Shown here one piece after another: positions 1-64,000 of a stretch of 64,000 nucleotides of DNA. The stretch lies in assembly GCA_029553475.1 (NCBI GenBank), contig JAKPKV010000126.1, forward strand, positions 1-64,000. The letters are read 5' to 3'. Within the stretch, counting starts at the first letter, position 1, and the number at the start of each line of letters is the position of its first letter. The stretch comes from Armatimonadota bacterium (GTDB lineage: Bacteria > Armatimonadota > Hebobacteria > CAIYQO01). The notes under the pieces were generated by a model. It was not told the DNA's origin. It saw nothing but the letters and a program-made list of their open reading frames with translations, and made no database searches. The translations under genes were made by a program, and so were the position numbers.

Positions 1-1
1 G

Positions 2-1228
2 CAGCGCAGAGGGACCCGCCGCGCGGGCTTCACCCTCATCGAGCTCCTGGTGGTGATCGCGATCATTGCGATTTTGGCCGCCATCCTCTTCCCCGTGTTC
101 GCGAAAGCGCGGGAGAAGGCCCGGCAGAACTCCTGCATCAACAATCAACGGCAGATCGGCATCGCCGTGCAGATGTACGTGCAGGACCATGACGAGACTT
201 TCATGCGGGACCCCGGCACTCATGCCTGGTCGTCGCTGCTGAAAGACTACAACGAGCCGACCATTTACGACTGTCCGACGAAGACCGGCAAGGGCAGCAA
301 TACCGCCCCGGAATACGGCTTCAACAGCTATCTGTTCGGGAAAGCGCTGGGCGACGTCGCCAACCCTGCCGAGGCGTTGTTGATCGCCGACCTGGCCATG
401 GACGACCCGGCGCCGCATTATGGGCTGGTGGATTTCAGCGTGGACCTGCACGCCCGGCACAACAAGGGACTGGTGCTCGCCTGCGCGGACGGGCACGTGG
501 CGGTGGAAGCGATCGGCGCGAATAACATGTTCGCGTATATCCTCGGCAAATATGACTGCTTCCCGGCGGCGCAGAAACTCGTCAGCCTGGCTGACACCAC
601 GATGAACTGGTCCGGGAACGGCAAGCAGCTCTTCGCGGGCACGATCCCCGCGGCGCTGATGCCGACGAGCGCGGAGATGCCGTCGCTGATGGCCTCGTTC
701 ACCATCGAGCGCCCCTCGGTGCTCCCCGGCGGCGTGGACTACGGCATGGTGCTCTACCATGACGCGACGGCGGTGAAACCGGTGATCGAGGCGATGGGGT
801 ACAGTACCGCGGCCGGCACCTTCTTCGGCGCGATGCAGCCCACCACGTCGCTGATCATCGGCGGCGTCGGCGACTGGAACTACCAGCCGACCGCCGATAA
901 GATTCGCACCGGCGCGCAGTTCGTGCAATTCGCCTCCGCCAGCGCGCAGGCGTCCGCGGCGCCGATTGAAAAGAGCGATTGGAGCGGCCCCTACAACTGG
1001 AGCGAGTCGCGGTTGAGCGCCCAGGTCATCATCCTCGGCCCGCAGAAGAAAATCCTCGGCGTCTTCAAAGGCAGCACCGGCTGGGCAGGGGTGATCACCG
1101 CGCCGCTGCCGGCGAGCTTCGATGCCGGCGCGACCTTTACCAATGCCGGGTATGCCTTCTACGTGAAGGACGACGGCAACAGCTCCGCCGCGACGGATTT
1201 CAAGAACGTCTACCTCAGCAAGCTGTGA
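2..1228 (+). CDS. Pseudopilin-like protein with H-x9-DG motif, 5' end outside window
   Basis: The gene starts upstream of the window; the frame is open from base 2 and reads a basic stretch, then [17 protein letters not shown], the type IV prepilin leader with the Gly-Phe cleavage site and Glu at +5. [13 protein letters not shown] follows, then a repeat-containing middle ([25 protein letters not shown]) and [14 protein letters not shown], which fits the H-x9-DG motif of DUF1559-like prepilin families. The last 200 or so residues look like a beta-rich extracellular domain, perhaps of concanavalin/LamG type, by analogy with the two paralogues near 57-59.5 kb; no catalytic motif is visible. Such proteins are thought to be processed by a prepilin peptidase and exported through a type II/IV pilus-like system, but no secretion gene is present here. 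The stop lies 14 bases inside the convergent SGNH hydrolase gene. Confidence 0.85.
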
Positions 1229-1901
1229 GGCCGTCACCGGCGCGCATCCCGCACGGCCCCGGCGTCGCGACGCCGGGGCCGTCGCCGTGGTCCGCGGGGA
1301 GCAGGCAGGCCCGCAGGCCGTCGCAGACCATCGCGGCGTAGGTGCGGTTGCCGGCAAGGCTCAGGTGGATGCCGTCGGCGGTGACGAAGTCATCCAGGTT
1401 GACGCCGCGGTCGCGCATCATCGCCGGCAGGTCAATGGCGGGGACGTTCAGCCCGGCGGAGAGCGCGCGGATGGCGGCCTCGTAGGGGGCATAGCCGTCC
1501 GCGTAACTTCTGCCGTCGCCCTGCTTCAAGACGCTGCGCTCGGTGTGATTGATGATGAGCACCGGCTGCCCGCCGCGGGCGGCGATGACGCGCATGATCT
1601 CCGTCATTTTCGCGCGGAATTCCGCCAGGCCCACCCGCGGCTCCCGGGTGAATTCGTAGATCACCGCGTCATTGTAGCCGAACTCGAGCAGCACCACGCC
1701 CGGCAGCAGCGGCAGCACGTCGCCCTGCAGGCGGTCAAAGCCCTGCACGCAGGTGTGTCCGCCGGCGCCGCGGCTGTAGACGGCGAACGCCCCCGGCCGC
1801 CAGTCGTCCAGCAGCGCCTGCAACACCACCGGCCAGCGCGCGGCGTCCGGCACGCCCGCCGCCTGGGTGATGGAATCGCCGAAGCAGATGATGTTGGTCA
1901 T
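1215..1901 (-). CDS. SGNH/GDSL hydrolase family protein
   Basis: A 228-residue protein starting [12 protein letters not shown]. The GDS block supplies the nucleophile Ser10, GYND at 75-78 gives the block III Asn77, and TADGIHLS near 175-181 supplies Asp176 and His179 of the catalytic dyad. This is the layout of single-domain GDSL lipase/acylhydrolases and carbohydrate esterases. There is no signal peptide, so a cytoplasmic enzyme is likely. Substrate is not determinable; acyl or acetyl esters on sugars are plausible given the polysaccharide context. AGGAG-like purines (GGGAGAACC) precede the start. The last 20 or so residues (rich in Gly, Pro, Ala) are encoded across the palindrome at the 3' end and look non-essential, so the gene may have been extended by readthrough into a terminator-like repeat. 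Confidence 0.85.
1253..1282. terminator. 30-bp perfect palindrome at convergent gene ends
   Basis: ACGGCCCCGGCGTCG followed by its exact reverse complement, 24 bases after the pseudopilin stop. It lies inside the last codons of the opposing SGNH hydrolase gene. A very stable GC hairpin on both strands suggests a bidirectional transcript end, but there is no U-run, so Rho-independent function is unproven. Confidence 0.45.
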
Positions 1902-1984
1902 GGTTGGTTCTCCCGGTATGTAGCGTATCCGCTGATGCGTGCCGAAGCGGCCTTATCGTAATCATCATCGTAGAGGAACCGCGG

Positions 1985-2265
1985 CCGCCTCTCCACCCCT
2001 CTCCCGCGCGTCACCTCACCCCTGTCCTACCAACCTTCGCATCTTCCCGTCTTCCATTCTTCGTGGTACAACCCCACCGCTCCGCCACCACACATCCCCA
2101 CCGGCGCACCCGGTCACCGGTCGGTGAAGAGGCGTCCACGGTCCCTGCGCGCGGCGCGACGGATGACGATGACGATGACGATGACGACGACGACGATGAC
2201 GATGACGATGACGACCTACGGTCCCTCCGCACGCGGCGCGACAGAGTCTCGCCCGCCAGGGGACG
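1985..2265. repeat. Dispersed intergenic repeat with internal microsatellite
   Basis: The gap 1902-2319 has no credible gene. Its left part (CCAACCTTCGCATCTTCCC and following) matches, on the opposite strand, the gap at 21860-21960 (CCAATCTTCGTGTCTTCCC when complemented). Its right part (GCGGCGCGAC, then GTCTCGCCCGCCAGG) recurs near 21985-22018. A GAC/GAT array sits in the middle, and a CGGTCCCT(G/C)CGC...GGCGCGAC block occurs on both sides of that array as a direct repeat. The short ORFs here (poly-Asp or poly-Ser) are products of the repeat. Confidence 0.5.
2162..2215. repeat. Degenerate (GATGAC)n microsatellite
   Basis: About nine units of GATGAC/GACGAC with a 6-base period. Related degenerate arrays occur after the stop at 19696, near 13355-13395, and at 43866-43890 and 44158-44186. 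Confidence 0.8.
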
Positions 2266-2319
2266 GGCCACCGGAGTTTCGCCCTTCATGGTATGACGCG
2301 AAGCTGGTAGCGTACCTGC

Positions 2320-3144
2320 TCACTCCTCCACTTTCGTATAGCGCATATTCATCAGCGCGATGAGGCTGTCGGGATGGATATCGCGCGCGGTGTAGGCCGG
2401 GCAGTCGCCGTGGGCGCGCAGGCGCACGATGCGGGTATAGGGCCGCTGCAGGAAGGGGTAGCGGAACGCTTGCGGCACCGCCTTCAGCTTCTCGACGGCT
2501 TTTTTCGCGCCCGCGCGGATGAGCGCCCGCGCGCGGGGCGGGGCCAGGTGAATGGCGCCCAGCTTGGCGGCGCGGTAGGCGTCGGCGTCCAGGTCGTCGA
2601 GGCCGTCGGGGGACACGCCGCGCTTCACCGCCACGGTGATGACGCCGGGGGTGAGGGCTTCCGCTTCCGCGCAGAGCGCCTGCTCGCCGGCGGCGAAGAT
2701 CGTCGGCACGCCCAGCTCCATCGCGCAGAGCGCTTCCTGGCCGTATTCGCCGATGGAGACGCCGTTCACCGTCATGTCAAGGTGATCGAACCACTGGGTG
2801 TGGGTGAGGTGCGAGTTCGGCGTGCCGGCTTTGGCGTGCTGCCCGACGAAGGCCAGGCCGGCGAAGGCGTCATCCAGCATCCACGGGTGGCGCGCCTCGC
2901 GCCCGCAGCGGTAGAGCTGGGCGCGTTCGTCGAGCATCTCGGGGTTGATGCCCCCGTGGCCGTGGCCGTCCACCACCAGCACCTCCGTCGCCCCGCCGGC
3001 GAAGAAGCCGTCCACCGCGGCGTTCACTTCCTCGGTGGCCAGCCGCAGGCCGCGCTCGTAGAACTGCCCGCCGCGCAGCACCCAATCGTCATGATTCAGG
3101 ATGCCCGCGACGCCTTCCATGTCGCACATGATGAGGATTTTCAT
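2320..3144 (-). CDS. dppA: M55 family D-aminopeptidase (DppA-like)
   Basis: A 274-residue protein closely matching the zinc D-aminopeptidase family of Bacillus DppA. The metal ligands are where the family has them: Asp8 and Glu10 in CDMEG, His61 in VDGHGHGG, His103 in VGQHAKAG and Glu133 in IGEYGQEA. The family forms self-compartmentalising decamers that hydrolyse D-amino-acid dipeptides, probably in peptidoglycan-peptide salvage or self-protection; here that role is an inference. It has no signal peptide and lies 42 bases downstream of the giant heparinase-like gene on the same strand, so cotranscription is possible. The start is preceded by a G-rich purine stretch (GGGGGGAT) serving as a ribosome binding site. 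Confidence 0.9.
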   Translation of the reverse strand: MKILIMCDMEGVAGILNHDDWVLRGGQFYERGLRLATEEVNAAVDGFFAGGATEVLVVDGHGHGGINPEMLDERAQLYRCGREARHPWMLDDAFAGLAFVGQHAKAGTPNSHLTHTQWFDHLDMTVNGVSIGEYGQEALCAMELGVPTIFAAGEQALCAEAEALTPGVITVAVKRGVSPDGLDDLDADAYRAAKLGAIHLAPPRARALIRAGAKKAVEKLKAVPQAFRYPFLQRPYTRIVRLRAHGDCPAYTARDIHPDSLIALMNMRYTKVEE

Positions 3145-3186
3145 GGGATGATCCCCCCGCCCGCGCAGATCGCGCGGATTATCGGC

Positions 3187-6100
3187 TCAGAATTTGACGG
3201 TGAAGGCGTGATATCCCTCCGGTATGGCGATGGTCAGCACGTCTTTGTCGCGTTTCACCGCCAGCGGCTTGCCGTCGAGCTGGGCGGCCGCCGGGCCGCT
3301 GTTGGCGGGCGCGGTGATGGTGACCGTCTGCGCCGGGCCGTCCGTCTCGCCGGTGACGGTGGTGCCGGCGATCTCCACCGCCACCGTGCCGGCGGAGGCG
3401 ATGCCCCAGCCGTTCAGGGAAGCGGAGGCGTCGTTGCCGCGCAGCAGGGCGAGCCGGAGCGCGCCGTTGGCGTATTTCCGCGCGAAGACCACCTCGCCCG
3501 AGAGGCGCGCGCCCTGTTCGGTGACCGTCGCCGCCTTGCCGGGGGAGAGGAGCAGCACGTCCAGACCTTCCATGTGCGTCACCGCCGCGCCGGCGCCATC
3601 GGCCAGCGCGGTGACGACGGCTTCCGCCTGCCCTGCCGCGCGGGGGTAGAGCACGGTGAAGAAGTCCTCGGCGTGCCCCTGCTTGGTGATGCGGCCGGCG
3701 GACATGCTTTCGGCGAACGGTCCCCAGACGTAGATGTGCTGGGTCCACTCCCAGTTTTTCTCCATCTCCAGCTTCGGGTGCTGCGGGGAGAGCACGTGCA
3801 CGTCCAGGTCCACGCCGAACTGCCCGGTGAAGTGGATGCGGTCGCGCGGCGCGTCATCCATCGGCTCATCGTCGAGGCCGCCGAAGAGTTTGTCGTCGTC
3901 AATCTGCGGGGCGTTGGGGTCCACCCACGGTTTGGCCAGGCACCACAGGCTCCAGGTGATGGGCTGCTCCGCCTTGCCGGCGCTGGTGCGGTCGCGCATG
4001 ACGACGTAGTTCGCGCCCAGCGGGTCGGCGGATTTCACGAAGAGGATATGGCGCTCGCTCAGCGTGCCGCCGCCGAGATGCGTGCGGCCGAAGGAGTAGT
4101 CGGCGGTGCGGCGGAGGGTGGCGAAATCGCGCACGCCACCCTGGCCGACATCGCCGTCGCCGAGGTGGACCAGGCTATGGAAGCGCGATTCCGACCGGCG
4201 CGCGGGTTGATAGAGATTGCCGAAATCGGTGCAGAGCGGCGCGCCCTTCGCGTAATAGACGAGCGAGCCGTGGTCGGCGTGGTAGTGGTGGTAATTCGGG
4301 CCGGTGCGGTGGGCCAGGTAGCTGGCGTTCGGGTCGGTCCACGAGGTACGCATGACCGTGCCGAAGCCGGGGAAGGCTTTCGAGGTGTCCTCCGGCGCGG
4401 CCGCGGGCAGCGCGGGGTCGGTGAGCGCCAGCATCATCCCCTGGGCGCGGCCGGCGCTGCCGTAGTAGTAGCCCTGGCTCTTCCAGTAGAACTGCTGGCG
4501 GGCGCTGTAGGCGGGGTCGCGCTGCGCGGTAGCCTTCGCCATCCAGCCGTTGTAGCAGGTGATGAAGCCGGCGAAGGTATCGCCCACGCTGGGCAGCACC
4601 ATCGGCGTGCTTTTCGACGGCAGTTTTTGCGCGGCGAAGCGGCGGTCCGGCGGGGTGAGGAGGAAGCCGTAATACTCCATCAGGTCTTTGAACTGCGTGT
4701 CGGCGAAGTAATCGCGCCCTCTCACCTGTTTGAGGGCTTGTGCAAGCAGGAACATGCCGTCGAGCGAGGCGGACTGATAGCCGGGGCTCTCCACCCAGGC
4801 GCCGCCGGGGGAAATCCACGCGGCGAGCTCGTGTTTCAACTCATCTTCGCCGCTTTTCAGCCAGGTGTCAGCGTGCGGATGACCGTCCAGATACAGCCCC
4901 AGCAGCGCCTGCGGCAGCTTGATGGAGGAGGTCATGTTCGGGTTCGCGCTGCAGAGGCCGCGGTCGGTGTTCCAGTAATCGGGATGGTGGAGTTGATGGG
5001 CGAGAAAGACGAGGGAGGCGCGCACGGACGCTTCCTCCTCGGCGGTGAGGATGCCGCGTCCCGCCACCAGATCATAGAGGCGCACCAGCGCCACCGCGTT
5101 GTCGGAGAACCACGGGCCGTAGCCGCCCAGGCTGGGGCGCGTGGGGCGGTTGAGGAAGGTGTTGAGCACGTCCTGCTTGAGGCCGAGCACGCCGGCGGCC
5201 AGCGCGCGCTCCAGGCGCGGATCATCGAAGGCCAGGTAGGCGGTGGGGGCGTTCGCCATGCCGCCCTGCCCCCAGTAGTGCAGGTAGTAGTTGTCCAGCC
5301 CGCCGCGCTGAATCTCCTCCAGGCCGGCCACGCGCGCCTTCAGCGCTTCGTCGCGCACGATGGGGTGGTCTGTGGCCTGCGCCTTGATGCGGGGAAATTC
5401 TTCCTCGGTGAAGAAAAGGAAAGGGGATTTACGCTCCGGTTTCGCCGGGGTGAAGTCGAACGCGTAGTCCTTCACCTCGTCCAGCGGGAACTCGCCGTAT
5501 TTGATGAGGCGCTTGCGGAAGGGGTGCACCGGCTGGTCGGGCAGCATCACCTCCGCCGGGTCCACCGCCAGCGCCCACTCGCGGTGCAGCGGGGACAGCG
5601 TTTCTGTGCCGTCCGCGCCCTTGCGGATGAGCGATACCAGCGGGAAGAGGACATCCAGGCGGCCATCTTTGCCGATGACCACCGGCGCGCGGTTGACGGC
5701 GAAGCCGTCCCAGTGATACGGCGACCAGCGCGAGGGGCGCAGCAACTGCACGCTGACCATATACGCGCCGCCCAGGTCCTGGGTGAAGCCGGCGGATTGC
5801 GCGCGGTCCTTTTCCCACCAAAAACTCCACGGCGAGAGGAGGAAGAGGGTGCGCTCCCGTTCACCCATCTCGAAGTCGAACTTGTCCAGGACACGGTTCT
5901 TCCCGGCGTTCACGCTCTCGTAATACGTGTCGTACCAGAGCACCTGATCGGCTCCCAGCCCGGCGCGCATGTTCAACCGGAAAGCGGTCTTCGGCGCGGC
6001 GATGGTGCTGTCCTCGGTGATGCGCAGCACGTCCTGCCGGGCGGCGAGCTGCACCGTCATGCTGTAGGCGCGGCCATCGGCGAGGGTGAAGGACTGGCGC

Positions 6101-6672
6101 ACCGCCGCGCGCAGCGGCCCCTGCTCCAGCACCTCGGTTGTCGCGTCTGTCACCATCAGCGGATCGCCGGCGTGCGCCCATTCCCCGGCGGCCAAGCCGG
6201 CCATTTCGCCGCCGCGCGCCAGCGCGGCCAGCGGCGGCGGCAGCGCGGTGAGCGGGCAGGGGAGCGCTTTCCCCGGCCACAGCGGCAGGCGCGCGCCCAC
6301 GCGGTCGTTGTTCAGCTCCCAGGCATCGGCCGTTTTCGTCAGCGTCACCCCCGCCGGCGGCGGCGTCTTCGGCGCGCCGGGCTGCAGGTGGAACTGCCGC
6401 GTCTCCAGCGCCTTCAGCGTCACCACCGTCCAGACGTTGCCCGTCACCCGGCCATTCGCCCGCGCGACGTCGGTGACCTGGCAGAGCAGCGGCGCCCCCG
6501 CCGCGTCCGTCAGGTGCAATTCCTTCGCCGTGGTCGCCACCTCGAAGGGGAAGTGCACCAGCTCCTCCGTCCACGCCCGGTTCAGGTATTCCTTCAGCGT
6601 GAAGGTTTGCAGCGGCGCGGCGAGGGCGCCGATGGCGGAGCACAACAGTGTCAGGATGGTGAGAATACGCAT
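3187..6672 (-). CDS. Giant secreted heparinase II/III-like protein
   Basis: A 1161-residue protein from MRILTILTLLCSAIGALAAP, a clear Sec signal peptide; ATG 6684 is an alternative start and the longer frame runs into a hairpin repeat, so it is rejected. Residues about 20-400 are beta-rich and of no recognised family. Residues about 430-740 are helical with GGAWVESPGYQSASLDG, like the alpha/alpha toroid of heparinase-type lyases (Glu and Tyr near 626-633). Residues about 790-820 carry HHYHADHGSLVYYAKGAP and CTDFG, the typical start of the heparinase II/III beta-sandwich. A role in extracellular lyase degradation of acidic polysaccharide is inferred; the size is well above classic heparinases (about 650-770 residues). 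A related giant protein lies at 47860-51597. No Shine-Dalgarno is obvious, and the leader runs directly into the repeat at 6703-6793. Confidence 0.75.
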   Translation of the reverse strand: MRILTILTLLCSAIGALAAPLQTFTLKEYLNRAWTEELVHFPFEVATTAKELHLTDAAGAPLLCQVTDVARANGRVTGNVWTVVTLKALETRQFHLQPGAPKTPPPAGVTLTKTADAWELNNDRVGARLPLWPGKALPCPLTALPPPLAALARGGEMAGLAAGEWAHAGDPLMVTDATTEVLEQGPLRAAVRQSFTLADGRAYSMTVQLAARQDVLRITEDSTIAAPKTAFRLNMRAGLGADQVLWYDTYYESVNAGKNRVLDKFDFEMGERERTLFLLSPWSFWWEKDRAQSAGFTQDLGGAYMVSVQLLRPSRWSPYHWDGFAVNRAPVVIGKDGRLDVLFPLVSLIRKGADGTETLSPLHREWALAVDPAEVMLPDQPVHPFRKRLIKYGEFPLDEVKDYAFDFTPAKPERKSPFLFFTEEEFPRIKAQATDHPIVRDEALKARVAGLEEIQRGGLDNYYLHYWGQGGMANAPTAYLAFDDPRLERALAAGVLGLKQDVLNTFLNRPTRPSLGGYGPWFSDNAVALVRLYDLVAGRGILTAEEEASVRASLVFLAHQLHHPDYWNTDRGLCSANPNMTSSIKLPQALLGLYLDGHPHADTWLKSGEDELKHELAAWISPGGAWVESPGYQSASLDGMFLLAQALKQVRGRDYFADTQFKDLMEYYGFLLTPPDRRFAAQKLPSKSTPMVLPSVGDTFAGFITCYNGWMAKATAQRDPAYSARQQFYWKSQGYYYGSAGRAQGMMLALTDPALPAAAPEDTSKAFPGFGTVMRTSWTDPNASYLAHRTGPNYHHYHADHGSLVYYAKGAPLCTDFGNLYQPARRSESRFHSLVHLGDGDVGQGGVRDFATLRRTADYSFGRTHLGGGTLSERHILFVKSADPLGANYVVMRDRTSAGKAEQPITWSLWCLAKPWVDPNAPQIDDDKLFGGLDDEPMDDAPRDRIHFTGQFGVDLDVHVLSPQHPKLEMEKNWEWTQHIYVWGPFAESMSAGRITKQGHAEDFFTVLYPRAAGQAEAVVTALADGAGAAVTHMEGLDVLLLSPGKAATVTEQGARLSGEVVFARKYANGALRLALLRGNDASASLNGWGIASAGTVAVEIAGTTVTGETDGPAQTVTITAPANSGPAAAQLDGKPLAVKRDKDVLTIAIPEGYHAFTVKF

Positions 6673-6702
6673 ATCATTTACCATGGACGATGGGTGTCTG
6701 TG

Positions 6703-6793
6703 GTAGGGAACGCCCTCCGTGGCGTTCCGGTTCCCGTATCTCCACCCGGTGTGCCAACGTGCGCCCCGGAACGCCACGGAGGGCGTTCCCTAC
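6703..6793. repeat. Paired-hairpin (BIME-like) element, copy A1
   Basis: Two inverted hairpin arms, GGAACGCC-N6-GGCGTTCC at 6707-6728 and 6768-6789, separated by a 39-base spacer and bounded by GTAGGG...CCCTAC. The last bases of the element supply the stop codon of the adjacent RAYT gene. Other copies are at 7373-7460 and 11553-11643. Confidence 0.85.
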
Positions 6794-7347
6794 CACTCAT
6801 CAACGATTGCCGAGTTGGGATATTCGTCCCATGTCTCACATAAGCCTTTGCGTACAGGATTGTTCATCGTATAACGAACCGATTCCTCGACGGAATCGTT
6901 ATACCGGATGGCATGGTCGTAACTGCTCTTTTGCCAGAGTACCCCCTGGCCGCCATATGACCACCATATTTTGTTTGTCGTATAGGACTTGAAGTAGCTA
7001 ATCTGCTCAAGGACGCCTTCGAGTATCTCCCCTCGTGCCCCGGCATTGATGACTCGCCGGAATTGATCCGGCAGTTGGAGTACAAAGTGAAGATGGTCGG
7101 GCATCAAACAGTAACAAAAAAGTCGCCATTGATGCTTCGCGCGGTACCAGAGGAGAGCCTCGATGACCTTTCGTGCGATGGCTTCATTCAGAAATGGACG
7201 CTGGTGTTGCCGAGCGCAGATTGTGAAAAAGAACTCACAATCACTCTCGGTGTACCTCTCGAGCGCCAGGCGATGAAGTTTTCGTTCGCGTGTTTCATCA
7301 TCACGCGCATTCAACAGAGCAATGATTTCATCATAGTGTTGAAGCAT
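6790..7347 (-). CDS. REP-associated tyrosine transposase (RAYT, IS200-like Y1 HUH)
   Basis: A 185-residue protein with the HUH-family core: MPDHLHFVL gives His85 and His87, SYFKSYTTNK supplies candidate catalytic tyrosines (Tyr118 or Tyr122), and the RAYT tail WQKSSYDHAIR...VRYTMNNPVRKGL is clear. RAYTs are domesticated relatives of IS200/IS605 transposases that nick single-stranded DNA at REP hairpins and spread them. Start ATG 7347 is chosen because further upstream the frame runs into the repeat at 7373-7460. The gene is bracketed on both sides by paired-hairpin elements, and the TAG stop is formed by the left element. Base composition is visibly lower in GC than its neighbours, consistent with recent acquisition. 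It looks intact. Confidence 0.9.
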   Translation of the reverse strand: MLQHYDEIIALLNARDDETRERKLHRLALERYTESDCEFFFTICARQHQRPFLNEAIARKVIEALLWYRAKHQWRLFCYCLMPDHLHFVLQLPDQFRRVINAGARGEILEGVLEQISYFKSYTTNKIWWSYGGQGVLWQKSSYDHAIRYNDSVEESVRYTMNNPVRKGLCETWDEYPNSAIVDEW

Positions 7348-7372
7348 AGCCACGCGCTTTCGCTTTATTGTA

Positions 7373-7460
7373 GTAGGGAACGCCCTCCGTGGCGTTCCGG
7401 TTCCCGTATCTCCACCCGGTGCGCCAACGCGCGCCCCGGAACGCCCTCCGCGGCGTTCCC
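7373..7460. repeat. Paired-hairpin (BIME-like) element, copy A2
   Basis: Arms at 7377-7398 and 7438-7459, the same spacer as copy A1 with a few changes. Unlike A1 and A3 the right arm has the CTCCGC loop in direct rather than inverted orientation. It lies 25 bases upstream of the RAYT start and 8 bases beyond the stop of the beta-helix gene. Confidence 0.85.
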
Positions 7461-7468
7461 GGATGGTC

Positions 7469-8554
7469 TTACCGTTGGTCCGACGCCCAGATCGCCTTCT
7501 CGCGGTCGGTGTAGAGATTGCCGACGTTGTCGGCGATGATGACGCCGTCGCGATGCTCGCCGAGATCGTGGACGAGTTCGGTGAGGGCGCCGATGTGGAG
7601 GGTGTTGTCGCGGACGATGGCATGCTGCAAGGCGCGCAGCACCAGGCCGTATTCCGGCGAGTTCACCCCGCCGCCGTCATCCTGGCCCACGCACATGCTG
7701 TTGCCGGTGAAGACCAGGCCGTGGCAGCCCTCCAGGCGGGCGTGGCAGCTATCCAGCGGCTCGGACACCCATTCCGGCTTGCCGCTGCGGTAGATGACGT
7801 TGCCGGTGATGGTGAAGCAGAGGCTGGGGGAGCCGCCGTTGGGGCGCAGGCTGATGCCCGGGCCGCCTGAGCGGTCAATGTAGTTGCCGGTGATGTTGTA
7901 GTGGCTGCCGCCGAGGATGCGGATGCCGCCGTTGCGGTTCCACTCGATGCGGTTGCCGGTCATGGTGATGGAGGCGTTGGCGGCGTCCGCCATGTAGCCC
8001 GCCCCGCCGTTGCCGCTGAACCAGTTGTCGAGGATGAAGGCGTCCCAGCCGCGCACGTAGAGGCCGTTGCCCGTATTGAAGATCACCTCGCAGCCGCGCA
8101 TGCTGAAGCACCACACGGGGTCGAAGCGCACGCCGTCGCCGGTGAAGTGGCTGATGTGGCAGCGCTCGATGCGCGGGGTGTCTTCCTCTTTCTTGTCGTC
8201 CTTCGGCCCCATGTAGATGCCGTGAACCCCTGCGCCCAGCCCGGCGCCGTGCAGGGTGAGGCCGTTCACCGTGGCGCCCACCGTGCCGGTGATGTTGATG
8301 AGACAGGCCGCCGCCGGATCGTTGAGCTGCAATACCGACCCGCCGCCGGAGCGATAGCCCCAGGTGGCGTTGCCGACGAGGCCGGTGTGCGGCGGCATCT
8401 GCAGCTCGCCCACCAGATAGGTGCCGTCCGGCACGTAGACGGTGCCGGTGGTGTTGCCGGCTTCCGCCAGCGCGGCGCGGAAGGCCGCGGTGTCGTCGGT
8501 CTGCCCGTCGCCTTTGGCGCCGAACTTGGTGACGTCTAACCGATCAATGCTCAT
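7469..8554 (-). CDS. Pectate-lyase-superfamily right-handed beta-helix protein
   Basis: A 361-residue protein starting MSIDRLDVTKFGAKGDGQTDDT, the conserved opening of the Pectate_lyase_3 family, followed by about 10 parallel beta-helix coils (repeated ITGN, ITMTGNRIEWN, HYNITGNYIDRSG motifs). Family members include polygalacturonases, phage tailspikes and epimerases; no signal peptide is seen, and catalytic residues cannot be assigned. Start 8554 has an AAAGGAACTCGC ribosome binding site; the longer frame lacks one. It lies 23 bases after the URO-D-like gene and is the last gene of a three-gene operon (GH20-like, URO-D-like, beta-helix). Confidence 0.8.
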   Translation of the reverse strand: MSIDRLDVTKFGAKGDGQTDDTAAFRAALAEAGNTTGTVYVPDGTYLVGELQMPPHTGLVGNATWGYRSGGGSVLQLNDPAAACLINITGTVGATVNGLTLHGAGLGAGVHGIYMGPKDDKKEEDTPRIERCHISHFTGDGVRFDPVWCFSMRGCEVIFNTGNGLYVRGWDAFILDNWFSGNGGAGYMADAANASITMTGNRIEWNRNGGIRILGGSHYNITGNYIDRSGGPGISLRPNGGSPSLCFTITGNVIYRSGKPEWVSEPLDSCHARLEGCHGLVFTGNSMCVGQDDGGGVNSPEYGLVLRALQHAIVRDNTLHIGALTELVHDLGEHRDGVIIADNVGNLYTDREKAIWASDQR

Positions 8555-8577
8555 GCGAGTTCCTTTCAGCGGGAGAA

Positions 8578-9681
8578 TCAGCCGCCGATCATGTCGGCGA
8601 TCAAACGGCATAGGGTGATGTCCCCGTCCGGCGGCACCTGGTCGGCGACGCCGATGACGAAGGGGGTGCCGCCCCAGGCGTCGAGCAGGCGGCGGATGTG
8701 CGCCGCCATGTCGGCGCGGGTGTAGGGCGGGGCGAACATGGCGCCCGGCACGCCGCCCCAGAGGATGAGGCGGTCGCTGCCCGCGGCCGCGCGCATCTCC
8801 TCAAGCGCTACGTCGCCCACCGGCCGCGGGGTGAGCGCCTCCACCGCGGTGAAGCCCACGGCCGCCAGTTGCGGCAGCAGGCCGCGCACGGTGCCGTCCA
8901 GATGGACGACCGTCGCCACCCCGGCGGCGTGCAGTTTCGCCAGCCAGCGGCGGTGCATCGGCGCCAGCCACTCGTCGTACAGGCCGCCCACGTTGTCGCT
9001 GGAGAGGTTGTCGGCGAAGTGCAGCAGCGGCGGGCGCAGCGCGCAGACGGCGTCAATGATCGGCTCCTCCTGGGCGGCCATCTCCGCGAACAGGTCGCGC
9101 ACGGCGTCTTCGCAGTCGTACAGCAGGTACGTGCCCTCCACCACCCCCGCCCACTCGTAGAGGAAGGAGGAGAGCGGCGAGCGCGGCATGCCCAGGCTGG
9201 GCAGGCCGTCATACGCCGCCCACAGCGCCCGGCGCGCGGGATAATCGTCCAGGTTGCGGGGGACCAGCGCGCGGTGCGCGACCAGATAGCGCAGCACGTC
9301 GAGGTCGGCTTCCGTCTCCACGAAGTGCTTGGTGATGCCGGTGCTGCAGCTTTCCGCCGCCCAGACGCTCTCCTCGGCGATCTCGCCCAGCGGGGTGCGA
9401 TAGCGCTGCACGGTGACATCGCCCGCCGCGTCGCGGCGATACTCCACCGTGCCATCGTAGACCGCTTCGGCGGTGAGGAATTTGGGGTAGTAGTAGTACG
9501 GCATCAAGCCCAGCGTCCGGTGGAAGGCCAGGTAGCCTTCTTCGCGCTGCCAGGCGGGATCGGCGGTGCCGTCGCACTCGCGCCCGGTCATCCAGTAGGT
9601 GATGTCACCGTTCCAGACGACGCGGTCGGCGGCGTCGCCGCGCAGCAGCGTGAGAAACGCGGGGAGCATGGCTGTCATCAT
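8578..9681 (-). CDS. Uroporphyrinogen decarboxylase (URO-D)-like protein
   Basis: A 367-residue TIM-barrel protein resembling the URO-D/corrinoid methyltransferase superfamily: DRVVWNGDITYW near the N terminus, PPLLHFADNLSS, VVHLDGTVRGLLPQL, LILWGGVPGAMF and the terminal FVIGVADQVPPDG. True heme HemE enzymes are about 350 residues with a different N-terminal substrate motif; these diverged forms are often multi-copy in Armatimonadota-like genomes and may be methyltransferases of unknown substrate. The start is one of two adjacent ATG codons (9681 or 9678) after AGGGGAT, 10 bases downstream of the preceding gene, so translational coupling is likely. Confidence 0.7.
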   Translation of the reverse strand: MMTAMLPAFLTLLRGDAADRVVWNGDITYWMTGRECDGTADPAWQREEGYLAFHRTLGLMPYYYYPKFLTAEAVYDGTVEYRRDAAGDVTVQRYRTPLGEIAEESVWAAESCSTGITKHFVETEADLDVLRYLVAHRALVPRNLDDYPARRALWAAYDGLPSLGMPRSPLSSFLYEWAGVVEGTYLLYDCEDAVRDLFAEMAAQEEPIIDAVCALRPPLLHFADNLSSDNVGGLYDEWLAPMHRRWLAKLHAAGVATVVHLDGTVRGLLPQLAAVGFTAVEALTPRPVGDVALEEMRAAAGSDRLILWGGVPGAMFAPPYTRADMAAHIRRLLDAWGGTPFVIGVADQVPPDGDITLCRLIADMIGG

Positions 9682-9691
9682 ATCCCCTATT

Positions 9692-11440
9692 CTACTCCCC
9701 GGCGAGGGTTCCTGCGTGCGCGCCGGGCGGCAACGCTTCTTCCACGACATCGGCGGTAGCGCTGACCATCCCCTGGTCGGCGCCCGGCGGCAGTCCCGGC
9801 AGCTCGCCGCGCAGCTTCGCCGCGTGGCGCGTCAGATACGCGCGCGAGGGGGGCGCCACGCAGCGCCAGCCGTCCCGCAGGTGGAGGAGATCGAGCAGCT
9901 CCTCGTAGGCGGCGTCGCAGCGGTCGCTCACCGCGTTGTCGTGCGCGAGCAGCTCCACGTCAATGAGGGCGCGCAGATAGAGGATGCGCCAGCGCCAACC
10001 GCGGCGGGCACGTTCGGGCAGGCGGCTGTCCGCCTCCCGCAGCAACGCCCACGCGCGCTCGGCGTTCGCCATCGTCCACGCCTCGCGCGGGTAATTCGCC
10101 TCCAGCAGCGCGATGGCCTCCGCGACGGGCTCCACCACCTCCGGCGAAAACTCGTAGGCGATATATTCCCGCACCGTCCGCCAGACCGGCGTCTCCTTGT
10201 CCCAGAAGAAGCGGGCGAAGAGCACCTTGTTGAGGTCTTCGAAGTTGCCCTCCGAGTACGGCAGCCCGCCGGACATCAGGTGTTTTGACTGGTTCCAGAG
10301 CCGCTGGTGGCGCTCCGGCAGCGGGTTGGCGCCGTAGCCGCCCCAGGGGAAGCGGCCCCACATGCTGATTTCGGCGAAGTTGATCATCGGCAGCCCGCCG
10401 GGGGCGCCGTGCTCCAGCGGCCAGGCGGGGAAGTCGTCGTGCGAGTCGGCCATGATGTCGTCAGCCCAGCCGCCATCCGCGCGCAGCGCGCGGTCGAGGC
10501 CGTCGAATTCGCCGTCCGGGGTGTCCAGCACGTCGAAGCACCAGGCGCCGAGGACGAATTTCGCCGCCGGGTAGCGCGCGCGGGTGAGGCGGGCGAACTC
10601 CTTGGCGATGGTGACGTAGCCGCGCGCCCCCCACGGCCAGCAGCGCGCGCAGCCGCAGCCGCCGGAATCGTAGGGGAAGGCCACCACGTAGTCCACGCCG
10701 ACATCCTCATATCCCGCCAGATAATCGTCGAGCATGCGTGACAGGTACTGGAAGCCTTCCGGCGTGCTGGGGCAGATGCGCGTGCCGGCGTATCCCCGGC
10801 GCGGGGGATCGGTGTCGGGAAATGGGGGGGCGAGGAGCGCCTCCGGCGCGGTACAAAAGCCGATGTTCGGCTCCTTGAGCAGCGCCACCTTCAGGCCGGC
10901 GCGCCTGGCCGCCCGCAGCAGCGCGTGGTTGGCCTGCCGGCGGGCGATGGCCTCCGGCGCGGCGGCGTGCTCGTGCTGCGGCAGGTGAAAGGCGATGGTA
11001 TTGATGCCCCACAGGCCCAGGTCTTCCAGGTAGTGGTAGACGTCCTCCGGCGGGGCCAGCACGTACCAGTTGTTGTGCAGCGCGCAGTAGATGCCGCGCA
11101 GCGGGCACTGCGGCACGGAGACGCCGCGCCACGGACCGGGGGTGACGGCGCCCTCCTCCAGGCGGGCGTCGTGCAGCAGCCTGCCGACGCCGGCGAGCAG
11201 GCCGAGGTGATCATGGCCCGCCACGCGCAGGCCGCCCGGCGTATCCGCGATGCGGAAGCCTTCCGCGCCGATGCCCGGCTCCAGCGCCAGGGTGATGGTC
11301 AATGGCGCGCCCGCCGTCGCCGTGGTCAGGTCCGTGCCGCAGCGCTCGGTCAGATGGCGGCGGACAATGCCGGCGATATGCGTCATCGTCGCGTCGGCGG
11401 AAGCGGGAAGGGAGAGCACAACGCGGGGATATGCGGGCAT
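9692..11440 (-). CDS. GH20/GH67-like glycoside hydrolase with Cys-rich motif
   Basis: A 582-residue protein. The first 100 residues have the beta-alpha N-terminal fold found before GH20, GH67 and GH84 barrels (GFRIADTPGGLRVAG-HDHLGLLAGVGRLL). A TIM barrel follows, beginning at PLRGIYCALHNNWYVL and including DYVVAFPYDSGGCGCARCWPWGA, where CxCxxC plus a nearby Cys may bind metal or form disulfides. The acidic catalytic pair cannot be assigned with certainty. There is no signal peptide, so it may act on internalised oligosaccharides. AGGAGCGACC precedes ATG 11440. First gene of an operon with the URO-D-like and beta-helix genes. The GH family assignment is by overall pattern only. Confidence 0.6.
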   Translation of the reverse strand: MPAYPRVVLSLPASADATMTHIAGIVRRHLTERCGTDLTTATAGAPLTITLALEPGIGAEGFRIADTPGGLRVAGHDHLGLLAGVGRLLHDARLEEGAVTPGPWRGVSVPQCPLRGIYCALHNNWYVLAPPEDVYHYLEDLGLWGINTIAFHLPQHEHAAAPEAIARRQANHALLRAARRAGLKVALLKEPNIGFCTAPEALLAPPFPDTDPPRRGYAGTRICPSTPEGFQYLSRMLDDYLAGYEDVGVDYVVAFPYDSGGCGCARCWPWGARGYVTIAKEFARLTRARYPAAKFVLGAWCFDVLDTPDGEFDGLDRALRADGGWADDIMADSHDDFPAWPLEHGAPGGLPMINFAEISMWGRFPWGGYGANPLPERHQRLWNQSKHLMSGGLPYSEGNFEDLNKVLFARFFWDKETPVWRTVREYIAYEFSPEVVEPVAEAIALLEANYPREAWTMANAERAWALLREADSRLPERARRGWRWRILYLRALIDVELLAHDNAVSDRCDAAYEELLDLLHLRDGWRCVAPPSRAYLTRHAAKLRGELPGLPPGADQGMVSATADVVEEALPPGAHAGTLAGE

Positions 11441-11518
11441 GGTCGCTCCTGTCGGGAGTCAGCGATGCCTTATGCTAGCGCGTTGGCGCGGGAGCGTCAA
11501 CCGTGTAACGATTAAATG

Positions 11519-11679
11519 TAGTGGGTTGTCACGCTCCCGTGCCGCGTCCATCGTAGGGAACACCCTCCGTGGCGTTCCGGGGCGCACGTTGGCACACCGG
11601 GTGGAGCTACGGGAACCGGAACGCCACGGAGGGCGTTCCCTACGATGGACGCGGCACGGTACATCGTGACGACCCGGTA
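11519..11679. repeat. Nested palindrome with paired-hairpin copy A3
   Basis: The BIME-like element (11553-11643, arms 11557-11578 and 11618-11639) is in the opposite orientation to A1. It is enclosed by further inverted flanks: GTGCCGCGTCCATC before and its complement after, and outer ends TAGTGGGTTGTCAC (11519-11532) and GTGACGACCCGGTA (11666-11679). The same TAGCGGGTYGTCAC end occurs at 30116 and 43933. It occupies most of the 345-base gap between the divergent genes. Confidence 0.75.
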
Positions 11680-11723
11680 CAGGGAGCGATGACCGTCAGC
11701 GGGCATTGCGCTGCCCCCGGTTA

Positions 11724-11753
11724 TTGACAGCGGCAGTGGAAAAAAGGTAGCAT
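11724..11753 (+). promoter_or_regulatory. Sigma70-type promoter of the class III aminotransferase gene
   Basis: TTGACA (11724-11729), an 18-base spacer, TAGCAT (11748-11753); the start codon is about 33 bases beyond. No strong Shine-Dalgarno is seen before ATG 11786 (AGAAAGAAAC only). Confidence 0.5.
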
Positions 11754-11785
11754 AACACACAAGAACGCACAGAAAGAAACAATCC

Positions 11786-13342
11786 ATGCCGGACCATGCT
11801 TTTCAGGATGTCTGCTGTTCGCTGGCCGACCTTGTCGGTGACGGCTATGTCCGCGCCGTCTGCGCCGCGCGGGCGGCGGTGAGCGGCGAGGATGAGGCGG
11901 CGCTCCTCGCGCTGGCGACGACGCCGGTGGACTTTTTCCCGCGGGCGTTTCAGCAGCGGTTGTCCGCCATGCTGCCCAAAGTGGGGGAGTCCATCATATC
12001 CCCTGTGCCCCCCACCGCCGTCGGCGCCACCACCAAATCCTTCGCCGCCGCCACGCATACCGCCTTGGCGCCGGTGAACGGTTTTGGCTACTACCGCGTG
12101 GGCGAGGATGGCCGGCTGTACCTGCTGACGAAGAGCGAGCACTACCACGCGCCGGTGGGGCACGGCTTCCCCGGCTACCAGTTGCTGGAGATCGCCCGCC
12201 GGCTGGGCATCCCGAACGCCACCCACAACAACACCCGTGGGCACATCACCCGCCTGCTGGAGGAGGCGCTGACCGCCGCCGCCGGGAACGGCCTGGACCG
12301 CGTGCTGAACCTGGAGACCGGCAGCCTGGCGGTGGAAGCCGCGCTGAAGATGATCCTCGCGCGCTTCTACCGCGTGCAGGAGGACGCCGAGCCGCCCAGC
12401 TACGCGGGCCACGTGCCGGTGATCCTGGTGATGGGCAGCGACGATGGCGGCCCGCAGGCGAATTACCACGGCACCACCCTCTTCACGCAGCTGATGCGCG
12501 GCATGTGGCCGGAGCTCGCCGTCGGCATGGAGCGCGCGGGGCAGTTCGCCGTGCTGCCCATCCGTCCGAACCGCCTCGAGGATGTGGAAGCCGCGTTCGC
12601 CACCTACGACGGCCATTCCGCGGGGAAAATCGCCGGCTTTTTCCACGAGATCATCATGATGAACTACGGCGCGCGGCGGCTGACGCCGGAATTCCTGCGG
12701 GCGGTGTATCGCCTGTGCGCGGCGCACGACGTGCCGACGGTGGTGGACGAAATCCAGTCCTGCATGTGGGCGCCCGGCTTCTTCCTCTTCCGCGAGTGGG
12801 GGCTGACCCCCACCTTCGCGGCGGTGGGCAAGGGTTTTCCCGGCGGCGAATATCCCGCCTCTCGCCTCATCTTCACCGGCGCCATGGACAACCTGCCGCA
12901 GTTCGGCGCGCTGGTGACGAACGGGCAGGAAGAGCTGGCCTCGCTGGCCTACCTCATCACCATGCGCTGGGCGGCGGCCAACGCGGCCGTCACCCGCGCC
13001 ATCGGCGACGCGTATGAAACGCGCCTGCGCGATTTCGCCGCCCGCCATCCTGACGTGATGAGCGGCGCCGACGGCCATCGCCACCTGTCCTCCCTCTGCT
13101 TCCACGCGCTGCCGGCGGCGAAGGCGTTCTGCGCCGCCCTCACCGCGATGGGCCTGGACATCAGCGTGCAGGCGTATAAAGCGGAGTGCCCGCCGGTGGT
13201 TTTGACCAAGCTCCCGCTCATCGCGGGCATGGACGTGGTAGAATTGGTGGTGGAAAAAATGGAAGCGGCGGTGGCTCACCTCTCCGCCCAGTCCCCTCCC
13301 CTGTATCGGGGAGGGAGCCCGGGGGCATGGGCGTTACAATAG
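11786..13342 (+). CDS. Class III (fold type I) PLP aminotransferase
   Basis: A 518-residue protein with the class III pattern: glycine/serine phosphate-binding segment NLETGSLAVEAALKM near 174-188, TVVDEIQSCMWAPGFFLF at 318-335 (Asp321 contacts the PLP ring nitrogen) and AVGKGFPGGEYPASR with Lys349 as the Schiff-base lysine. Related enzymes include ornithine, 4-aminobutyrate and diaminopelargonate aminotransferases and glutamate-1-semialdehyde mutase; the substrate is not readable here. It is somewhat longer than the usual 420-460 residues because of a 60-residue N-terminal extension and a C-terminal tail read through a GGGGAGGG palindrome, which is probably not functional. The downstream alanine dehydrogenase gene suggests amino-acid nitrogen metabolism. 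Confidence 0.85.
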   Translation: MPDHAFQDVCCSLADLVGDGYVRAVCAARAAVSGEDEAALLALATTPVDFFPRAFQQRLSAMLPKVGESIISPVPPTAVGATTKSFAAATHTALAPVNGFGYYRVGEDGRLYLLTKSEHYHAPVGHGFPGYQLLEIARRLGIPNATHNNTRGHITRLLEEALTAAAGNGLDRVLNLETGSLAVEAALKMILARFYRVQEDAEPPSYAGHVPVILVMGSDDGGPQANYHGTTLFTQLMRGMWPELAVGMERAGQFAVLPIRPNRLEDVEAAFATYDGHSAGKIAGFFHEIIMMNYGARRLTPEFLRAVYRLCAAHDVPTVVDEIQSCMWAPGFFLFREWGLTPTFAAVGKGFPGGEYPASRLIFTGAMDNLPQFGALVTNGQEELASLAYLITMRWAAANAAVTRAIGDAYETRLRDFAARHPDVMSGADGHRHLSSLCFHALPAAKAFCAALTAMGLDISVQAYKAECPPVVLTKLPLIAGMDVVELVVEKMEAAVAHLSAQSPPLYRGGSPGAWALQ

Positions 13343-13344
13343 GG

Positions 13345-13475
13345 TTCGCGTATCCTTCGTACTCGTAGTCGTACTCGTAACTCGTACTCATCAGAGCGCC
13401 CATCGGAGCGCGGACATCCTGTCCGCACGTAGCTGATTTCGAGGACGACTACGAGTACGAGCACGAGCGCTGACG
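13345..13475. repeat. Inverted TACTCG microsatellite element
   Basis: A CGTACTCGTAGTCGTACTCG array (about 13358-13390) and its inverted counterpart GACGACTACGAGTACGAGCA (13444-13463) enclose a hairpin GCGGACA-TCC-TGTCCGC. The surrounding sequence (CGCGTATCCTTCGTACTCGT) recurs near 43850 and, inverted, near 44190. It fills the 13343-13526 gap; no gene is seen there. Confidence 0.6.
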
Positions 13476-13526
13476 CTCTGATGACGCGTATGGGGCCGGG
13501 GGGAGCGGTGAGGAAAGGCAGTCGTG

Positions 13527-14633
13527 ATGCGAATCGGCATCCCGCGTGAGGTGAAAGTGGCGGAACACCGCGTGTCCTGCCCGCCGGGCGGAGTGCGCAT
13601 GCTGCTGCAGGGCGGGCACCGGGTGTTCGTGCAGCAGGGGGCGGGGCTGGGCAGCGGCTTCCACGACGCGGAGTATCTGCGGGCGGGGGCCGTCATCGTG
13701 CCGACGGCGGCGGACGCCTGGGCCTGCGACATGGTGCTGAAGGTGAAGGAGCCGATCCCCGCCGAATACTCGTACCTGCGGCCGGAGTTAGTGCTGTTCA
13801 CCTATCTGCACCTCGCCGCTTCGCGCGAGTTGACCCAGGCGCTGCTGGACGCGCGGGTGGTCGGCATCGCCTACGAGACCATCGAAGTGGGCCGCCGCCT
13901 GCCGCTGCTGGAGCCGATGAGCGAGGTGGCGGGCCGCATGAGCGTGCTGGTGGGCGCGCACTACCTCAGCACGGCGCAGGGGGGCAAAGGCGTGCTGCTG
14001 GTGGGCGTGCCGGGGGTGCTGCCGGGCAACGTGACGGTGCTGGGCGGCGGCACCGCCGGGGTGAACGCCGCGCGCGCCGCCGCCGAGATGGGCGCGGAGG
14101 CGACGATCCTGGAGATTGACATCGAAAAGATGCGCTTCATTGACATGATGCTGCATGGCAACGTGCGCACCCTCTACTCCAATGAACAGCACCTGCTGGA
14201 GCGACTGCCGGAGACCGATCTCCTCATCGGCGCGGTGCTGGTGCCGGGGGCGCGGGCACCGAAGCTGGTAACGCGCGAGATGCTGCGGCTGATGGCGCCC
14301 GGCTCGGTCTTCGTGGATATCGCCATTGACCAGGGCGGCTGCGCGGAAACCTCGCGGGTGACCACCCACGCCGACCCGGTCTACGAGGAGGAGGGCGTCA
14401 TTCACTACTGCGTGGGCAACATGCCCGGCGCCTACGCCCGCACCGCCGCGCAGGCGCTCACCAATGCCACGCTGCCCTATGCGGTGGCCATCGCCACCCG
14501 CGGGGTGGACGGCGCCATGCGCGGCATGCCCGACCTGCGTCTCGGTCTGAATACCTATGATGGTTGCGTCACCCATCCCGCCGTCGCGGAGGCGCACGGG
14601 ATGAGGTATTGCCCGAACCCGTTCACGGTATAA
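13527..14633 (+). CDS. ald: Alanine dehydrogenase
   Basis: A 368-residue protein, standard length for Ald, which interconverts L-alanine and pyruvate with NAD and releases ammonia. MRIGIPREVKVAEHRVS opens the AlaDh/PNT N-terminal domain; Lys74 in KVKEP and His95 in YLHLAA match the catalytic Lys and His of the family. The Rossmann motif VTVLGGGTAGVNAARAAAEMG is intact, as is the C-terminal signature region (NMPGAYARTAAQALTNATLPY). GAGGAAAGG precedes; GTG 13524 is an in-frame alternative. It is followed within 5 bases by a large palindrome. Confidence 0.95.
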   Translation: MRIGIPREVKVAEHRVSCPPGGVRMLLQGGHRVFVQQGAGLGSGFHDAEYLRAGAVIVPTAADAWACDMVLKVKEPIPAEYSYLRPELVLFTYLHLAASRELTQALLDARVVGIAYETIEVGRRLPLLEPMSEVAGRMSVLVGAHYLSTAQGGKGVLLVGVPGVLPGNVTVLGGGTAGVNAARAAAEMGAEATILEIDIEKMRFIDMMLHGNVRTLYSNEQHLLERLPETDLLIGAVLVPGARAPKLVTREMLRLMAPGSVFVDIAIDQGGCAETSRVTTHADPVYEEEGVIHYCVGNMPGAYARTAAQALTNATLPYAVAIATRGVDGAMRGMPDLRLGLNTYDGCVTHPAVAEAHGMRYCPNPFTV

Positions 14634-14637
14634 AAGC

Positions 14638-14692
14638 CGGTCGTTGGTAGTGCGCCATGCCGCGCAGCGGCATGGCGCACTACCAACGACCG
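14638..14692. terminator. 25-bp perfect stem-loop after ald
   Basis: CGGTCGTTGGTAGTGCGCCATGCCG, loop CGCAG, then the exact complement, starting 5 bases after the ald stop. It is not followed by a T-run. It could end transcription or block 3' exonucleases; equally it may be a REP-like repeat. Its CGGCATGG core resembles the hairpin at 56991-57022. Confidence 0.55.
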
Positions 14693-14718
14693 AGTATAGA
14701 TTCGTAATGGACCGTATC

Positions 14719-15213
14719 ATGCGCATTCGCCAGGTAACAGAATCCGATAGCGACCGGTGGCTTGATCTGCGCCAGCAACTCTGGCCCACGGAATCACGCG
14801 CTGAGCTGTCAGAAGAGATGAACCGTTTGCTGGCATCAGACGCGGAGGAAGTGGCCTTCGCGGCGGAAGATGATGACGGCACACTGGTCGGATTGATTGA
14901 AGGCTCCCTGCGCCTGCATGCGCCGGGATGTGAAACGTCGCCAGTTGGTTATATCGAAGGGTGGTATGTGAAACCGAAGTACCGCCGGTATGGGATTGGA
15001 CGTATATTGGTTGAGCGATTAGAAATATGGGCGCGAGAGCGTGGCTGCACAGAGATGGCGTCTGATACCGATAGCGATTATCCAATTAGCGCGGTTGCGC
15101 ACGAGCGCTTGGGCTATCGCGAAACTGTCCGGTATCGCAAAGGGGAATGCCGGATAGAACCGGGGCATGATGAGGTGGACTACTGTATCCATTTCTGCAA
15201 ACAATTGTATTGA
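14719..15213 (+). CDS. GNAT acetyltransferase, aminoglycoside 6'-N-acetyltransferase (AAC(6')-I)-like
   Basis: A 164-residue GNAT protein. Features match the chromosomal AAC(6')-I group: LRQQLWP near residue 18, SPVGYIEGWYVKPKYRRYGIG with the acetyl-CoA loop (RRYGIG), LEIWARERGCTEMASDT and AHERLGYRET. Members acetylate the 6'-amino group of aminoglycosides, but homologues of this depth may use other amines, so resistance is a hypothesis. Start ATG 14719 aligns with the family N terminus; ATG 14707 is possible and neither has a good ribosome binding site. GC content is visibly lower than in flanking genes, suggesting transfer. It ends 13 bases before the next gene's start. Confidence 0.7.
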   Translation: MRIRQVTESDSDRWLDLRQQLWPTESRAELSEEMNRLLASDAEEVAFAAEDDDGTLVGLIEGSLRLHAPGCETSPVGYIEGWYVKPKYRRYGIGRILVERLEIWARERGCTEMASDTDSDYPISAVAHERLGYRETVRYRKGECRIEPGHDEVDYCIHFCKQLY

Positions 15214-15226
15214 TGAAGGTTTCCAT

Positions 15227-15979
15227 ATGAACCCACGACATCAGAAAATCCTCGACCGCCTGCACCAGCGGGGGGAAGTCTCCGTGCAGGAGCTGGCGGA
15301 GGCCTTTGGCGTGACGCCGATGACGATCCGCCGCGACCTTGATTTCCTCGCCGAGCAGAATCGGCTGACGCGGACGCACGGCGGGGCGATGCGCTCGGCG
15401 TCGGCGGTGATCGAGTTCGCCTTTCTGGAACGCCGCCGCGAGCGCATCGCCGAGAAGCAGGCGATTGCCCGCGCGGCGGCGGCGCTGGTGGAGCCGGGGA
15501 TGACGCTGGTGCTGGATACCGGCACCACCACGCTGGAGGTGGCGCGCGCCATCGTCGGCGTGCCCGACCTGACCGTGCTCACCTCCTCGCTGGCCATCGC
15601 CTCCGCGCTGTATGGACGGGAGAATATCAGCCTCATCCTGCTCGGCGGCGGCGTGCGGCAACACAGTCCCGACCTTTCCGGCCCGCTCACCGAGGAGAAC
15701 CTGCGCCGCTTCCGCACCCATCTCGCCGTCCTCGGCGCCGACGCGGCGGACCGCGACGGCCTCTACACCGCTGACCAGGCCATCGCCGCCGTCTCCCGCG
15801 CGATGATCGCCAGCGCGGAGGAGACGGTGCTGGTGGCCGACAGCGACAAGTTCGCGAAACGCGCCTTCGTGCATTTCGCGGATTGGGCGGAGATCACGCA
15901 TCTGGTCACCGACAGCGGATTGGGGAAGGATGACCAGCGCTGGCTGGCGAAGGCGGGGGTGGATGTGCGGGTGGCGTGA
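15227..15979 (+). CDS. DeoR/GlpR-family transcriptional regulator
   Basis: A 250-residue repressor-type protein. The first 60 residues form the DeoR winged helix (HQKILDRLHQRGEVSVQELA then TPMTIRRDLDFLAEQ and THGG), and the rest is the DeoRC sugar-phosphate sensor domain with LDTGTTTLEVARAI as the phosphate-binding loop. AAGGTTTCCAT precedes ATG 15227. It lies 131 bases upstream of an FGGY kinase gene on the same strand, so control of this kinase and the isomerase/epimerase genes downstream by a phosphorylated sugar is likely. An inverted CTCGACGGC...GCCGTCGAG lies in the gap to the kinase and could be an operator. Confidence 0.9.
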   Translation: MNPRHQKILDRLHQRGEVSVQELAEAFGVTPMTIRRDLDFLAEQNRLTRTHGGAMRSASAVIEFAFLERRRERIAEKQAIARAAAALVEPGMTLVLDTGTTTLEVARAIVGVPDLTVLTSSLAIASALYGRENISLILLGGGVRQHSPDLSGPLTEENLRRFRTHLAVLGADAADRDGLYTADQAIAAVSRAMIASAEETVLVADSDKFAKRAFVHFADWAEITHLVTDSGLGKDDQRWLAKAGVDVRVA

Positions 15980-16110
15980 AAGCTGCTCCTTCGCCCGGCC
16001 CCCCTTCCCGGCTCGACGGCATCTCGTTCGACAGAGGGCCGGGATGTGGGAGAATGGGAGAAGCCGTCGAGTGCGGGCACGGGGACGAAAAGGGGCAGCA
16101 GGGGTAACGG

Positions 16111-17577
16111 ATGCTCATCGGCATTGATCTCGGCACCACGGTATTAAAGGCGGCGGCGTTTGACCGGACCACGGGGGCGCTGCTGGCGGCGGCGTCGCGG
16201 CGGCTGCCGGTGGCGGCGGGCGCGGACGGGAAACGCGAGCAGGCGCCGGCCGACGTGGACCGCGCGCTGGACGCGGTGCTGGCGGAGCTGCGCCGGGAGA
16301 CCGGGGCGGGGTGGGGGCGCATCAGCGGCGTCGGGCTGGCGGCGCAGGGCGGCAGCACCATCATCGCCGCGCGCGACACTGGTGAGGCTCGCACGCCGAT
16401 GGCGCTGTGGAACGACAGCCGCGCCTACCCGTATCTCGAACGCCTCATCGCCGCCCATCCGCCGCGCTACTGGCAGTCCTTCTCCCTCTCCGAGATGCCC
16501 GGTTTCGGCCTCGCGCGCCTGCTGGAGCTGCGCGAGACGGCCCTGCACTGGCTCGACCCAGCGCGCTACATCTACGCCGGTGCGGGGGAATACGCCTTTT
16601 TCCACCTCACCGGCGCCTGGTGCCAGGATGCCGGCAACGCGCTGCAGATCGGCTGTTACGATGCCCGCCGAAAGCGGTTGATCGATAAACCGTTGAAAGA
16701 GCTGGGGATTCCGCTGTCTTTCTTCGCCGCGCTGCGCCAGGGGCACGCGACGCGGCCGCTCTCCGCGCGGGCCGCCGCGCGCTTCGGGCTGCCGGCGGGC
16801 ATCCCCGTCGCCGGGCCGTATATTGACCACGAGGCGGGGTATGCCTCTGCGGCGTACGTCTCCGCGAAACCGTTGCAGTGCTCGCTGGGCACCGCCTGGG
16901 TGGGGAATTTCCCGCTGCCCGACGACACCACCGGCCATTCCCCCTACCAACTGGTGCTGCCCGCGCCGGTGGGGGAGGGGCGGCTCATCATCCAGCCATT
17001 GCTCACCGGCAACGTGACGTGGGAGTGGGCGCTGGCCACGCTGCTCGACGCCGACGGCGGCGCGGCGCTGGCGCGGGCGGAGGCCATTTTCGCGGCGGCG
17101 CTGCTGCCGCGGCCGGGGTTGACTTTTCTCCCTTGGCTGCATCGCCCGCACCCCTTCGCCGATGCCCTAGGCGCGGGGTGCTTCGTCGGCCTGCACACGT
17201 CCACCGACCGGGCGGAGATGCTGCGCGCCGTCGCCGCGGGCATGAGTTTTGAGCTGGCGCGCATCTTCCACGCGGTGAAAGCGCGCGGCGAGATTGACGC
17301 CGTGGTCCTGTCCGGCGGCGCCAGCAAGGGCAGCTATTTCCGCGCCCTCCTCGCCGCCCTTTTCGCCCCGCTGCCCATCCACCGGATCGTCGAGGAGGAC
17401 TGGATGGGCGCGCGCGGCAGCCTGCACGCCTTCGGCACCCCGGCCAGCCGGTCCGCCGTGCGCCCGGTGGCGACGGCTGCCGCCGCCGACGCGATTCGGG
17501 ACGGCTACGCGCGGTATGAGGCGACGTTCGCGCGCGTATACGGGCATGTGCGGGCGGGGAAGGCGTTTGGGTTTTGA
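16111..17577 (+). CDS. FGGY-family carbohydrate kinase
   Basis: A 488-residue ATP-dependent sugar kinase of the length of xylulokinase, gluconokinase or L-fuculokinase. The N-terminal phosphate loop is IGIDLGTTVLKAA (Asp6), ALWNDSRA carries the sugar-contacting Asp-x-Arg, GPYIDHEAGYASAAY lies around the probable catalytic aspartate, and VVLSGGASKGSYFR is the C-terminal adenosine motif. The sugar cannot be assigned by sight. A weak AGGGGTAACGG ribosome binding site precedes the start. It is placed between a DeoR regulator and, after VapBC, a sugar isomerase: a kinase-isomerase pair for a pentose or deoxyhexose is the natural reading. Confidence 0.88.
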   Translation: MLIGIDLGTTVLKAAAFDRTTGALLAAASRRLPVAAGADGKREQAPADVDRALDAVLAELRRETGAGWGRISGVGLAAQGGSTIIAARDTGEARTPMALWNDSRAYPYLERLIAAHPPRYWQSFSLSEMPGFGLARLLELRETALHWLDPARYIYAGAGEYAFFHLTGAWCQDAGNALQIGCYDARRKRLIDKPLKELGIPLSFFAALRQGHATRPLSARAAARFGLPAGIPVAGPYIDHEAGYASAAYVSAKPLQCSLGTAWVGNFPLPDDTTGHSPYQLVLPAPVGEGRLIIQPLLTGNVTWEWALATLLDADGGAALARAEAIFAAALLPRPGLTFLPWLHRPHPFADALGAGCFVGLHTSTDRAEMLRAVAAGMSFELARIFHAVKARGEIDAVVLSGGASKGSYFRALLAALFAPLPIHRIVEEDWMGARGSLHAFGTPASRSAVRPVATAAAADAIRDGYARYEATFARVYGHVRAGKAFGF

Positions 17578-17581
17578 CGCG

Positions 17582-17623
17582 TTGAGTCCGCGGGCATAAG
17601 GTGTTATCATATCAGGTGATATG
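17582..17623 (+). promoter_or_regulatory. vapBC promoter with overlapping palindromic operator
   Basis: TTGAGT (17582-17587), 17 bases, TATCAT (17605-17610). A perfect palindrome CATATCA-GG-TGATATG (17608-17623) overlaps the -10 element, the expected position for autorepression by a VapB ribbon-helix-helix dimer. A strong GGAGGTG ribosome binding site follows at 17634-17640. Confidence 0.7.
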
Positions 17624-17645
17624 TAATCACTTTGGAGGTGGTGAT

Positions 17646-17894
17646 ATGGTTCGTACGCAAATTCAATTGACCGAACGGCAAAGCCGTCGGCTGCATCAAA
17701 CGGCCAAGAGTAAAGGGATTTCTATGGCGGAGTATATCAGACGGGTACTCGAACAGGCATTGGACCGAGAGGCATTGCCTGATCAGGATGAAATCCGCCA
17801 ACGCGCGATTGCCGCGATAGGCGCGTTCACCAGCGGCGAGACGGATGTCGCGCGGCACCATGACCGATACCTCGCAGAGGCATATCGGTCATGA
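17646..17894 (+). CDS. vapB: VapB-like ribbon-helix-helix antitoxin
   Basis: An 82-residue protein: MVRTQIQLTERQSRRLHQTA is an Arc/MetJ-type ribbon-helix-helix (beta strand RTQIQLT, then two helices to about residue 40), and the acidic C-terminal part would wrap the toxin. Start 17646 follows GGAGGTGGTGAT. Its last four bases ATGA overlap the toxin start, giving translational coupling. Lower GC than neighbours. It probably represses its own promoter through the palindrome just upstream. Confidence 0.85.
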   Translation: MVRTQIQLTERQSRRLHQTAKSKGISMAEYIRRVLEQALDREALPDQDEIRQRAIAAIGAFTSGETDVARHHDRYLAEAYRS

Positions 17895-18280
17895 CGGTAT
17901 TTGTTGATACGTCGGCCTTTTATGCGTTACTCATCGCTGATGACGGGGACCATCCCGCCGCAGCATCGCGGTGGAAAGAACTGCTCACCAATCATGAGAA
18001 TCGCCTTTTCACTTCTAACTATGTTGTTGTTGAGACAGTTTCACTGTTACGCAGTCGTGTAGGCGTTTCAGCAGTAAGACGTTTCGTGGATGACATCCTT
18101 CCGGCAGTGAACATGATCTGGGTGAGTGAAGAGATGCATCTTGCAGCTGTTGGACTTATGCTCGCGCATGGACGCCGTGGTCCGAGTCTCGTGGACTGCT
18201 CATCCTTCATCCTCATGCAAGAGTTCCATATTCCGCACGCATTTGCCTTTGATGCGCACTTCACGCGTCAAGGCTCCTAA
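17891..18280 (+). CDS. vapC: VapC-like PIN-domain ribonuclease toxin
   Basis: A 129-residue PIN domain with the acidic metal-binding residues in place: Asp6 (FVDTSAF), Glu48 (VVVETVS), Asp102 (SLVDCSSF) and Asp121 (FAFDAHF). VapC toxins are Mg-dependent endoribonucleases, commonly cleaving initiator tRNA or 23S rRNA; the target here is unknown. Coupled to vapB through an ATGA overlap. Lower GC than the flanking sugar genes, which it separates; together with its own promoter this suggests a horizontally gained cassette. Confidence 0.9.
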   Translation: MTVFVDTSAFYALLIADDGDHPAAASRWKELLTNHENRLFTSNYVVVETVSLLRSRVGVSAVRRFVDDILPAVNMIWVSEEMHLAAVGLMLAHGRRGPSLVDCSSFILMQEFHIPHAFAFDAHFTRQGS

Positions 18281-18304
18281 CCATCCATCACGTCAGGAGT
18301 TCCC

Positions 18305-19696
18305 ATGCTATCCCCCACAATCGGCCTGCTCCCGCTCTATATCGCGCTGTACGACGACGCGCTGCCCGAATTGCGTTACGCCTTCGACGATTTTCGCACC
18401 GAGGTGGAGGCGGGGTTCGCGCGGCAGGGGATTGAGGTGGTGGCGGCGCCCATCTGCCGCGTGCGGTCGGAGTTCGCGGCGGCGCTGGAGGCGTTCCGGC
18501 GGGCGGCGGTGGACGGCATCGTGACGCTGCACCTCGCCTATTCGCCGTCGTTGGAGTCGTGCGCGCTGCTCGCGGCGATGCCGCAGCCGATCCTCATGCT
18601 CGACGTGACGCCGGACGCCGCCTTCGGGCGGGACGTGGATCCGCAACGGCTGCTGTACAACCACGGCATCCACGGCGTGCAGGACCTGGCGGCGATGCTG
18701 CGGCGGATGAAGAAGGACTATCACGTCATCGCCGGGCATCTGAGTGACCCGTCGGTGATGCGGCGCGCGGGCGAGTTCGCCCGCGGGGCGAAGGCCGCCG
18801 GCGCGCTGGCGGTGACGCGGGCGCTGCGCGTGGGGCCGTCTTTTTCCGGCATGGGCGACTTCGCGGTGGAACCGGACGTGTTGCGGCGCCGGCTGGGCAT
18901 CGCCGTCGAGGAGATCGCGCTCGAGGCGCTGGAAGCGGATGTCGTCGCCGTGCCGGAGGCGGACGTCGCGGCGGAGATGGCGCGTGACCTGGCGGCATAT
19001 GACGCCGACGTGCCCGCCGCCGTGCACGCCCGCTCCGCTCGCCTGGGGCTGGGGCTGCGGCGCTACCTGGAGCGGGGCGGCTACTCCGCGTTCAGCATGA
19101 ATTTCCTCGCGTTCGACCGCGCCGAAGGGCCGCTCTCCACCGTGCCGTTCCTGGAATGCTGCAAGGCGATGGCGCGCGGCATCGGCTACGCGGGGGAGGG
19201 CGACGTGCTCACCGCCGCGCTGGTGGGGGCGCTGGCGGCGGGGTTCGGCGACACCTCCTTCACCGAGATGTTCTGCCCCGACTGGGCCGGCGGCACCGTC
19301 TTCCTCTCGCACATGGGCGAGTGCAATCCCGCCATCGCCGCCGGAAGGCCGCGGCTGTATGAGAAGGAATATCCCTTCACCGCCGCGCAAAATCCCGCCG
19401 CGCTGGCCTGCGCGCCGCGACCGGGGCCGGCGACGCTGGTGAATCTGTCGCCCGGACCGGACGAGACCTTCCGGCTCATCATCACGCCGGTGGAGCTGCT
19501 CGACGACGGCACCCATCCCGACCTGGTGAACGCGGTGCGCGGCTGGTTCCGCCCGCCCATGCCCACCGCCGCCTTTCTGGAAGCCTACTCGCAGCTCGGC
19601 GGCACCCACCACTGCGCCCTCACCCTCGGCCATCACGTGGAGGGGATGCTGGCCTTCGCCCGTCAGGCGGGGATGGAAGGGTGCGTGATTGAGTAA
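18305..19696 (+). CDS. L-fucose/L-arabinose isomerase-like protein
   Basis: A 463-residue protein of the FucI/AraA-like fold (COG2407 type): three alpha/beta domains, N-terminal IGLLPLYIALYDDALPELR, middle LMLDVTPDAAFG and YNHGIHGVQDLAAML, then FTEMFCPDWAGGTVFLSHMGECNP near residues 318-340, where Glu, Asp and His would bind Mn. Function as an aldose-ketose isomerase is likely but the sugar is unknown; many members are functionally uncharacterised. TCAGGAGTTCCC precedes the start. A degenerate GTCATC microsatellite follows the stop, in the 229-base gap before the next gene. Confidence 0.75.
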   Translation: MLSPTIGLLPLYIALYDDALPELRYAFDDFRTEVEAGFARQGIEVVAAPICRVRSEFAAALEAFRRAAVDGIVTLHLAYSPSLESCALLAAMPQPILMLDVTPDAAFGRDVDPQRLLYNHGIHGVQDLAAMLRRMKKDYHVIAGHLSDPSVMRRAGEFARGAKAAGALAVTRALRVGPSFSGMGDFAVEPDVLRRRLGIAVEEIALEALEADVVAVPEADVAAEMARDLAAYDADVPAAVHARSARLGLGLRRYLERGGYSAFSMNFLAFDRAEGPLSTVPFLECCKAMARGIGYAGEGDVLTAALVGALAAGFGDTSFTEMFCPDWAGGTVFLSHMGECNPAIAAGRPRLYEKEYPFTAAQNPAALACAPRPGPATLVNLSPGPDETFRLIITPVELLDDGTHPDLVNAVRGWFRPPMPTAAFLEAYSQLGGTHHCALTLGHHVEGMLAFARQAGMEGCVIE

Positions 19697-19925
19697 TCGT
19701 CATCGTCGTCGCTGTCGTCATCGGAGGATAACGCGGTGATAATCATGCGATGTCTTTTCAATCTTCTGGCGAAGGCATCATCCCGGGGTGAACATGCGGT
19801 TCATTGGGGCGGGCGCTCTTGCTGACGGGTATTTTCATCGCAGCCAACCTCGATTGCATCGGGGAGGCAGTCACCGCTGTATTGAGCAACGTCAGAATCG
19901 AAAAACCGAGAATCGAGCGAGTATC

Positions 19926-20990
19926 ATGACCGACATCCCCCTGTCTCACGTCTTCACCTATACCGACGTTGACCGCGCCTACTGGGCGGAGCACCTGGAA
20001 GACTGGATGCCCGCGCGGCTGGTGGATGCGCACGTGCACTTCATGGATGACCGCTACCGCATCGAGACGATCACCGAGGCGATGCGGCGGCAGTACTGGG
20101 TGAACGAGCTGGTGGCGGCGCAGCCGGCGGAGACGCTGGCGCACTGTTACCGCACCGTCTACCCCGGCCGCGCGGTGACCTGCGTGGGGATGGGCTTTGC
20201 CGGGCTGGGGTGGGAGACCGAGGGCGGCAACGCCTACGTCATCGAGCAGGCGCGGCGCTACGGCTGGCGCGCGCTGGCGGTGGTGCGCCCCACCTGGGTG
20301 GCGGAGCAGGTGGCGTGGCTGCTCGACCAGCCGGGGGTGATCGGCGTGAAACCGTATTACTCGCTCATCGGCTGGGACCGCGACACCCGCGACCGCTACC
20401 TGGAGGCGAGCATCTTCGACTTTCTGCCCCATCACCAGCTTGAGGTGCTGAACGACCGCCGCGCCTGGGTGACGCTGCACGTGCCGAAGGCCGACCGCCT
20501 GGGGCACCCGGACAATCTCCGCGAGATCAGGGAGATTCGCCGGCGCTATCCGCGCATCATCCTCGTCATCGCCCACCTGGGGCGCAGCTACACGCTGCCG
20601 CATGCCGAGGAAGGGCTGTTGCCATTGGCGGACGAGGAGGGACTCTACTTCGACAACTCCGCCGTGCTCAATCCGGCGGTGCACGCGCTGGCGCTGCGCG
20701 CGCTGGGGCCGTCGCGCATCCTCTACGGCACCGATAACCCCGTCTTTTACCTGCGCGGCCGCCGGCAGTGGCACGGGCGCACCTACGTCAACCGCACCAG
20801 CTACCCGTTTTACTTCAACAGGGAGCGCGAGGCGCCGGAGATCGAGGCGACCTATACGCTGTATATGTACGAAGCGCTGAAAGCGCTCAAAGACGCTTGC
20901 GCCGCCGTGGGCGTGGGCCGCGCCGGCGTAGAGGCCATGCTCCACGACAATGCCGCGCGCCTGCTGCGCACCGCGAATACGCAGGAATAA
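19926..20990 (+). CDS. Amidohydrolase-2-family metal-dependent hydrolase
   Basis: A 354-residue TIM-barrel protein. LVDAHVHF (Asp34, His36, His38) supplies the first metal ligands, WVTLHVPK and ILVIAHLGRSYTLP the later His residues, and ILYGTDNPVFYL the conserved Asp near the end of the barrel. This is the amidohydrolase_2 pattern (gamma-resorcylate decarboxylase, 2-pyrone-4,6-dicarboxylate or L-fuconolactone hydrolases). In this sugar locus a lactonase role is attractive but inferred. ATG 19926 is the start; the longer frame begins in non-coding sequence. The ribosome binding site is weak (GAGCGAG). Confidence 0.8.
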   Translation: MTDIPLSHVFTYTDVDRAYWAEHLEDWMPARLVDAHVHFMDDRYRIETITEAMRRQYWVNELVAAQPAETLAHCYRTVYPGRAVTCVGMGFAGLGWETEGGNAYVIEQARRYGWRALAVVRPTWVAEQVAWLLDQPGVIGVKPYYSLIGWDRDTRDRYLEASIFDFLPHHQLEVLNDRRAWVTLHVPKADRLGHPDNLREIREIRRRYPRIILVIAHLGRSYTLPHAEEGLLPLADEEGLYFDNSAVLNPAVHALALRALGPSRILYGTDNPVFYLRGRRQWHGRTYVNRTSYPFYFNREREAPEIEATYTLYMYEALKALKDACAAVGVGRAGVEAMLHDNAARLLRTANTQE

Positions 20991-21062
20991 GTCGCCATGT
21001 CGCGAAAAGGTGACGTCAACGGGGACGGTCCCCGACGCGCTGATTTTTCTGGAGGTCATCCC

Positions 21063-21839
21063 ATGTCCAGCCTGCAAATCGGTATTTTCGCCGACAACCT
21101 GAAGCTCCCGCTGCGCGAGGGCATCCGCACGGCGGCGGCGCTTGGCGTGGCGTCGTTTCAGATGTTCACCACGCATGGCGAGGTCTTGCCGGACAACATG
21201 GCGCCGGCCGCCCGCGCGGAGTTCCGCCAGTTTTATCAGGATTGCGGGCTGCGGCTCTCCGCCACCTGCGCGGATTTCGGGCACGGCTTCGTGGATGCCG
21301 AGCGCAACCGCGCGCTGGTGCCGATGCTCTACCAACAGGTGGAGCTGGCGGTGGACCTGGGGGCCGACATCATCACCACGCACATCGGCGTGGTGCCGGA
21401 GACGCCGGACGCCGTCTGGGAGACGCTGCGCGCGGCGCTGAACGACATCGGCCGCTACGCGGAGGAGCACGGCGTGCGCCTGGCCACCGAAACCGGCCCG
21501 GAGAGCGGCCCGGTGCTGCGCGCGCTGCTGGAGACGCTGGACACGGGCGGGGTGATGGTCAATTTTGACCCCGCCAACCTGACGATGGCCGGCTACGACC
21601 TGGACGAGGCGTTGGACGCCCTGCTGCCCTACGTGGTGCACACCCACGCCAAGGACGGCTGGCGCGACCCCGGCCAGTGGCGTGAGGCGCCGCTAGGCGA
21701 GGGGGACGTGGACTGGCCCCACTACGTCGCCCGCCTGAAAGCCGCCGGCTACGCCGGCGCCTACACCATCGAGCGCGAGGCCGGCGATGACCCCATCGGC
21801 GACGTGGCGCGCGCCATCGCCTTTTTGCGGCAGTTTTGA
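21063..21839 (+). CDS. Sugar phosphate isomerase/epimerase (xylose isomerase-like TIM barrel)
   Basis: A 258-residue AP_endonuc_2-fold protein. Metal-ligand motifs are RLATETGPE (Glu), VNFDPANL (Asp), VVHTHAKDG (His) and YTIEREAG (Glu), as in tagatose/psicose epimerases, hydroxypyruvate isomerase and IolE/IolI. Substrate unknown. A perfect TGGAGGT ribosome binding site precedes ATG 21063. It closes the plus-strand sugar locus, 72 bases after the amidohydrolase. A paralogue is at 44343-45164. Confidence 0.85.
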   Translation: MSSLQIGIFADNLKLPLREGIRTAAALGVASFQMFTTHGEVLPDNMAPAARAEFRQFYQDCGLRLSATCADFGHGFVDAERNRALVPMLYQQVELAVDLGADIITTHIGVVPETPDAVWETLRAALNDIGRYAEEHGVRLATETGPESGPVLRALLETLDTGGVMVNFDPANLTMAGYDLDEALDALLPYVVHTHAKDGWRDPGQWREAPLGEGDVDWPHYVARLKAAGYAGAYTIEREAGDDPIGDVARAIAFLRQF

Positions 21840-21859
21840 AAATACTGGTGGAAGGCGAT

Positions 21860-22020
21860 CGTCCTTGGAGGCAGATCTGCGCGGTATGGCACGAAGATCG
21901 GAAGAAGGGAAGACACGAAGATTGGTTTGAAAAGGGCGGGAGTTACGCGCGGGCGGTGGGGAGAGATTCGGGAGTGGCAATGACGCGCGCGGCGCGACGG
22001 CGTCTCGCCCGCCAGGAGAG
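21860..22020. repeat. Second copy of the 1985-2265 dispersed repeat
   Basis: GAAGGGAAGACACGAAGATTGG is the complement-strand counterpart of 2026-2048, and GCGGCGCGACGGCGTCTCGCC (about 21990-22010) matches 2234-2254. The gap 21840-22081 has no gene. Confidence 0.5.
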
Positions 22021-22056
22021 GGAGAAATAACGGGGCAGGCCGCGCGGCCTGCCCCG
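22020..22056 (-). terminator. Terminator of the ABC/TPR operon
   Basis: On the minus strand a 13-bp perfect stem CGGGGCAGGCCGC/GCGGCCTGCCCCG (22031-22056) is followed by TTATTTCTCC, 25 bases after the TPR-protein stop. The T-rich tail makes intrinsic termination plausible. Confidence 0.6.
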
Positions 22057-22081
22057 TTGCGCGTGATATGCGCATGCGTGA

Positions 22082-23095
22082 TTAGTGGTCGTGATCGTGA
22101 TCGTGGTGGTGGTCGTGGCCGTCGCCTTCGTGGTGTTCGTGGCCGTGGGCGTCGCTGCCGAACATCGCGGCGCTGGGGCTCATGCCGTAGGTGTCGCGGT
22201 GCTTGGCTTCGGCTTCTTGCTGCTCTTTCAGCCATTCCTTGTCATACATGTGCGCTTTCAGGTCGTTGATGTTGTTGGTCGCCGCCTCGTCGGCGGGGTC
22301 CGCGTCCAGGCAGTATTCATAGACGGCGATGGCCTTTTTGAAGAATTCGGGGTCGCTCCGGATGATGCCGAGTTTCTTATAGATGTAGGCGAGGCGATGG
22401 CCGTGGATGGAGGGCATCCACTTCCGTTCGAGTTCTTCGCTCTGGATCAGGCGCCCGGCGCGGAAATCTTTCAATTCCTGCACCGTATAGGGCTTGAACG
22501 CCTTCGGCACGTCGTAGGCCGTGCCATCCACCGTCACCTTGCCGGTATTCAGCACCACGGCTTCCAGCACGTCGCGGGCTTTCTCATACTCGCCCATGCG
22601 CTGCATGTAGAGCCAGGCCAAGTCGAAGTAGGGACGCGGCTTATCCTTGTTCTCGAAGAGCGCGCGCAGGTAGACCTGCTCGCCGTCGGTGAGATATTTG
22701 GCCTTCAGCACCACGTCATCGGTGTAGGTGTGCAGGTTCCACGCCAGGTGCCAGCCGTACACCGACCACGCTTCCAGGAAGGTGGGGTTGAGGGTGACGC
22801 AGGATTCCATCGGCTGCACCATCTCATACGGCTTGCCCTCGTGGAAGAGGGTATCGGAATACGCCCAGAGGATATTCGCCACCAGGTAGCGCTGGCCGCC
22901 GAGCATGGCGTAGATGGCCGGCGTGCCGGCGCCGCCTTTGAAGATGACGTCGGTCATCGCCTGGCCTTCGCGGACCGGCGGGCGCCACTTCCAGGTATCG
23001 GGATTGCAGGTATACTGATCCAGCGGCCAGCGGATGATGAAGACGGCCACCGCCAGCAGGATGAGGATGATGGTCGAGCGACGTCGGGCTTCCAT
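22082..23095 (-). CDS. Membrane-anchored TPR-like protein with His/Asp-rich C terminus
   Basis: A 337-residue protein. Residues 8-23 (TIILILLAVAVFIIRW) are one membrane anchor. The remainder is helical with tetratricopeptide-like spacing (YFDLAWLYMQRMGEYEKARDVLEA, FFKKAIAVYEYCLDADPADE). The last 20 residues are almost only His, Asp, Glu and Gly, from HGHEHHEGDG to the end, a potential metal-binding tail. It is the last gene of an operon with an ABC-2 permease and ATPase; the permease lies 15 bases upstream. It may be an accessory subunit or a periplasmic scaffold for the exporter, perhaps metal-sensing. No function is established. Confidence 0.7.
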   Translation of the reverse strand: MEARRRSTIILILLAVAVFIIRWPLDQYTCNPDTWKWRPPVREGQAMTDVIFKGGAGTPAIYAMLGGQRYLVANILWAYSDTLFHEGKPYEMVQPMESCVTLNPTFLEAWSVYGWHLAWNLHTYTDDVVLKAKYLTDGEQVYLRALFENKDKPRPYFDLAWLYMQRMGEYEKARDVLEAVVLNTGKVTVDGTAYDVPKAFKPYTVQELKDFRAGRLIQSEELERKWMPSIHGHRLAYIYKKLGIIRSDPEFFKKAIAVYEYCLDADPADEAATNNINDLKAHMYDKEWLKEQQEAEAKHRDTYGMSPSAAMFGSDAHGHEHHEGDGHDHHHDHDHDH

Positions 23096-23110
23096 TCGCG
23101 CGGCCCTCCT

Positions 23111-23899
23111 TTACAGCTCGCGATAATTGAAAATCAGCACGGCCAGCGCCAGCGCGATGATCAGGTAGAGAATGCCGACGCCCAGCGGGAGTAGCGATGC
23201 CTGGAACAGTTCCGCGGGAGTGGAGACGCCCAACTGCACGATGGCATAGCGCAGGTCCATCGCCTGGAAATTCGGGATGAGCTTCTGCACGACCTGGGTG
23301 ATGGCGGCGGAGATCGGCGAATTTTCGCCGTGCGAGGCCATGTTCGCCAGGTACTGCGAGGAGTTCCCGATGAACCAGATGACCATCGAGACGATGATGG
23401 TGCCGATCCACGACATGAAGGTGGAAAAGAAGACGATCAGCCCGGACAGGATCACGAGCTGGGCGTAAATCATCACCACGCCGAAGAGCAGCCGCCAATC
23501 GAAGCTGTGCACCTTCAGGTAATAGACCAGGAAGAAGAGCACGGAGAGCATGCCCACCGTGATGCCGTTGATGCCGATGGCGCCGAAGAACTTGCCCAGC
23601 ACGAATTGCCAGCGCCGCACCGGTTTCGACAGCACCGGATAGACGGTGCGCTGATCCACTTCGCTGGGGATCATGGTGAAGCCGGTGAGGATGGCGATCA
23701 TGGCGCCGAGGATGGCGATAATCGCCAGGCCGGCGTCCACGATGGTGCGGCGCACCGCCCCCGGCTCCAGCGAACTGGTGGAGGTGGCGCCGATGATCAT
23801 CAGCGCGGCCAGCACCAGCAGCACGTTCAAGACGACGCCGCGCAGCACGCCGTTGATGGTGGTGCCGGCGATGAGGAAGATCGGACGAACTCTGAACAT
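23111..23899 (-). CDS. ABC-2 type transporter permease
   Basis: A 262-residue integral membrane protein with about six hydrophobic segments (VVLNVLLVLAALMIIG, LAIIAILGAMIAILTGF, GITVGMLSVLFFLVYYL, LVILSGLIVFFSTFMSW, TIIVSMVIWFIG, ILYLIIALALAVLIF), the ABC2_membrane layout. The cytosolic loop EVDQRTVYPVLSKPVRRWQFVLGKF is typical of NosY-like permeases and contacts the ATPase. Encoded 60 bases after the ATPase gene. The substrate of this exporter is not indicated. Confidence 0.88.
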   Translation of the reverse strand: MFRVRPIFLIAGTTINGVLRGVVLNVLLVLAALMIIGATSTSSLEPGAVRRTIVDAGLAIIAILGAMIAILTGFTMIPSEVDQRTVYPVLSKPVRRWQFVLGKFFGAIGINGITVGMLSVLFFLVYYLKVHSFDWRLLFGVVMIYAQLVILSGLIVFFSTFMSWIGTIIVSMVIWFIGNSSQYLANMASHGENSPISAAITQVVQKLIPNFQAMDLRYAIVQLGVSTPAELFQASLLPLGVGILYLIIALALAVLIFNYREL

Positions 23900-23930
23900 A
23901 CCTTATCCCTCGAATGATGAACGATGACGG

Positions 23931-23952
23931 GCCGCGCCGGGCGCGGCCCGCG
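23931..23952 (-). other. Intercistronic GC hairpin between ATPase and permease genes
   Basis: GGGCCGCGCC and its complement, two bases apart, in the 60-base gap. Without a U-run it is unlikely to be a full terminator; it may stabilise the upstream message and set the ATPase:permease ratio. Confidence 0.4.
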
Positions 23953-23959
23953 ATGACGG

Positions 23960-24979
23960 TTATTTCTTCTTCTTGCCGGTGGATTTCTTGAGCGTATCCA
24001 CCGTGCGGCGCAGGTCTTCCTCGCCGACGGCCTTGAGGAACTGCTCTTCCAGCGTGGACTGCGGGCGGGTGATTTCCACCAGCTGCCCGCCCTGGTCGCG
24101 TACCTGGCCCAGCGCGGCGTAGATGTCATCCAGGCTGTGGGCGCGGATGATGACCACGTCGCCGTGCACGTCCGGCGCCAGCCCGGCCTCTTTCAGCGCG
24201 CCGATGGCCTCGCGGCTGAGCTCGGTGGCGACGAGCTGCCAAACCTGGCTCTCCGGCACCAGCTCGGAGACCGGGCCGGCGGCGATGAGCTGGCCGCGAT
24301 GGAGGATGGCCACGCGGTCGGCGACGGCTTCCACCTCGGAGAGCAGGTGCGAGCAGAGCAGCATGGTGCGGCCCTGGCGCTTCTGCTCGAGGATGAACTG
24401 ACGCACCTGCACCGTGCCGATGGGGTCGAGGCCGTTCGTCGGCTCGTCGAGGATGAGCAGCTCCGGCTCGTTAATCATCGCCTGCGCGATGCCGATGCGC
24501 TGGCGCATGCCGCGCGAATAGGCGCGGATGGGCAGGTCGGCGCCGCGCTCGTGCAGGTCCACCATCTTCAGCAGCGCTTCCGCGCGCTGCGCCAGCACGT
24601 CCTCCGGCACATCGCAGAGCTTGCCGTACAGATGCAGCAGCTCGCGGCCGTTGAGGAATTCGTAGAAGTAGGGCGCCTCCGGCAGGTAGCCGACCCGCGC
24701 CTGCACGGAGGCATCCCCCGCCGGTTTCCCGAAGAGCGACACCTCGCCGCTGGTCGGAAAGAGCAGGCCGAGGAGGATCTTCATCGTGGTGGTCTTGCCC
24801 GATCCGTTCGGCCCTACGATGGCGAAGGTCTCGCCCCGCTCAATCGTCAGGGAAAGATCGCTGACCGCGTGAAGCTCTTTCCCCATCATCAGGCGGTAGG
24901 TCTTGCTGAGGTTGCGGATCTCCACCACCGAAGCGGTCACGGGCGGGCTGACCGCCTGTTCCGTTGCCGTTGCAACCAT
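23960..24979 (-). CDS. ABC transporter ATP-binding protein
   Basis: A 339-residue nucleotide-binding subunit. Walker A GPNGSGKT (56-63), ABC signature YSRGMRQ (154-160), Walker B LLILDEP (174-180) and the switch His in LLCSHLLSE are intact. The 90 residues after the core form the extended C-terminal domain of the CcmA/NosF-type exporters (DUF4162-like), ending in a Lys-rich tail. It pairs with the ABC-2 permease downstream. AAAGGAG lies 11 bases before the start, a rather long spacing. Transcribed from the strong promoter at 25063-25091. Confidence 0.93.
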   Translation of the reverse strand: MVATATEQAVSPPVTASVVEIRNLSKTYRLMMGKELHAVSDLSLTIERGETFAIVGPNGSGKTTTMKILLGLLFPTSGEVSLFGKPAGDASVQARVGYLPEAPYFYEFLNGRELLHLYGKLCDVPEDVLAQRAEALLKMVDLHERGADLPIRAYSRGMRQRIGIAQAMINEPELLILDEPTNGLDPIGTVQVRQFILEQKRQGRTMLLCSHLLSEVEAVADRVAILHRGQLIAAGPVSELVPESQVWQLVATELSREAIGALKEAGLAPDVHGDVVIIRAHSLDDIYAALGQVRDQGGQLVEITRPQSTLEEQFLKAVGEEDLRRTVDTLKKSTGKKKK

Positions 24980-25062
24980 GAGATGATGGCTCCTTTGCGC
25001 ATAGACGATGTGTCACCACAGACGGCAGCGCGGCTGCCGCGTTCCCGCATTCAGTCGGCTCA

Positions 25063-25091
25063 AGTATAAAGATGCGCCCGGTCAGTGTCAA
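25063..25091 (-). promoter_or_regulatory. Near-consensus sigma70 promoter for the ABC operon
   Basis: On the minus strand TTGACA, a 17-base spacer, TATACT; predicted start about 25056, giving a leader near 75 bases. Upstream, 25092-25351 (to the AdoMet synthetase stop) shows no gene or clear signal. Confidence 0.75.
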
Positions 25092-25351
25092 GGAAGGCTG
25101 TTGCCTCGCGCCTGACGGCACGACTCTCGACGCCGCGGGGCGCGCCGAGATCATCCTGCTCTTACCCCCGCGCGGAGGTCGGTAAACCGGCGAGGAAGCG
25201 GCGCCGGGCGGGGGAGGGGACGTGATGGCGTGAGCAGTGGGGGAGGAAACAGGACTTCTCGGGACTGCCGCCCACGATGGCAGCGGGGCAGGCGTCGGGA
25301 CATTCCCGACACAGACTTGGCGGCGCATTGTCCTCCGCAGCCCGCCGCACC

Positions 25352-26536
25352 TCAATACAATCCCCACCGCCGTTCCAGGAAGCCGTCTCGCACGCTCTCC
25401 CACTCATCCAGCACGTCGCGGACGATGCGGGCGAGGGGGGCGTGTAGGACGGCATCAGGAAGGTCGCTAGCCACGCGGATGGCGACGGACTGCGGCTCGG
25501 TGATGGGGGAGCCGATGCGGGAGAGCATGGCGCAGGCGGCGGCGCGGATTTCTGGCATGTCTGCCCGCGCGCGGTCCACGATGCGCCGGGCGAAGACCTG
25601 GTAGACCTTCCCGACGTGCGAGACGGGATTTTTGCCGGCGGCGGCTTCCAGCGTCATCGGGCGCATGGGGGTGATGAGGCCGTTGGCGCGATTGCCGCGG
25701 CCGACCTCGCCGTCGTCGCCCGCTTCCGCGCTGGTGCCGGTGGCGGTGAGGTAGACGCAGCCTTCGTCCACCAGGTCGGCGGTGTTGATGGCGACGTGCA
25801 CCTCGCGCCGGGTGCACTCCGCCGCCCATGCGCCGCATTGCCGTACGAGCGCGTGTTTCACCCCCAGGTAGGTCTCCATGTCCGGTGTCTTCCCGGCAAC
25901 GAAGGCGACGGAAAGGGTGAGGTGGATCGCTTCGCCTTCGCGGACGCCCATCACCTTGATATCCTCGCCGACCTGGGGATAGCGGCCTTTCAGCGCCGGG
26001 CTGTTCAGCTCGTGTTCCAGCCGCAGCACGATCTGCTCCAACTCGCTCAACGGGCTGTAGGCCACCGCGAAGGAGGTGTCGTTCGCCAGCGGCGCCCCGG
26101 TGCGGCGGAAGAGCGCCACCAGGTCCGGGCTGCTCGGCTTGATGCGGTAATCGAGGATGATGTCGCCGGGCAGACGCAGGTGGGGCAGCGTCTCGCGCAG
26201 CCACGTCTCGGTGTGGCGCAGCGCCAGCGGGCCGACGGGGATATGTCGGCCGTCGGCGATGCTGGTCGCGCGGCCGGAGAGCAGCAGATACATCGGCTCC
26301 AGCACCTCGCCATACCCGAAGACGGCGTGCGCCCGCCCGCCCGCCAGCAGCACCTTGTCGGTATTGTGGTGCAGAATCGCCCCGAAATGTTCGCGGTAGT
26401 AGCGGCTGAGCGCGATGGAGACTTCTTCCGCCGCGCGGTCGCACAGCGTGTCGGGATGTCCGATGCCCTTGCGCTCCACGAGCTCAACGGGACGCAAAGC
26501 TGGATCGAGTTCCTGATCGCGGGTGATGGTCAGCAT
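25352..26536 (-). CDS. mat: Archaeal-type S-adenosylmethionine synthetase
   Basis: A 394-residue protein of the archaeal MAT family (AdoMet_Synthase), not the bacterial MetK family. Diagnostic motifs are [16 protein letters not shown] (19-34), HHNTDKVLL (57-65), [19 protein letters not shown] (272-290) and [13 protein letters not shown] (298-310). It makes AdoMet from methionine and ATP. It is the last gene of a tightly packed run (ytxJ ends 4 bases before its start, and AAAGGATAAGGAC inside the junction is the ribosome binding site). Archaeal-type enzymes occur in a minority of bacteria, often as a second synthetase. No SAM riboswitch is seen. Confidence 0.92.
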
Positions 26537-26540
26537 GTCC

Positions 26541-26885
26541 TTATCCTTTCGCGGCGGCGCAGGCCTCCTCGACCTCGGCGCAGGTGACGCCGTAGTGCGA
26601 GGCGGTCCACGCCACCGCGCCGTTGCGCAGCACCAGCACCTGCGGCGACTGGTGCGCCACGCCGGTCACCGCGGCGATCTCCAGCGACAGCGGCCGCTGC
26701 TCGATGACCAGCACCTGCCGGCAGGGCACGTCGGGATGGGCCGCGACGAACCGCGACATCTCCCGCTCCGCCGCTCCGGAGATCGGGCAGCGGGTCGAAT
26801 GTTTGAAGATCACCACCGGCCCGCGGCCGCTCTCGGCGAGCAGGTCGGTCAGGGCGTCCGCATTGGGGCATGGTTCAACAGGCAT
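26541..26885 (-). CDS. ytxJ: YtxJ-type monothiol bacilliredoxin
   Basis: A 114-residue thioredoxin-fold protein with IFKHSTRCPISGAAEREM, the KHS-x-x-CPIS active site of the YtxJ/BrxC family; the single cysteine marks a monothiol enzyme. The usual cis-Pro is in HQSPQVLV. In Firmicutes these proteins remove bacillithiol from protein cysteines; presence here hints at bacillithiol or a similar low-molecular-weight thiol. Start ATG 26885 follows AAAGGAACGATC and overlaps the end of pgl by 11 bases, so translation is coupled to an NADPH-producing pathway. Confidence 0.85.
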   Translation of the reverse strand: MPVEPCPNADALTDLLAESGRGPVVIFKHSTRCPISGAAEREMSRFVAAHPDVPCRQVLVIEQRPLSLEIAAVTGVAHQSPQVLVLRNGAVAWTASHYGVTCAEVEEACAAAKG

Positions 26886-27624
26886 GATCGTTCCTTTCAT
26901 GAGCATAGTCGGCAGGATCGAGCAACGCCGCCGCTTCCGCGTCCACCAGCCAGCGCAGCGCGCCCGCCACGGGGGCCACGCGCTGGGCGGGCAGGTTGCC
27001 GTCTTCCAGCAATACCTGACGCAGGATGGCGGCCTTGTGCCGGCCGGCGACCAGCATGACCACCTCGGCGGCGTGGGTGATGACGGGCAGGGTGAGGGTG
27101 AGCCGCCAGGCATCCAGCCGCGGCACGTACGTGGCGGCGACCCAGCGTGCTGTTTCTTCCAGCGCCGCCGTGTTGGGAAAGAGGGAGGCGACGTGGCCAT
27201 CCTCGCCCAGCCCCAGCAACAGCAGATCGAAACGCGGCCACGCCGCGCCGGGGAAGGCGCGGCGCAGCTCCGCGTCGTATGCGTCCGCGGCGGCCGGGGG
27301 GGCGAGCTCCCCTGGCATACGATGGATATGCTCCACGGCCAGCGGCACACGGGAGAGCAGCGCTTCCGCCGCCATGCGGAAGTTGCTCTCGGGCGAATCC
27401 GGCGGCACACAGCGCTCGTCGCCCCAGAAGACATGGACGCGCGGCCAGTCGAGCGACGCGGGGAGGGCGGCGTACAGCGCGCGCGGCGTGCCGCCGCCGG
27501 CGAGGACGAGGGTGAAGCGCCCCCGCGCGGCATGAGACTTCGCCGCGCGGTCGGCGATGAGGCTCGCCCCCGCCGCGGCCAGCGCCGCCGTATGCGGATA
27601 AACGGTCACGGTGCCGTGCATCAT
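26875..27624 (-). CDS. pgl: 6-phosphogluconolactonase
   Basis: A 249-residue protein of the NagB/Pgl fold: VLAGGGTPRALYAAL, VFWGDERCVPPDSPESNFRM and LGLGEDGHVASLFP are the family signatures. It hydrolyses 6-phosphogluconolactone in the oxidative pentose phosphate pathway. The start is one of two adjacent ATG codons overlapping the zwf stop (ATGATG/TGA), so it is co-translated with zwf. Confidence 0.95.
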   Translation of the reverse strand: MMHGTVTVYPHTAALAAAGASLIADRAAKSHAARGRFTLVLAGGGTPRALYAALPASLDWPRVHVFWGDERCVPPDSPESNFRMAAEALLSRVPLAVEHIHRMPGELAPPAAADAYDAELRRAFPGAAWPRFDLLLLGLGEDGHVASLFPNTAALEETARWVAATYVPRLDAWRLTLTLPVITHAAEVVMLVAGRHKAAILRQVLLEDGNLPAQRVAPVAGALRWLVDAEAAALLDPADYAHERNDHAC

Positions 27625-29075
27625 GGTAGCCTGCAGGTGCGTCCCAGGTGCCACAGGGTGCCCAGCCGCGCGGCGAGCGCCTCCGCGCCCGCCGGTCCCC
27701 AGCTTCCGGGCGCGTAGGTCTCCAGCGGCGGCGCGCCGGGCGCGGCCCAGGCGGGCGGCACCGGGTCCATCAACTGCCAGGTGATCTCGATCTGGTCCTC
27801 GCGCGGGAAGAGCGACTGATCGCCGAGCATCACGTCGAGGAGCAGGCGCTCATACGCTTCGGGCAGTCCGTTCTCGCCGAAATAGCTGCGGTAATAGAAC
27901 TCCATGTCCACCGCCGCCATCTCCCGCGGTTGGTCCGGCGTCTTCGCCTGGACGCGCAGGTGAATGCCCTCGTTCGGCTGAATCGCCAGCGTGAGCAGGT
28001 TGGCGCCGATGGCCGCCTCGCCGAAGATGCGATGCGGCGGGCGCTGGAACTCGATGGTAATCTCGCTGGTGCGGCAGGTGAGCGCCTTCCCCGAGCGCAG
28101 CAGAAACGGCACGCCCTGCCAGCGCCAGTTGGCGATGCGCAGCGCCAGCGCGGCATAGGTGGCGGTGTGCGAGTCGGGAGCGACGCCGTTCGCGGAGCGA
28201 TAGCCTGCATACTGCCCGCGCACCGTCTCGTCCGGCGCGATGGGCTGGATGGCGCTGAGCACCTTCGCTTTCTCGTTGCGGATAGCGGTCGCGTCGAAGG
28301 AGGCGGGGGGTTCCATCGCCACCAGCGTCAGCAGTTGCAGCAGGTGGTTCTGGAACATATCGCGCAGCACGCCGGACTGGTCGTAGTAGGCGCCGCGCCG
28401 GCCGACGTCAAGCTCTTCCAACACGGAAATCTGCACGCCGGCGACGTAGTTGCGGTTCCACACTGGCTCGAAGATGGTATTGGCGAAGCGGAAGAAGAGG
28501 ATATTTTGCGCCGTCTCTTTGCCCAGGTAGTGATCCATACGGTAGATCTGCTCTTCGTCGAAGACGGCGTGCAGCGCGCGGGTGAGATCGCGCGCCGAGG
28601 CCAGGTCGGTGCCGAACGGCTTTTCAATGACGATGCGCCGCCAGCCTTCGCGCTGGTCCGCCAGTCCCGCGTCACCCAGGTGCCCGGCCAGCACGGGGAA
28701 GAGCTGCGGGGCGACGGCGGCGTAATAGACGCGGTTCGCCGGCCCGCCCTCGATCTCGCGCAGGAGCGCCCGCAGCGTGCCGTAATCCCCCGGCGTCTGC
28801 GTGTCGCCCGGCGCATACCAGAGGCGCGGGGCGAAGGCCCGCCAGGCTTCCGCGTCGAAGGCCGTCGGCGCCAGGGTCTCCATGCCGTCGCGCAGGTGCG
28901 CGCGGAAGGCGTCATGGCTGTAGGGCGTGCGGGAGAAGCCGACGATATTCACGCAGCACTCCGGCAGCCGCCCCTTGCGAAAGAGGCTGAAGAGCGCCGG
29001 GATGAGCTTGCGCTCGGTGAGGTCGCCGGACGCGCCGAAGATGACGACGGTGATGGTGTGCGCATCAGCGGGCAT
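27621..29075 (-). CDS. zwf: Glucose-6-phosphate 1-dehydrogenase
   Basis: A 484-residue G6PD. VVIFGASGDLTERKL is the NADP-binding loop, and RMDHYLGKETAQN holds the substrate-binding HYLGKE signature with the catalytic His region. The C-terminal domain is full length. ATG 29075 is preferred because GAGGA lies six bases ahead; ATG 29081 would abut the ribosome binding site. It overlaps or abuts the gnd stop, again a coupled junction, so gnd-zwf-pgl form one translational unit producing NADPH. Confidence 0.96.
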   Translation of the reverse strand: MPADAHTITVVIFGASGDLTERKLIPALFSLFRKGRLPECCVNIVGFSRTPYSHDAFRAHLRDGMETLAPTAFDAEAWRAFAPRLWYAPGDTQTPGDYGTLRALLREIEGGPANRVYYAAVAPQLFPVLAGHLGDAGLADQREGWRRIVIEKPFGTDLASARDLTRALHAVFDEEQIYRMDHYLGKETAQNILFFRFANTIFEPVWNRNYVAGVQISVLEELDVGRRGAYYDQSGVLRDMFQNHLLQLLTLVAMEPPASFDATAIRNEKAKVLSAIQPIAPDETVRGQYAGYRSANGVAPDSHTATYAALALRIANWRWQGVPFLLRSGKALTCRTSEITIEFQRPPHRIFGEAAIGANLLTLAIQPNEGIHLRVQAKTPDQPREMAAVDMEFYYRSYFGENGLPEAYERLLLDVMLGDQSLFPREDQIEITWQLMDPVPPAWAAPGAPPLETYAPGSWGPAGAEALAARLGTLWHLGRTCRLP

Positions 29076-29077
29076 GG

Positions 29078-29986
29078 TCATTCCTCGCGTTTCACGGCGT
29101 GTCCGCCGAACTGCTCGCGCATCACCGCCAGCAGCTTCTCGGCGAAGGGAGAGTCCTCCTGCGAGCGGAAGCGCATCGCCAGCGCGAGCGCGATGACCGG
29201 CAGCGGCACGCCCTGCTCCACCGATTCCAGCACCGTCCAGCGGCCTTCACCGGAATCGGGCACGTAGGGAGCGATGCCCTCCAGCGACGGATTCTCCGCC
29301 AGCGCGCGGGCGGTGAGGTCGAGGAGCCAGGAGCGCACCACGCTGCCGTGGCGCCAGATTTCCGCGATCTGGCGCAGGTCCAGGTGGAACTCCGTCTTGC
29401 CGCCCATCAGCGCGAAGCCTTCGGCGAAAGCCTGCATCATGCCGTATTCGATGCCGTTGTGCACCATCTTGGTGAAGTGGCCGGCGCCATGCGGGCCGAC
29501 GTGCCCCCAGCCCCGGTCCGGCGCGGGCGCCAACGTCGCGAAGATGGGGCGCAGAGACTCCACCGTCTCCGCCTCGCCGCCGATCATCAGGCTGTAGCCC
29601 TCGGTCAGCCCCCAGATGCCGCCGCTGGTGCCCACGTCCACGAAGCGAAAGCCCTGCCGCACCAGGCGATCGCCGCGGCGCACGGTGTCCTTGTAGTAGC
29701 TGTTGCCGCCGTCAATGATGATGTCGCCGGGTTCGAGGAACTCGGTGAGCGCGGTGATGAACTGCTCGGTCACGTCGCCGGCGGGCAGCATCGTCCAGCA
29801 GATGCGCGGCGGTGAGAGCTTCGCCGCCACCTCCCGCAGGGTGGGGGCCGGCTCCGCGCCTTCCGCCGCCGCGCGCTCCAGCGGTCCCGGACTGCGATTG
29901 AACGCCACCAGCGCGTGTCCGCCCCGCCGCAGGCGCGCCAGCATATTGAAGCCCATCCGCCCCAGGCCGAGAATGGCCAACCGCAT
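29078..29986 (-). CDS. gnd: 6-phosphogluconate dehydrogenase, short form
   Basis: A 302-residue protein: the short (about 300-residue) GntZ/YqeC-type enzyme instead of the 470-residue form. GLGRMGFNM is the dinucleotide loop, followed by IDGGNSYYKDT, DVGTSGGIWG and KMVHNGIEYGMMQA with the catalytic Lys and Asn. Short forms are often NAD-preferring; the residue after the second beta strand (FNRSP, with Arg) suggests NADP could bind. The ribosome binding site is AAGGGGGGC. First gene after the nested palindrome that separates it from rpiA. Confidence 0.94.
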   Translation of the reverse strand: MRLAILGLGRMGFNMLARLRRGGHALVAFNRSPGPLERAAAEGAEPAPTLREVAAKLSPPRICWTMLPAGDVTEQFITALTEFLEPGDIIIDGGNSYYKDTVRRGDRLVRQGFRFVDVGTSGGIWGLTEGYSLMIGGEAETVESLRPIFATLAPAPDRGWGHVGPHGAGHFTKMVHNGIEYGMMQAFAEGFALMGGKTEFHLDLRQIAEIWRHGSVVRSWLLDLTARALAENPSLEGIAPYVPDSGEGRWTVLESVEQGVPLPVIALALAMRFRSQEDSPFAEKLLAVMREQFGGHAVKREE

Positions 29987-30087
29987 GGCATGCCCCCCTT
30001 CCCGGCCTCATTGTACGCGAAGGAGCGGGGGTACGGCTAGAGGAGCGGAGGTCAATGCGCTGTGACAACCTGTTTCCGCCCACCCCT

Positions 30088-30356
30088 GGGGCCGCGGAGT
30101 TGCACTCCGCACGAGTAGCGGGTTGTCACGATGTCCTCTGTGTAGCAAACCAGCCCGGGGTAGTCCGCGCCCTCCGCGGCGCGTGGTGACGCATTGTTAC
30201 CTCGTGCCCGATGACGGTGGTGTCGGACACCGTTGCGCATGTTGGTCACACGCGCCGCGGAGGGCGCGGACTACAAAGCAAGATGCAACATGACGACCCG
30301 CTTACAGTTCAACGACAGGGTGCGGTCACTCGTGCGGAGTACAACTCCGCGGCCCC
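30088..30356. repeat. Three-level nested palindromic element (family B)
   Basis: Outer arms GGGGCCGCGGAGTTG...(30088-30115) and 30329-30356 match at 27 of 28 bases, and each is itself a GCGGAGT-N3-ACTCCGC hairpin. A middle level begins TAGCGGGTTGTCAC (30116-30129) with counterpart 30282-30304. Inner arms 30161-30185 and 30249-30273 are perfect 25-bp complements holding the core CGCCCTCCGCGGCG. It fills most of the 29987-30394 gap between rpiA and gnd; there is no gene. Confidence 0.85.
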
Positions 30357-30394
30357 GATGGGCGGAGTCATGTGTCAACGAGCATAAATATCCG

Positions 30395-31084
30395 TTATTT
30401 CGAGACCAGGCGCGCGCCGCGCTCATCCGCGATGACGATATCCGTCACCAGCCCGATGAACAGTCCGTGCTCCAGGATGCCCGCGCGGGCGTCCAGGCGC
30501 GCGGCCAGCGCGGCGGGGTCGGCGATGGGGCCGAAATCGCAATCGAGGATGAAGCTGCCCTGGTCGGAGCGGAACGGAGCGCCGCGGTCATCCCGGCGCA
30601 TGGTCACCGCCGCGCCCAGCTCACCCAGGAAGCGCGCCTGCGCGCCCCAGCCGAAGGCCGCCACCTCGGCCGGCACGGGGTGGCGCGCGCCCAACGCCGG
30701 GGAGAGCTTGCTGTCATCCACCACGATGACCTCCCGCCGGCTGGCCTGGGCGACGATCTTCTCGCGCAGCAGCGCCCCGCCGCCGCCCTTGATGACGGTG
30801 AACGAGTCCAGCGCCACTTCATCCGCGCCGTCAATCGTCAGGTCAATGGCGGCGACATCCCCCAACGTGGTGAGGGGAATGCCCAGGGCGCGCGCTTCGG
30901 CTGCCACGGCGGTGGAGCAGGGGATGCCGCGGATGGCCGCCAGCGCCCCGTCGCGCAGCAGCGCGGCGATCTTCCGCACGGCGAAGATCGCGGTAGAGCC
31001 ATGCCCCAGCCCCACCACCATGCCGGACTGCACCATGCCGACGGCGAACTCCGCCGCCTGCTGCTTCAGCGAAGCAATAGCCAT
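30395..31084 (-). CDS. rpiA: Ribose-5-phosphate isomerase A
   Basis: A 229-residue RpiA of standard length. [29 protein letters not shown] and [16 protein letters not shown] are the phosphate and catalytic loops (Asp of DGADE, Glu and Lys of the last motif). It interconverts ribose and ribulose 5-phosphates. It starts 15 bases after the tkt stop, one operon. Confidence 0.96.
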
Positions 31085-31099
31085 ACGTCTCCGTGCGCG

Positions 31100-33118
31100 C
31101 TACCGCGCCACCCGCCGCACCACGTCCTTTGCCACCTCGATAATACGCTCGGGGGTGAAGCCGAAGTGGGCCATCACCGCGTCGCCAGGGGCGCTGGCGC
31201 CGAAGTGGGGCACGCCGATCATCGCGCCGTCGGGACCGATATAGCGCTCCCAGCCCAGCGCGATGCCGGCCTCCACCGCCACGCGGGCGCGCACGGCGGG
31301 GGGCAGCACGGCGGCGCGGTAGTCGGCGGGCTGCGCGTCGAACAGCTCCCAGCAGGGCAGCGACACCACGCGCACGGCCAGCCCTTCGTCCGCCAGCCGC
31401 GTTGCCGCCTCCAGCGTGATGTGCACTTCCGAGCCGGTGGCGATGAGGAGGAGCGCGGGCGGCGCGGCGGATTCCCACAGCACGTAGCCGCCGCGCCGCA
31501 GGCCGTCGGCCGGGGCGTAGACCGTGCGGTCGAGTACCGGCAGGTTTTGCCGGGTGAGCGCCAGCGCCGTCGGGCCATGCGCGTGGCGCAGCGCGGCGAG
31601 CCAGGCTTCCGCCGTCTCCGCGGCGTCGGCGGGACGGATGACGCGCAGGCGTGGGATGGCGCGCAGCGCGGCCAGGTGCTCCACCGGCTGATGGGTGGGG
31701 CCGTCCTCGCCGAGGGCGATGCTGTCGTGGGTGAAGACGAAGACCACGCGGATGCCCATCAGCGCGGCCAGCCGGATGGGCGGGCGCATGTAGTCGGAGA
31801 AGGTGAGGAAGGTGGCGGTATACGGGATCACCCCGCCGTGGCGGGCCATGCCGTTGGCGATGGCGCCCATGGCGTGCTCGCGCACGCCAAAATGCAGGTT
31901 GCGCCCGCCGTGGTCCTCCGGGGTGAAGTCGCCGCCGCCGTCCATGCGCGTCTTCGTGCTCGGCGCCAGGTCGGCGGAGCCGCCCACCAGTATGGGCACC
32001 CGCGCCGCCAGCGCGTTGATGACCGTGCCGGAGGCGCCGCGGGTGGCGAGGGGTTTGCTGCCCGGCGGGAAGAGGCCGTCCAGGCCGGCGTCCCAGCCCG
32101 CGGGCAGGTCGCCGCGCATGGCGGCATGGAACTCCGCCGCTCGCTCCGGATGGGCGGCGGCGTAGGCGTCCATGAGTGCGTTCCAGTCGGCTTCCGCCCG
32201 CGCGCCGGCCTCGACGTGGCGGCGCATGTGCGCCAGCACGTCAGCGGGCACGTGGAAGGCGGGCTCCAGCGGCCAGCCCAGCCGCGCTTTGGCGGCCTGC
32301 GCGTGCGCCGCGCCCAGCGGCTCGCCGTGCACCGTGCCGGTGCCTTCCTCCGGGCTGCCATAGCCGATGACCGTGCGGCAGATGATGAGCGACGGGCGCG
32401 CGGTGTCGCGCTGCGCGGCGCGGATGGCCGTCTCCACCGCGGCGATGTCGTTGCCGTCAATGGGGCCGAGCACCTGCCAGCCGTAAGCGCGGAAACGGGC
32501 GCCCACGTCTTCGCGGAAGGCGATGTCGGTATCGCCCTCGATGGAGATGCCGTTGTCGTCGTAGAGGTAGATCAGCCGGCCCAGGCCCAGCGTGCCGGCC
32601 AGGCTGGCCGCTTCGGCGGAGACGCCCTCCTCCAGGTCGCCGTCGGAGACGAGGGCGTAGATGAAATGGTCCACCACGGGGTGTTCCGGCGTGTTGTACC
32701 GGCAGGCCAGCCAGTCGGCGGCGATGGCCATCCCCACGCCGTTGGCGAATCCCTGCCCGAGCGGGCCGGTAGTCACCTCCACGCCGGGGGTGCGCTCGGA
32801 TTCCGGGTGGCCGGGCGTCTTGCTGCCGAGCTGGCGGAAGGATTTGATATCATCCAGCGACAGGTCGTATCCGGTCAGGTGGAGCAGCGCATACAGCAGC
32901 ATGGACGCGTGGCCGGCGGAGAGGATGAAGCGGTCGCGGTCCGGCCACGCCGGGTTGCGCGGGTTGAACTTCATGACCCGATCCCACAGCGTATAGGCCA
33001 TGGCCGCCGCACCCATGGGCGCGCCCGGATGCCCGGATTTCGCCCGCTCCACCGCGTCTACGGCCAGGAAGCGAATGGCATTGACGCATCGCTGATCCAA
33101 CTCGCTCATCGTCGGCAT
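31100..33118 (-). CDS. tkt: Transketolase
   Basis: A 672-residue full-length enzyme. N-terminal [13 protein letters not shown] with the conserved His, [15 protein letters not shown], the thiamine diphosphate motif [18 protein letters not shown]...YDDN, and in the pyrimidine domain [21 protein letters not shown] are all present. ATG 33118 follows GGGAGGAGTTGCC. It links the oxidative branch genes (gnd, zwf, pgl) to glycolysis, and lies between folE and rpiA. Confidence 0.97.
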
Positions 33119-33148
33119 GGCAACTCCTCCCTTCGGATCCGGCATCGC

Positions 33149-33715
33149 TTACGGCTGACCCCGCCCGATCAGCGTCAGGAACTCGTTGCGGGTGGCAATC
33201 GAGTTGCGGAAGGTGCCGATGACCGAGGAGGTGGTCATCAGCGAGTTCTGTTTCTGCACCCCGCGCATCATCATGCAGAGGTGGCGCGCTTCGATGATGA
33301 CGCCCACGCCTTCCGGATCAATGGAGTCCATGATGGCGGAGGCGATCTGCTCGGTGAGGCGCTCCTGAATCTGCAGGCGGCGGGAATACATATCCACCAG
33401 CCGCGCGAGCTTGCTGACGCCGAAGATTTTCTCCTTCGGGATATAGCCGATGTGGCAGCGCCCGTAGAAGGGCAGCATATGGTGCTCGCAGAGGCTGTAG
33501 AGCTCGATATCGCGCACGATGATCATGTTGTTCGACTCGGCCTCGAAGACCGCGCCGTTGATCAAGCGCTCGGTATTCATGTGATAACCGGACGTCAGGT
33601 ATTCATACGCCCCGGCGACGCGCAGCGGGGTCTTCTCCAGTCCCTCGCGCGCCGGGTCTTCCCCGATTTCCACCAGCAATTCACGAATCAGTTCTTCCAC
33701 GCGCGTGATGTTCAT
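33149..33715 (-). CDS. folE: GTP cyclohydrolase I
   Basis: A 188-residue enzyme, the first step of pterin synthesis (GTP to dihydroneopterin triphosphate). [38 protein letters not shown] with the zinc Cys and His, [22 protein letters not shown] and [18 protein letters not shown] with the second zinc Cys are all conserved. Its first 35 bases overlap the end of folK in another frame. Confidence 0.97.
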
Positions 33716-34214
33716 CTTCCAGGTCCTTTCGCAGCAGGTCCGTCAGTGCGGGCAGCGGCGTCATCGGCGCGCCGCGCAGCTCGTCGGCAAGATCGCGGAG
33801 TAGAGTCCCATCCGGCAGCGCCAGCGTCGGGGCGAGCTCGGCCAGCGGAATCGCGAGAAACGGCCGATGGGGTATCTCCGGGTCCGGCAGGGGATACCGC
33901 GCATCGCTGATGTCATCATACCAGATAATATCCAGATCCAGCACCCGCGGCGCGCATTTCTCGGCGGATCGCCGGCGGCCGAGCGCCGCTTCTATCCGGC
34001 GCAGCGCCATTTTCAGCGCCCGCGGCGGCAGCGTCGTGGCGATCTCCGCCACGCCATTGACGAAGGGCGGGTCGTCCGGCCGGCCGAGCGCCGGCGTGCG
34101 ATACAGCGTGGACAGGGCGCGCACCCGGACGGCCCGCGCCAGCAGCGCCAGCCCCCGGCGGAGATTCGCGTCCGCGTCAATGTTCGAGCCGATGGCGAGA
34201 TAGGCGGTGGGCAT
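33681..34214 (-). CDS. folK: 2-amino-4-hydroxy-6-hydroxymethyldihydropteridine pyrophosphokinase (HPPK)
   Basis: A 177-residue [49 protein letters not shown] and the signature [12 protein letters not shown]...[17 protein letters not shown] are present. It phosphorylates hydroxymethyldihydropterin before folate assembly. ATG 34214 overlaps the folB stop as TGATG. Downstream it overlaps folE. Confidence 0.95.
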
Positions 34215-34567
34215 CAGTCGCGCTCGCGGGTGATCTCCACCCCGACGCTGCGCGCGAAGCGCAGGGCGCCGGGCTTCTCCACGCGCACCCGCGCCCGCCG
34301 CACGCGCGGATCGTCCAGGCAGAGCGCGGCGATGCGCTCCGCCAGCGCCTCCACCAGGTGATACGCCGAGGCGTCCACCAGCGCGATGATACGTTTTTTC
34401 AGCGCGCGGTAGTCCACGCTGTCCTCGATGCGGTCGCTGGCGCCCGCCGGACGCAGGTCGGTCCACAGCGAGACGTTGATGAGCACGTCCTGCGGCTCGC
34501 GGCGCTCCTCGTCGCTGAGGCCGAGGGTGCCGCGCAGCAGCAGATCGGTGATGAAGATGCGGTCCAT
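34214..34567 (-). CDS. folB: Dihydroneopterin aldolase
   Basis: A 117-residue FolB of normal size: RIFITDLLLRGTLGLSDEERREPQ, then VDYRALKKRI and SAYHLVEALAERIAAL with the catalytic Tyr/Lys/Glu positions, and RVRVEKPGALRFARSVGVEI at the end. It cleaves dihydroneopterin to hydroxymethyldihydropterin. 17 bases after the pteridine-reductase-like gene. Confidence 0.95.
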   Translation of the reverse strand: MDRIFITDLLLRGTLGLSDEERREPQDVLINVSLWTDLRPAGASDRIEDSVDYRALKKRIIALVDASAYHLVEALAERIAALCLDDPRVRRARVRVEKPGALRFARSVGVEITRERD

Positions 34568-34584
34568 GATGGCGGCGACTCCGT

Positions 34585-35340
34585 TCAGGACGGCGGGGCG
34601 GCGCGCGCATATTCCACCAGATGGCGGCCGCCGTCCACGTAGATGACTTCCCCGGTGCAGTAGCGGCTCTTCGCCAGGAAGACGATGGCGTCGGCGATGT
34701 CTTCCGGCTCGCCGTGCGCTTGCAGCGGCACGGTGGCGATGAGTTGATCGAGGTAGCGCGCATCTTCGCCGGGCGGGGGGAGGATGAGGCCGGGGGCGAC
34801 GGCGTTGACGGTGATGTTCGGCGCGAATTTCACCGCCATCATGCGCGTCATCAGCTCCAGCACCTGCTTGCTGAAAAAATAGCCCACGTGCGCCCAGTCA
34901 TAGCCGCTCAGCCGGGAATCGAGCAGGTTGATGATCGTCCCGCGCTCGACGGCCCCGGCAAAGGCGCGGCCGAGGACGAAGGGCGCCCAGGCGTTCACCT
35001 CCAGGTTGTCCATCACGCTCTCGAGGGTGACGCTGTCGAGCGTGTCCCGCGGGAAGATCGAGGCGTTGTTGACGAGGATATCCAGCCCGCCCGCCATTTC
35101 CAGCGCGCGCGCGATGAGCGTCGCATATTCTTCTCGCCGGGAGAAACTCGCCCGCAGCGGCCACGCCTGCACGCCACGGGCGCGCAGTTCATCGCACAGC
35201 GCCTCCGCTTCCTCGCCGGAGCGGTGGTAATGCACGATCACGTGCGCGCCTTCCGCCGCCAGCGCCAGCGCGGCCGCGCGCCCGATGCGCACCGCGCCGC
35301 CGGTGATGAGCGCGATTTTGCCGTGGATGGATTGGGCCAT
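34585..35340 (-). CDS. folM: FolM/PTR1-like pteridine reductase (short-chain dehydrogenase)
   Basis: A 251-residue SDR. ALITGGAVRIGRAAALALAAEG is the NADP loop with the GGAxRIG form typical of pteridine reductases, NNASIFPRD is the NNAS/G motif, and the active site reads D-x12-Y-x3-K (Asp of NLLDSRLSG, Tyr and Lys of YFFSK), the Asp-Tyr-Lys triad of PTR1/FolM instead of the classical Ser-Tyr-Lys. That, plus position next to folB, folK, folE and phhB, supports dihydropterin or dihydromonapterin reduction with NADPH. An ordinary sugar SDR is the alternative. AAGGAGCAC precedes the start, at the edge of a hairpin element. Confidence 0.75.
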   Translation of the reverse strand: MAQSIHGKIALITGGAVRIGRAAALALAAEGAHVIVHYHRSGEEAEALCDELRARGVQAWPLRASFSRREEYATLIARALEMAGGLDILVNNASIFPRDTLDSVTLESVMDNLEVNAWAPFVLGRAFAGAVERGTIINLLDSRLSGYDWAHVGYFFSKQVLELMTRMMAVKFAPNITVNAVAPGLILPPPGEDARYLDQLIATVPLQAHGEPEDIADAIVFLAKSRYCTGEVIYVDGGRHLVEYARAAPPS

Positions 35341-35346
35341 AGTGCT

Positions 35347-35514
35347 CCTTAGAAACTGTCCGAACAGTCTCGGCGCGTGCCTGCTGGTGGCTTCCGGCCT
35401 GGCTCGGCGTTGGCCGTCCTCACCCTATCTCTCCCGATAGCGCCTCGGACGTCCGCCTTGATCCAGGCCGGCATCCTCGCAGCAGCCCCACACCGAGACT
35501 GCTCGGACAGTTTT
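35347..35514 (-). promoter_or_regulatory. Hairpin leader element upstream of folM (copy 1)
   Basis: On the minus strand it runs AAAAAACTGTCCGAGCAG...CGGACAGTTTCTAAGGAG. Outer arms AAACTGTCCGAGCAGTCTCGG and their counterpart pair with one mismatch across about 120 bases, and the element ends with the folM ribosome binding site. It begins at the phhB stop. Shares ends (AAAAAACTGT ... ACAGTTTCTAAGGAG) with the element at 35843-35912. It could be a cis-acting RNA or a mobile repeat that carries a ribosome binding site. Confidence 0.55.
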
Positions 35515-35835
35515 TTATATCAGCCGGTCAATCTTCGCGGCCAGGATGAAATCGTTCTTCGACAGGCCGCCGATAGTATGGGTGGACAGTTCGATGCGCA
35601 CGGTCCGGTACGATATGTGAAGGTCCGGGTGATGTCCCTGCTCCTCGGCGAGGTCGGCCACCCGGTTCACGAAGGCCATCGCCGCGCGGAAATCGGCGAA
35701 TGTCACCGTGCGCGCGATGGCGGTGGGCTTGATGGTCCACTCAGGAATCTCGCATCCCAGCGCCGTCGCCTGCTCGATATCCAGCGGCTCCACGCCGCCT
35801 TCACACGCCTCACAGCGTTGATCGGCCAGTTCCAT
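35515..35835 (-). CDS. phhB: Pterin-4a-carbinolamine dehydratase
   Basis: A 106-residue PCD/DCoH protein. EEQGHHPDLHISYRTVRIE and LSTHTIGGLSKNDFILAAKID contain the family signature with the catalytic His pair and the second His/Asp. The N terminus has a CxxC (RCEACEGG) as in many bacterial copies. PhhB dehydrates the carbinolamine made by aromatic amino acid hydroxylases; no hydroxylase gene is in view, so it may serve another tetrahydropterin user or molybdopterin-related chemistry. AAGGAGGGAACC is the ribosome binding site. Confidence 0.93.
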   Translation of the reverse strand: MELADQRCEACEGGVEPLDIEQATALGCEIPEWTIKPTAIARTVTFADFRAAMAFVNRVADLAEEQGHHPDLHISYRTVRIELSTHTIGGLSKNDFILAAKIDRLI

Positions 35836-35842
35836 GGTTCCC

Positions 35843-35912
35843 TCCTTAGAAACTGTTTCAGAAGTCTGCGCCGCCGCGATCCGGCGGCGCAGACTGTGAA
35901 GACAGTTTTTTA
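35843..35912 (-). promoter_or_regulatory. Hairpin leader element upstream of phhB (copy 2)
   Basis: On the minus strand AAAAAACTGTCTTCACAG, then GTCTGCGCCGCCG/CGGCGGCGCAGAC as a strong stem, then ACAGTTTCTAAGGAGG. It starts at the stop codon of the flavoenzyme gene and ends in the phhB ribosome binding site. Same ends as the element before folM. Confidence 0.55.
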
Positions 35913-37118
35913 GCTGATCGCCCCTTTCAACTCTTCGGGGCTCACCTTCTCGCGGCGCTGGATGAGCGCGCGCGCCGCGTCCAGCTTCTCCCAGACGTTG
36001 CACAGCATCACGCCGCGCACGTAGCCGTCGCGCAGGTAGTAGATGACGCCGGTCTCGCCCTCCGTCGTCCAGTCGGCGAAGGTGTCCAGCCGGGCATCCA
36101 CCTCGCCCACCGCCTCGTAGCCGAACTCGAAGAGGTCGGAGAAGAAGTAGGGCATGTAGTGATAGGGCTCATCCGCGCCGGCCATGTTGCGCCCGGCCTG
36201 CTTGCCCATGTTCAGCGCGTGGTCCCAGTGTTCCACGCGCGTCTGCATGCCCAGCGCCTGATAGGGGAAGCTCGCGTTGTCGCCGGCGGCGTAGATCGCG
36301 GGATGCGACGTGTGCAGGCGGTCATTCACGACGATGCCGTTTTCCACCGCCAGCCCGGCCTGTTCGGCCAGCCCGGTGGCCGGGCGGATGCCGATGCCGG
36401 CAATCACCAGGTCCGATCCCACCACCTGCCCGTTTTTGGTGCGGGTGACGTAGGTACTGCCGCTCAGCTCGATGGCGGTGGGCGCGTCGCCGGCGAGGAT
36501 GGTGATGCCGCGCTCCTGATAGCGCTCCTGCAGCCGCCGGCCCAGGCGTTCCGGGAAGACGCGCGCGACCAGCGAGGGGTCGGGGTAAATCATCGTCACG
36601 TGGACGCCGACCGTGTGCAGCGCGGCGGCGATCTCCGACCCGATGAAGCCGCCGCCGATGACGGTGGCGGTGGCGCCCGCGGTTGCCCGCGGCCGCAGCG
36701 TCACATAGTCATCCAGGGCGCGATAGTAGTAGATGCCCGCCAGGTCGCCGCCGGGGATGTCCAGCGCGCGCGGCATGCCGCCGGTGGCCAGCAGCAGTTT
36801 GTCGTAGCCGATGGTGCGGGCCTGGTCGTCGCGCACCACCTTCGCGCGCGGGTCCAGCGCGACGGCGGTGGTCTCCAGCCGCAGCTCGACGCGATTGTCG
36901 TCATAAAAGGCCGGCGTCTTGCCGACGAAGATGCCCTCGACCTCTTTCTTGCCGAACCAGAGGTCTTTCGTCAACGGCGGGCGGTTGTAGGGGCGGACGC
37001 GTTCGTGGGCGATGAGCAGGATGGACCCGTCCTGATCCACCGCGCGAATGCCGCGAACGGCCGATGCGCCGGCGAGGCCGCCGCCGACAATGACGTAGGT
37101 ATAGCTTGCGTCAGGCAT
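35910..37118 (-). CDS. AIF/ferredoxin-reductase-like FAD-dependent oxidoreductase
   Basis: A 402-residue pyridine nucleotide-disulfide family flavoprotein. YVIVGGGLAGASAVRGI binds FAD, ATVIGGGFIGSEIAAAL binds NAD(P)H, and IYAAGDNASFP is the second FAD motif. RPYNRPPLTK near residue 42 is typical of the AIF/BenA/rubredoxin-reductase group, and there is no redox-active CxxxxC. The C-terminal 80 residues follow the AIF-like dimerisation domain. The electron acceptor is unknown. First gene of the long minus-strand train; AGGAGCGCACCC precedes the start. Confidence 0.88.
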   Translation of the reverse strand: MPDASYTYVIVGGGLAGASAVRGIRAVDQDGSILLIAHERVRPYNRPPLTKDLWFGKKEVEGIFVGKTPAFYDDNRVELRLETTAVALDPRAKVVRDDQARTIGYDKLLLATGGMPRALDIPGGDLAGIYYYRALDDYVTLRPRATAGATATVIGGGFIGSEIAAALHTVGVHVTMIYPDPSLVARVFPERLGRRLQERYQERGITILAGDAPTAIELSGSTYVTRTKNGQVVGSDLVIAGIGIRPATGLAEQAGLAVENGIVVNDRLHTSHPAIYAAGDNASFPYQALGMQTRVEHWDHALNMGKQAGRNMAGADEPYHYMPYFFSDLFEFGYEAVGEVDARLDTFADWTTEGETGVIYYLRDGYVRGVMLCNVWEKLDAARALIQRREKVSPEELKGAIS

Positions 37119-37205
37119 GGGTGCGCTCCTCTTCGTGCTGATTCACGCCATCCGCCGGCGGCATCGCCCGCCGCGGGTACACCGGCAAAGACAGCCGTCC
37201 CTCAG

Positions 37206-37232
37206 CTTATAGCAGAATGGCGTATTCGACAA
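37206..37232 (-). promoter_or_regulatory. Possible promoter of the flavoenzyme-pterin-pentose operon
   Basis: On the minus strand TTGTCG, 15 bases, TGC-TATAAG (extended -10 form). The spacing is short, so the extended -10 element would have to carry it. About 88 bases upstream of the start. Confidence 0.35.
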
Positions 37233-37307
37233 TGCGTGATGAGGCTGCGATGTCGAAAAATTTTCGCGATGACCGGGTTCCACGGAAAAACTTCGCGCCG
37301 CGCGTCG

Positions 37308-37337
37308 TGGACAGGCATGGGCATCTTTCGTTACAAT
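37308..37337 (+). promoter_or_regulatory. rnd promoter implying a near-leaderless mRNA
   Basis: TGGACA (37308-37313), 18 bases, TACAAT (37332-37337). The start codon is only 10 bases after the -10 box, leaving a leader of a few bases at most, and no Shine-Dalgarno is present. Confidence 0.5.
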
Positions 37338-37346
37338 ACACCTGAG

Positions 37347-38519
37347 ATGATCATCGCCACAGACACACAGCTTGCCGCATGGTGCTCGGCGCTTCAGCAT
37401 GAGCCGGTCATCTTCCTCGATACGGAATTCGTCGGCGAAGGGCACTACTATCCGCGGCTGGGCACCATTCAGCTCGCCACCCGCGAGCAGGCGGTGCTCA
37501 TTGATCCGCTGGGCCTGACCGACGTGACGCCCCTGCGTGATGTCCTCACCAACCCGGCCATCGAGAAAGTCTTGCACGCCGCCGGCCAGGACCTGCCCAT
37601 TTTCTACCGGCTCATCGGCGCGCCGGCCGCGCCGGTGTTCGACACGCAGATCGCCGCCGCGCTGCTGGGATATGACGAGCAGATCTCGTTCGCCAACCTC
37701 GTGGAGCGCGCCACCGGCACCCGGCTGCAGAAAACGCACTGCTTCACCGACTGGCTGCGGCGGCCGCTGACGGATGGCCAGATTGCCTACGCGCTGGACG
37801 ACGTGCGCTACCTGGTGCCCGCCTATGACCGCCTGGTCGCGGAGTTGGCCGCGCAGGGACGGCTGGACTGGGCGCACGAGGAGTTCCGCCGGCTGGAGGA
37901 CCCCGCGCGCTACCAGGTGGCGGAGCCCGGCGAGCTCTATCTGCGCATCCGGGGCATCGAGCGCATGGGGAAGCGGGCGCTGTCGCTGCTGCGCGAGCTG
38001 GTCGCCTGGCGTGAAGAAACCGCGCGGGCGATGGATCTCCCGACGAGCCGCATTGCCCGCGATGAGGTGCTGTGCGAGCTGGCGCGCCATCCGCGCGGCA
38101 GCCTGCGCGAGCTGCGCGACGTGCGCGGCCTGCAGCCGCAGCAGGTCGAGCGATTCGGCGCGCTGCTATTGGAGGTCATGCAGAAGACCCCGGCGACGGC
38201 GCCGGCCCTCACGCCGCGCGCGTCCTCGCTGCCGCCCGCGCTGGAGCCGACGGTGGATTTCCTCATCCTCTGCCTGCGCTCGCTGGCCTCCGAGCGCGCG
38301 GTGTCGCCGGGGGTGGTCGCCACCCGCACCGACCTCGCCGCCGTCATCCTCGCCGGGGAGCGCGCCGACGTGCCGCTCATGCGCGGCTGGCGGAAGAAGG
38401 CTATCGGCGACGCGCTGCTCGCCACCCTGAATGGCCACGCCACCGCCCGCATCGTCCCCGACAGCCGGCAGGTGCATCTGGACTGGCACGAGGACGTGGC
38501 GGCGCCGAGCAAAAGCTGA
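37347..38519 (+). CDS. rnd: Ribonuclease D
   Basis: A 390-residue 3'-5' exonuclease of the DEDDy family: Asp25 and Glu27 in FLDTEFVGE, Asp82 in AAGQDLPIF, Tyr148 and Asp152 in YALDDVRYLV. HRDC domains follow at about 205-290 (ELYLRIRGIERMGKRALSLL) and probably 310-375. It trims tRNA and other RNA 3' ends. ATG 37347 is chosen because it opens MIIATDTQLAAW at the family N terminus; the much longer frame upstream is antisense to the flavoenzyme. Divergent from that gene. Confidence 0.95.
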   Translation: MIIATDTQLAAWCSALQHEPVIFLDTEFVGEGHYYPRLGTIQLATREQAVLIDPLGLTDVTPLRDVLTNPAIEKVLHAAGQDLPIFYRLIGAPAAPVFDTQIAAALLGYDEQISFANLVERATGTRLQKTHCFTDWLRRPLTDGQIAYALDDVRYLVPAYDRLVAELAAQGRLDWAHEEFRRLEDPARYQVAEPGELYLRIRGIERMGKRALSLLRELVAWREETARAMDLPTSRIARDEVLCELARHPRGSLRELRDVRGLQPQQVERFGALLLEVMQKTPATAPALTPRASSLPPALEPTVDFLILCLRSLASERAVSPGVVATRTDLAAVILAGERADVPLMRGWRKKAIGDALLATLNGHATARIVPDSRQVHLDWHEDVAAPSKS

Positions 38520-38520
38520 C

Positions 38521-38557
38521 CGCCAGACCGCATCCCCGAGTGTGCGGCCTGGCGGCG
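38521..38557 (+). terminator. Hairpin after rnd
   Basis: CCGCCAGACCGCA and TGCGGCCTGGCGG, complementary with one bulge or mismatch, right after the stop. No U-run. The rest of the gap to 38671 shows nothing clear. Confidence 0.4.
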
Positions 38558-38671
38558 TGTCGGCGCCGTCCCTGGCGCGACGGGCGCTCCCTCACCCCAA
38601 ATCTTCCGGCGCATCGTGCGCCTGACACCGCTATATACGCGGCGCCGGCGCGCTGCTGCGACGGCGGCGGC

Positions 38672-38704
38672 AAAAAGTCGCCGGGCTGGCAATCCAGCCC
38701 GGCG
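38672..38704 (-). terminator. Rho-independent terminator of the GATase gene
   Basis: On the minus strand an 11-bp perfect stem CGCCGGGCTGG with loop ATTG and CCAGCCCGGCG, then ACTTTTTG. It lies 45 bases past the GATase stop. The best intrinsic terminator in the window. Confidence 0.85.
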
Positions 38705-38748
38705 TGATCCGCTTCAGAGATTGTTTTCTCAGGTATGGATCGGGTGCG

Positions 38749-39447
38749 TTATCCCGACAAATTTGCCAGCCCGCCCAGCAGGCGCACCAGCAGGCCATGC
38801 ACCTCGACCATGGCGTCCGTGCGCGAGAGGATCACTTCCGTGCGCTGCGTGAAGGGACCGGGCGTCATGTCGGCGGCGCAGTGTTTCAGCAGATTGTTGA
38901 TGCCGGGACGGGTGATTTCCAGGTGAAACTGCATGCCGATGACGCGGTCGCTGAACAGAAACGCCTGGGTCTCACACCCCTGGCTGCGCGCGAGATGCGT
39001 CACGTCATCGGGCAGCGTCACCATCTCGCCGTGCCAGTGGAACGCGGTGAAGTAGCTGGGGAAGAGGCGAAAGAGCGGATTGCCGGCGCCCGCCGGCAGC
39101 ATCTCCACCGGATACCAGCCGATTTCCTTCTCCGACGCGGACACCACTGTGCCGCCCAGCACTTCGGCGATGAGCTGGGCGCCCAGGCAGATGCCAATGA
39201 CGGTCTTGCGCTGGGCGATGGCTTCGGTGATGGCGCGCTTTTCCTGTTTCAGCCACGGGTAATCCGCGTCGTCGGTCACGCTCATCGGGCCGCCCATCAC
39301 CACCAGCCAGTCATACAGCTCGTAGTCCGGCGGGAATTCATGATCGTACAGCCGCGTGCGCGTGACGGGAAAGCCGTTCGCGCGCGCCCAGGCGCCGATA
39401 TTGCCTTCATCTTCATACGGGACGTGCTGTAATACATGAATGCGCAT
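38749..39447 (-). CDS. Class I glutamine amidotransferase-like protein
   Basis: A 232-residue free-standing GATase1 domain. Cys87 in GICLGAQLIA, His175 and Glu177 in GMQFHLEIT form the triad, and VVMGGPMSV is the oxyanion strand. Similar stand-alone proteins are annotated as GMP synthase-like or gamma-glutamyl-gamma-aminobutyrate-type hydrolases; no partner synthase is next to it. A single-gene unit with a good terminator. No strong ribosome binding site (GGGAGCAC is weak). Confidence 0.85.
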   Translation of the reverse strand: MRIHVLQHVPYEDEGNIGAWARANGFPVTRTRLYDHEFPPDYELYDWLVVMGGPMSVTDDADYPWLKQEKRAITEAIAQRKTVIGICLGAQLIAEVLGGTVVSASEKEIGWYPVEMLPAGAGNPLFRLFPSYFTAFHWHGEMVTLPDDVTHLARSQGCETQAFLFSDRVIGMQFHLEITRPGINNLLKHCAADMTPGPFTQRTEVILSRTDAMVEVHGLLVRLLGGLANLSG

Positions 39448-39534
39448 GGCGTGCTCCCACGGACGCCGGCCGCGGCGGACTGCTTCGCGGCGACGGCGGC
39501 CGGCGTATCGTGGGCGTATTGTAGCACAGGTGCC

Positions 39535-40245
39535 TCACCCTTGTGCAAGCAGGCGCAGCACACGCGGGAATAGCACGTTGTTTTCCAGGTGGATATGCCG
39601 GTGGATATCCTGCTCCAGCGCCTGCAGGTCGCGGTAGAGCGCCTCATACGTGGCGCAGGCGTCGTCGGGCACGGTGAAATCATCGGTGAGGTGGTGCATC
39701 TCGTGCAGCAGCGCGCCGGCCGCCTCGTGCTCGTCCTCCAGCTCGTGGGCGCCGGTGACCGCGGCGTCATCGCGCTGGCCGCCGACCACGCGGGCGATGG
39801 CGGGGAATACCACCGTTTCCTCCTTCGTCAGATGCGCCTCCAGCTCGGCCTTCAGGCGGGCGAATGCCGCCGCCAGCGGTTCCAGCACCTCGCCGTGCGC
39901 GGGGCCGTGCACGCGCCCCACCAGCGCCGCGATACCCTCCAGCCGGGGCAGCTCGCGATACAGGTAGGTATGGTGGGTGGCGATGATGTGGTCAATCAGC
40001 TCCTCGATGGGCGCGTCGGACCAGTTGCGCTCCTCGTCGCTTGACCGCGACTGGGCGATGGTGGTCTCCAGCACGGCGATGACGGTCTCCACCGGCAGGC
40101 CGGCCTCCGCCGCCGCCGTCTCCAGCGGCAGCTTGCCGCCGCAGCAATAGTCAATGCCCAGCGATTCCAGCATGCGCAGCGTGGCGGGATGCGCCGCCGC
40201 GATCTCGCTGACGCGGGTGGTCGGGGTGATAGCCTGTCCGCTCAT
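39535..40245 (-). CDS. ric: Iron-sulfur cluster repair di-iron protein (RIC/ScdA/YtfE)
   Basis: A 236-residue protein. The N-terminal DUF542/ScdA_N domain has LESLGIDYCCGGKLPLETA with the Cys pair, and the C-terminal hemerythrin-like four-helix bundle supplies His and Glu ligands (IIATHHTYLYRELP, HLTKEETVVFPA, AHELEDEHEAA, HIHLENNVLFPR). RIC proteins repair Fe-S clusters damaged by nitric oxide or oxidants. Start 40245 follows AAAGGAGCGAACC. The 80 bases upstream are AT-rich (ATAAAATATTACTAATGTCATATTC), a likely promoter and possibly a stress regulator site. Confidence 0.95.
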   Translation of the reverse strand: MSGQAITPTTRVSEIAAAHPATLRMLESLGIDYCCGGKLPLETAAAEAGLPVETVIAVLETTIAQSRSSDEERNWSDAPIEELIDHIIATHHTYLYRELPRLEGIAALVGRVHGPAHGEVLEPLAAAFARLKAELEAHLTKEETVVFPAIARVVGGQRDDAAVTGAHELEDEHEAAGALLHEMHHLTDDFTVPDDACATYEALYRDLQALEQDIHRHIHLENNVLFPRVLRLLAQG

Positions 40246-40435
40246 GGTTCGCTCCTTTCTCCGTGTCGGTGATAGCGTATCAGCGATAGCGAAATAAGAA
40301 TATGACATTAGTAATATTTTATGACCATGTCGCGGAAACGCTAAACGTTGGACCGCCCGCGGCGCCCGCCCGGCGCACGCGGTCGCGACATCGCCTCGCA
40401 ACAGTTCAGTCCTGCCAGCATGTCGCCGATTGATG

Positions 40436-40560
40436 TCACACCTAACCCCCCACCCCCCTTCCCTGCGCGGGAAAGGGGAGTGATAGGTGTGCAGATCCGG
40501 TGCTCCCCTCCCCGCTCAGGGGAGGGGCGGGGGGAGAGGTGGGCGGGCAGACGCCACATC
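40436..40560. repeat. GC-rich palindromic cluster
   Basis: CCCTTCCCTGCGCGGGAAAGGG and TCCCCTCCCCGCTCAGGGGAGGGG hairpins lie side by side, of the kind also seen at about 13296-13315 and 43812-43838. They sit in the 40246-40599 gap, which has no gene. Confidence 0.5.
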
Positions 40561-40599
40561 ACTCTGACAAGGCTGAACTGTTACATCGCCTCCGCCGCC

Positions 40600-40631
40600 T
40601 TGACAGGAATCGCCGCGGGTATTACTATAAT
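40600..40631 (+). promoter_or_regulatory. Promoter of the metal-resistance operon
   Basis: TTGACA (40600-40605) and TATAAT (40626-40631) with a 20-base spacer, or TACTAT (40623-40628) with 17. Imperfect AT-rich dyads (TAAAGCAACTGTTTTA) just downstream could be the ArsR/CadC operator. Confidence 0.6.
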
Positions 40632-40677
40632 GATAAAGCAACTGTTTTAATGTGACCGACGCGAAATGAGGGACGAT

Positions 40678-41046
40678 ATGCGCGCTCTGCGCAAGTGGGA
40701 AGACGATCGCTGCGCCATCTTTTCCTCGGACGAGCACAAAGTGGCGCGGCTGCGCGGCGAGGTGGGCCGGGCGGAAGGGCTCGGCAATCTGTTCAAAGCG
40801 CTGAGTGACGAGACGCGCGCGAAGATCATGTATTGCCTCAGCCGCGAGGAGCTGTGCGTGTGCGACGTGGCGAATATCCTCGGCATGTCGGTCCAGGCGG
40901 TGTCGCATCACCTGCGTCTGCTGCGCGTCATGCGCTTGGTGCGCGCGCGCCGCGCTGGCAAGCTGGTATTTTACGCGCTGGATGACGACCATGTCGCGCG
41001 GATGATCGAGCAGGGACTGGCCCACCTGGCGCACGGGAAGGAGTGA
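40678..41046 (+). CDS. ArsR/SmtB-family metalloregulator, CadC-type
   Basis: A 122-residue winged-helix repressor. GNLFKALSDETRAKIMYCLS leads to ELCVCDVANILG with Cys60 and Cys62, the alpha3 thiolates of CadC that sense Cd, Pb or Zn; Cys12 near the N terminus could complete the site. SVQAVSHHLRLLRVM is the recognition helix, and DDDHVARMIEQGLAHLAHG carries an alpha5-like Asp/His set. ATG 40678 follows GAGGGA; ATG 40666 is possible. Two bases separate it from the ATPase gene, whose transcription it should repress in the absence of metal. Confidence 0.9.
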   Translation: MRALRKWEDDRCAIFSSDEHKVARLRGEVGRAEGLGNLFKALSDETRAKIMYCLSREELCVCDVANILGMSVQAVSHHLRLLRVMRLVRARRAGKLVFYALDDDHVARMIEQGLAHLAHGKE

Positions 41047-41048
41047 CG

Positions 41049-43220
<2,172 letters not shown>

Positions 43221-43316
43221 CGTACGGTGGCGCCGGTCCCCGATAGGCTGCGGAGGTGCCCCAGCGGTGCGCGCGCGGTCGTTTCCCGGGCAACGCGTGT
43301 GCTGGAGGACGGAATA

Positions 43317-43325
43317 TGCTAGAAT
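43317..43325 (+). promoter_or_regulatory. Extended -10 promoter element
   Basis: TGC-TAGAAT about 50 bases before the PNPOx-like gene; no good -35 box is visible. Confidence 0.4.
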
Positions 43326-43375
43326 ATGCATAACCATACTGGCGTTGTGCGTCTTGGCGTAGAAGGAGGTGTCTG

Positions 43376-43753
43376 ATGGCATCCGATCATCTCACGCAGG
43401 CGGTGGCGTTTCTGCGCGCCCACAAAATCACCCACCTCGCCACCGCCGCGGACAACGTGCCGACGGTGCGCGTGATGTCCGTCGCGCACGTCGAAGATAC
43501 CGGCGTCATCTGGTACGCCTCGCTGGTCTCGTCGGAGAAAGTGGCGCAGATACGCCGGCAGCCGCGGGTGGCGATCTCCGCCTTTGCCGACGGCACTACC
43601 GTGGAAATTCGCGGCCGTGCGGACGTCATCACCGATGCCGAGGTGAAGCGCGCCCGCTGGCACGAAAGCTGGCAGCCCTTTTTTCCGAATGGGCACGACG
43701 ACCCGGATTACGTGCTGATCACCATTACCCCAGACGAGGTGACGGTCTACTGA
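43376..43753 (+). CDS. Pyridoxamine 5'-phosphate oxidase-fold (general stress 26-like) protein
   Basis: A 125-residue split-barrel flavin-binding protein: HLTQAVAFLRAHKITHLATA, VPTVRVMSVAHVED, VIWYASLVSSEKVAQIRRQPRVAI and VEIRGRADVITD follow the pattern of the small PNPOx-like family (F420/FMN/heme-binding members). No true PdxH motifs. The cofactor is not determinable. A full AGAAGGAGGTG ribosome binding site precedes the start. Confidence 0.8.
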   Translation: MASDHLTQAVAFLRAHKITHLATAADNVPTVRVMSVAHVEDTGVIWYASLVSSEKVAQIRRQPRVAISAFADGTTVEIRGRADVITDAEVKRARWHESWQPFFPNGHDDPDYVLITITPDEVTVY

Positions 43754-43849
43754 TCGCCCGCGCACGCTTTCGGTGAACGTGCTATTGCTGCGCGCATTGA
43801 TGCCTGCGGTTCCCGCTCAGCGGGGAGAGGGGCGGGGTGAGTTTCCGGA

Positions 43850-44200
43850 GTTCGCGTCTCCTTCGTACTCGTCATCGTACTCGTACTCGAATGCGGGCTT
43901 CGATTTTTCACAGCGTGTCTGATCGCCAGGTGTAGCGGGTCGTCACCTTGTACCTGGCTCTGTCGTCCGCGCCCTCCGCGGCGCGTGTGACCAACATGCG
44001 ACACCGTGTCCGACAACACCAGCGTCGGGCACCAGCCTTCGCTAAAGCTGCGGCTGACAAGCGGTGGAGCAATGCGTCACCACGCGTCGCGGAGGGCGCG
44101 GACGACACGGCAAGCAACACAGCGCGCGGCTGCAGCACAACCGTTTTACGATTTTTCGAGTACGATGACGATGACGAGTACGAGGGATACGCGCACCCTC
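43850..44200. repeat. Composite inverted element (family B copy inside TACTCG arrays)
   Basis: The 589-base gap to 44342 has no gene. TACTCG/GTCATC arrays at 43866-43890 and, inverted, 44158-44186 form the outer arms. Between them TAGCGGGTCGTCAC (43933-43946) and inner arms 43965-43987 and 44081-44103 (one mismatch, core CGCCCTCCGCGGCG) enclose a centre matching the complement of 30186-30250 with an extra insert of about 40 bases. Confidence 0.75.
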
Positions 44201-44342
44201 TCGTGACGCCTATGCGGGGTGAGGGTGAAGGAGCGTGAAGATCTCAATGCGCGCATCAGTAAAATAGCGGCCAGGCGCTGTCGCCCCCGACTCCGGAGTC
44301 ACGCGGGGCGCGCGGCATTGGTCGGCGGGAACGGAGGCGGTG

Positions 44343-45164
44343 ATGTCCGCGTTAACCATCGGTGTGTTCACGTCCCTGGGCGCTGAGCCGGCGCAGACCT
44401 TCGCGTCCGTGCGCGCGATGGGGCTGGCGAGCTGTCAGCTCGGCTGCTGGCGGCCGCTGGACGCGTCGCGCGCGCTGGTGGAGGCCAACCGCGCGGCGGC
44501 GGAGGCGGCGGGGGTGACGATCACCGCCTTCTGGTGCGGCTATCGCGGACCGGCGGTCTGGAACTACGCCGAGGGACCGTCCACCATCGGGCTGGTGCCG
44601 GCCGAATACCGCGCGATGCGCGTGGACGACCTGCGGCGCGGCGCGGAGATCGCCTCCTGGCTGGGCATCCGCGATATGGCCACCCATGTCGGCTTCCTGC
44701 CGATGAACCCGCGCGACCCCGACTACCTGGGCGCGGTGGACGCCATCCGCGCCGTCGCCGAATATGCCGGCGGGCACGGCGTCTACTTCAACTTCGAAAC
44801 CGGCCAGGAAACCCCCACCGTGCTGCTGCGCTGCATCCAGGACGTGGGCCTGCCCAACCTGGGCGTGAACCTGGACCCCGCGAACCTGCTCCTGTACGGC
44901 ACCGGCAATCCGGTGGACGCGCTGGACGTCTTCGGCGCTTACGTGCGCGGGGTGCACGCCAAAGACGGCGAATATCCCACCGACGGCCGCGCCCTCGGCG
45001 AGGAAAAACCCCTCGGCGAGGGCCGGGTGAATTTTCCCGCCCTCGTCGCCAAACTCAAAGCCTGTGGCTACGCCGGCGCCCTCACCATCGAGCGCGAAAT
45101 CAGCGGCCCGCAACAGATCGAGGATATCAAGCGGGCGATTGCCGTGTTGACGCCGCTGCTCTAA
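44343..45164 (+). CDS. Sugar phosphate isomerase/epimerase (xylose isomerase-like TIM barrel)
   Basis: A 273-residue paralogue of the protein at 21063-21839. Metal motifs YFNFETGQET (Glu), GVNLDPANLL (Asp), RGVHAKDG (His) and LTIEREISG (Glu) are conserved. Substrate unknown. CGGAGGCGGTG precedes ATG 44343; GTG 44340 is possible. It stands next to the secreted CBM9-hydrolase fusion, which has its own promoter. Confidence 0.85.
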   Translation: MSALTIGVFTSLGAEPAQTFASVRAMGLASCQLGCWRPLDASRALVEANRAAAEAAGVTITAFWCGYRGPAVWNYAEGPSTIGLVPAEYRAMRVDDLRRGAEIASWLGIRDMATHVGFLPMNPRDPDYLGAVDAIRAVAEYAGGHGVYFNFETGQETPTVLLRCIQDVGLPNLGVNLDPANLLLYGTGNPVDALDVFGAYVRGVHAKDGEYPTDGRALGEEKPLGEGRVNFPALVAKLKACGYAGALTIEREISGPQQIEDIKRAIAVLTPLL

Positions 45165-45202
45165 TACGCAGCACTGGGCATAGCTATCTTTTCGCCTCGC
45201 CT

Positions 45203-45231
45203 TTAACACGGGCGAGGCTAATTCGTATATA
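45203..45231 (+). promoter_or_regulatory. Promoter of the CBM9-serine hydrolase gene, with overlapping hairpin
   Basis: TTAACA (45203-45208), 17 bases, TATATA (45226-45231). The -35 box is in the loop of a hairpin GCCTCGCC/GGCGAGGC (45194-45218) that may end the upstream transcript. Confidence 0.5.
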
Positions 45232-45278
45232 CTGGTATCGCACACCGGACCATTCACCCACCGTTACGGAGGACAACT

Positions 45279-47807
45279 ATGCGCATCAACACCCTATTCC
45301 TCGTCGTGATAGGCTTACTCTGCTCTGCCGTATGGGCCGTAGAACCGCCGAAAGACCCCACGCCGCTCTTCGACATCCCGCGGCTGGAGGGCATCACCAT
45401 TGACGGCGATCCGGCTGACTGGGGGGGGCACGGCTTCCGTGTGGGGCCATTGCTCACGCTGGATGGCAAAATCCGCCCCTCGGACAATTATGACAGCCGC
45501 TTCCGGCTGGGGTGGAACGACCAGGGCATCCTCTTCGTCGGCTTCGTGCGCGACAGCTTCATCGAGGAAGCAGAGAAGATGGCCGAGTTGGGTGGGCGTG
45601 ACGCTGTTGAGCTCTTCATGGGCACTAAGCGCAACACCCCCGGCTTTTACCAGTTACAGGTGACTTCCGGCGCCGACCCGAAATATGGCAAGGCGCGCTG
45701 GTATGCCTACGATTATCGCGTGGACCGGGAGAAGCTGCCGGCGATTACCGCGACGATTGCCGGCAAACGCACGGCGGACGGCTACGTGCTGGAAGCGCTG
45801 CTGCCTTTCGCCAACCTGGGCATCACGCCCGCACTCGGCCTGGAAGTGGGCGTGCAGGTGTGGATGACCGACTCCGACACTCGCGGCGACTGGTTCCGCA
45901 CGCTCTGGTATCCAGAGGGGTATCGCGGACCGAACTACACCGGCAACCTCTCCCGCGTGCGGTTGTCCACCCAGGCCAGCGCGCCCGTGCAGGCGGCGGT
46001 GTGCGGCAATTATGAGCGTTTCCGCCGCGCGCGCATCAACGTCTACGGCATTGCCGAACTCACCGGCAAGCGCGTGCAGTTGAAGGATGGGCGAAAAACC
46101 GTCGCCATCGGCACGATGGCCCGGGAGAGCGACCTGCGCGCGAATGCGGTCCTCACTTTGCCGATGCCGCCCGCCGGTAAACCCTACGGCGCCTTCGCCG
46201 TGCTGGTGGATGGTAAACAAGTCGGCATCGTGACGCTACCGGCGGATATTGATACGCTGAAGGCGAAGGAATTTTTCTTCCTCTCGCCGGTCTTCCGGCC
46301 GTGCGTCTTCGGCGGCACCGCCTTCCCGGCCTGCGACTTCCTCAACCCGCAGCAGGTAGAAGACCTGATTGGCCCCTACACCATCAAGACAACCTTCTAT
46401 GACAAGGACTACAACCAGGTGACCGCCGCCACGAAGCCCGGCCGGTATGGCGCCGTCATCGAAATCATTCCGGAGGACGGCCGGCCATATCGCCGCTTCC
46501 GCACCATCTATCGCGTACCGGATGGCGTCAATCTCGAAAAGATGGACCAGTGGGTGACCGTCACCCTGCCGAAGGAGTTCGGCTTTGATGCCGCACTGCT
46601 GGCCGAGCGCAATCAAGAACTGCGCTGGCGCTTCTCCGGCCGCTTCTGGGCAACATCCGCCTTTGGCAATGGCGATGCCGTCTACTGCGCCGGTTTGGCG
46701 GAGGATAAGCCGGGCGGTTTCGCCGATGACTGGCACACGAAAGAAGGGATGAGCGCCGACAGGCGCTACTGGGTGGGCCTGAAGCGCAAACTATATGGCA
46801 CCGATACGCTGTTCCCCAACGCCTTCGTCGCCCCCACCCCAAAGGAGGGCGCCCCAGCGCCGGTAGTGCATCCCGGCACGCTGCAGGAGGCGGGCATGCA
46901 GCCGGATACCGTGGAAAAGCTGGATGCGCTCTGTACGGAGTGGGTAGCCAACACCGATGAGGCATTCATCGCCTGCGTGGTGCGCCGCGGGGTCGTAGTG
47001 TTCAACAAGGCCTACGGCACGCGTGACGGCACGCCAATGACCGTCCACACACCGAGTTATATCGCGTCGCTCACCAAGATGATGTCCGGCGCCTGCATGA
47101 TGATGGTGGTGGATCGGGGGATCATTGACCTCGACGACGATATCGCGAAGGTATTGCCGCCGCTGCGCGATGCGCCGGTGAAAACCCCGCTCACCCTGCG
47201 CCGTCTGTGCAATCACTACAACGGCGGCTGGGACCACTGGGGTGACTACGACATTGATACCGAAGAGATGATCGCCTGGTATTACCCCTACCTGCAGATC
47301 GGTGCTGTCGGCGCATACAACGGTCAGGGGTACGCTCTCGGCAGCCGCATCGTAGAGCAGGTCAGCGGCGAGGCGCTGGGCGACTTCTATCAGCAGCACC
47401 TTTTTGGACCACTGAGCTGCGCCGATACCTATGGTCATGCCGCCGGCTACGGCGTCTACAGCACCGCGCTCGATATGGCGAAGTTCGGACAGATGATGCT
47501 GAACAAGGGCGCCTACGGTAACATGCGCTTCTTCAGCGAGGTGGCCTGGCGGAAGATGATGCCGACGAAACTGACGATGCTCCTTGGTCCTGATACCGAA
47601 GTCACCGGTGGCATCGGCTGCGGGCAATGGGGCGGACCTGGTCTCAGCACCAACTGCATCAGCCACGGTTCCGCTTCGGCGACGACGCTCATCATTGATT
47701 ATGATAACGACCTGATCATCGCCATGACCCGCAATGGTCCCGGCGCGAACTACAGCACGTATCACCCGCAATACATCAAAACCGTGACGGACTGCATGGT
47801 GAAGTAA
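45279..47807 (+). CDS. Secreted fusion of CBM9-like domain and beta-lactamase-family serine hydrolase
   Basis: An 842-residue protein with a Sec signal (MRINTLFLVVIGLLCSAVWA). Residues about 35-230 look like a CBM9/DOMON carbohydrate-binding domain (ITIDGDPADWGG, RFRLGWNDQGILFVGFVRD, VELFMG, YVLEALLPFANLGI, VGVQVWMTDSD). Residues 230-560 are beta-rich and unassigned. The C terminus is an S12/class C beta-lactamase fold: Ser597-x-x-Lys600 in ASLTKMMSG, Tyr680 in AYNGQGYALG and HGS (796-798) for the KTG-like motif. Such domains are esterases, transesterases or D-amino-peptidases. A surface enzyme acting on a decorated polysaccharide is a reasonable guess. A CGGAGGACAACT ribosome binding site precedes the start. 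Confidence 0.75.
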   Translation: MRINTLFLVVIGLLCSAVWAVEPPKDPTPLFDIPRLEGITIDGDPADWGGHGFRVGPLLTLDGKIRPSDNYDSRFRLGWNDQGILFVGFVRDSFIEEAEKMAELGGRDAVELFMGTKRNTPGFYQLQVTSGADPKYGKARWYAYDYRVDREKLPAITATIAGKRTADGYVLEALLPFANLGITPALGLEVGVQVWMTDSDTRGDWFRTLWYPEGYRGPNYTGNLSRVRLSTQASAPVQAAVCGNYERFRRARINVYGIAELTGKRVQLKDGRKTVAIGTMARESDLRANAVLTLPMPPAGKPYGAFAVLVDGKQVGIVTLPADIDTLKAKEFFFLSPVFRPCVFGGTAFPACDFLNPQQVEDLIGPYTIKTTFYDKDYNQVTAATKPGRYGAVIEIIPEDGRPYRRFRTIYRVPDGVNLEKMDQWVTVTLPKEFGFDAALLAERNQELRWRFSGRFWATSAFGNGDAVYCAGLAEDKPGGFADDWHTKEGMSADRRYWVGLKRKLYGTDTLFPNAFVAPTPKEGAPAPVVHPGTLQEAGMQPDTVEKLDALCTEWVANTDEAFIACVVRRGVVVFNKAYGTRDGTPMTVHTPSYIASLTKMMSGACMMMVVDRGIIDLDDDIAKVLPPLRDAPVKTPLTLRRLCNHYNGGWDHWGDYDIDTEEMIAWYYPYLQIGAVGAYNGQGYALGSRIVEQVSGEALGDFYQQHLFGPLSCADTYGHAAGYGVYSTALDMAKFGQMMLNKGAYGNMRFFSEVAWRKMMPTKLTMLLGPDTEVTGGIGCGQWGGPGLSTNCISHGSASATTLIIDYDNDLIIAMTRNGPGANYSTYHPQYIKTVTDCMVK

Positions 47808-47820
47808 AGGTGAGCATGAG

Positions 47821-47848
47821 GTGGGCGTCGCCTGGCACGGACGCCCAC
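47821..47848. terminator. Hairpin between convergent genes
   Basis: GTGGGCGTC, a 10-base loop, GACGCCCAC in the 52-base gap. No U-run on either side, so the role in termination is tentative. Confidence 0.4.
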
Positions 47849-47859
47849 CCGCCTGGTGT

Positions 47860-50800
47860 TCACTCCTGCTTCCGCGGCACGTCCGGCGCCACCGGCGGCA
47901 GAGAGAAGCGGGTGATGCGGATATCGTTTTTCCCCTCGAAGAGCGGCAGCGCCATGCCGGTATCGTAGTAGCCCACCTGCCACTGCGTGCCGTTGAGGTA
48001 GAGGGTGGGGGCGATGCCGGTGAGGATGGGGCCGTCGTTCTGCGCGGGGATCATGTCGCGCGAGAAGGCGAGCTGCGGGCAGGTGGCGGGGGCCAGGTTT
48101 TGCGGCAGCGGCAGCTCCAGCACGCGCGCGCGGCCGTCCGACACGCCCGTCACCTCGCCGCCTTGCTCGCCGTTCGGCGGGGTGAAGACCAGATCATACG
48201 GTCCCTCGCCGCGGATGACGTAGCCCTGGTAGCCGATAGAGGCGAGCGGTCCCACGGCGTAGTCGCGTCCCATCATCACGCGGAATTGTGTGCCGGTGAC
48301 GATGACCATGCCCAACTGGCCCGTGAACACCACGCCGTCCCGCGCGAAATCGAGCGGTGTCTCGCTGATGAAGCCATAGGCAAAGCCGTCGCGCAGCGTA
48401 TATTTCGTCACGCCGGGTTGGATTTCGACCTTCTCGGTATAGACGATGGCGGGGTCGCGCGCCCACGGTTCGTAGTGGTAGTATTCCTGTTTGAGTTCGC
48501 CTGTTTCCAATGCTTCACGGGACAGGATTTCTTCGGTCGGCATGAAGCTGCGGAGGCGATAATTGCGGCAGCGCGCCTGACCACCGCCGGAGAGCAGCGC
48601 GATGGAGACGCCCCCGTCCAGGGTGCGATGAATGGCCCCGCTGCGCCCGCGGAACTCCACCATCTCCTCCTGGTAGGTGATGGGCTCGTCCGGGCTCAGG
48701 AAGGCCCAGTCCAGGCTGTCCTGCGCCTCCACCTTCACCACGCCGGGGGCGGGAGAGCTGACGACGGGGCGCTTCATATCCGCCTGTCGGGGGTAGATGA
48801 CCACCAGGTAATCCTGCCCCGCCGGGGCGTCCAGGCGCATGAGGGTGGCGCCGCCGGGCGGGAAGCCGCAGCCCGCGCCGCCCGCCGTCGCCTTGTAGGT
48901 GAAGGTGGGCTTGATCTGCGCCAGGTTGGCGAAGACGAGTTCCAGCACGTTCCCCTGCGGCGTCTTCACCACCACCCGGTTCCCCTCGACGGCGATATCC
49001 TCCGGCTTGCCCAGCAGCCAGCAGTGCCAGTGCGTGGGGTGCAGCTCCGGCCCGCGGAAGGTGTCGCGCAGCACGACGTAGGTGGGATTCTGCGGATGCT
49101 GACTCTTCATCACGATGAACTGCCGGTACCAGTCGAACGGCGCCGTCACGAAGCCGTTGGCCGATCCCCCCGATTTATAATCGAAGCGCTGCCGCCCGCA
49201 CAGGTAATCGGCGGTTTTCAGGTAGGCGTAGTCGCTGATCATGGTATCCACGCGCCCGTGGTTGTTCATCCACTCCTTGCCGTCGCCGAAGCTGATGATG
49301 CCGTGCTGGGTGGTGGCGGGCGCCGGACTGTTATAGCCCAGGCTGCTGTTCGGGATCATCTGCTCGCCGAAGGCGTAGAGTTTGAACGAGCCCTGGTCCA
49401 TGTCGAAATGGCTCTGGTTATGCCCCTGGCGGAAGAGCAGAAAGGTCTCCGAGGGCTGGCCGAAATTCGCGCGCGAGGTGGCGCCGAAGCCGGGCAGGAA
49501 GGCGCCGGGCAGATCGCGCGGCGCCATCGGCGCCACGGAGGGATCATACGCGAGCCACGACGAGGGGGCGACGTGCCCGCCGGGATACCGGCCCATCGCG
49601 TCCCAGGCCCACATCAGGTTCGCCGCCAGCTCCGGGTCTTTCTCCTTGATGAGGGTGGCCATGAAGGGCATCGAATCGCCGCGCGAGCGCGTGCCGTTGC
49701 CGGTGCCTTCGCAGTAGCGCAGGTTGCGGTCGTTGCGATCCACCGGCGAGAGCACCGCCAGCATATAGCGATGAATCGCCGCCGCGTACCCCAGCATGGC
49801 GTCGCTGGCCGTGCCGGCGTGCTGCAGCGCGAGCAGCGCCTCGGTGATGTGCGGCACCGCCGCCTGCTGATAGGCCTGCTCCTCGCGCCACGCGCCGTAG
49901 GGCGAGGTGTTGTCCGCCAGCTTCCACCCGACGTAGGCGACGGCGTCCTGCATCCACGCCGCGTACATCGGGTGCGTGGGGATGAGGCTGATGTACTGCG
50001 GGAAGCCCATGTAGCGATTGATGGGCATGTTCGGGTTGCCCAGGTGGTCGCCCAGCCCGCGCGGGTTGAAGTCGGGGTCGGCCAGTAGGTAGCAGCGCGC
50101 GGCGATCTTCGCGCGCAGCGTCGCCGTCTCCTCCGCGGAGAGGCCCGGCCACGCCAGCGCGTCGTCGGCGTAGGGCACGATGCCGTTATCATTCTGCGCC
50201 TGGCGGAAGGAAGAACCCGTTTGCGTTGCGCCTTCCTTCAGCCGGGCATCCAGGCCGGCCAGCGCTTTTCGGTATGACGCGCGGCCATTGTCATCGGTGG
50301 GATTTATGACGTAGAGCTTCTGCAGGGCGTCTTTGTAGGGGTTCTGCGGCAGCGTCGCCTTGCGGAGCTGCGCGCCGGCGGCATCCAGGTAGGTCGTGGG
50401 CGGGGGGACGCGCCGGGCGCCGACCGGATCCGTCCACTCCAGCACCCAGTCTTTATAGCGGTCCAGGCCGATGAAGCCGTACTGCAGGCGCTGGGCCTGC
50501 CGGTTGCCGTCCGCCAGCGTCAGCCCCCAGACGCGGCGGCCGTAGCTGTCCGGCTGACCGGGGTCGTTCTCCGCGGAATCGAAGGGATTCCACGGTCGCA
50601 GCACGCCGTAGCAGGTGAAGGGCAGCTCCAGCACGTTCGCCTGGCCCGCCGCCGCGCGCAGGCGCGCCACCGCGTTGTGCGGGTGGCGCCAGCGCCCCGA
50701 ATGGAGCACCAGCATCCCCAGCTTCAATGCCGGGTCCATCTCCAGATACATGCGCCCGCCGAACATATCCCACGGGGCGATGGGGGTGAAGGTGCCGGCC

Positions 50801-51597
50801 GGCGCCGCCACCTTGCCGAAGTCGCCGCTCTTCCACGGGATGACGTGCTGGTCGGGATCATCCGGCGACGGCATGCCGCTGCCGGTGGTGATGGCCAGGT
50901 AATCGCGGCCATCGGTGAAGCCCGGCGTGGCGAATTCCTCGTCAATGAAGGCCATCGGCGCGCCCTGGTCCAGCCGGATGACGATGGAGTAGACGCCTTC
51001 CGGTTCAAACGCATAGTAGTAGGCCACCTCGGCGAAGACCGGGCCGCTGGCGAGGATCTTCGCCGTGCAGGACGTGACTTTGCGCGCGGTCATCAGCTTT
51101 GAGCCGCCCACCCACGTGCCGTCCGCCGCGCGGAAACCGGCGATCGGGCCCGGCAGCTCCCCGGCGGGCACCGGCTTTTTCGCCTTCAGCGTGCCGGTGG
51201 GGCCCAGGCGCAGCGCCACCGTGTCGTTTTTGACTTCGAGGTAGCCTTTGCCCTTCGTCACCGAGACCGGGGCGGCGGGCTTCACGCCGCGCTGCCCGTC
51301 GCGCAGCAGGTAGCGGGCGGTGCCGTTGGCAGGCACGGCGGCGAGGAAGCTCACCGTCGCCTCCGTCATTCCGCCGCCCTTCGCCGTCTTCACGTCGGTG
51401 AACTGCACCGGCAGCGCGGCGCCCGCCTCATCGAAGAGCGCCAGCTCCGCCGCCTTCACCGGCGCGGGGAATTTCACCTCGTAGGACACCACCTCCGGCC
51501 CCCACTGGCGACCGGTGACATCGCGCATGACGAAGGCCTTTTCATCGGCGCGGGCGGACAAGCCGAGCAGCAGGGCGAGAAACAGCAGCGTGCGCAT
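47860..51597 (-). CDS. Second giant secreted heparinase II/III-like protein
   Basis: A 1245-residue protein with a signal peptide (MRTLLFLALLLGLSARA) and a good GGAGGTG ribosome binding site. N-terminal beta-rich region to about 450; helical toroid with PYGAWREEQAYQQAAVPHI (Glu/Tyr, like the lyase active-site segment); beta-sandwich with FLLFRQGHNQSHFDMDQGSFKLYAFGEQ, strongly typical of heparinase II/III-like proteins. Architecture parallels 3187-6672 at low identity. Probably an extracellular polysaccharide lyase, but the lyase class and substrate cannot be given. The longer upstream frame overlaps the AKR gene and is rejected. Confidence 0.75.
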   Translation of the reverse strand: MRTLLFLALLLGLSARADEKAFVMRDVTGRQWGPEVVSYEVKFPAPVKAAELALFDEAGAALPVQFTDVKTAKGGGMTEATVSFLAAVPANGTARYLLRDGQRGVKPAAPVSVTKGKGYLEVKNDTVALRLGPTGTLKAKKPVPAGELPGPIAGFRAADGTWVGGSKLMTARKVTSCTAKILASGPVFAEVAYYYAFEPEGVYSIVIRLDQGAPMAFIDEEFATPGFTDGRDYLAITTGSGMPSPDDPDQHVIPWKSGDFGKVAAPAGTFTPIAPWDMFGGRMYLEMDPALKLGMLVLHSGRWRHPHNAVARLRAAAGQANVLELPFTCYGVLRPWNPFDSAENDPGQPDSYGRRVWGLTLADGNRQAQRLQYGFIGLDRYKDWVLEWTDPVGARRVPPPTTYLDAAGAQLRKATLPQNPYKDALQKLYVINPTDDNGRASYRKALAGLDARLKEGATQTGSSFRQAQNDNGIVPYADDALAWPGLSAEETATLRAKIAARCYLLADPDFNPRGLGDHLGNPNMPINRYMGFPQYISLIPTHPMYAAWMQDAVAYVGWKLADNTSPYGAWREEQAYQQAAVPHITEALLALQHAGTASDAMLGYAAAIHRYMLAVLSPVDRNDRNLRYCEGTGNGTRSRGDSMPFMATLIKEKDPELAANLMWAWDAMGRYPGGHVAPSSWLAYDPSVAPMAPRDLPGAFLPGFGATSRANFGQPSETFLLFRQGHNQSHFDMDQGSFKLYAFGEQMIPNSSLGYNSPAPATTQHGIISFGDGKEWMNNHGRVDTMISDYAYLKTADYLCGRQRFDYKSGGSANGFVTAPFDWYRQFIVMKSQHPQNPTYVVLRDTFRGPELHPTHWHCWLLGKPEDIAVEGNRVVVKTPQGNVLELVFANLAQIKPTFTYKATAGGAGCGFPPGGATLMRLDAPAGQDYLVVIYPRQADMKRPVVSSPAPGVVKVEAQDSLDWAFLSPDEPITYQEEMVEFRGRSGAIHRTLDGGVSIALLSGGGQARCRNYRLRSFMPTEEILSREALETGELKQEYYHYEPWARDPAIVYTEKVEIQPGVTKYTLRDGFAYGFISETPLDFARDGVVFTGQLGMVIVTGTQFRVMMGRDYAVGPLASIGYQGYVIRGEGPYDLVFTPPNGEQGGEVTGVSDGRARVLELPLPQNLAPATCPQLAFSRDMIPAQNDGPILTGIAPTLYLNGTQWQVGYYDTGMALPLFEGKNDIRITRFSLPPVAPDVPRKQE

Positions 51598-51713
51598 GGG
51601 ACACCTCCGTATGCTGACGCACATGCATTTCGACCGGCTCGCCGCAATATCCTGCGCGGGCGGCGTACTGAAAAAGGGCCAACCGGCCGGCTGGCCCCGC
51701 GCCGCACGGATTG

Positions 51714-52841
51714 CTATGAGCTTTCCCCCGCCAGGGCCGCGCGCGCCTCCGCCAACTGCCGCCGGATGTCCAGTTTCTGCGGGCATTTCGGCTCACAGTC
51801 GCCGCATGCCACGCAGGCGTCGGCTTTCGCGCCCGGATTCCACTGGCTGGCGCCGATGCCGGCGTAGCTGGCGCGGGCGTGGTCCCACAGGCCGTAGACG
51901 CGGCCCATGTTGTAGGCGCGGAAGATATCGGGGATTTTCACCGCCTGGGGGCAGGGCAGGCAGTAGGCGCAGCCGGAGCAGTAGAGCTCGGCCAGCGTGC
52001 GCATGCGGGCAAGGTGCGCTGCAATGGCGGCCTTGTCGTCGTCAGACAGGCTGATGGCGTCGGAGCAGGTGGCCAGATTTTCCTCCACCTGCGGCATGGT
52101 GCTCATGCCGGAGAGCGCCACCGAAATATGCGGATTCGCCAGCACGAAGCGCAGCGCCAGCTCCGGCACGCGGGTGATGCCGGGGATGAGCGAGGCCAGC
52201 ACGTCGCTATCCGCGCCCAGCCGCCCGCCGCCCACCGGCCCCATGGCCACGATGCCGATGCCGCGGGCATGCGCGTAGGCAATGCCCTCTTCCAGCGAGC
52301 GATCCAGCATGTTGTACTGCAGGGTGATGACCTCGGGATACCCGCTGTCCACCAGTTGCATCAGCGCCGCGTTGCTGTCGTGGAAGGAACAGCAGATATG
52401 GCGGATCAGCCCCTGGTCCCGCGCTTTCCGCATCCACCCGCTCAGCCGCGGCGCGACCTCCGTCTCATACGCCTGCCAGCGGATGCCGTGGTGGTTATAG
52501 ATGTCAATGCAGTCCACCTGCAGCCGCTCCAGGCTGTCCTCCAGATTCTTCCACCACTCGGCCTCATCAGGGCCGTAGTAGGGATTCTTCGTCGAGACGA
52601 CGATCTTCTCGCGCCAGCCCTTCAGCGCTTCGCCGACCACGCGCTGGCTGTCCTGGTGGCAATAGCCCACCGCGGTATCAATGTAGGTGACGCCGCCGGC
52701 AAAGGCGCGATGGATCATCGGGATCGCCAGCTCGCGGTCCACCCGCGGCTGTCCATCCACTTCCGTCATCGGCAGGCGCATGGCGCCGAAACCCAGTTGC
52801 GACACGGTGAGCCCGGTGCGGCCCAGCGTACGAACAATCAT
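51714..52841 (-). CDS. Aldo/keto reductase with C-terminal 4Fe-4S domain
   Basis: A 375-residue protein. AKR barrel: LGRTGLTVSQLGFGAMRLP, GVTYIDTAVGYCHQDSQ with catalytic Asp and Tyr, IVVSTKNPYY with Lys, and IYNHHGIRW with His. The last 100 residues contain CSGCAYCLPC and CVACGDCEPKCP, two clusters of Cys of ferredoxin type. This AKR-ferredoxin form is common in anaerobes and environmental bacteria and is mostly uncharacterised. Start ATG 52841 opens the family N terminus; GGAGGA lies about 11 bases upstream. Next to two other oxidoreductases, perhaps for sugar interconversion. Confidence 0.88.
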   Translation of the reverse strand: MIVRTLGRTGLTVSQLGFGAMRLPMTEVDGQPRVDRELAIPMIHRAFAGGVTYIDTAVGYCHQDSQRVVGEALKGWREKIVVSTKNPYYGPDEAEWWKNLEDSLERLQVDCIDIYNHHGIRWQAYETEVAPRLSGWMRKARDQGLIRHICCSFHDSNAALMQLVDSGYPEVITLQYNMLDRSLEEGIAYAHARGIGIVAMGPVGGGRLGADSDVLASLIPGITRVPELALRFVLANPHISVALSGMSTMPQVEENLATCSDAISLSDDDKAAIAAHLARMRTLAELYCSGCAYCLPCPQAVKIPDIFRAYNMGRVYGLWDHARASYAGIGASQWNPGAKADACVACGDCEPKCPQKLDIRRQLAEARAALAGESS

Positions 52842-52939
52842 GCGAGTCTGTCCTCCGGGCACTTATGATAAACGCGCGGGCGCGGGATGGGCAAGCGGAG
52901 CGGGCACAGCGCCGGCGCCCGCGGCCATCCCCCGGCCCC

Positions 52940-53944
52940 CTACGGCGTCAGCACCACCTTCGTGCCGGCTTTGCGCTCCACGAGGTCGAAGGCCTGCTGG
53001 TATTGGTCCAGCGGCAGCACGTGGCTCACCCAGTCGTCCAGGCGGACGGCGCGGGATTCGATGAACTGCGCCAGCCGGCGCTGCGCCCGGCCTTCCATCG
53101 CGCCCACCCACTGGATGCCCGGTCGCTCCAGTTGCTCGGCGCCGTAGGGCGCGGAAGCGGGGGGGATGCCGTAGATGCACACCGCGCCATTGCCGCCGGC
53201 CAGCGCCAGGCAGCGGTCCAGCGCGGCGGCCGAGCCGACGGCTTCCATCACCACGTCGAAGCCGCCGCTGCTGATGATCTTCGCGACCGGGGCGGGGTAG
53301 TCGTCGCCCACCACGTAGCCGTCGGCCCGGCAGACGCCGGTGAAGCGGTCGGCGTAGACGTCTCGCCGCCCGAAGGCGTAGACCGCGCGCGCGCCCAGCA
53401 GCCGCGCAAAGAGCGTGAACGCCTGCGCCACCGGCCCGGAGCCGACGACCGCCACGCGCATGCCGTTGCCGACGCGGCAGGTCATCAGGCAGTCGAGGGT
53501 TTCCATCAGCGTGACCATCGCCGTCGCCTGCGGCGCCGGCACGTCGAGCAGCAGTTTCTGCTGGTCATGCGGCAGCGCGGTATTGCCGTAGGGGATGTCT
53601 TCCTTCGTCCAGAGGTCTTCGATCACGCCGTATTCGGCGAAGCCGCCCCAGCAGCTTCGCCCGCCCGGCACGTCGCTGTCGCGCAGCCGCTGGCGGAAGA
53701 CGCGGTCGCCCGGCGTAAAACTTTTCACCTTCGCGCCCACCTCCACCACCTGGCCAATCACCTCGTGCCCCAGCGCCACCGGAAACCGCCCCGGAAAAAA
53801 CTCGTTCAGGAGCAGCTTGTGATCGGTCGAGTTGCAGATGGCGCAAGCCTCCATCCGCACCAGCGCCTCATAAACCCCGTACTCCGGGACCGGCAATTCT
53901 TCCAACGCGAGAACGCCCGGCGTTTTCGCCAGTATGGCGCGCAT
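52940..53944 (-). CDS. Zinc-dependent alcohol dehydrogenase-like (MDR) protein
   Basis: A 334-residue medium-chain dehydrogenase. MRAILAKTPGVLALEELPVP, ACAICNSTDHK (catalytic zinc Cys), ALGHEVIGQVVEVG (His-Glu) and AVVGSGPVAQAFTLFARLLGA (NAD loop) are present. The four-Cys structural zinc lobe is missing: that region reads RQRLRDSDVPGGRSCWGGFAEY with one Cys. Probably a polyol or sugar dehydrogenase. AGAGGAGCTGTT precedes the start, 11 bases after the upstream AKR gene, so the two are cotranscribed. Confidence 0.88.
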   Translation of the reverse strand: MRAILAKTPGVLALEELPVPEYGVYEALVRMEACAICNSTDHKLLLNEFFPGRFPVALGHEVIGQVVEVGAKVKSFTPGDRVFRQRLRDSDVPGGRSCWGGFAEYGVIEDLWTKEDIPYGNTALPHDQQKLLLDVPAPQATAMVTLMETLDCLMTCRVGNGMRVAVVGSGPVAQAFTLFARLLGARAVYAFGRRDVYADRFTGVCRADGYVVGDDYPAPVAKIISSGGFDVVMEAVGSAAALDRCLALAGGNGAVCIYGIPPASAPYGAEQLERPGIQWVGAMEGRAQRRLAQFIESRAVRLDDWVSHVLPLDQYQQAFDLVERKAGTKVVLTP

Positions 53945-53955
53945 AACAGCTCCTC

Positions 53956-54903
53956 TCAAATATACCGTCGCGGATCCTCGTGCAGCATGCCCAGCGCCTC
54001 GATGTCGGCGGACAGCTCCTCCGGCAGCGGGCCGGCCTCCACCGCGGCGACGTTCGCCTCGAGCTGCGCGACGTTCGCCGCGCCGGGGATCACCGCGCTG
54101 ATCGTCGGGTGCTGCAGGATGAAGCGCAGCGCCAGCTCCGGCAGGCTCAGGCCGCCGCGCGCCTGGATGTCGAGCAGGCGGCGATAGCGGTCGTGCTCGG
54201 CCGCCGTCATCCACGCCGGCGGGTCGGTCACCCACTCCGGGCGCGGCGCCGCCAGCACCCCCTGGTGCATGGGCGTGCCCTGCATCACCCCCACGTGATG
54301 CCGGCGGCAGAAGGGGAAGGTCTGAAACTGCGCGTCGCGCCAGATGAGGCCGTAGCGGTTGAAGGTGAGCACCACGTCGAAGGCGCCGGTGGCGATGCAG
54401 TGCGCCTGGTAATCCAGCCACAGGCTGCCCAGCCCGATGAAGCCGATGACTTTCTGCTCGCGCAGCTTCTGCAGCGTCTCCAGCGCCATGCCCTTGCCGA
54501 AGACGGCGTGGTAGTTGCCGGGGTTCTGCCGGTCGCCGTAGCGGTCGGGGTCGTGGATGTGCAGCACGTCAATGTAGTCGCGGCGGAGTTCCGTCAGGTT
54601 GAACGCCACCTGCCGCATGATGCTGTCGTAATCGTAGGCGGCGTCGGGGGAGAGCGGGTGGGGGCCGATTTTGCTGGAGATGTAGTGCGGGATCGTCACC
54701 CCCTCCAGCGCCTCGCCCAGCACCGCCTGGCTGGATGTCGGGAAGAGGTAGCTGGGCGCAGTATCGAAGAAGTTGATGCCCAGCTCCAGCGCGCGGCGCA
54801 CCACCGCCACGCCTGCCTCGTGGCTCTCGTGCCCGAGGAATAACCCGCCCAGGCTGATTTCGGACACCTGCAGGCCGGTGCGGCCGAGGGTGCGGTAGCG
54901 CAT
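53956..54903 (-). CDS. Aldo/keto reductase
   Basis: A 315-residue AKR barrel: MRYRTLGRTGLQVSEISLGG, ELGINFFDTAPSYLFPTS (catalytic Asp, Tyr), YISSKIGPHP (Lys) and DVLHIHDPDRYG (His). Resembles the L-galactose dehydrogenase/pyridoxal reductase-like AKR group; the sugar is not identifiable. No Fe-S tail, unlike the neighbour at 51714. It is followed by the MDR gene in one operon. Confidence 0.9.
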   Translation of the reverse strand: MRYRTLGRTGLQVSEISLGGLFLGHESHEAGVAVVRRALELGINFFDTAPSYLFPTSSQAVLGEALEGVTIPHYISSKIGPHPLSPDAAYDYDSIMRQVAFNLTELRRDYIDVLHIHDPDRYGDRQNPGNYHAVFGKGMALETLQKLREQKVIGFIGLGSLWLDYQAHCIATGAFDVVLTFNRYGLIWRDAQFQTFPFCRRHHVGVMQGTPMHQGVLAAPRPEWVTDPPAWMTAAEHDRYRRLLDIQARGGLSLPELALRFILQHPTISAVIPGAANVAQLEANVAAVEAGPLPEELSADIEALGMLHEDPRRYI

Positions 54904-55004
54904 GCCGTGTCTCCATACTGATAAAAAGGTGATAGGACGCTATTTCGCCAGCAGGGGAGATACCCCTTCTCGGCGTCGCGCCGCATTGCCGGGTCGCCGG
55001 GGGC

Positions 55005-56924
55005 TTATTGCAGGTAGCCGAGGGAGCGTAAGCGCGCGCGTGCCTTCTCCGCATCGAAGACGGACGCGGCGCGCCGACGGAAGGCGGCGTCGCGCGCGTC
55101 GAGGAGCGCGTCGTGCCGGCGCATCCGCGCGCGCAGCGCGTCGAGCAGCGTCGGCTGCGCGGCGGCCAGGTCGCGGTAGGCGCCCGGATCGGCGCGCAGA
55201 TCGAAGAGGTGGTGGGTGGACTGCCCGATGAAGAAAGTGAGGCCGCCGGCGAAGGGGTCATCCTCCGCGACGGCGCATTGCACGCCGCGATAGTACACCT
55301 GCCCGTTGAGCGTGAGGCTCCGCACGCCGTTGACGGTGGCGCCGTAGACCGGTTGCTCCGCGGGACGCAGCAGCGTTGCGGTGTCTACTCCCTCCCCGTG
55401 CAGTCCCAGGCGCGCGGAGGGCGCCCCGAGCATCGCCAGCACCGACGGATATAGATCAATGAGCGGGAACGTCCCGGCGACGACGCGGCCCGCCCGCTGG
55501 CGCGGATGCTTGATGAGCAGCGGCACCTCCGTGACTTCCCGGTGCAGCGTGTAGGTGTGCCCGTAGCGGCCATGCTCCAAAAACTCCTCCCCGTGGTCGC
55601 TACAGACGATAATCAGCGCGTCATCATACAGGCCGCGCGCGCGCAGACCGTCGAAAAGGCGGCCGATGGCGCGATCGGTATACGCGATTTCCGAATTGTA
55701 CTTCGCCAGCACATCCCGGCGCTGGCGCTCCAGCGCGGGGTCCGCGCCGCGGCGGCGCGCCGCCGGCGACAGCGTCGTCGTCCAGGCCGGATTCAGCGCG
55801 TCGCGCTTCGACGGGCCGAAGACGAACTCCGGATGCTGAGTATACGGCTCGTGGGTGTCTGCGTACATCAGGAACAGGAAGAAGGGGCGATGCCGCGGGG
55901 CGCGCTCCAGCGCGCGGGCCGTCACCTCCGGCGCGCATTTCTCGGTGAAATCCTGCGCCCCGCCGAGGGTCGTGAAGGAGTGAAAATGCTGGCTGAAAGG
56001 AAAATTCACGTCGTGGTGCAGCAGCGGATGCGAAGTGACGGCGATCGTCCGATAGCCGCGATTCGCCAGCGCCGCCGGCAGACCGGGATAGACGCCCGCG
56101 TCCGCCACGTAGTCGCTCTCGCGGAAGATGCGCTCGGGGGCGCGGGCGGTGAGGACGGACGCGGTGGACCAGAGCGTCCATGAGGACGGCGCGACCGCGC
56201 GGGCAAAGCGCGTACTCTCCCGCGCGAAGCGGTCCAGGTGCGGCGAGGTGGGGAGGTCGTACCCGTAGCACCCTAGGTGGTCCGCCCGCAGCGAGCAGAC
56301 CATCACCAGGATGATGTTCGGCTGCCGGCGCGCGGCGAGGGCGGTGGCGGCCCACTGCCAGCCGGCAGCCAGGTTGATGACCAGGAAGAGCAGCAGGAAC
56401 AGGCCGGAGACGCCCCACAGCAGCTTCCGCATGATGCCGCTCCCGCGTGGCGCCCGCGGGGCAGGGGCCGACGCCCGCGGCGCAGCCGGCGCGGCGGGCC
56501 GGCGCGCGCGGCGCAGCCGCCACAGCACCCCGGTGCACAGGAGGAGCGCGGCCAGCAGCAGCGCCGGGCGCAGCACCTCCGGGTCGGCGAGCCGGTGGAG
56601 CAGCGCCGGCCTGATGGGCGCCGGCAGCAGCGCCCCGGCGATGCCCAGCCCGGCGAATGGCAGAAGCGCCCGCAGCGCCGTCCCGACGCGCGGCGGGCAG
56701 CGGCGCGCGAGGGCGGCGTAGAGCAGCAGCACGGCGATGCCGCCGGTCATCAGCAGCGTCCAGCGGTTCACCTGGCCGGCGAGCTGCGCCGTGAGGAGCC
56801 GGTCCAGCCGACAGTCAGCAGCGAGATGCCATTGCGGGGACAGCCAGCAGGCGGCGACGCCGGCCAGCACGCCCGGCGGCACGCCCAGGGACAGCGGCAG
56901 CCACCACCACCAGTGCGTCTTCAT
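55005..56924 (-). CDS. Membrane-anchored sulfatase/alkaline-phosphatase superfamily protein
   Basis: A 639-residue protein. About five N-terminal membrane segments up to residue 190 (PLSLGVPPGVLAGVAACWL, LLMTGGIAVLLLYAALA, LLPFAGLGIAGALL, ALLLAALLLCTGVLW, LLWGVSGLFLLLFLVINLA) precede an extracytoplasmic sulfatase fold. RADHLGCYGYDLPTSPHLDRF is classic, but the expected metal Asp two residues before LRAD is Cys210 (VMVCSLRAD), and the nucleophile loop reads APSSWTLWSTASVLTA. The second metal site SDHGEEFLEHGRYGH is intact. It ends RLRSLGYLQ as many sulfatases do. Either a phosphoglycerol-transferase-like enzyme or a catalytically altered sulfatase. Confidence 0.8.
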   Translation of the reverse strand: MKTHWWWWLPLSLGVPPGVLAGVAACWLSPQWHLAADCRLDRLLTAQLAGQVNRWTLLMTGGIAVLLLYAALARRCPPRVGTALRALLPFAGLGIAGALLPAPIRPALLHRLADPEVLRPALLLAALLLCTGVLWRLRRARRPAAPAAPRASAPAPRAPRGSGIMRKLLWGVSGLFLLLFLVINLAAGWQWAATALAARRQPNIILVMVCSLRADHLGCYGYDLPTSPHLDRFARESTRFARAVAPSSWTLWSTASVLTARAPERIFRESDYVADAGVYPGLPAALANRGYRTIAVTSHPLLHHDVNFPFSQHFHSFTTLGGAQDFTEKCAPEVTARALERAPRHRPFFLFLMYADTHEPYTQHPEFVFGPSKRDALNPAWTTTLSPAARRRGADPALERQRRDVLAKYNSEIAYTDRAIGRLFDGLRARGLYDDALIIVCSDHGEEFLEHGRYGHTYTLHREVTEVPLLIKHPRQRAGRVVAGTFPLIDLYPSVLAMLGAPSARLGLHGEGVDTATLLRPAEQPVYGATVNGVRSLTLNGQVYYRGVQCAVAEDDPFAGGLTFFIGQSTHHLFDLRADPGAYRDLAAAQPTLLDALRARMRRHDALLDARDAAFRRRAASVFDAEKARARLRSLGYLQ

Positions 56925-56990
56925 CACGAGGACTCCGCGGGGGATATGCGAACAATAGCACCGCCGTTCGCGCCCCGTCAAGGGAACACG

Positions 56991-57022
56991 CGACAGCGGC
57001 ATGGAAGGCCATGCCGCTGTCG
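56991..57022. terminator. 14-bp stem hairpin between pseudopilin and sulfatase genes
   Basis: CGACAGCGGCATGG, loop AAGG, and the exact complement, 25 bases beyond the pseudopilin stop on the minus strand. No U-run; termination or mRNA 3'-end protection likely. Confidence 0.5.
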
Positions 57023-57046
57023 GAGCGCGTGCGCGGGTCGTGCCGG

Positions 57047-58267
<1,221 letters not shown>

Positions 58268-58318
58268 TAGAAGTCTCCTTTCGAACGTTTGCAGGCAACA
58301 GTGCTCGTGCCGCGATCA

Positions 58319-59527
58319 TCACAGCGCACGCTGGAATTTGAGGTTCGTCACGTTCGTTCGGCATCCGCCGTTATGGTCGGTGATGTAGACGCCGACCTTG
58401 TTGTTCTGCATCATGGCGCGCATCGCGGCGGTGTCCGGCTCCGTCTTCAGCACTTTCGTGACGCCATCAGTCCGTTTGCTCGTCAGGATGACCAGCGTGC
58501 CGCCTTTCTGAATATCCAGCGTGACGTGGTACGTGCCGGTTTCCGTTGATCCGCCCATCCATGATGATTCCGTCATGCTGGTGAGGGAATCTATCATCGC
58601 CAGGTTCTGCCCGATGGGCGCCCACCGCGAACCGTTGATCTGAATCGTGCTATACGCGTGCGTCCAGGTGAGCCAACCGGCGTAAGTCTGCGGCGACAGG
58701 GTGCCATTGGTGGAACCGCCCGGATCGAAGAAGCTCACGCCGGCGACCATGCCGTTGCCGGAGTTCCTCTTGTACCAGTCAAATTCAAACGTCAGGTCTG
58801 GGATCGGCGCGGTCGGCGACGCGAGATAGGAACCGTCCGGCATGTCAAGGTAGGTGACGTAGGTTTGATAGGTGGGAGTGGCCGTTGGCGTGCCCGGATC
58901 ATACGGGCCGGCGAGCACGGAACCGATGAGTTCCAGGGCCTGTGCCGTCTCGTACCCTTTCTCGCGCAGTTGCATCAGGATATCTTTGGACTTGTCAATC
59001 GGTTCATGGGCGACATGGCCGTCCAGACAGGAGAGCACGACGCCATTGTTATGGCGCGCCGCCACTTCGGTGTCGTCGAAATACTGGAAGGCGTATGAGC
59101 CGGGAGTTTTGCGGGACTTGATGTCCATGGTGAGGATCGTCACGGCAGGTCGTTCAATGTCGCCCAGCGCGCGGGTATACAGCTTGCTGTTGAAGCCGTA
59201 TTCCGGGGCATGGTTGGTCCCTTTGCCGGTCTGGCTCGGACAATCGTACAGGCTGGGTTCGTTGTAATCGTGCAACGCGGCGGACCAAGCGCCGCTTGCG
59301 GGCTCGGACATGAAGGTCTCTTCATGGTCCTGGACATACATCAAGATGGCGACCGCGATCTGTCGTTGGCTGTTCAGGCAGGTCGTCTGGTTCGCTTTCT
59401 CCCGCGCCTTGGCGAACACCGGGAAGAGGATGGCGGCGAGGATCGCGATAATGGCGATGACCACCAATAACTCGATGAGGGTAAAGCCCGCGCGCCGGCG
59501 GGTTCCCCTGCGCTGGATGTGAGACAT
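58319..59527 (-). CDS. Pseudopilin-like protein with H-x9-DG motif and beta-rich C terminus
   Basis: A 402-residue protein: [20 protein letters not shown] leader, [48 protein letters not shown] (H-x9-DG), then a C-terminal domain from about residue 210 with LTFEFDWYKRN, YHVTLDIQKGGTLVIL and VTNLKFQ at the end. 51 bases upstream of its paralogue on the same strand. AAAGGAGTGTACGGGT precedes the start; the longer frame crosses an inverted repeat and is rejected. Confidence 0.85.
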   Translation of the reverse strand: MSHIQRRGTRRRAGFTLIELLVVIAIIAILAAILFPVFAKAREKANQTTCLNSQRQIAVAILMYVQDHEETFMSEPASGAWSAALHDYNEPSLYDCPSQTGKGTNHAPEYGFNSKLYTRALGDIERPAVTILTMDIKSRKTPGSYAFQYFDDTEVAARHNNGVVLSCLDGHVAHEPIDKSKDILMQLREKGYETAQALELIGSVLAGPYDPGTPTATPTYQTYVTYLDMPDGSYLASPTAPIPDLTFEFDWYKRNSGNGMVAGVSFFDPGGSTNGTLSPQTYAGWLTWTHAYSTIQINGSRWAPIGQNLAMIDSLTSMTESSWMGGSTETGTYHVTLDIQKGGTLVILTSKRTDGVTKVLKTEPDTAAMRAMMQNNKVGVYITDHNGGCRTNVTNLKFQRAL

Positions 59528-59649
59528 ACCCGTACACTCCTTTCCAAGATGAAGTATCATGCGCGCAACTCCGGCGAGGTGGGCTACCACGTCGTCACTG
59601 CGGCGCAGAACTGATGGGCTCGGCATCGGTTGATGCCGCCTGGCCGGAG

Positions 59650-59867
59650 CGGAAGGTTCCGAAAATGGCCTGTTTTCGGAAACCAGCATACCCGGCACGG
59701 GCCGCCCTCGTCAAGCATTTCAAGCATTTGCCCCCCACTACTCCCTGTACCGCCGCCGGACAGCGCCCGTCGGCGGCACCGTGCGCCCCATTCGCGCTTA
59801 ACGGGACGCCAGATATCCAGTTTTTGCCCGCTGGTTTCCGAAAACAGGCCATTTTCGGAACCTTCCG
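59650..59867. repeat. 38-bp perfect inverted repeats with hairpin arms (family C)
   Basis: Left arm 59650-59687 and right arm 59830-59867 are exact complements 142 bases apart. Each arm holds the hairpin TTCCGAAAA-N7-TTTTCGGAA. It lies in the 59528-60093 gap, which has no gene but holds a promoter at its far end. Confidence 0.85.
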
Positions 59868-60038
59868 CGCAGGCACGACCAGGGCCAACGACACCAGCGG
59901 CTCCCCGGTTATCCATCCGTGAAAGGGCCGGGGGGCGGCCGCGGGCGCGTCCAGATTGGCCGCGAAGCGCTCCGCCGTGAGTCTCTCCCCGGCGGCAAGG
60001 CCGGAACGCACGGGCGTCGGACGCTTTTAAAGCATTAA

Positions 60039-60070
60039 ATTATAAAACCACGTTTCCGCCGGATTGTCAA
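60039..60070 (-). promoter_or_regulatory. Promoter for the pseudopilin pair
   Basis: On the minus strand TTGACA, 20 bases, TATAAT (TTTATA with 18 is an alternative). The nearest gene is 510 bases downstream, so the transcript would have a long leader carrying the inverted-repeat element. Confidence 0.5.
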
Positions 60071-60093
60071 GAGGACCGGTCATTTTGTGCCGC

Positions 60094-62157
60094 TCACCAG
60101 AGCGGCGTCCCGTCAAAATCGCCGCCGCGCAGCGACGCGGCATCCACGCCCAGCGCGCGCAGGATGGTCGGCGCCAGATCGTAGAGGGTGGGGGCGTCCG
60201 CCGCGATGGGGCGGTTGGCGAAGAGGATGCCGGGCACGAGGGCGGGATCAACGAGGTGATCGCCGCTCCAAGCTTTCTCGTTGTCGGCGAGCGTCTCGCG
60301 CGGCGCGGCGCCGAGCGCCGTCTCCCAGGACGCGCGATACCCGCGTTGGAAACCCACCACCAGGTCCGGCGCCTCCGCGGCGCGCGGGCCGTGAAAAATG
60401 GCCGACCCGGCATACGCGCGGCGGACCACCGGGGTCTCGCCGTCACGCCACGCCGCGAGCCGCGCGATGAGCTCCGCCGTCAGCGCATCCGCTTCGGCGC
60501 CGGGGTGGACGATCCCCCGGCCTTCGCGCCCCCGCAGATTGAGGTAGATGGCGCCGAAGCCGATGGCGTAGGCGCGCGTCCGCGTCCAGTCCACGTCGCG
60601 CAGCAGATCGCCCCCGCTGTCCAGCCCATCCTGCAGCGCCAGGTAGCCGTGGTCGCGCAGCCAGGCGTTGAGGTGGGCCGCCCGCCGGAAGGGGCCGAAG
60701 CCGTGATCCGAGAGGACGAGCAGCGTGTCGTCCGGCTGCAACTGCGCCGTCACGCGGCCCAGCAGCGCGTCCATGCGCCGGTACGTATCACTGATCGCCG
60801 CGCGATGGGGATCGTCCGGCGCGTAGCGCGGGCTGGCGGGATCGGTGAAGCGCCAGCACATGTGCTGCACCACGTCGGCCGCGTCAAAATAGGCGAAGAC
60901 GATGCCGCGCGTCACCCGCGCCAGCTCCAGGTCGAGCATCTTGGCGCGCGTCTCCGTCATGCGGCGCACGCGGTCGAGGAAGGGCGCGTAGCCCAGCCGC
61001 CCCTCGTTCACCGACCAGGTATCGGCGGGCATGCCCTGGGTGTAGAACAGGCCCACCCGCTCGGCCAGCGCCTTCGCGTACCCCGGCGGCGAGGCGATGG
61101 GGAAGGCGGGGTCGCGCGGGTCGAAGTTGATGGGGCTGGCATACAGCTTCAGCTCCGGCGCCGCCTCCACCAGGTAGAACTGCAGGATGCCTTTCACCTT
61201 GCGGAACAGGCCCGGTGAGAAGGTCACCGATTGCCAGTCGCTCCACTCCCCCGGGCGCAGCGTGACGCGCGGGTTGCCGTGCAGCTCGAGCTGCACGGTG
61301 TGCCGGTCGGGATCGAGCCTGATGAGCAGCGGAACGGTCGTCTGTTCGCTCCCGCCGCCCGTCGCGCGGCGCGGGCCGAAGAGCTCCGTCGTCAGGCTGG
61401 TGGCGTAGGGCACCTGGACCACGCGGCCGCCGGTGTCCACGCCGTCAATGGCCGCCGAGGTGTAGTAGGTGAAGGTGCCTTCCGTGCCGAGGATATCCGG
61501 CACGCCCATGCCGGAGAGCATGCGGCCGCGAATCGGCTCTGCCGGGAAGGTGACCGGGCAGGCGAGGATGGCCGACTCCACCCCCAGCTCGCCGGCGTAG
61601 CTCCAGAAGCGCTTGCCGGTGATGACCGGCTGGAACGTCCCCCCCACCATGGTGGCGGTGGAGAGGCTCAGCGCGTAGGTGCGCGGGTCGCGGCGGATGA
61701 AGTCATACAGCCCGTGCTTGCCGGGATTCTGCCCGGTGGCGAAGCCGGCCCAGGCGACGGGCGACTGCGGCGGGTTGGTGGTGGCCAGCCGGCGATAGCC
61801 CCCCTGGTCGCGCAGGGCGGCAAAATGCGGTAATGCGCCCGCCGCCAGCAGCGGCTCAAGGATATCGGGAGACATGCCGTCCATGCCCAGGATGACGACG
61901 CGCCCGGCGACCGGGTGTTCCAGGTGCATGAGAGCTCCACCTTTCGGCGCCACGCCCAGCAGTGCTCCGGCGCAGACGAGGGTCACCGCCCAGCGGCCCA
62001 TCCGGCGCCAGACGACGATGACGGCGCGCAGGAAGGCCATCGCGCGCAGCAGCAGGAGACCGACGACCGAGGCCAGCACGGCGAGCAGCGCGCCCAGGCC
62101 GCCGACCAGCACGTACCCGCTGCCGGGATCAATATAGCCGGGTATGGGCAGGTGCAT
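60094..62157 (-). CDS. Type I phosphodiesterase/alkaline phosphatase-superfamily protein
   Basis: A 687-residue protein with a membrane segment near residues 14-40 (YVLVGGLGALLAVLASVVGLLLLRA) and another near 55-70. The catalytic domain follows: VVILGMDGMSPDILEPLL (metal Asp), TTNPPQSPVAWAGFATGQNPGKHG with the Ser/Thr nucleophile region, FDAADVVQHMCWRF, and LLVLSDHGFGPFRRAAHLN (Asp-His metal ligands). This is the phosphodiesterase/nucleotide pyrophosphatase group. Its start overlaps the cysN stop as TGATG (ATG 62163 is an alternative), so it is translated with the sulfate-activation genes. Substrate unknown; nucleotide, phospholipid or sulfate esters are all possible. Confidence 0.85.
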   Translation of the reverse strand: MHLPIPGYIDPGSGYVLVGGLGALLAVLASVVGLLLLRAMAFLRAVIVVWRRMGRWAVTLVCAGALLGVAPKGGALMHLEHPVAGRVVILGMDGMSPDILEPLLAAGALPHFAALRDQGGYRRLATTNPPQSPVAWAGFATGQNPGKHGLYDFIRRDPRTYALSLSTATMVGGTFQPVITGKRFWSYAGELGVESAILACPVTFPAEPIRGRMLSGMGVPDILGTEGTFTYYTSAAIDGVDTGGRVVQVPYATSLTTELFGPRRATGGGSEQTTVPLLIRLDPDRHTVQLELHGNPRVTLRPGEWSDWQSVTFSPGLFRKVKGILQFYLVEAAPELKLYASPINFDPRDPAFPIASPPGYAKALAERVGLFYTQGMPADTWSVNEGRLGYAPFLDRVRRMTETRAKMLDLELARVTRGIVFAYFDAADVVQHMCWRFTDPASPRYAPDDPHRAAISDTYRRMDALLGRVTAQLQPDDTLLVLSDHGFGPFRRAAHLNAWLRDHGYLALQDGLDSGGDLLRDVDWTRTRAYAIGFGAIYLNLRGREGRGIVHPGAEADALTAELIARLAAWRDGETPVVRRAYAGSAIFHGPRAAEAPDLVVGFQRGYRASWETALGAAPRETLADNEKAWSGDHLVDPALVPGILFANRPIAADAPTLYDLAPTILRALGVDAASLRGGDFDGTPLW

Positions 62158-63401
62158 CAGCATAGCACCACGCCGCCGGCGACGATCGCGCCCTGGCGCT
62201 CCAGCACGAAGCGGCCCAGCGCCGGCGTCCGCGCGAACGATTCGACGATAACCGGGCGCTCCGTCGCGATGACCACCTGGCCGATCTCCGTCTCGTAGAG
62301 CCGTGGGGCGTCTGCTTCGCAGAAGAGCAGCGACGCGGAATCCATGCGTTGGCGGATGTGGGTGACCCGGCAGGGCGCTTCCTGCGTGGCGCAGCGGAAG
62401 GTGAGCGGTTCGCCGCGCTCCAGCGGCGCGCCGGCCAGCCAGCAGAGGGCGCCGCGCACCTCGCGCGTGGCGGCCGGCGCCGGCGCGTCCCGGGCGACGA
62501 GCACCTGCCCGCGCCGCACGGCGTCCGGGTCGCCGTCCACCGTCAGGCCGACATTCTCGCCGCACTCCGCCGCGTGGCGCTCCCGTCCAAATTCGTGCAT
62601 GCCCGCCACCGTCACCTCGCCCGCGTCGGGCAGCAGGCGCAGGCGGTCGCCGTCCGCCACCCGCCCCGCCGCGAGCTGCCCGACGATCATCCGCGCGCCG
62701 CCCACCCGGTAGACGTCCTGCACCGGCAGGCGCAGCGGCGCGTCCGTCAGCGGCGCGGGCTTGGGGAGGCGGTCGAGCGCGTCCAGCAGCGTCGGGCCGG
62801 CGTACCAGCGCAGGCGGTCGGACGGCGCGGCGACATTCTCGCCCGTCGCCGCGGCGATGGGGATGGGGGGCGCCGCCGCCAGCTCCAGGGCGCGGAACAC
62901 GTCGGCGATCTCCCGGTCAATCGCCGTGTAGGCGTCCTCGCGGAAATCCACCAGGTCCATTTTATTCACCACCACCACCGGCGCGCGCAGGCCGAGGAAC
63001 GCCAGCAGGCAGGCGTGCCGCCGCGTCTGCTCCCGCACGCCCTCCAAGGCGTCAATCACCAGCATCGCCCCTTCCGCCTGCGAGGCGCCGGTGATCATGT
63101 GCTTGAGGAATTCGCGGTGGCCGGGGGCGTCAATGATGGCGTAGTCGCGGCGGGCGGAGCGGAAGAAGATTTGCGTCGTATCCAGGGTGATGCCTTGCAG
63201 GCGCTCCTCGCGAATCTGATCGGTGATGTAGGCGTATTCAAAGGGCTGACCGGCGTCCGCGCAGGCCTGGCGAATCGTCTCTAGCTTATCCGGCGGGATC
63301 GTCCCCGTGTCGGAGAGCAGCCGCCCGATGAGCGTGGATTTGCCGTGGTCCACGTGGCCGACGATGACGACTTTGAAAAATTCGCCGGTGGTGGTCGTCA
63401 T
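62157..63401 (-). CDS. cysN: Sulfate adenylyltransferase subunit 1 (GTPase)
   Basis: A 414-residue EF-Tu-like GTPase. G1 [10 protein letters not shown]2 region [12 protein letters not shown]3 DAPGH, G4 NKMDL and the later beta barrels are intact. With CysD it makes APS from sulfate and ATP, driven by GTP. No CysC (APS kinase) extension: the length matches CysN alone. Start ATG 63401 follows GGAGG with perfect spacing; GTG 63416 overlapping cysD is less likely. Confidence 0.95.
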
Positions 63402-63412
63402 GCGCGCCTCCG

Positions 63413-64000
63413 TCACATATAGCCGAGCGAACGCAGCTTCTGCATGGTGTAGGTGTCTTCCTTATCCTGCGCGCGGAAGGAGCGCTCGGAGACGGTGGTG
63501 GTCTCCAGCTCGGCGATGATCTCCTCCACCGTCCTCGCCGTTGACGCGCCCGGCGCGCAGCAGCATTCGCAGCCCAGGCTGCGGTAGCGCTGCCCCTGGC
63601 GCGCGAAGTACAGCCCGTTCACCGGGATGCCTTCGCGCTGGAGGTAGCGCCAGATGTCCACCTCCGTCATGTGCAGCATCGGATGCACGCGCACGTGGTC
63701 CGCGCCCTCGCTGGAGGACTTGAACTGGTCCCATAGCTCCGGGGGCTGGTCGTGATACTTCCAGGTGAATTGCTCGTCGCGCGGGGAGAAGTAGCGCTCC
63801 TTCGCGCGGATGCCGTGCTCATCGCGGCGAATCGCCAGCAGGATCGCCGACAGCCGCAGCTCCGCGAGGCAATCTTTCAGCGCCTGCGTCTTCAACTGGT
63901 GGCAGCAGTCCAGTTTGCTGCCGGCGTGAGGGTTCATCCCCGCCGCGATGGCCGCCGTGTTGCGGGCGATGCGCAGGTCGAGGTTCCACTCACGCGCCAG
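63413..64000 (-). CDS. cysD: Sulfate adenylyltransferase subunit 2, N terminus outside window
   Basis: The C-terminal 195 residues of CysD, open to the window end. [45 protein letters not shown] and [22 protein letters not shown] are PAPS-reductase-fold motifs, and [10 protein letters not shown] replaces the usual LGCRPCT segment with four cysteines. It ends QKLRSLGYM. 11 bases separate its stop from the chosen cysN start. Confidence 0.93.

Follow-up and report, generated by a model that had tools for sequence, protein, structure and literature searches.

The window, a 64-kb part of a 5.27-Mb genome in 194 contigs (~99.5% complete), carries a gene at 6790..7347 on the minus strand that starts with an ATG at 7347, stops at 6790-6792 and encodes a 185-aa protein. 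Judged by its sequence, this is an intact RAYT/TnpAREP gene, and the preliminary description of an intact HUH-type RAYT holds. The protein passes NF047646, the curated NCBIfam model for REP-associated tyrosine transposases (84.2 bits, cut-off 80), for which its closest relatives (clade A, below) score 67-80, and matches Pfam Y1_Tnp weakly (21.9 versus a cut-off of 23). The first match of its 61-sequence profile is the E. coli TnpAREP structure (PDB 4er8, E=1e-36). A structure model predicted from the same 61-sequence alignment, which we used instead of a 4-sequence alignment that gave a pLDDT of 39, reaches a mean pLDDT of 90.3, and Foldseek places 4er8 at the top, followed by the IS200/IS608/ISDra2 transposases (2f4f, 2vjv, 2xm3).

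The HUH motif of the protein is DHLH (H85/H87) and its catalytic tyrosine is Y159, which is found in 61 of 61 aligned sequences; H85/H87 are found in at least 90%. Five residues, W138, Q139, D144, H145 and R148, match by position the GTAG-contact residues of PMC6006769, with E100 replaced by D. Aligned with its relatives, the window RAYT keeps all catalytic and guide residues and has a full-length C-terminus (...VDEW against ...VDPW). The protein shares the HUH Y1 transposase fold with IS200/IS605 insertion sequences but differs from them in that no tnpB was seen alongside the gene, the gene is present in one copy, and the IS200 transposase model NF033573 gives 16.8 bits, under its cut-off of 55. 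A related-locus search of genome contigs with the RAYT alone as query gave no match, and searches of plasmids and viral contigs gave, respectively, distant matches only (<=30%) and none; the REP hairpin, as opposed to the RAYT, was found in two viral contigs. The GC content of the gene is 49.5% and its GC3 55%, compared with 67% GC for the window and a GC3 of ~90% for the neighboring genes.

Both flanks of the gene hold elements of a 91-nt class, each with two hairpins that face each other and have the form GTAG-GGAACGCC-N6-GGCGTTCC, the pairs being built on GTAGGGAACGCC-N6-GGCGTTCC. The REPIN 3' of the RAYT (6703..6793) consists of REP-A hairpins at 6703-6728 (+) and 6768-6793 (-) in perfect inverted orientation, with 31-nt arms that are 100% complementary. 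The stop codon of the RAYT (TAG, 6790-6792) is the TAG of this element's GTAG, as had been noticed before, and the protein is not shortened thereby. The REPIN 5' of the RAYT (7373..7460) has one perfect REP-A hairpin at 7373-7398 (+) and a degenerate partner at 7438-7459 (GGAACGCCCTCCGCGGCGTTCC), with its loop in the same sense and no CTAC foot. The preliminary description had given both sides the same arms; the degeneracy of the second hairpin on the right had been missed.

The REP-A hairpin has a perfect 8-bp stem and a 6-nt loop, with predicted folding energies of -9.0 kcal/mol for the 26-nt strand (z -4.6) and -41.1 kcal/mol for the 91-nt pair (z -10.7). A GTAG foot on hairpins in inverted pairs is the arrangement that characterizes GTAG REPs and REPINs. 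We rejected a terminator role for the RAYT-flanking hairpins because no T run follows them. A third REPIN copy lies at 11553..11643, inverted relative to the first as originally described and 95% complementary to it over 98 nt, but it forms the core of a larger element at 11517..11681.

REP copies in the genome and the outer element

The pattern GTAGGGAACGCCN6GGCGTTCC has 32 exact matches in the 5.27-Mb genome, whereas its reversed control has 0; given these counts and the fold energies, the recurrence of the hairpin is not chance. From sequence searches we count ~36 REP-A sites, mostly 91-nt pairs, together with a ~126-nt class whose spacer differs and with solitary hairpins, often with a double foot. 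The element is thus not confined to the three sites first seen in the window, and the RAYT is flanked by REPs that recur in its genome, as is typical of RAYT/TnpAREP genes.

About 30 of the ~36 REP-A sites lie at the center of a longer element with inverted repeats, TGTAG[CT]GGGTCGTCACG...CGTGACGACCCGCTACA, typically of 110-220 nt. In the window, this outer element occurs at 11517..11681, with the third REPIN as its core and terminal inverted repeats TGTAGTGGGTTGTCACG ... CGTGACGACCCGGTACA; at 30115..30304, with a core that belongs to a different REP family, REP-B (GTAGTCCGCGCCCTCCGCGGCGCG); and at 43932..44106, with a REP-B core and an unrecognizable right terminus. Further copies have REP-B or a non-REP sequence as their core. 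Of 24 outer elements, 7 are bounded by a direct repeat of 5-7 nt, compared with 0.9 on average and 5 at most in 1000 shuffles. Most are 6 nt long with a central TA (NNTANN): CCTAAC, GGTAGC, GCTACC, CGTATG and TCTAGC. Inverted termini combined with a target duplication are the hallmarks of a MITE.

Contig C186 holds a resident IS of 1024 bp (L392 528-1551) with perfect 30-bp TIRs beginning TGTAGTGG and a 6-bp duplication (ATTAGG); its transposase has an integrase core and is nearest to IS481. Its ORF of 236 aa has NF033577 as best match, under the cut-off (141 versus 224 bits); the IS is inserted in a MITE copy, and the ORF is possibly truncated. IS481 elements make 6-bp target duplications of the NCTAGN type. 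Target duplications typically accompany DDE transposition and not the single-strand transposition of the IS200/IS605 type.

Because of the 6-bp duplications and the ends of the resident IS481-like IS, we interpret the outer element as an IS481-like MITE that has acquired REPINs by capture. Like IS481-family MITEs, it is non-coding, has inverted termini TGTAG...CTACA and a 6-bp duplication with central TA, and shares its first eight bases with a resident IS. Unlike them, it has a REPIN (REP-A or REP-B) or another palindrome as its core, and the terminal bases in common with the candidate mobilizer are only the eight of TGTAGTGG. Most REP dispersal in this genome was probably effected by this DDE-type MITE carrying the REPIN. 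The preliminary description had inferred that the RAYT moves these elements; since most copies sit inside the MITE, their spread would not simply be the work of the RAYT.

Further repeats adjoin these elements. At 30088-30356 of the window the nesting has three levels, a REP-B pair (30160-30274) in the MITE (30115-30304) in an inverted pair of GGGGCCGCGGAGTTGCACTCCGCACGAGT and its complement, and at 43850-44196 the MITE remnant with REP-B lies between 42-nt inverted arms of GAGTACGATGACGATGACGAGTACGAG-type sequence. Elsewhere, at L295, L307, L333 and L336, runs like CCCTAACCCCTAATCCC and a recurrent TAGCGCGCGCCC/CGTATCAGGACAACCGCC palindrome lie next to or within MITE copies. The window also contains inverted arms of 45 nt, 96% complementary and spaced 142 nt (GGTTCCGAAAATGGCC...), at 59643-59874 and a long intergenic GAC/GAT triplet tract at 2162-2215.

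Comparison with a same-genus genome, G001, in which a neighboring gene is 93% identical at the protein level, shows that G001 has neither the RAYT cassette nor the third copy. The alignment runs up to 6673 and resumes at 7469, so the segment with the RAYT and both REPINs (6674..7468) is absent at the orthologous site, which has 47 nt in place of 795. Around the third copy, and with it the MITE, the alignment runs to 11516 and again from 11733, with 31 nt in place of 216. An important caveat is that G001 is a single sister and a 78%-complete MAG, and that one empty site fits insertion or deletion. Because the G001 sites are empty and the GC and GC3 of the RAYT lie below those of its surroundings, we favor a recent gain of the cassette and the third copy in the window's lineage, with deletion in the sister as the alternative.

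The REP and its RAYTs in other phyla

An exact scan of named genomes for the REP listed at least 115 stretches. Among the matches listed are Gemmataceae, Pirellulales and other Planctomycetota MAGs, a Thiosymbion, one Armatimonadetes, and complete or isolate Clostridia (Petroclostridium X23, Anaerobacterium). Planctomycete genomes hold 247, 244, 108, 61, 47, 25 and 23 copies and Clostridia 20 and 16, compared with 32 in the window's own genome, 1 in its genus, 0 in its family and 0 for the reversed control. Within the phylum, 3 of 150 relatives have the REP, with one copy each; among 294 evenly drawn Planctomycetota, it occurs in the seed genome only. Copies from different phyla agree in all 20 specified bases, and their loop is often the same (CTCCGT).

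The hairpin had been taken for the lineage's own family. This does not stand, as the exact hairpin is multi-copy in Planctomycetota and present in Clostridia, and GTAG REPs and RAYTs outside Proteobacteria have been published (PMC3733652, PMC6006769). The 24 described GTAG REP families include Planctomycetes and Verrucomicrobia (PMC3733652) and resemble the present REP in their GTAG foot, short stem-loop, opposite-orientation dimers and RAYT association; one of them could be this hairpin. A literature search for the sequence strings of the hairpin gave no match, although a text search would miss the consensus sequences in a figure of PMC3733652. What our analysis establishes beyond those families is the identity of hairpin and RAYT clade across two phyla.

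We gathered ~125 RAYT-like proteins from relatives and from 15 REP-bearing genomes. REP-A lies immediately at both gene ends of the window RAYT (L172), of L229 and L250 from Pirellulales, and of L240 from Gemmataceae. These RAYTs are mutual best matches, 46-70% identical, whereas the best own-phylum RAYT is ~38-40% identical, and they form one clade, clade A (SH-aLRT 94 in a 118-row tree, 100/95 in a careful 49-row tree). The nearest outsider is L173, from the window's own phylum and flanked by a different REP, GTAGGGGCGGGCGTCCCTGCCAGCCC. In G064 (L332 600-840, 2400-3320), a tandem 30-nt array and GTAGGGGCGGGCGTCCCTGCCAGCCC REP flanks surround the RAYT sister to clade A.

A clade-A RAYT is present in 4 of 16 REP-bearing genomes, which were picked for holding the REP, versus 0 of ~442 others searched. 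A spread uncorrelated with the RAYT among relatives, the outcome that would have spoken against the preliminary description, is thereby mostly refuted, but in the REP-rich planctomycete MAGs G153 (244 copies), G156 (108) and G154 (61) no clade-A RAYT was detected. The clostridial copies are accompanied by RAYTs of a different clade (L247) or by no RAYT, and we rejected them as part of the same REPtron because their RAYT clade differs. In L247, a near-identical hairpin precedes the gene and also occurs within it; in this Anaerosolibacter MAG (L247 1118-1681), the second REP is compensatorily changed and is placed in frame, with the HUH motif on one side and the Tyr motif on the other, an arrangement reported for TnpAREP subclass 2.4.

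That subclass (Bertels group 4) has the motifs NH[IFV]H / WQ / YIxNNP, double-foot REPs and REPs inside the gene (PMC6006769). The window RAYT agrees in WQ, in -NNP and in the double-foot REPs of its genome, but its HUH motif is DHLH and no REP lies inside the gene; its motif set (DHLH, WQ, YTMNNP) matches no single published subclass. To judge from the tree and the REPs, the cassette was probably acquired laterally by this lineage. Because the sister RAYT L173, which roots clade A within the window's own phylum, comes from that phylum, the tree is compatible with transfer in either direction.

The dinucleotide CT is the reported cleavage site of TnpAREP (PMC8266576). In 179 distinct upstream contexts from named foreign genomes, nearly all planctomycete, the bases before GTAG are C in 86% and T in 92%, and conservation ends at -3. 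In the window's genome, CT precedes GTAG in 1 of 46 REP-A hairpins, although CT next to GTAG is reported for several TnpAREP and is not a strict part of the definition of a GTAG REP or REPIN. With so few CT feet, RAYT-driven movement in this genome appears doubtful.

A model for the cassette and its REPs

Taken together, the system resembles known RAYT/TnpAREP-REP systems (E. coli TnpAREP 4er8; PMC6006769, PMC8266576) in its HUH motif and single tyrosine, its W-Q/D/H/R guide-contact residues, the flanking GTAG hairpins in inverted pairs, the many dispersed copies, and the CT before GTAG in planctomycete members. It differs in its phylum, its perfect 8-bp stem and 6-nt loop, the lack of the CT foot in the window's genome and the embedding of most REPs there in a DDE-type MITE. 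The layout is that of a REPtron, in which cognate REP hairpins lie on either side of a domesticated HUH transposase of the IS200/IS605-like kind. We hypothesize that this RAYT binds single-stranded GTAG-tagged hairpin DNA, cuts at the foot via Y159 and moves REPINs. The cassette would have arrived by lateral transfer within a RAYT clade common to Planctomycetota and would have been inserted, or have survived, after the split from the sister species. Its REPINs may then have been captured as cores of the IS481-like MITE (TGTAG termini, 6-bp NNTANN duplication), whose transposition, presumably by an IS481-type transposase, would have produced most of the ~36 REP sites. We hold this reading as a whole to be likely.

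If the RAYT had instead dispersed every copy, the outer arms (TGTAGCGGGTCGTCACG...) would be part of a larger RAYT-mobilized GTAG element and there would be no separate MITE. The outer termini do likewise start with (T)GTAG, PMC3733652 describes 'TIR-type' repeats surrounding RAYT-like genes as well as composites of REP and TIR, and the gene for one Y1 transposase of this genome (L027) is ~85 nt away from an outer terminus. However, several outer elements have 6-bp central-TA duplications (direct repeats of at least 5 nt in 7 of 24), a finding that led us to downgrade this candidate; moreover, the resident IS481-like IS has the same TGTAGTGG ends and a 6-bp NNTANN duplication, and unrelated cores (REP-B, non-REP) occupy the same outer element. 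We therefore consider dispersal by the RAYT throughout unlikely.

Somewhat less probable still is that the REPs beside the RAYT are inert leftovers, the RAYT being domesticated or decaying with no present link to a REPIN that spreads only as MITE cargo. The missing CT foot of the genome's own copies, the degenerate hairpin at 7438-7459 and the persistence of the REP in G153, G154 and G156 without a clade-A RAYT would fit such a history, but the RAYT is intact with its catalytic and guide residues all in place, the gene has REPs directly beside it in four genomes from two phyla, and the cassette insertion looks recent. That the same palindrome arose in each phylum by convergence, for example as transcription terminators, and that RAYT and REP pair without shared ancestry, we regard as highly improbable: the terminal GTAGGGAAC/GTTCC also goes with other RAYT clades (L262, L247), but the match of 20 of 20 specified bases, often with one loop, in different phyla that share a RAYT clade at 100/95, the missing T run and the empty reversed control all argue against it.

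New here are a REP common to two phyla with one RAYT clade and the capture of its REPIN by a MITE, as we read the outer element. A REPtron may cross phyla with every base of its hairpin conserved while its transposase diverges to ~50% identity, and in the new host a DDE-type MITE may capture the REPIN, which an unrelated transposase then multiplies, so that a REP family could expand in the absence of its RAYT; to this more general statement we give an even chance. The way in which REPs spread is still an open question, and according to PMC8266576 there is no evidence that tnpAREP is mobile; here a RAYT-plus-REP cassette is present in one species and missing at the orthologous site of its sister. 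The REP recurs alongside sister RAYTs in a second phylum, which offers a natural test of REP-RAYT specificity. MITE passengers would be a second route of REP multiplication and would confound counts that credit every copy to the RAYT.

Follow-up and report, generated by a model that had tools for sequence, protein, structure and literature searches.

The 842-residue protein encoded at 45279-47807 of the window (the whole stretch of 64,000 nucleotides that was analysed) has the domain order CBM9-like, M1, M2, PF00144. Judged by sequence profiles, its M1-M2 middle region is a chassis shared by PF00144 proteins and alpha/beta-hydrolase proteins. M2 is an uncatalogued module, which is the new point beyond the original prediction. 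That prediction had described one unassigned region of 330 residues; the region was real, but it consisted of two conserved modules and was not one unique stretch. The uncatalogued module and the exchange of the catalytic fold beside it are the interesting part of this result.

Gene and encoded protein

The window gene is real, intact, and conserved (Table 1). Its frame runs from the ATG at 45279 to the stop at 47807 with no internal stops, and the copy number was one in its 5.27 Mb assembly. By eye, a putative Sec signal terminating in AVWA was observed and no lipobox was found. The 842-residue protein with CBM9-like and S12-type parts that had been predicted was borne out by the intact frame and by Pfam matches to both CBM9_1 and PF00144, and it is apparently exported. 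AlphaFold2 models were poor because the alignment was limited to the window and L002 rows: the mean pLDDT was 31.7 for the full-length protein (two L002 rows) and 39.0 for M2 (one such row). These low-pLDDT models placed strands around residues 367-413 and a helix past 438, and they were not relied on.

Table 1. Positions of the gene, its modules, and its catalytic motifs in the window.
Feature	Positions	Strand	Basis or remark
Whole gene, 842 aa	45279..47807	+	Intact reading frame; single copy in own genome
GGAGG ribosome-binding site, 6 nt 5' of ATG	45268..45272	+	Sequence by eye
Likely Sec signal peptide, residues 1-20, MRINTLFLVVIGLLCSAVWA	45279..45338	+	By eye
CBM9-like domain, residues 29-236	45363..45986	+	Pfam PF06452, profile to PDB 1i82, alignment
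M1 module, residues 238-330	45990..46268	+	Common to alpha/beta-hydrolase members
M2 module, residues 340-512	46296..46814	+	Uncatalogued; N-terminal to serine hydrolase wherever readable
PF00144 serine hydrolase domain, residues 532-842	46872..47804	+	Pfam, alignment, tree
S597-L-T-K600, catalytic Ser and Lys	47067..47078	+	Kept in 15/15
H646 to H653, second His clade-specific	47214..47237	+	15/15 in clade
Y680-N-G motif	47316..47324	+	15/15; 0/23 other PF00144 proteins
H796-G-S third motif	47664..47672	+	HG[S/A] in 15/15: 9 S, 6 A

The M1-M2 middle region

The M1 row of the window protein matched nothing in Pfam at E ≤ 1. When nine M1-M2 rows were compared with Pfam, no family was matched by more than one row, and then only above E 0.1. 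M2 had no match among PDB sequences (best E 0.34). The Ig-like front domain of EstA was also considered as an M2 relative but gained no support from sequence, since phmmer with L015 aligned the catalytic part alone to 3doh.

Five relatives (L008, L015, L017, L019, and L020) had the same middle region followed by an alpha/beta-hydrolase C-terminus; these ends were identified by Pfam on four of the five and on L018, and by alignment for all five. An M1-M2 profile built from these five rows only found the window protein (P0001) at E 6.1e-67 and recovered all 11 PF00144 members (E-values for a nominal 100000 sequences). L004-L007 were found at 1e-56 or better; for L009-L011 and L013 the E-values did not exceed 5e-11, and the matches of L012 (1.1e-4) and L014 (2.4e-5) were weak. 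None of the 11 shuffled controls matched at E ≤ 10. The reverse profile, made from the M2 of L009-L014 only, recovered all five alpha/beta-hydrolase members at 1.9e-18 to 1.3e-10. This cross-finding indicates that one chassis bears two unrelated catalytic folds.

Relatives and domain architectures

At a threshold of E ≤ 1e-20, the window protein had matches in 17 of the 291 genomes from its phylum. The full-length relatives L004, L005, and L006 showed 41-43% identity, and the other relatives shared parts only. L104, from another phylum-level group, had the same four-part build with 41% identity over 846 columns. The exact CBM9-M1-M2-PF00144 build was thus present in five proteins (P0001, L004, L005, L006, and L104), and no published work on a CBM9-PF00144 protein was found in the open-licence literature, so the expectation of an architecture neither widespread nor characterised held.

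The M2 profile (A3) detected 16 copies in 15 of the 291 genomes, none beyond its building rows, and a search of 397 relatives yielded exactly these 15 genomes again. In the phylum of G291, a Lentisphaerota MAG that is the source of the one locus among named contigs, M2 was matched 14 times, in 13 of the 387 genomes sampled. The C-terminal side was readable in 27 of these 30 M2 matches from two phylum-level groups: 16 carried PF00144, 11 an alpha/beta-hydrolase, and none any other domain. The three matches outside the 27 were L110, which runs into a contig end, L111, whose frame is broken, and the G291 remnant. One genome (G197) encoded one M2 protein of each type.

The end domains of L101-L113 were assigned from alignment and motifs, without a Pfam scan. 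L101 and L105 showed a CBM9-M1-M2-alpha/beta-hydrolase order, and L102, L103, and L109 an M2-alpha/beta-hydrolase order, as did L108, whose start lies off the contig. Another front domain preceded M2-PF00144 in L107, L112, and L113, and likewise in L106, whose contig ends inside the catalytic domain. The Ser-Asp-His triad was kept in all 11 alpha/beta-hydrolase chassis-mates; the window protein has PF00144 in place of such an EstA-type domain. Against the PDB, the alpha/beta-hydrolase domain of L015 matched EstA (3doh, E 1e-41) and LC-Est1C (3wyd, E 4e-39).

Several further loci were observed. L009, L010, L011, and L013 have a common front of about 190 residues with weak PA14 and GH2 sugar-binding (GH2-N) similarity, which replaces CBM9-M1. 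L016 matched the window protein via CBM9 only, and L003, from the same genus, did so weakly and also via CBM9 only. L018 (2616-1, minus strand) combines CBM9, an M1-like part, no clear M2, and an S9-like alpha/beta-hydrolase end; it was not counted among the M2 proteins and is possibly a further chassis variant. L002 (4473-5079 and 5821-6795, Lentisphaerota MAG) holds adjacent broken pieces of two family copies. L108 and L110 (contigs C624 and C617 of G687) are nearly identical M2 pieces at contig ends; an alpha/beta-hydrolase follows the first and a different front domain precedes the second, and they may be two copies. The protein was not found in the viral contigs searched, and PADLOC gave no match. 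A plasmid search matched 107 records, none covering more than 80% of the query, and the matches listed were generic serine hydrolases.

Catalytic domain

Pfam PF00144 matched residues 565-823 (E 6.6e-30, 104.8 bits, cut-off 27). Motifs were counted in the 15 M2-linked PF00144 members with a complete domain, leaving out L106, which is cut by a contig end, and were compared with 23 other PF00144 proteins from eight of the same genomes. Ser597, Lys600, Tyr680, and His796 were kept in 15/15. The H653 position was His in only one of the 20 other proteins readable there. The usual H/K-x-G third motif was absent from the clade: the His was kept and the Gly was changed to Ser or Ala in every member, compared with Gly at the third place in 19/19 readable other proteins, of which 15 had the opening His. 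The HGS in place of the usual third motif, which the original prediction had pointed out, was therefore confirmed; since every one of the 15 relatives in which the motif is readable has HG[S/A], it is a subfamily mark and no oddity. The best solved matches of the PF00144 profile in the PDB were 7uda and 7u1b (E 4e-32).

CBM9-like front domain

Pfam CBM9_1 (PF06452) matched residues 63-202 just above its cut-off (E 4.4e-5, 23.9 bits, cut-off 23.4). A nine-row profile of the window protein and eight relatives found 1i82 in the PDB at E 1.4e-12 and 7nwn at 2.5e-8; with this 1i82 match the CBM9 family assignment is secure. In 1i82, the CBM9-2 of Thermotoga Xyn10A, two tryptophans act as a sugar clamp. 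In a loose loop alignment, the first clamp position corresponds to G105 of the window protein; across the nine rows it was Trp in four (L004, L005, L016, and L019), and L008 has Tyr and L002 has Phe there. The second position was Trp in 0/9 rows, again with loose loop alignment. As the canonical Trp clamp is missing from the window copy, we name the domain CBM9-like only, and its sugar site appears less secure than its family assignment.

Trees and history of the exchange

In the M2 tree, the CBM9-type PF00144 proteins grouped with the alpha/beta-hydrolase members with support of 98/97 (16 rows) and 96/98 (26 rows), and the PF00144 proteins with other front domains fell apart from that group. 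This tree is unrooted and has several long-branch rows, and L108, whose M2 is incomplete, was left out of the 26-row version. In the PF00144-domain tree, the M2-linked domains formed one clade against the 23 others (100/100), divided once more into these two subgroups. The 26-row M2 tree did not reject a single origin of the alpha/beta-hydrolase members (p-AU 0.245). The most parsimonious scenario starts from an old pairing of M2 with PF00144, whose catalytic domain was later replaced on the CBM9-M1-M2 branch. Because the M2 trees are unrooted, the exchange could also have run in the opposite direction. At the sequence level, the comparisons establish that the serine hydrolase fold was exchanged while the chassis was kept; its direction and a common substrate are what we infer.

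Genomic neighbourhoods

The nearest gene upstream on this strand encodes a TIM-barrel sugar-isomerase-like protein (44340-45164). The next gene downstream is convergent (47860-51786, minus strand) and encodes an apparently exported protein of 1308 residues, which had no sequence match in Pfam, NCBIfam, PADLOC, or PDB; its HFDMDQGSFKLYAFGE stretch resembles heparinase II/III-type lyases. A fusion of an aldo/keto reductase with a C-terminal 4Fe-4S dicluster domain lies at 51714-52862 (minus strand). A sulfatase gene about 7 kb downstream (55005-57002, minus strand) is compatible with a glycan-use neighbourhood. No recognised glycoside hydrolase was present among the immediate neighbours.

Across all loci, no gene family besides the enzyme recurred, and flank similarity was limited to the near-identical sister genomes L030 and L031 and to scattered one-to-one matches. 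The L024 gene comes after a solute-binding protein and two permeases of sugar-type ABC transport and before an alpha-L-arabinofuranosidase, and all of these genes share one strand. The L033 gene has a GHL10-GH53 protein 88 bases downstream. The neighbour was GHL6/GH42-like at L021, GHL10 at L027, and a GxGYxYP protein at L030. Glycoside-hydrolase-type neighbours were thus found, among the chosen neighbours scanned, at 5 of 17 loci, or at 6 when DUF4838 beside L112 is counted; the remaining 12 or 11 loci had unrelated or unmatched neighbour genes. These glycan-type neighbours are only a hint of a glycan link.

Proposed function

We propose that the protein is an exported serine esterase acting on a polymer, most likely a polysaccharide bearing acyl esters (probability of about 0.58). 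The CBM9-like domain would hold the polymer, and the M1-M2 chassis would connect it with the catalytic domain, perhaps also shaping the cleft on its acceptor side. By analogy with the family, Ser597, activated by Lys600 and Tyr680, would take the acyl group, water would release it, and the H796-G-S strand would form the edge of the pocket. In related proteins an EstA/LC-Est1-type alpha/beta-hydrolase sits on this chassis instead, so the lineage swapped serine hydrolase folds and kept the chassis.

Such a replacement of one catalytic fold by an unrelated one, with the chassis retained, gives a strong natural hint at function: both enzymes should do the same job, and testing either would test both. 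Ester hydrolysis is most plausibly the chemistry common to both folds, and the CBM9-like modules and some glycoside-hydrolase neighbours favour a glycan substrate. The polysaccharide-targeted esterase of the original prediction thus received indirect support from the alpha/beta-hydrolase exchange, the CBM9-like module, and glycan neighbours at 5/17 loci, but the absence of the Trp clamp in this copy speaks against it; the transesterase named with it gained no specific support. If the job is glycan deacylation, the beta-lactamase fold would gain a place among polysaccharide esterases, and an uncatalogued module of two phylum-level bacterial groups would get a name.

More tentatively, M2 might be a previously undescribed obligate partner of secreted serine hydrolases, a socket in which a beta-lactamase-fold domain gave way to an alpha/beta-hydrolase, or the other way round, while the polymer target was kept. 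On this reading, the PF00144 branch would represent a novel type of polysaccharide esterase, marked by HG[S/A] and the second His, that plausibly strips acyl groups such as feruloyl or acetyl from glycans rich in arabinose or galactose. No known activity of any M2 protein was found in the literature searched.

Among the alternatives, an amide-cutting hydrolase of a natural polyamide, peptide, or cell-wall peptides survives best, although we consider it unlikely. Its model is Nyl4Apx, a secreted polyamide-4 depolymerase of Pseudoxanthomonas with 841 residues (PMC13269358), which cleaves amide bonds and is described as a CBM-like domain followed by an Ig-like middle domain and a catalytic part of the AmpC superfamily. 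Since Nyl4Apx cuts amides, a binding module joined to PF00144 implies neither an ester nor a sugar. The best weak NCBIfam match of the window protein was PBP4B (40 bits, cut-off 385), and PHROG 382, a minor tail protein with lysin activity, matched at E 3.7e-16; such generic PF00144 matches are uninformative on substrate. In class C enzymes, recognition of the amide is linked to the Asn that closes Y-x-N, but this place is Gly in 15/15 clade members, and the chassis-mates are esterase-type alpha/beta-hydrolases; both points speak against an amide-cutting enzyme.

A polyester depolymerase of PHA type is improbable. The alpha/beta-hydrolase chassis-mates do match the NCBIfam extracellular PHA depolymerase type 1 family, but the L008 score (E 2.1e-19, 70 bits) does not reach half of the cut-off (150), the matches to EstA and LC-Est1C are better, and the protein has a CBM9-like front and no PHA-binding domain. 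It is very improbable that the protein has lost its enzyme function and only binds: Y-N-G and H-G-S depart from Y-x-N and H-x-G, but both changes are fixed in 15/15 members from two phylum-level groups that keep Ser, Lys, Tyr, and His, as would be expected of a functional subfamily. Least credible is a resistance enzyme or true beta-lactamase, as only the fold speaks for it, against a class C NCBIfam score of 20.4 bits (cut-off 415), YNG and HGS instead of Y-x-N and K-T-G, and large binding modules.

Comparison with known systems

Nyl4Apx, compared by its published description only, resembles the window protein in length, in a binding-type beta-sandwich, in a middle beta-sandwich, and in a PF00144-type domain with S-x-x-K and Tyr. 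It differs in its choice-of-anchor D front, in a middle that is Ig-like by Dali, and in its polyamide substrate. Known Nyl4A members are described as showing 34-48% homology over the binding and catalytic domains (PMC13269358).

The Caulobacter esterase EstG (PDB 7U1B, Daitch 2023), for which a cyclic glucose hexamer is the reported substrate (PMC11389396), is among the best solved matches of the PF00144 profile named above. Unlike the window protein, EstG matched no CBM9 or M2, and the alignment of its sister entry 7uda lacks YNG and HG[S/A]. CBM9-2 of Thermotoga Xyn10A belongs to the same family as the front domain by the profile match to 1i82, but both of its clamp tryptophans are lost in the window protein.

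The closest solved relative of the alternative alpha/beta-hydrolase domain is 3doh (with 3doi), the EstA of Thermotoga maritima (the organism name fits the title of Levisson 2009). EstA has its own Ig-like front; the match spans the catalytic domain and not M2, and the window protein carries the other fold. Family VIII lipolytic esterases, such as EstB (1ci8), share the Ser-x-x-Lys and Tyr catalysis and the PF00144 fold (E 5e-16), but they are usually single-domain enzymes with a third motif different from that of the window protein.
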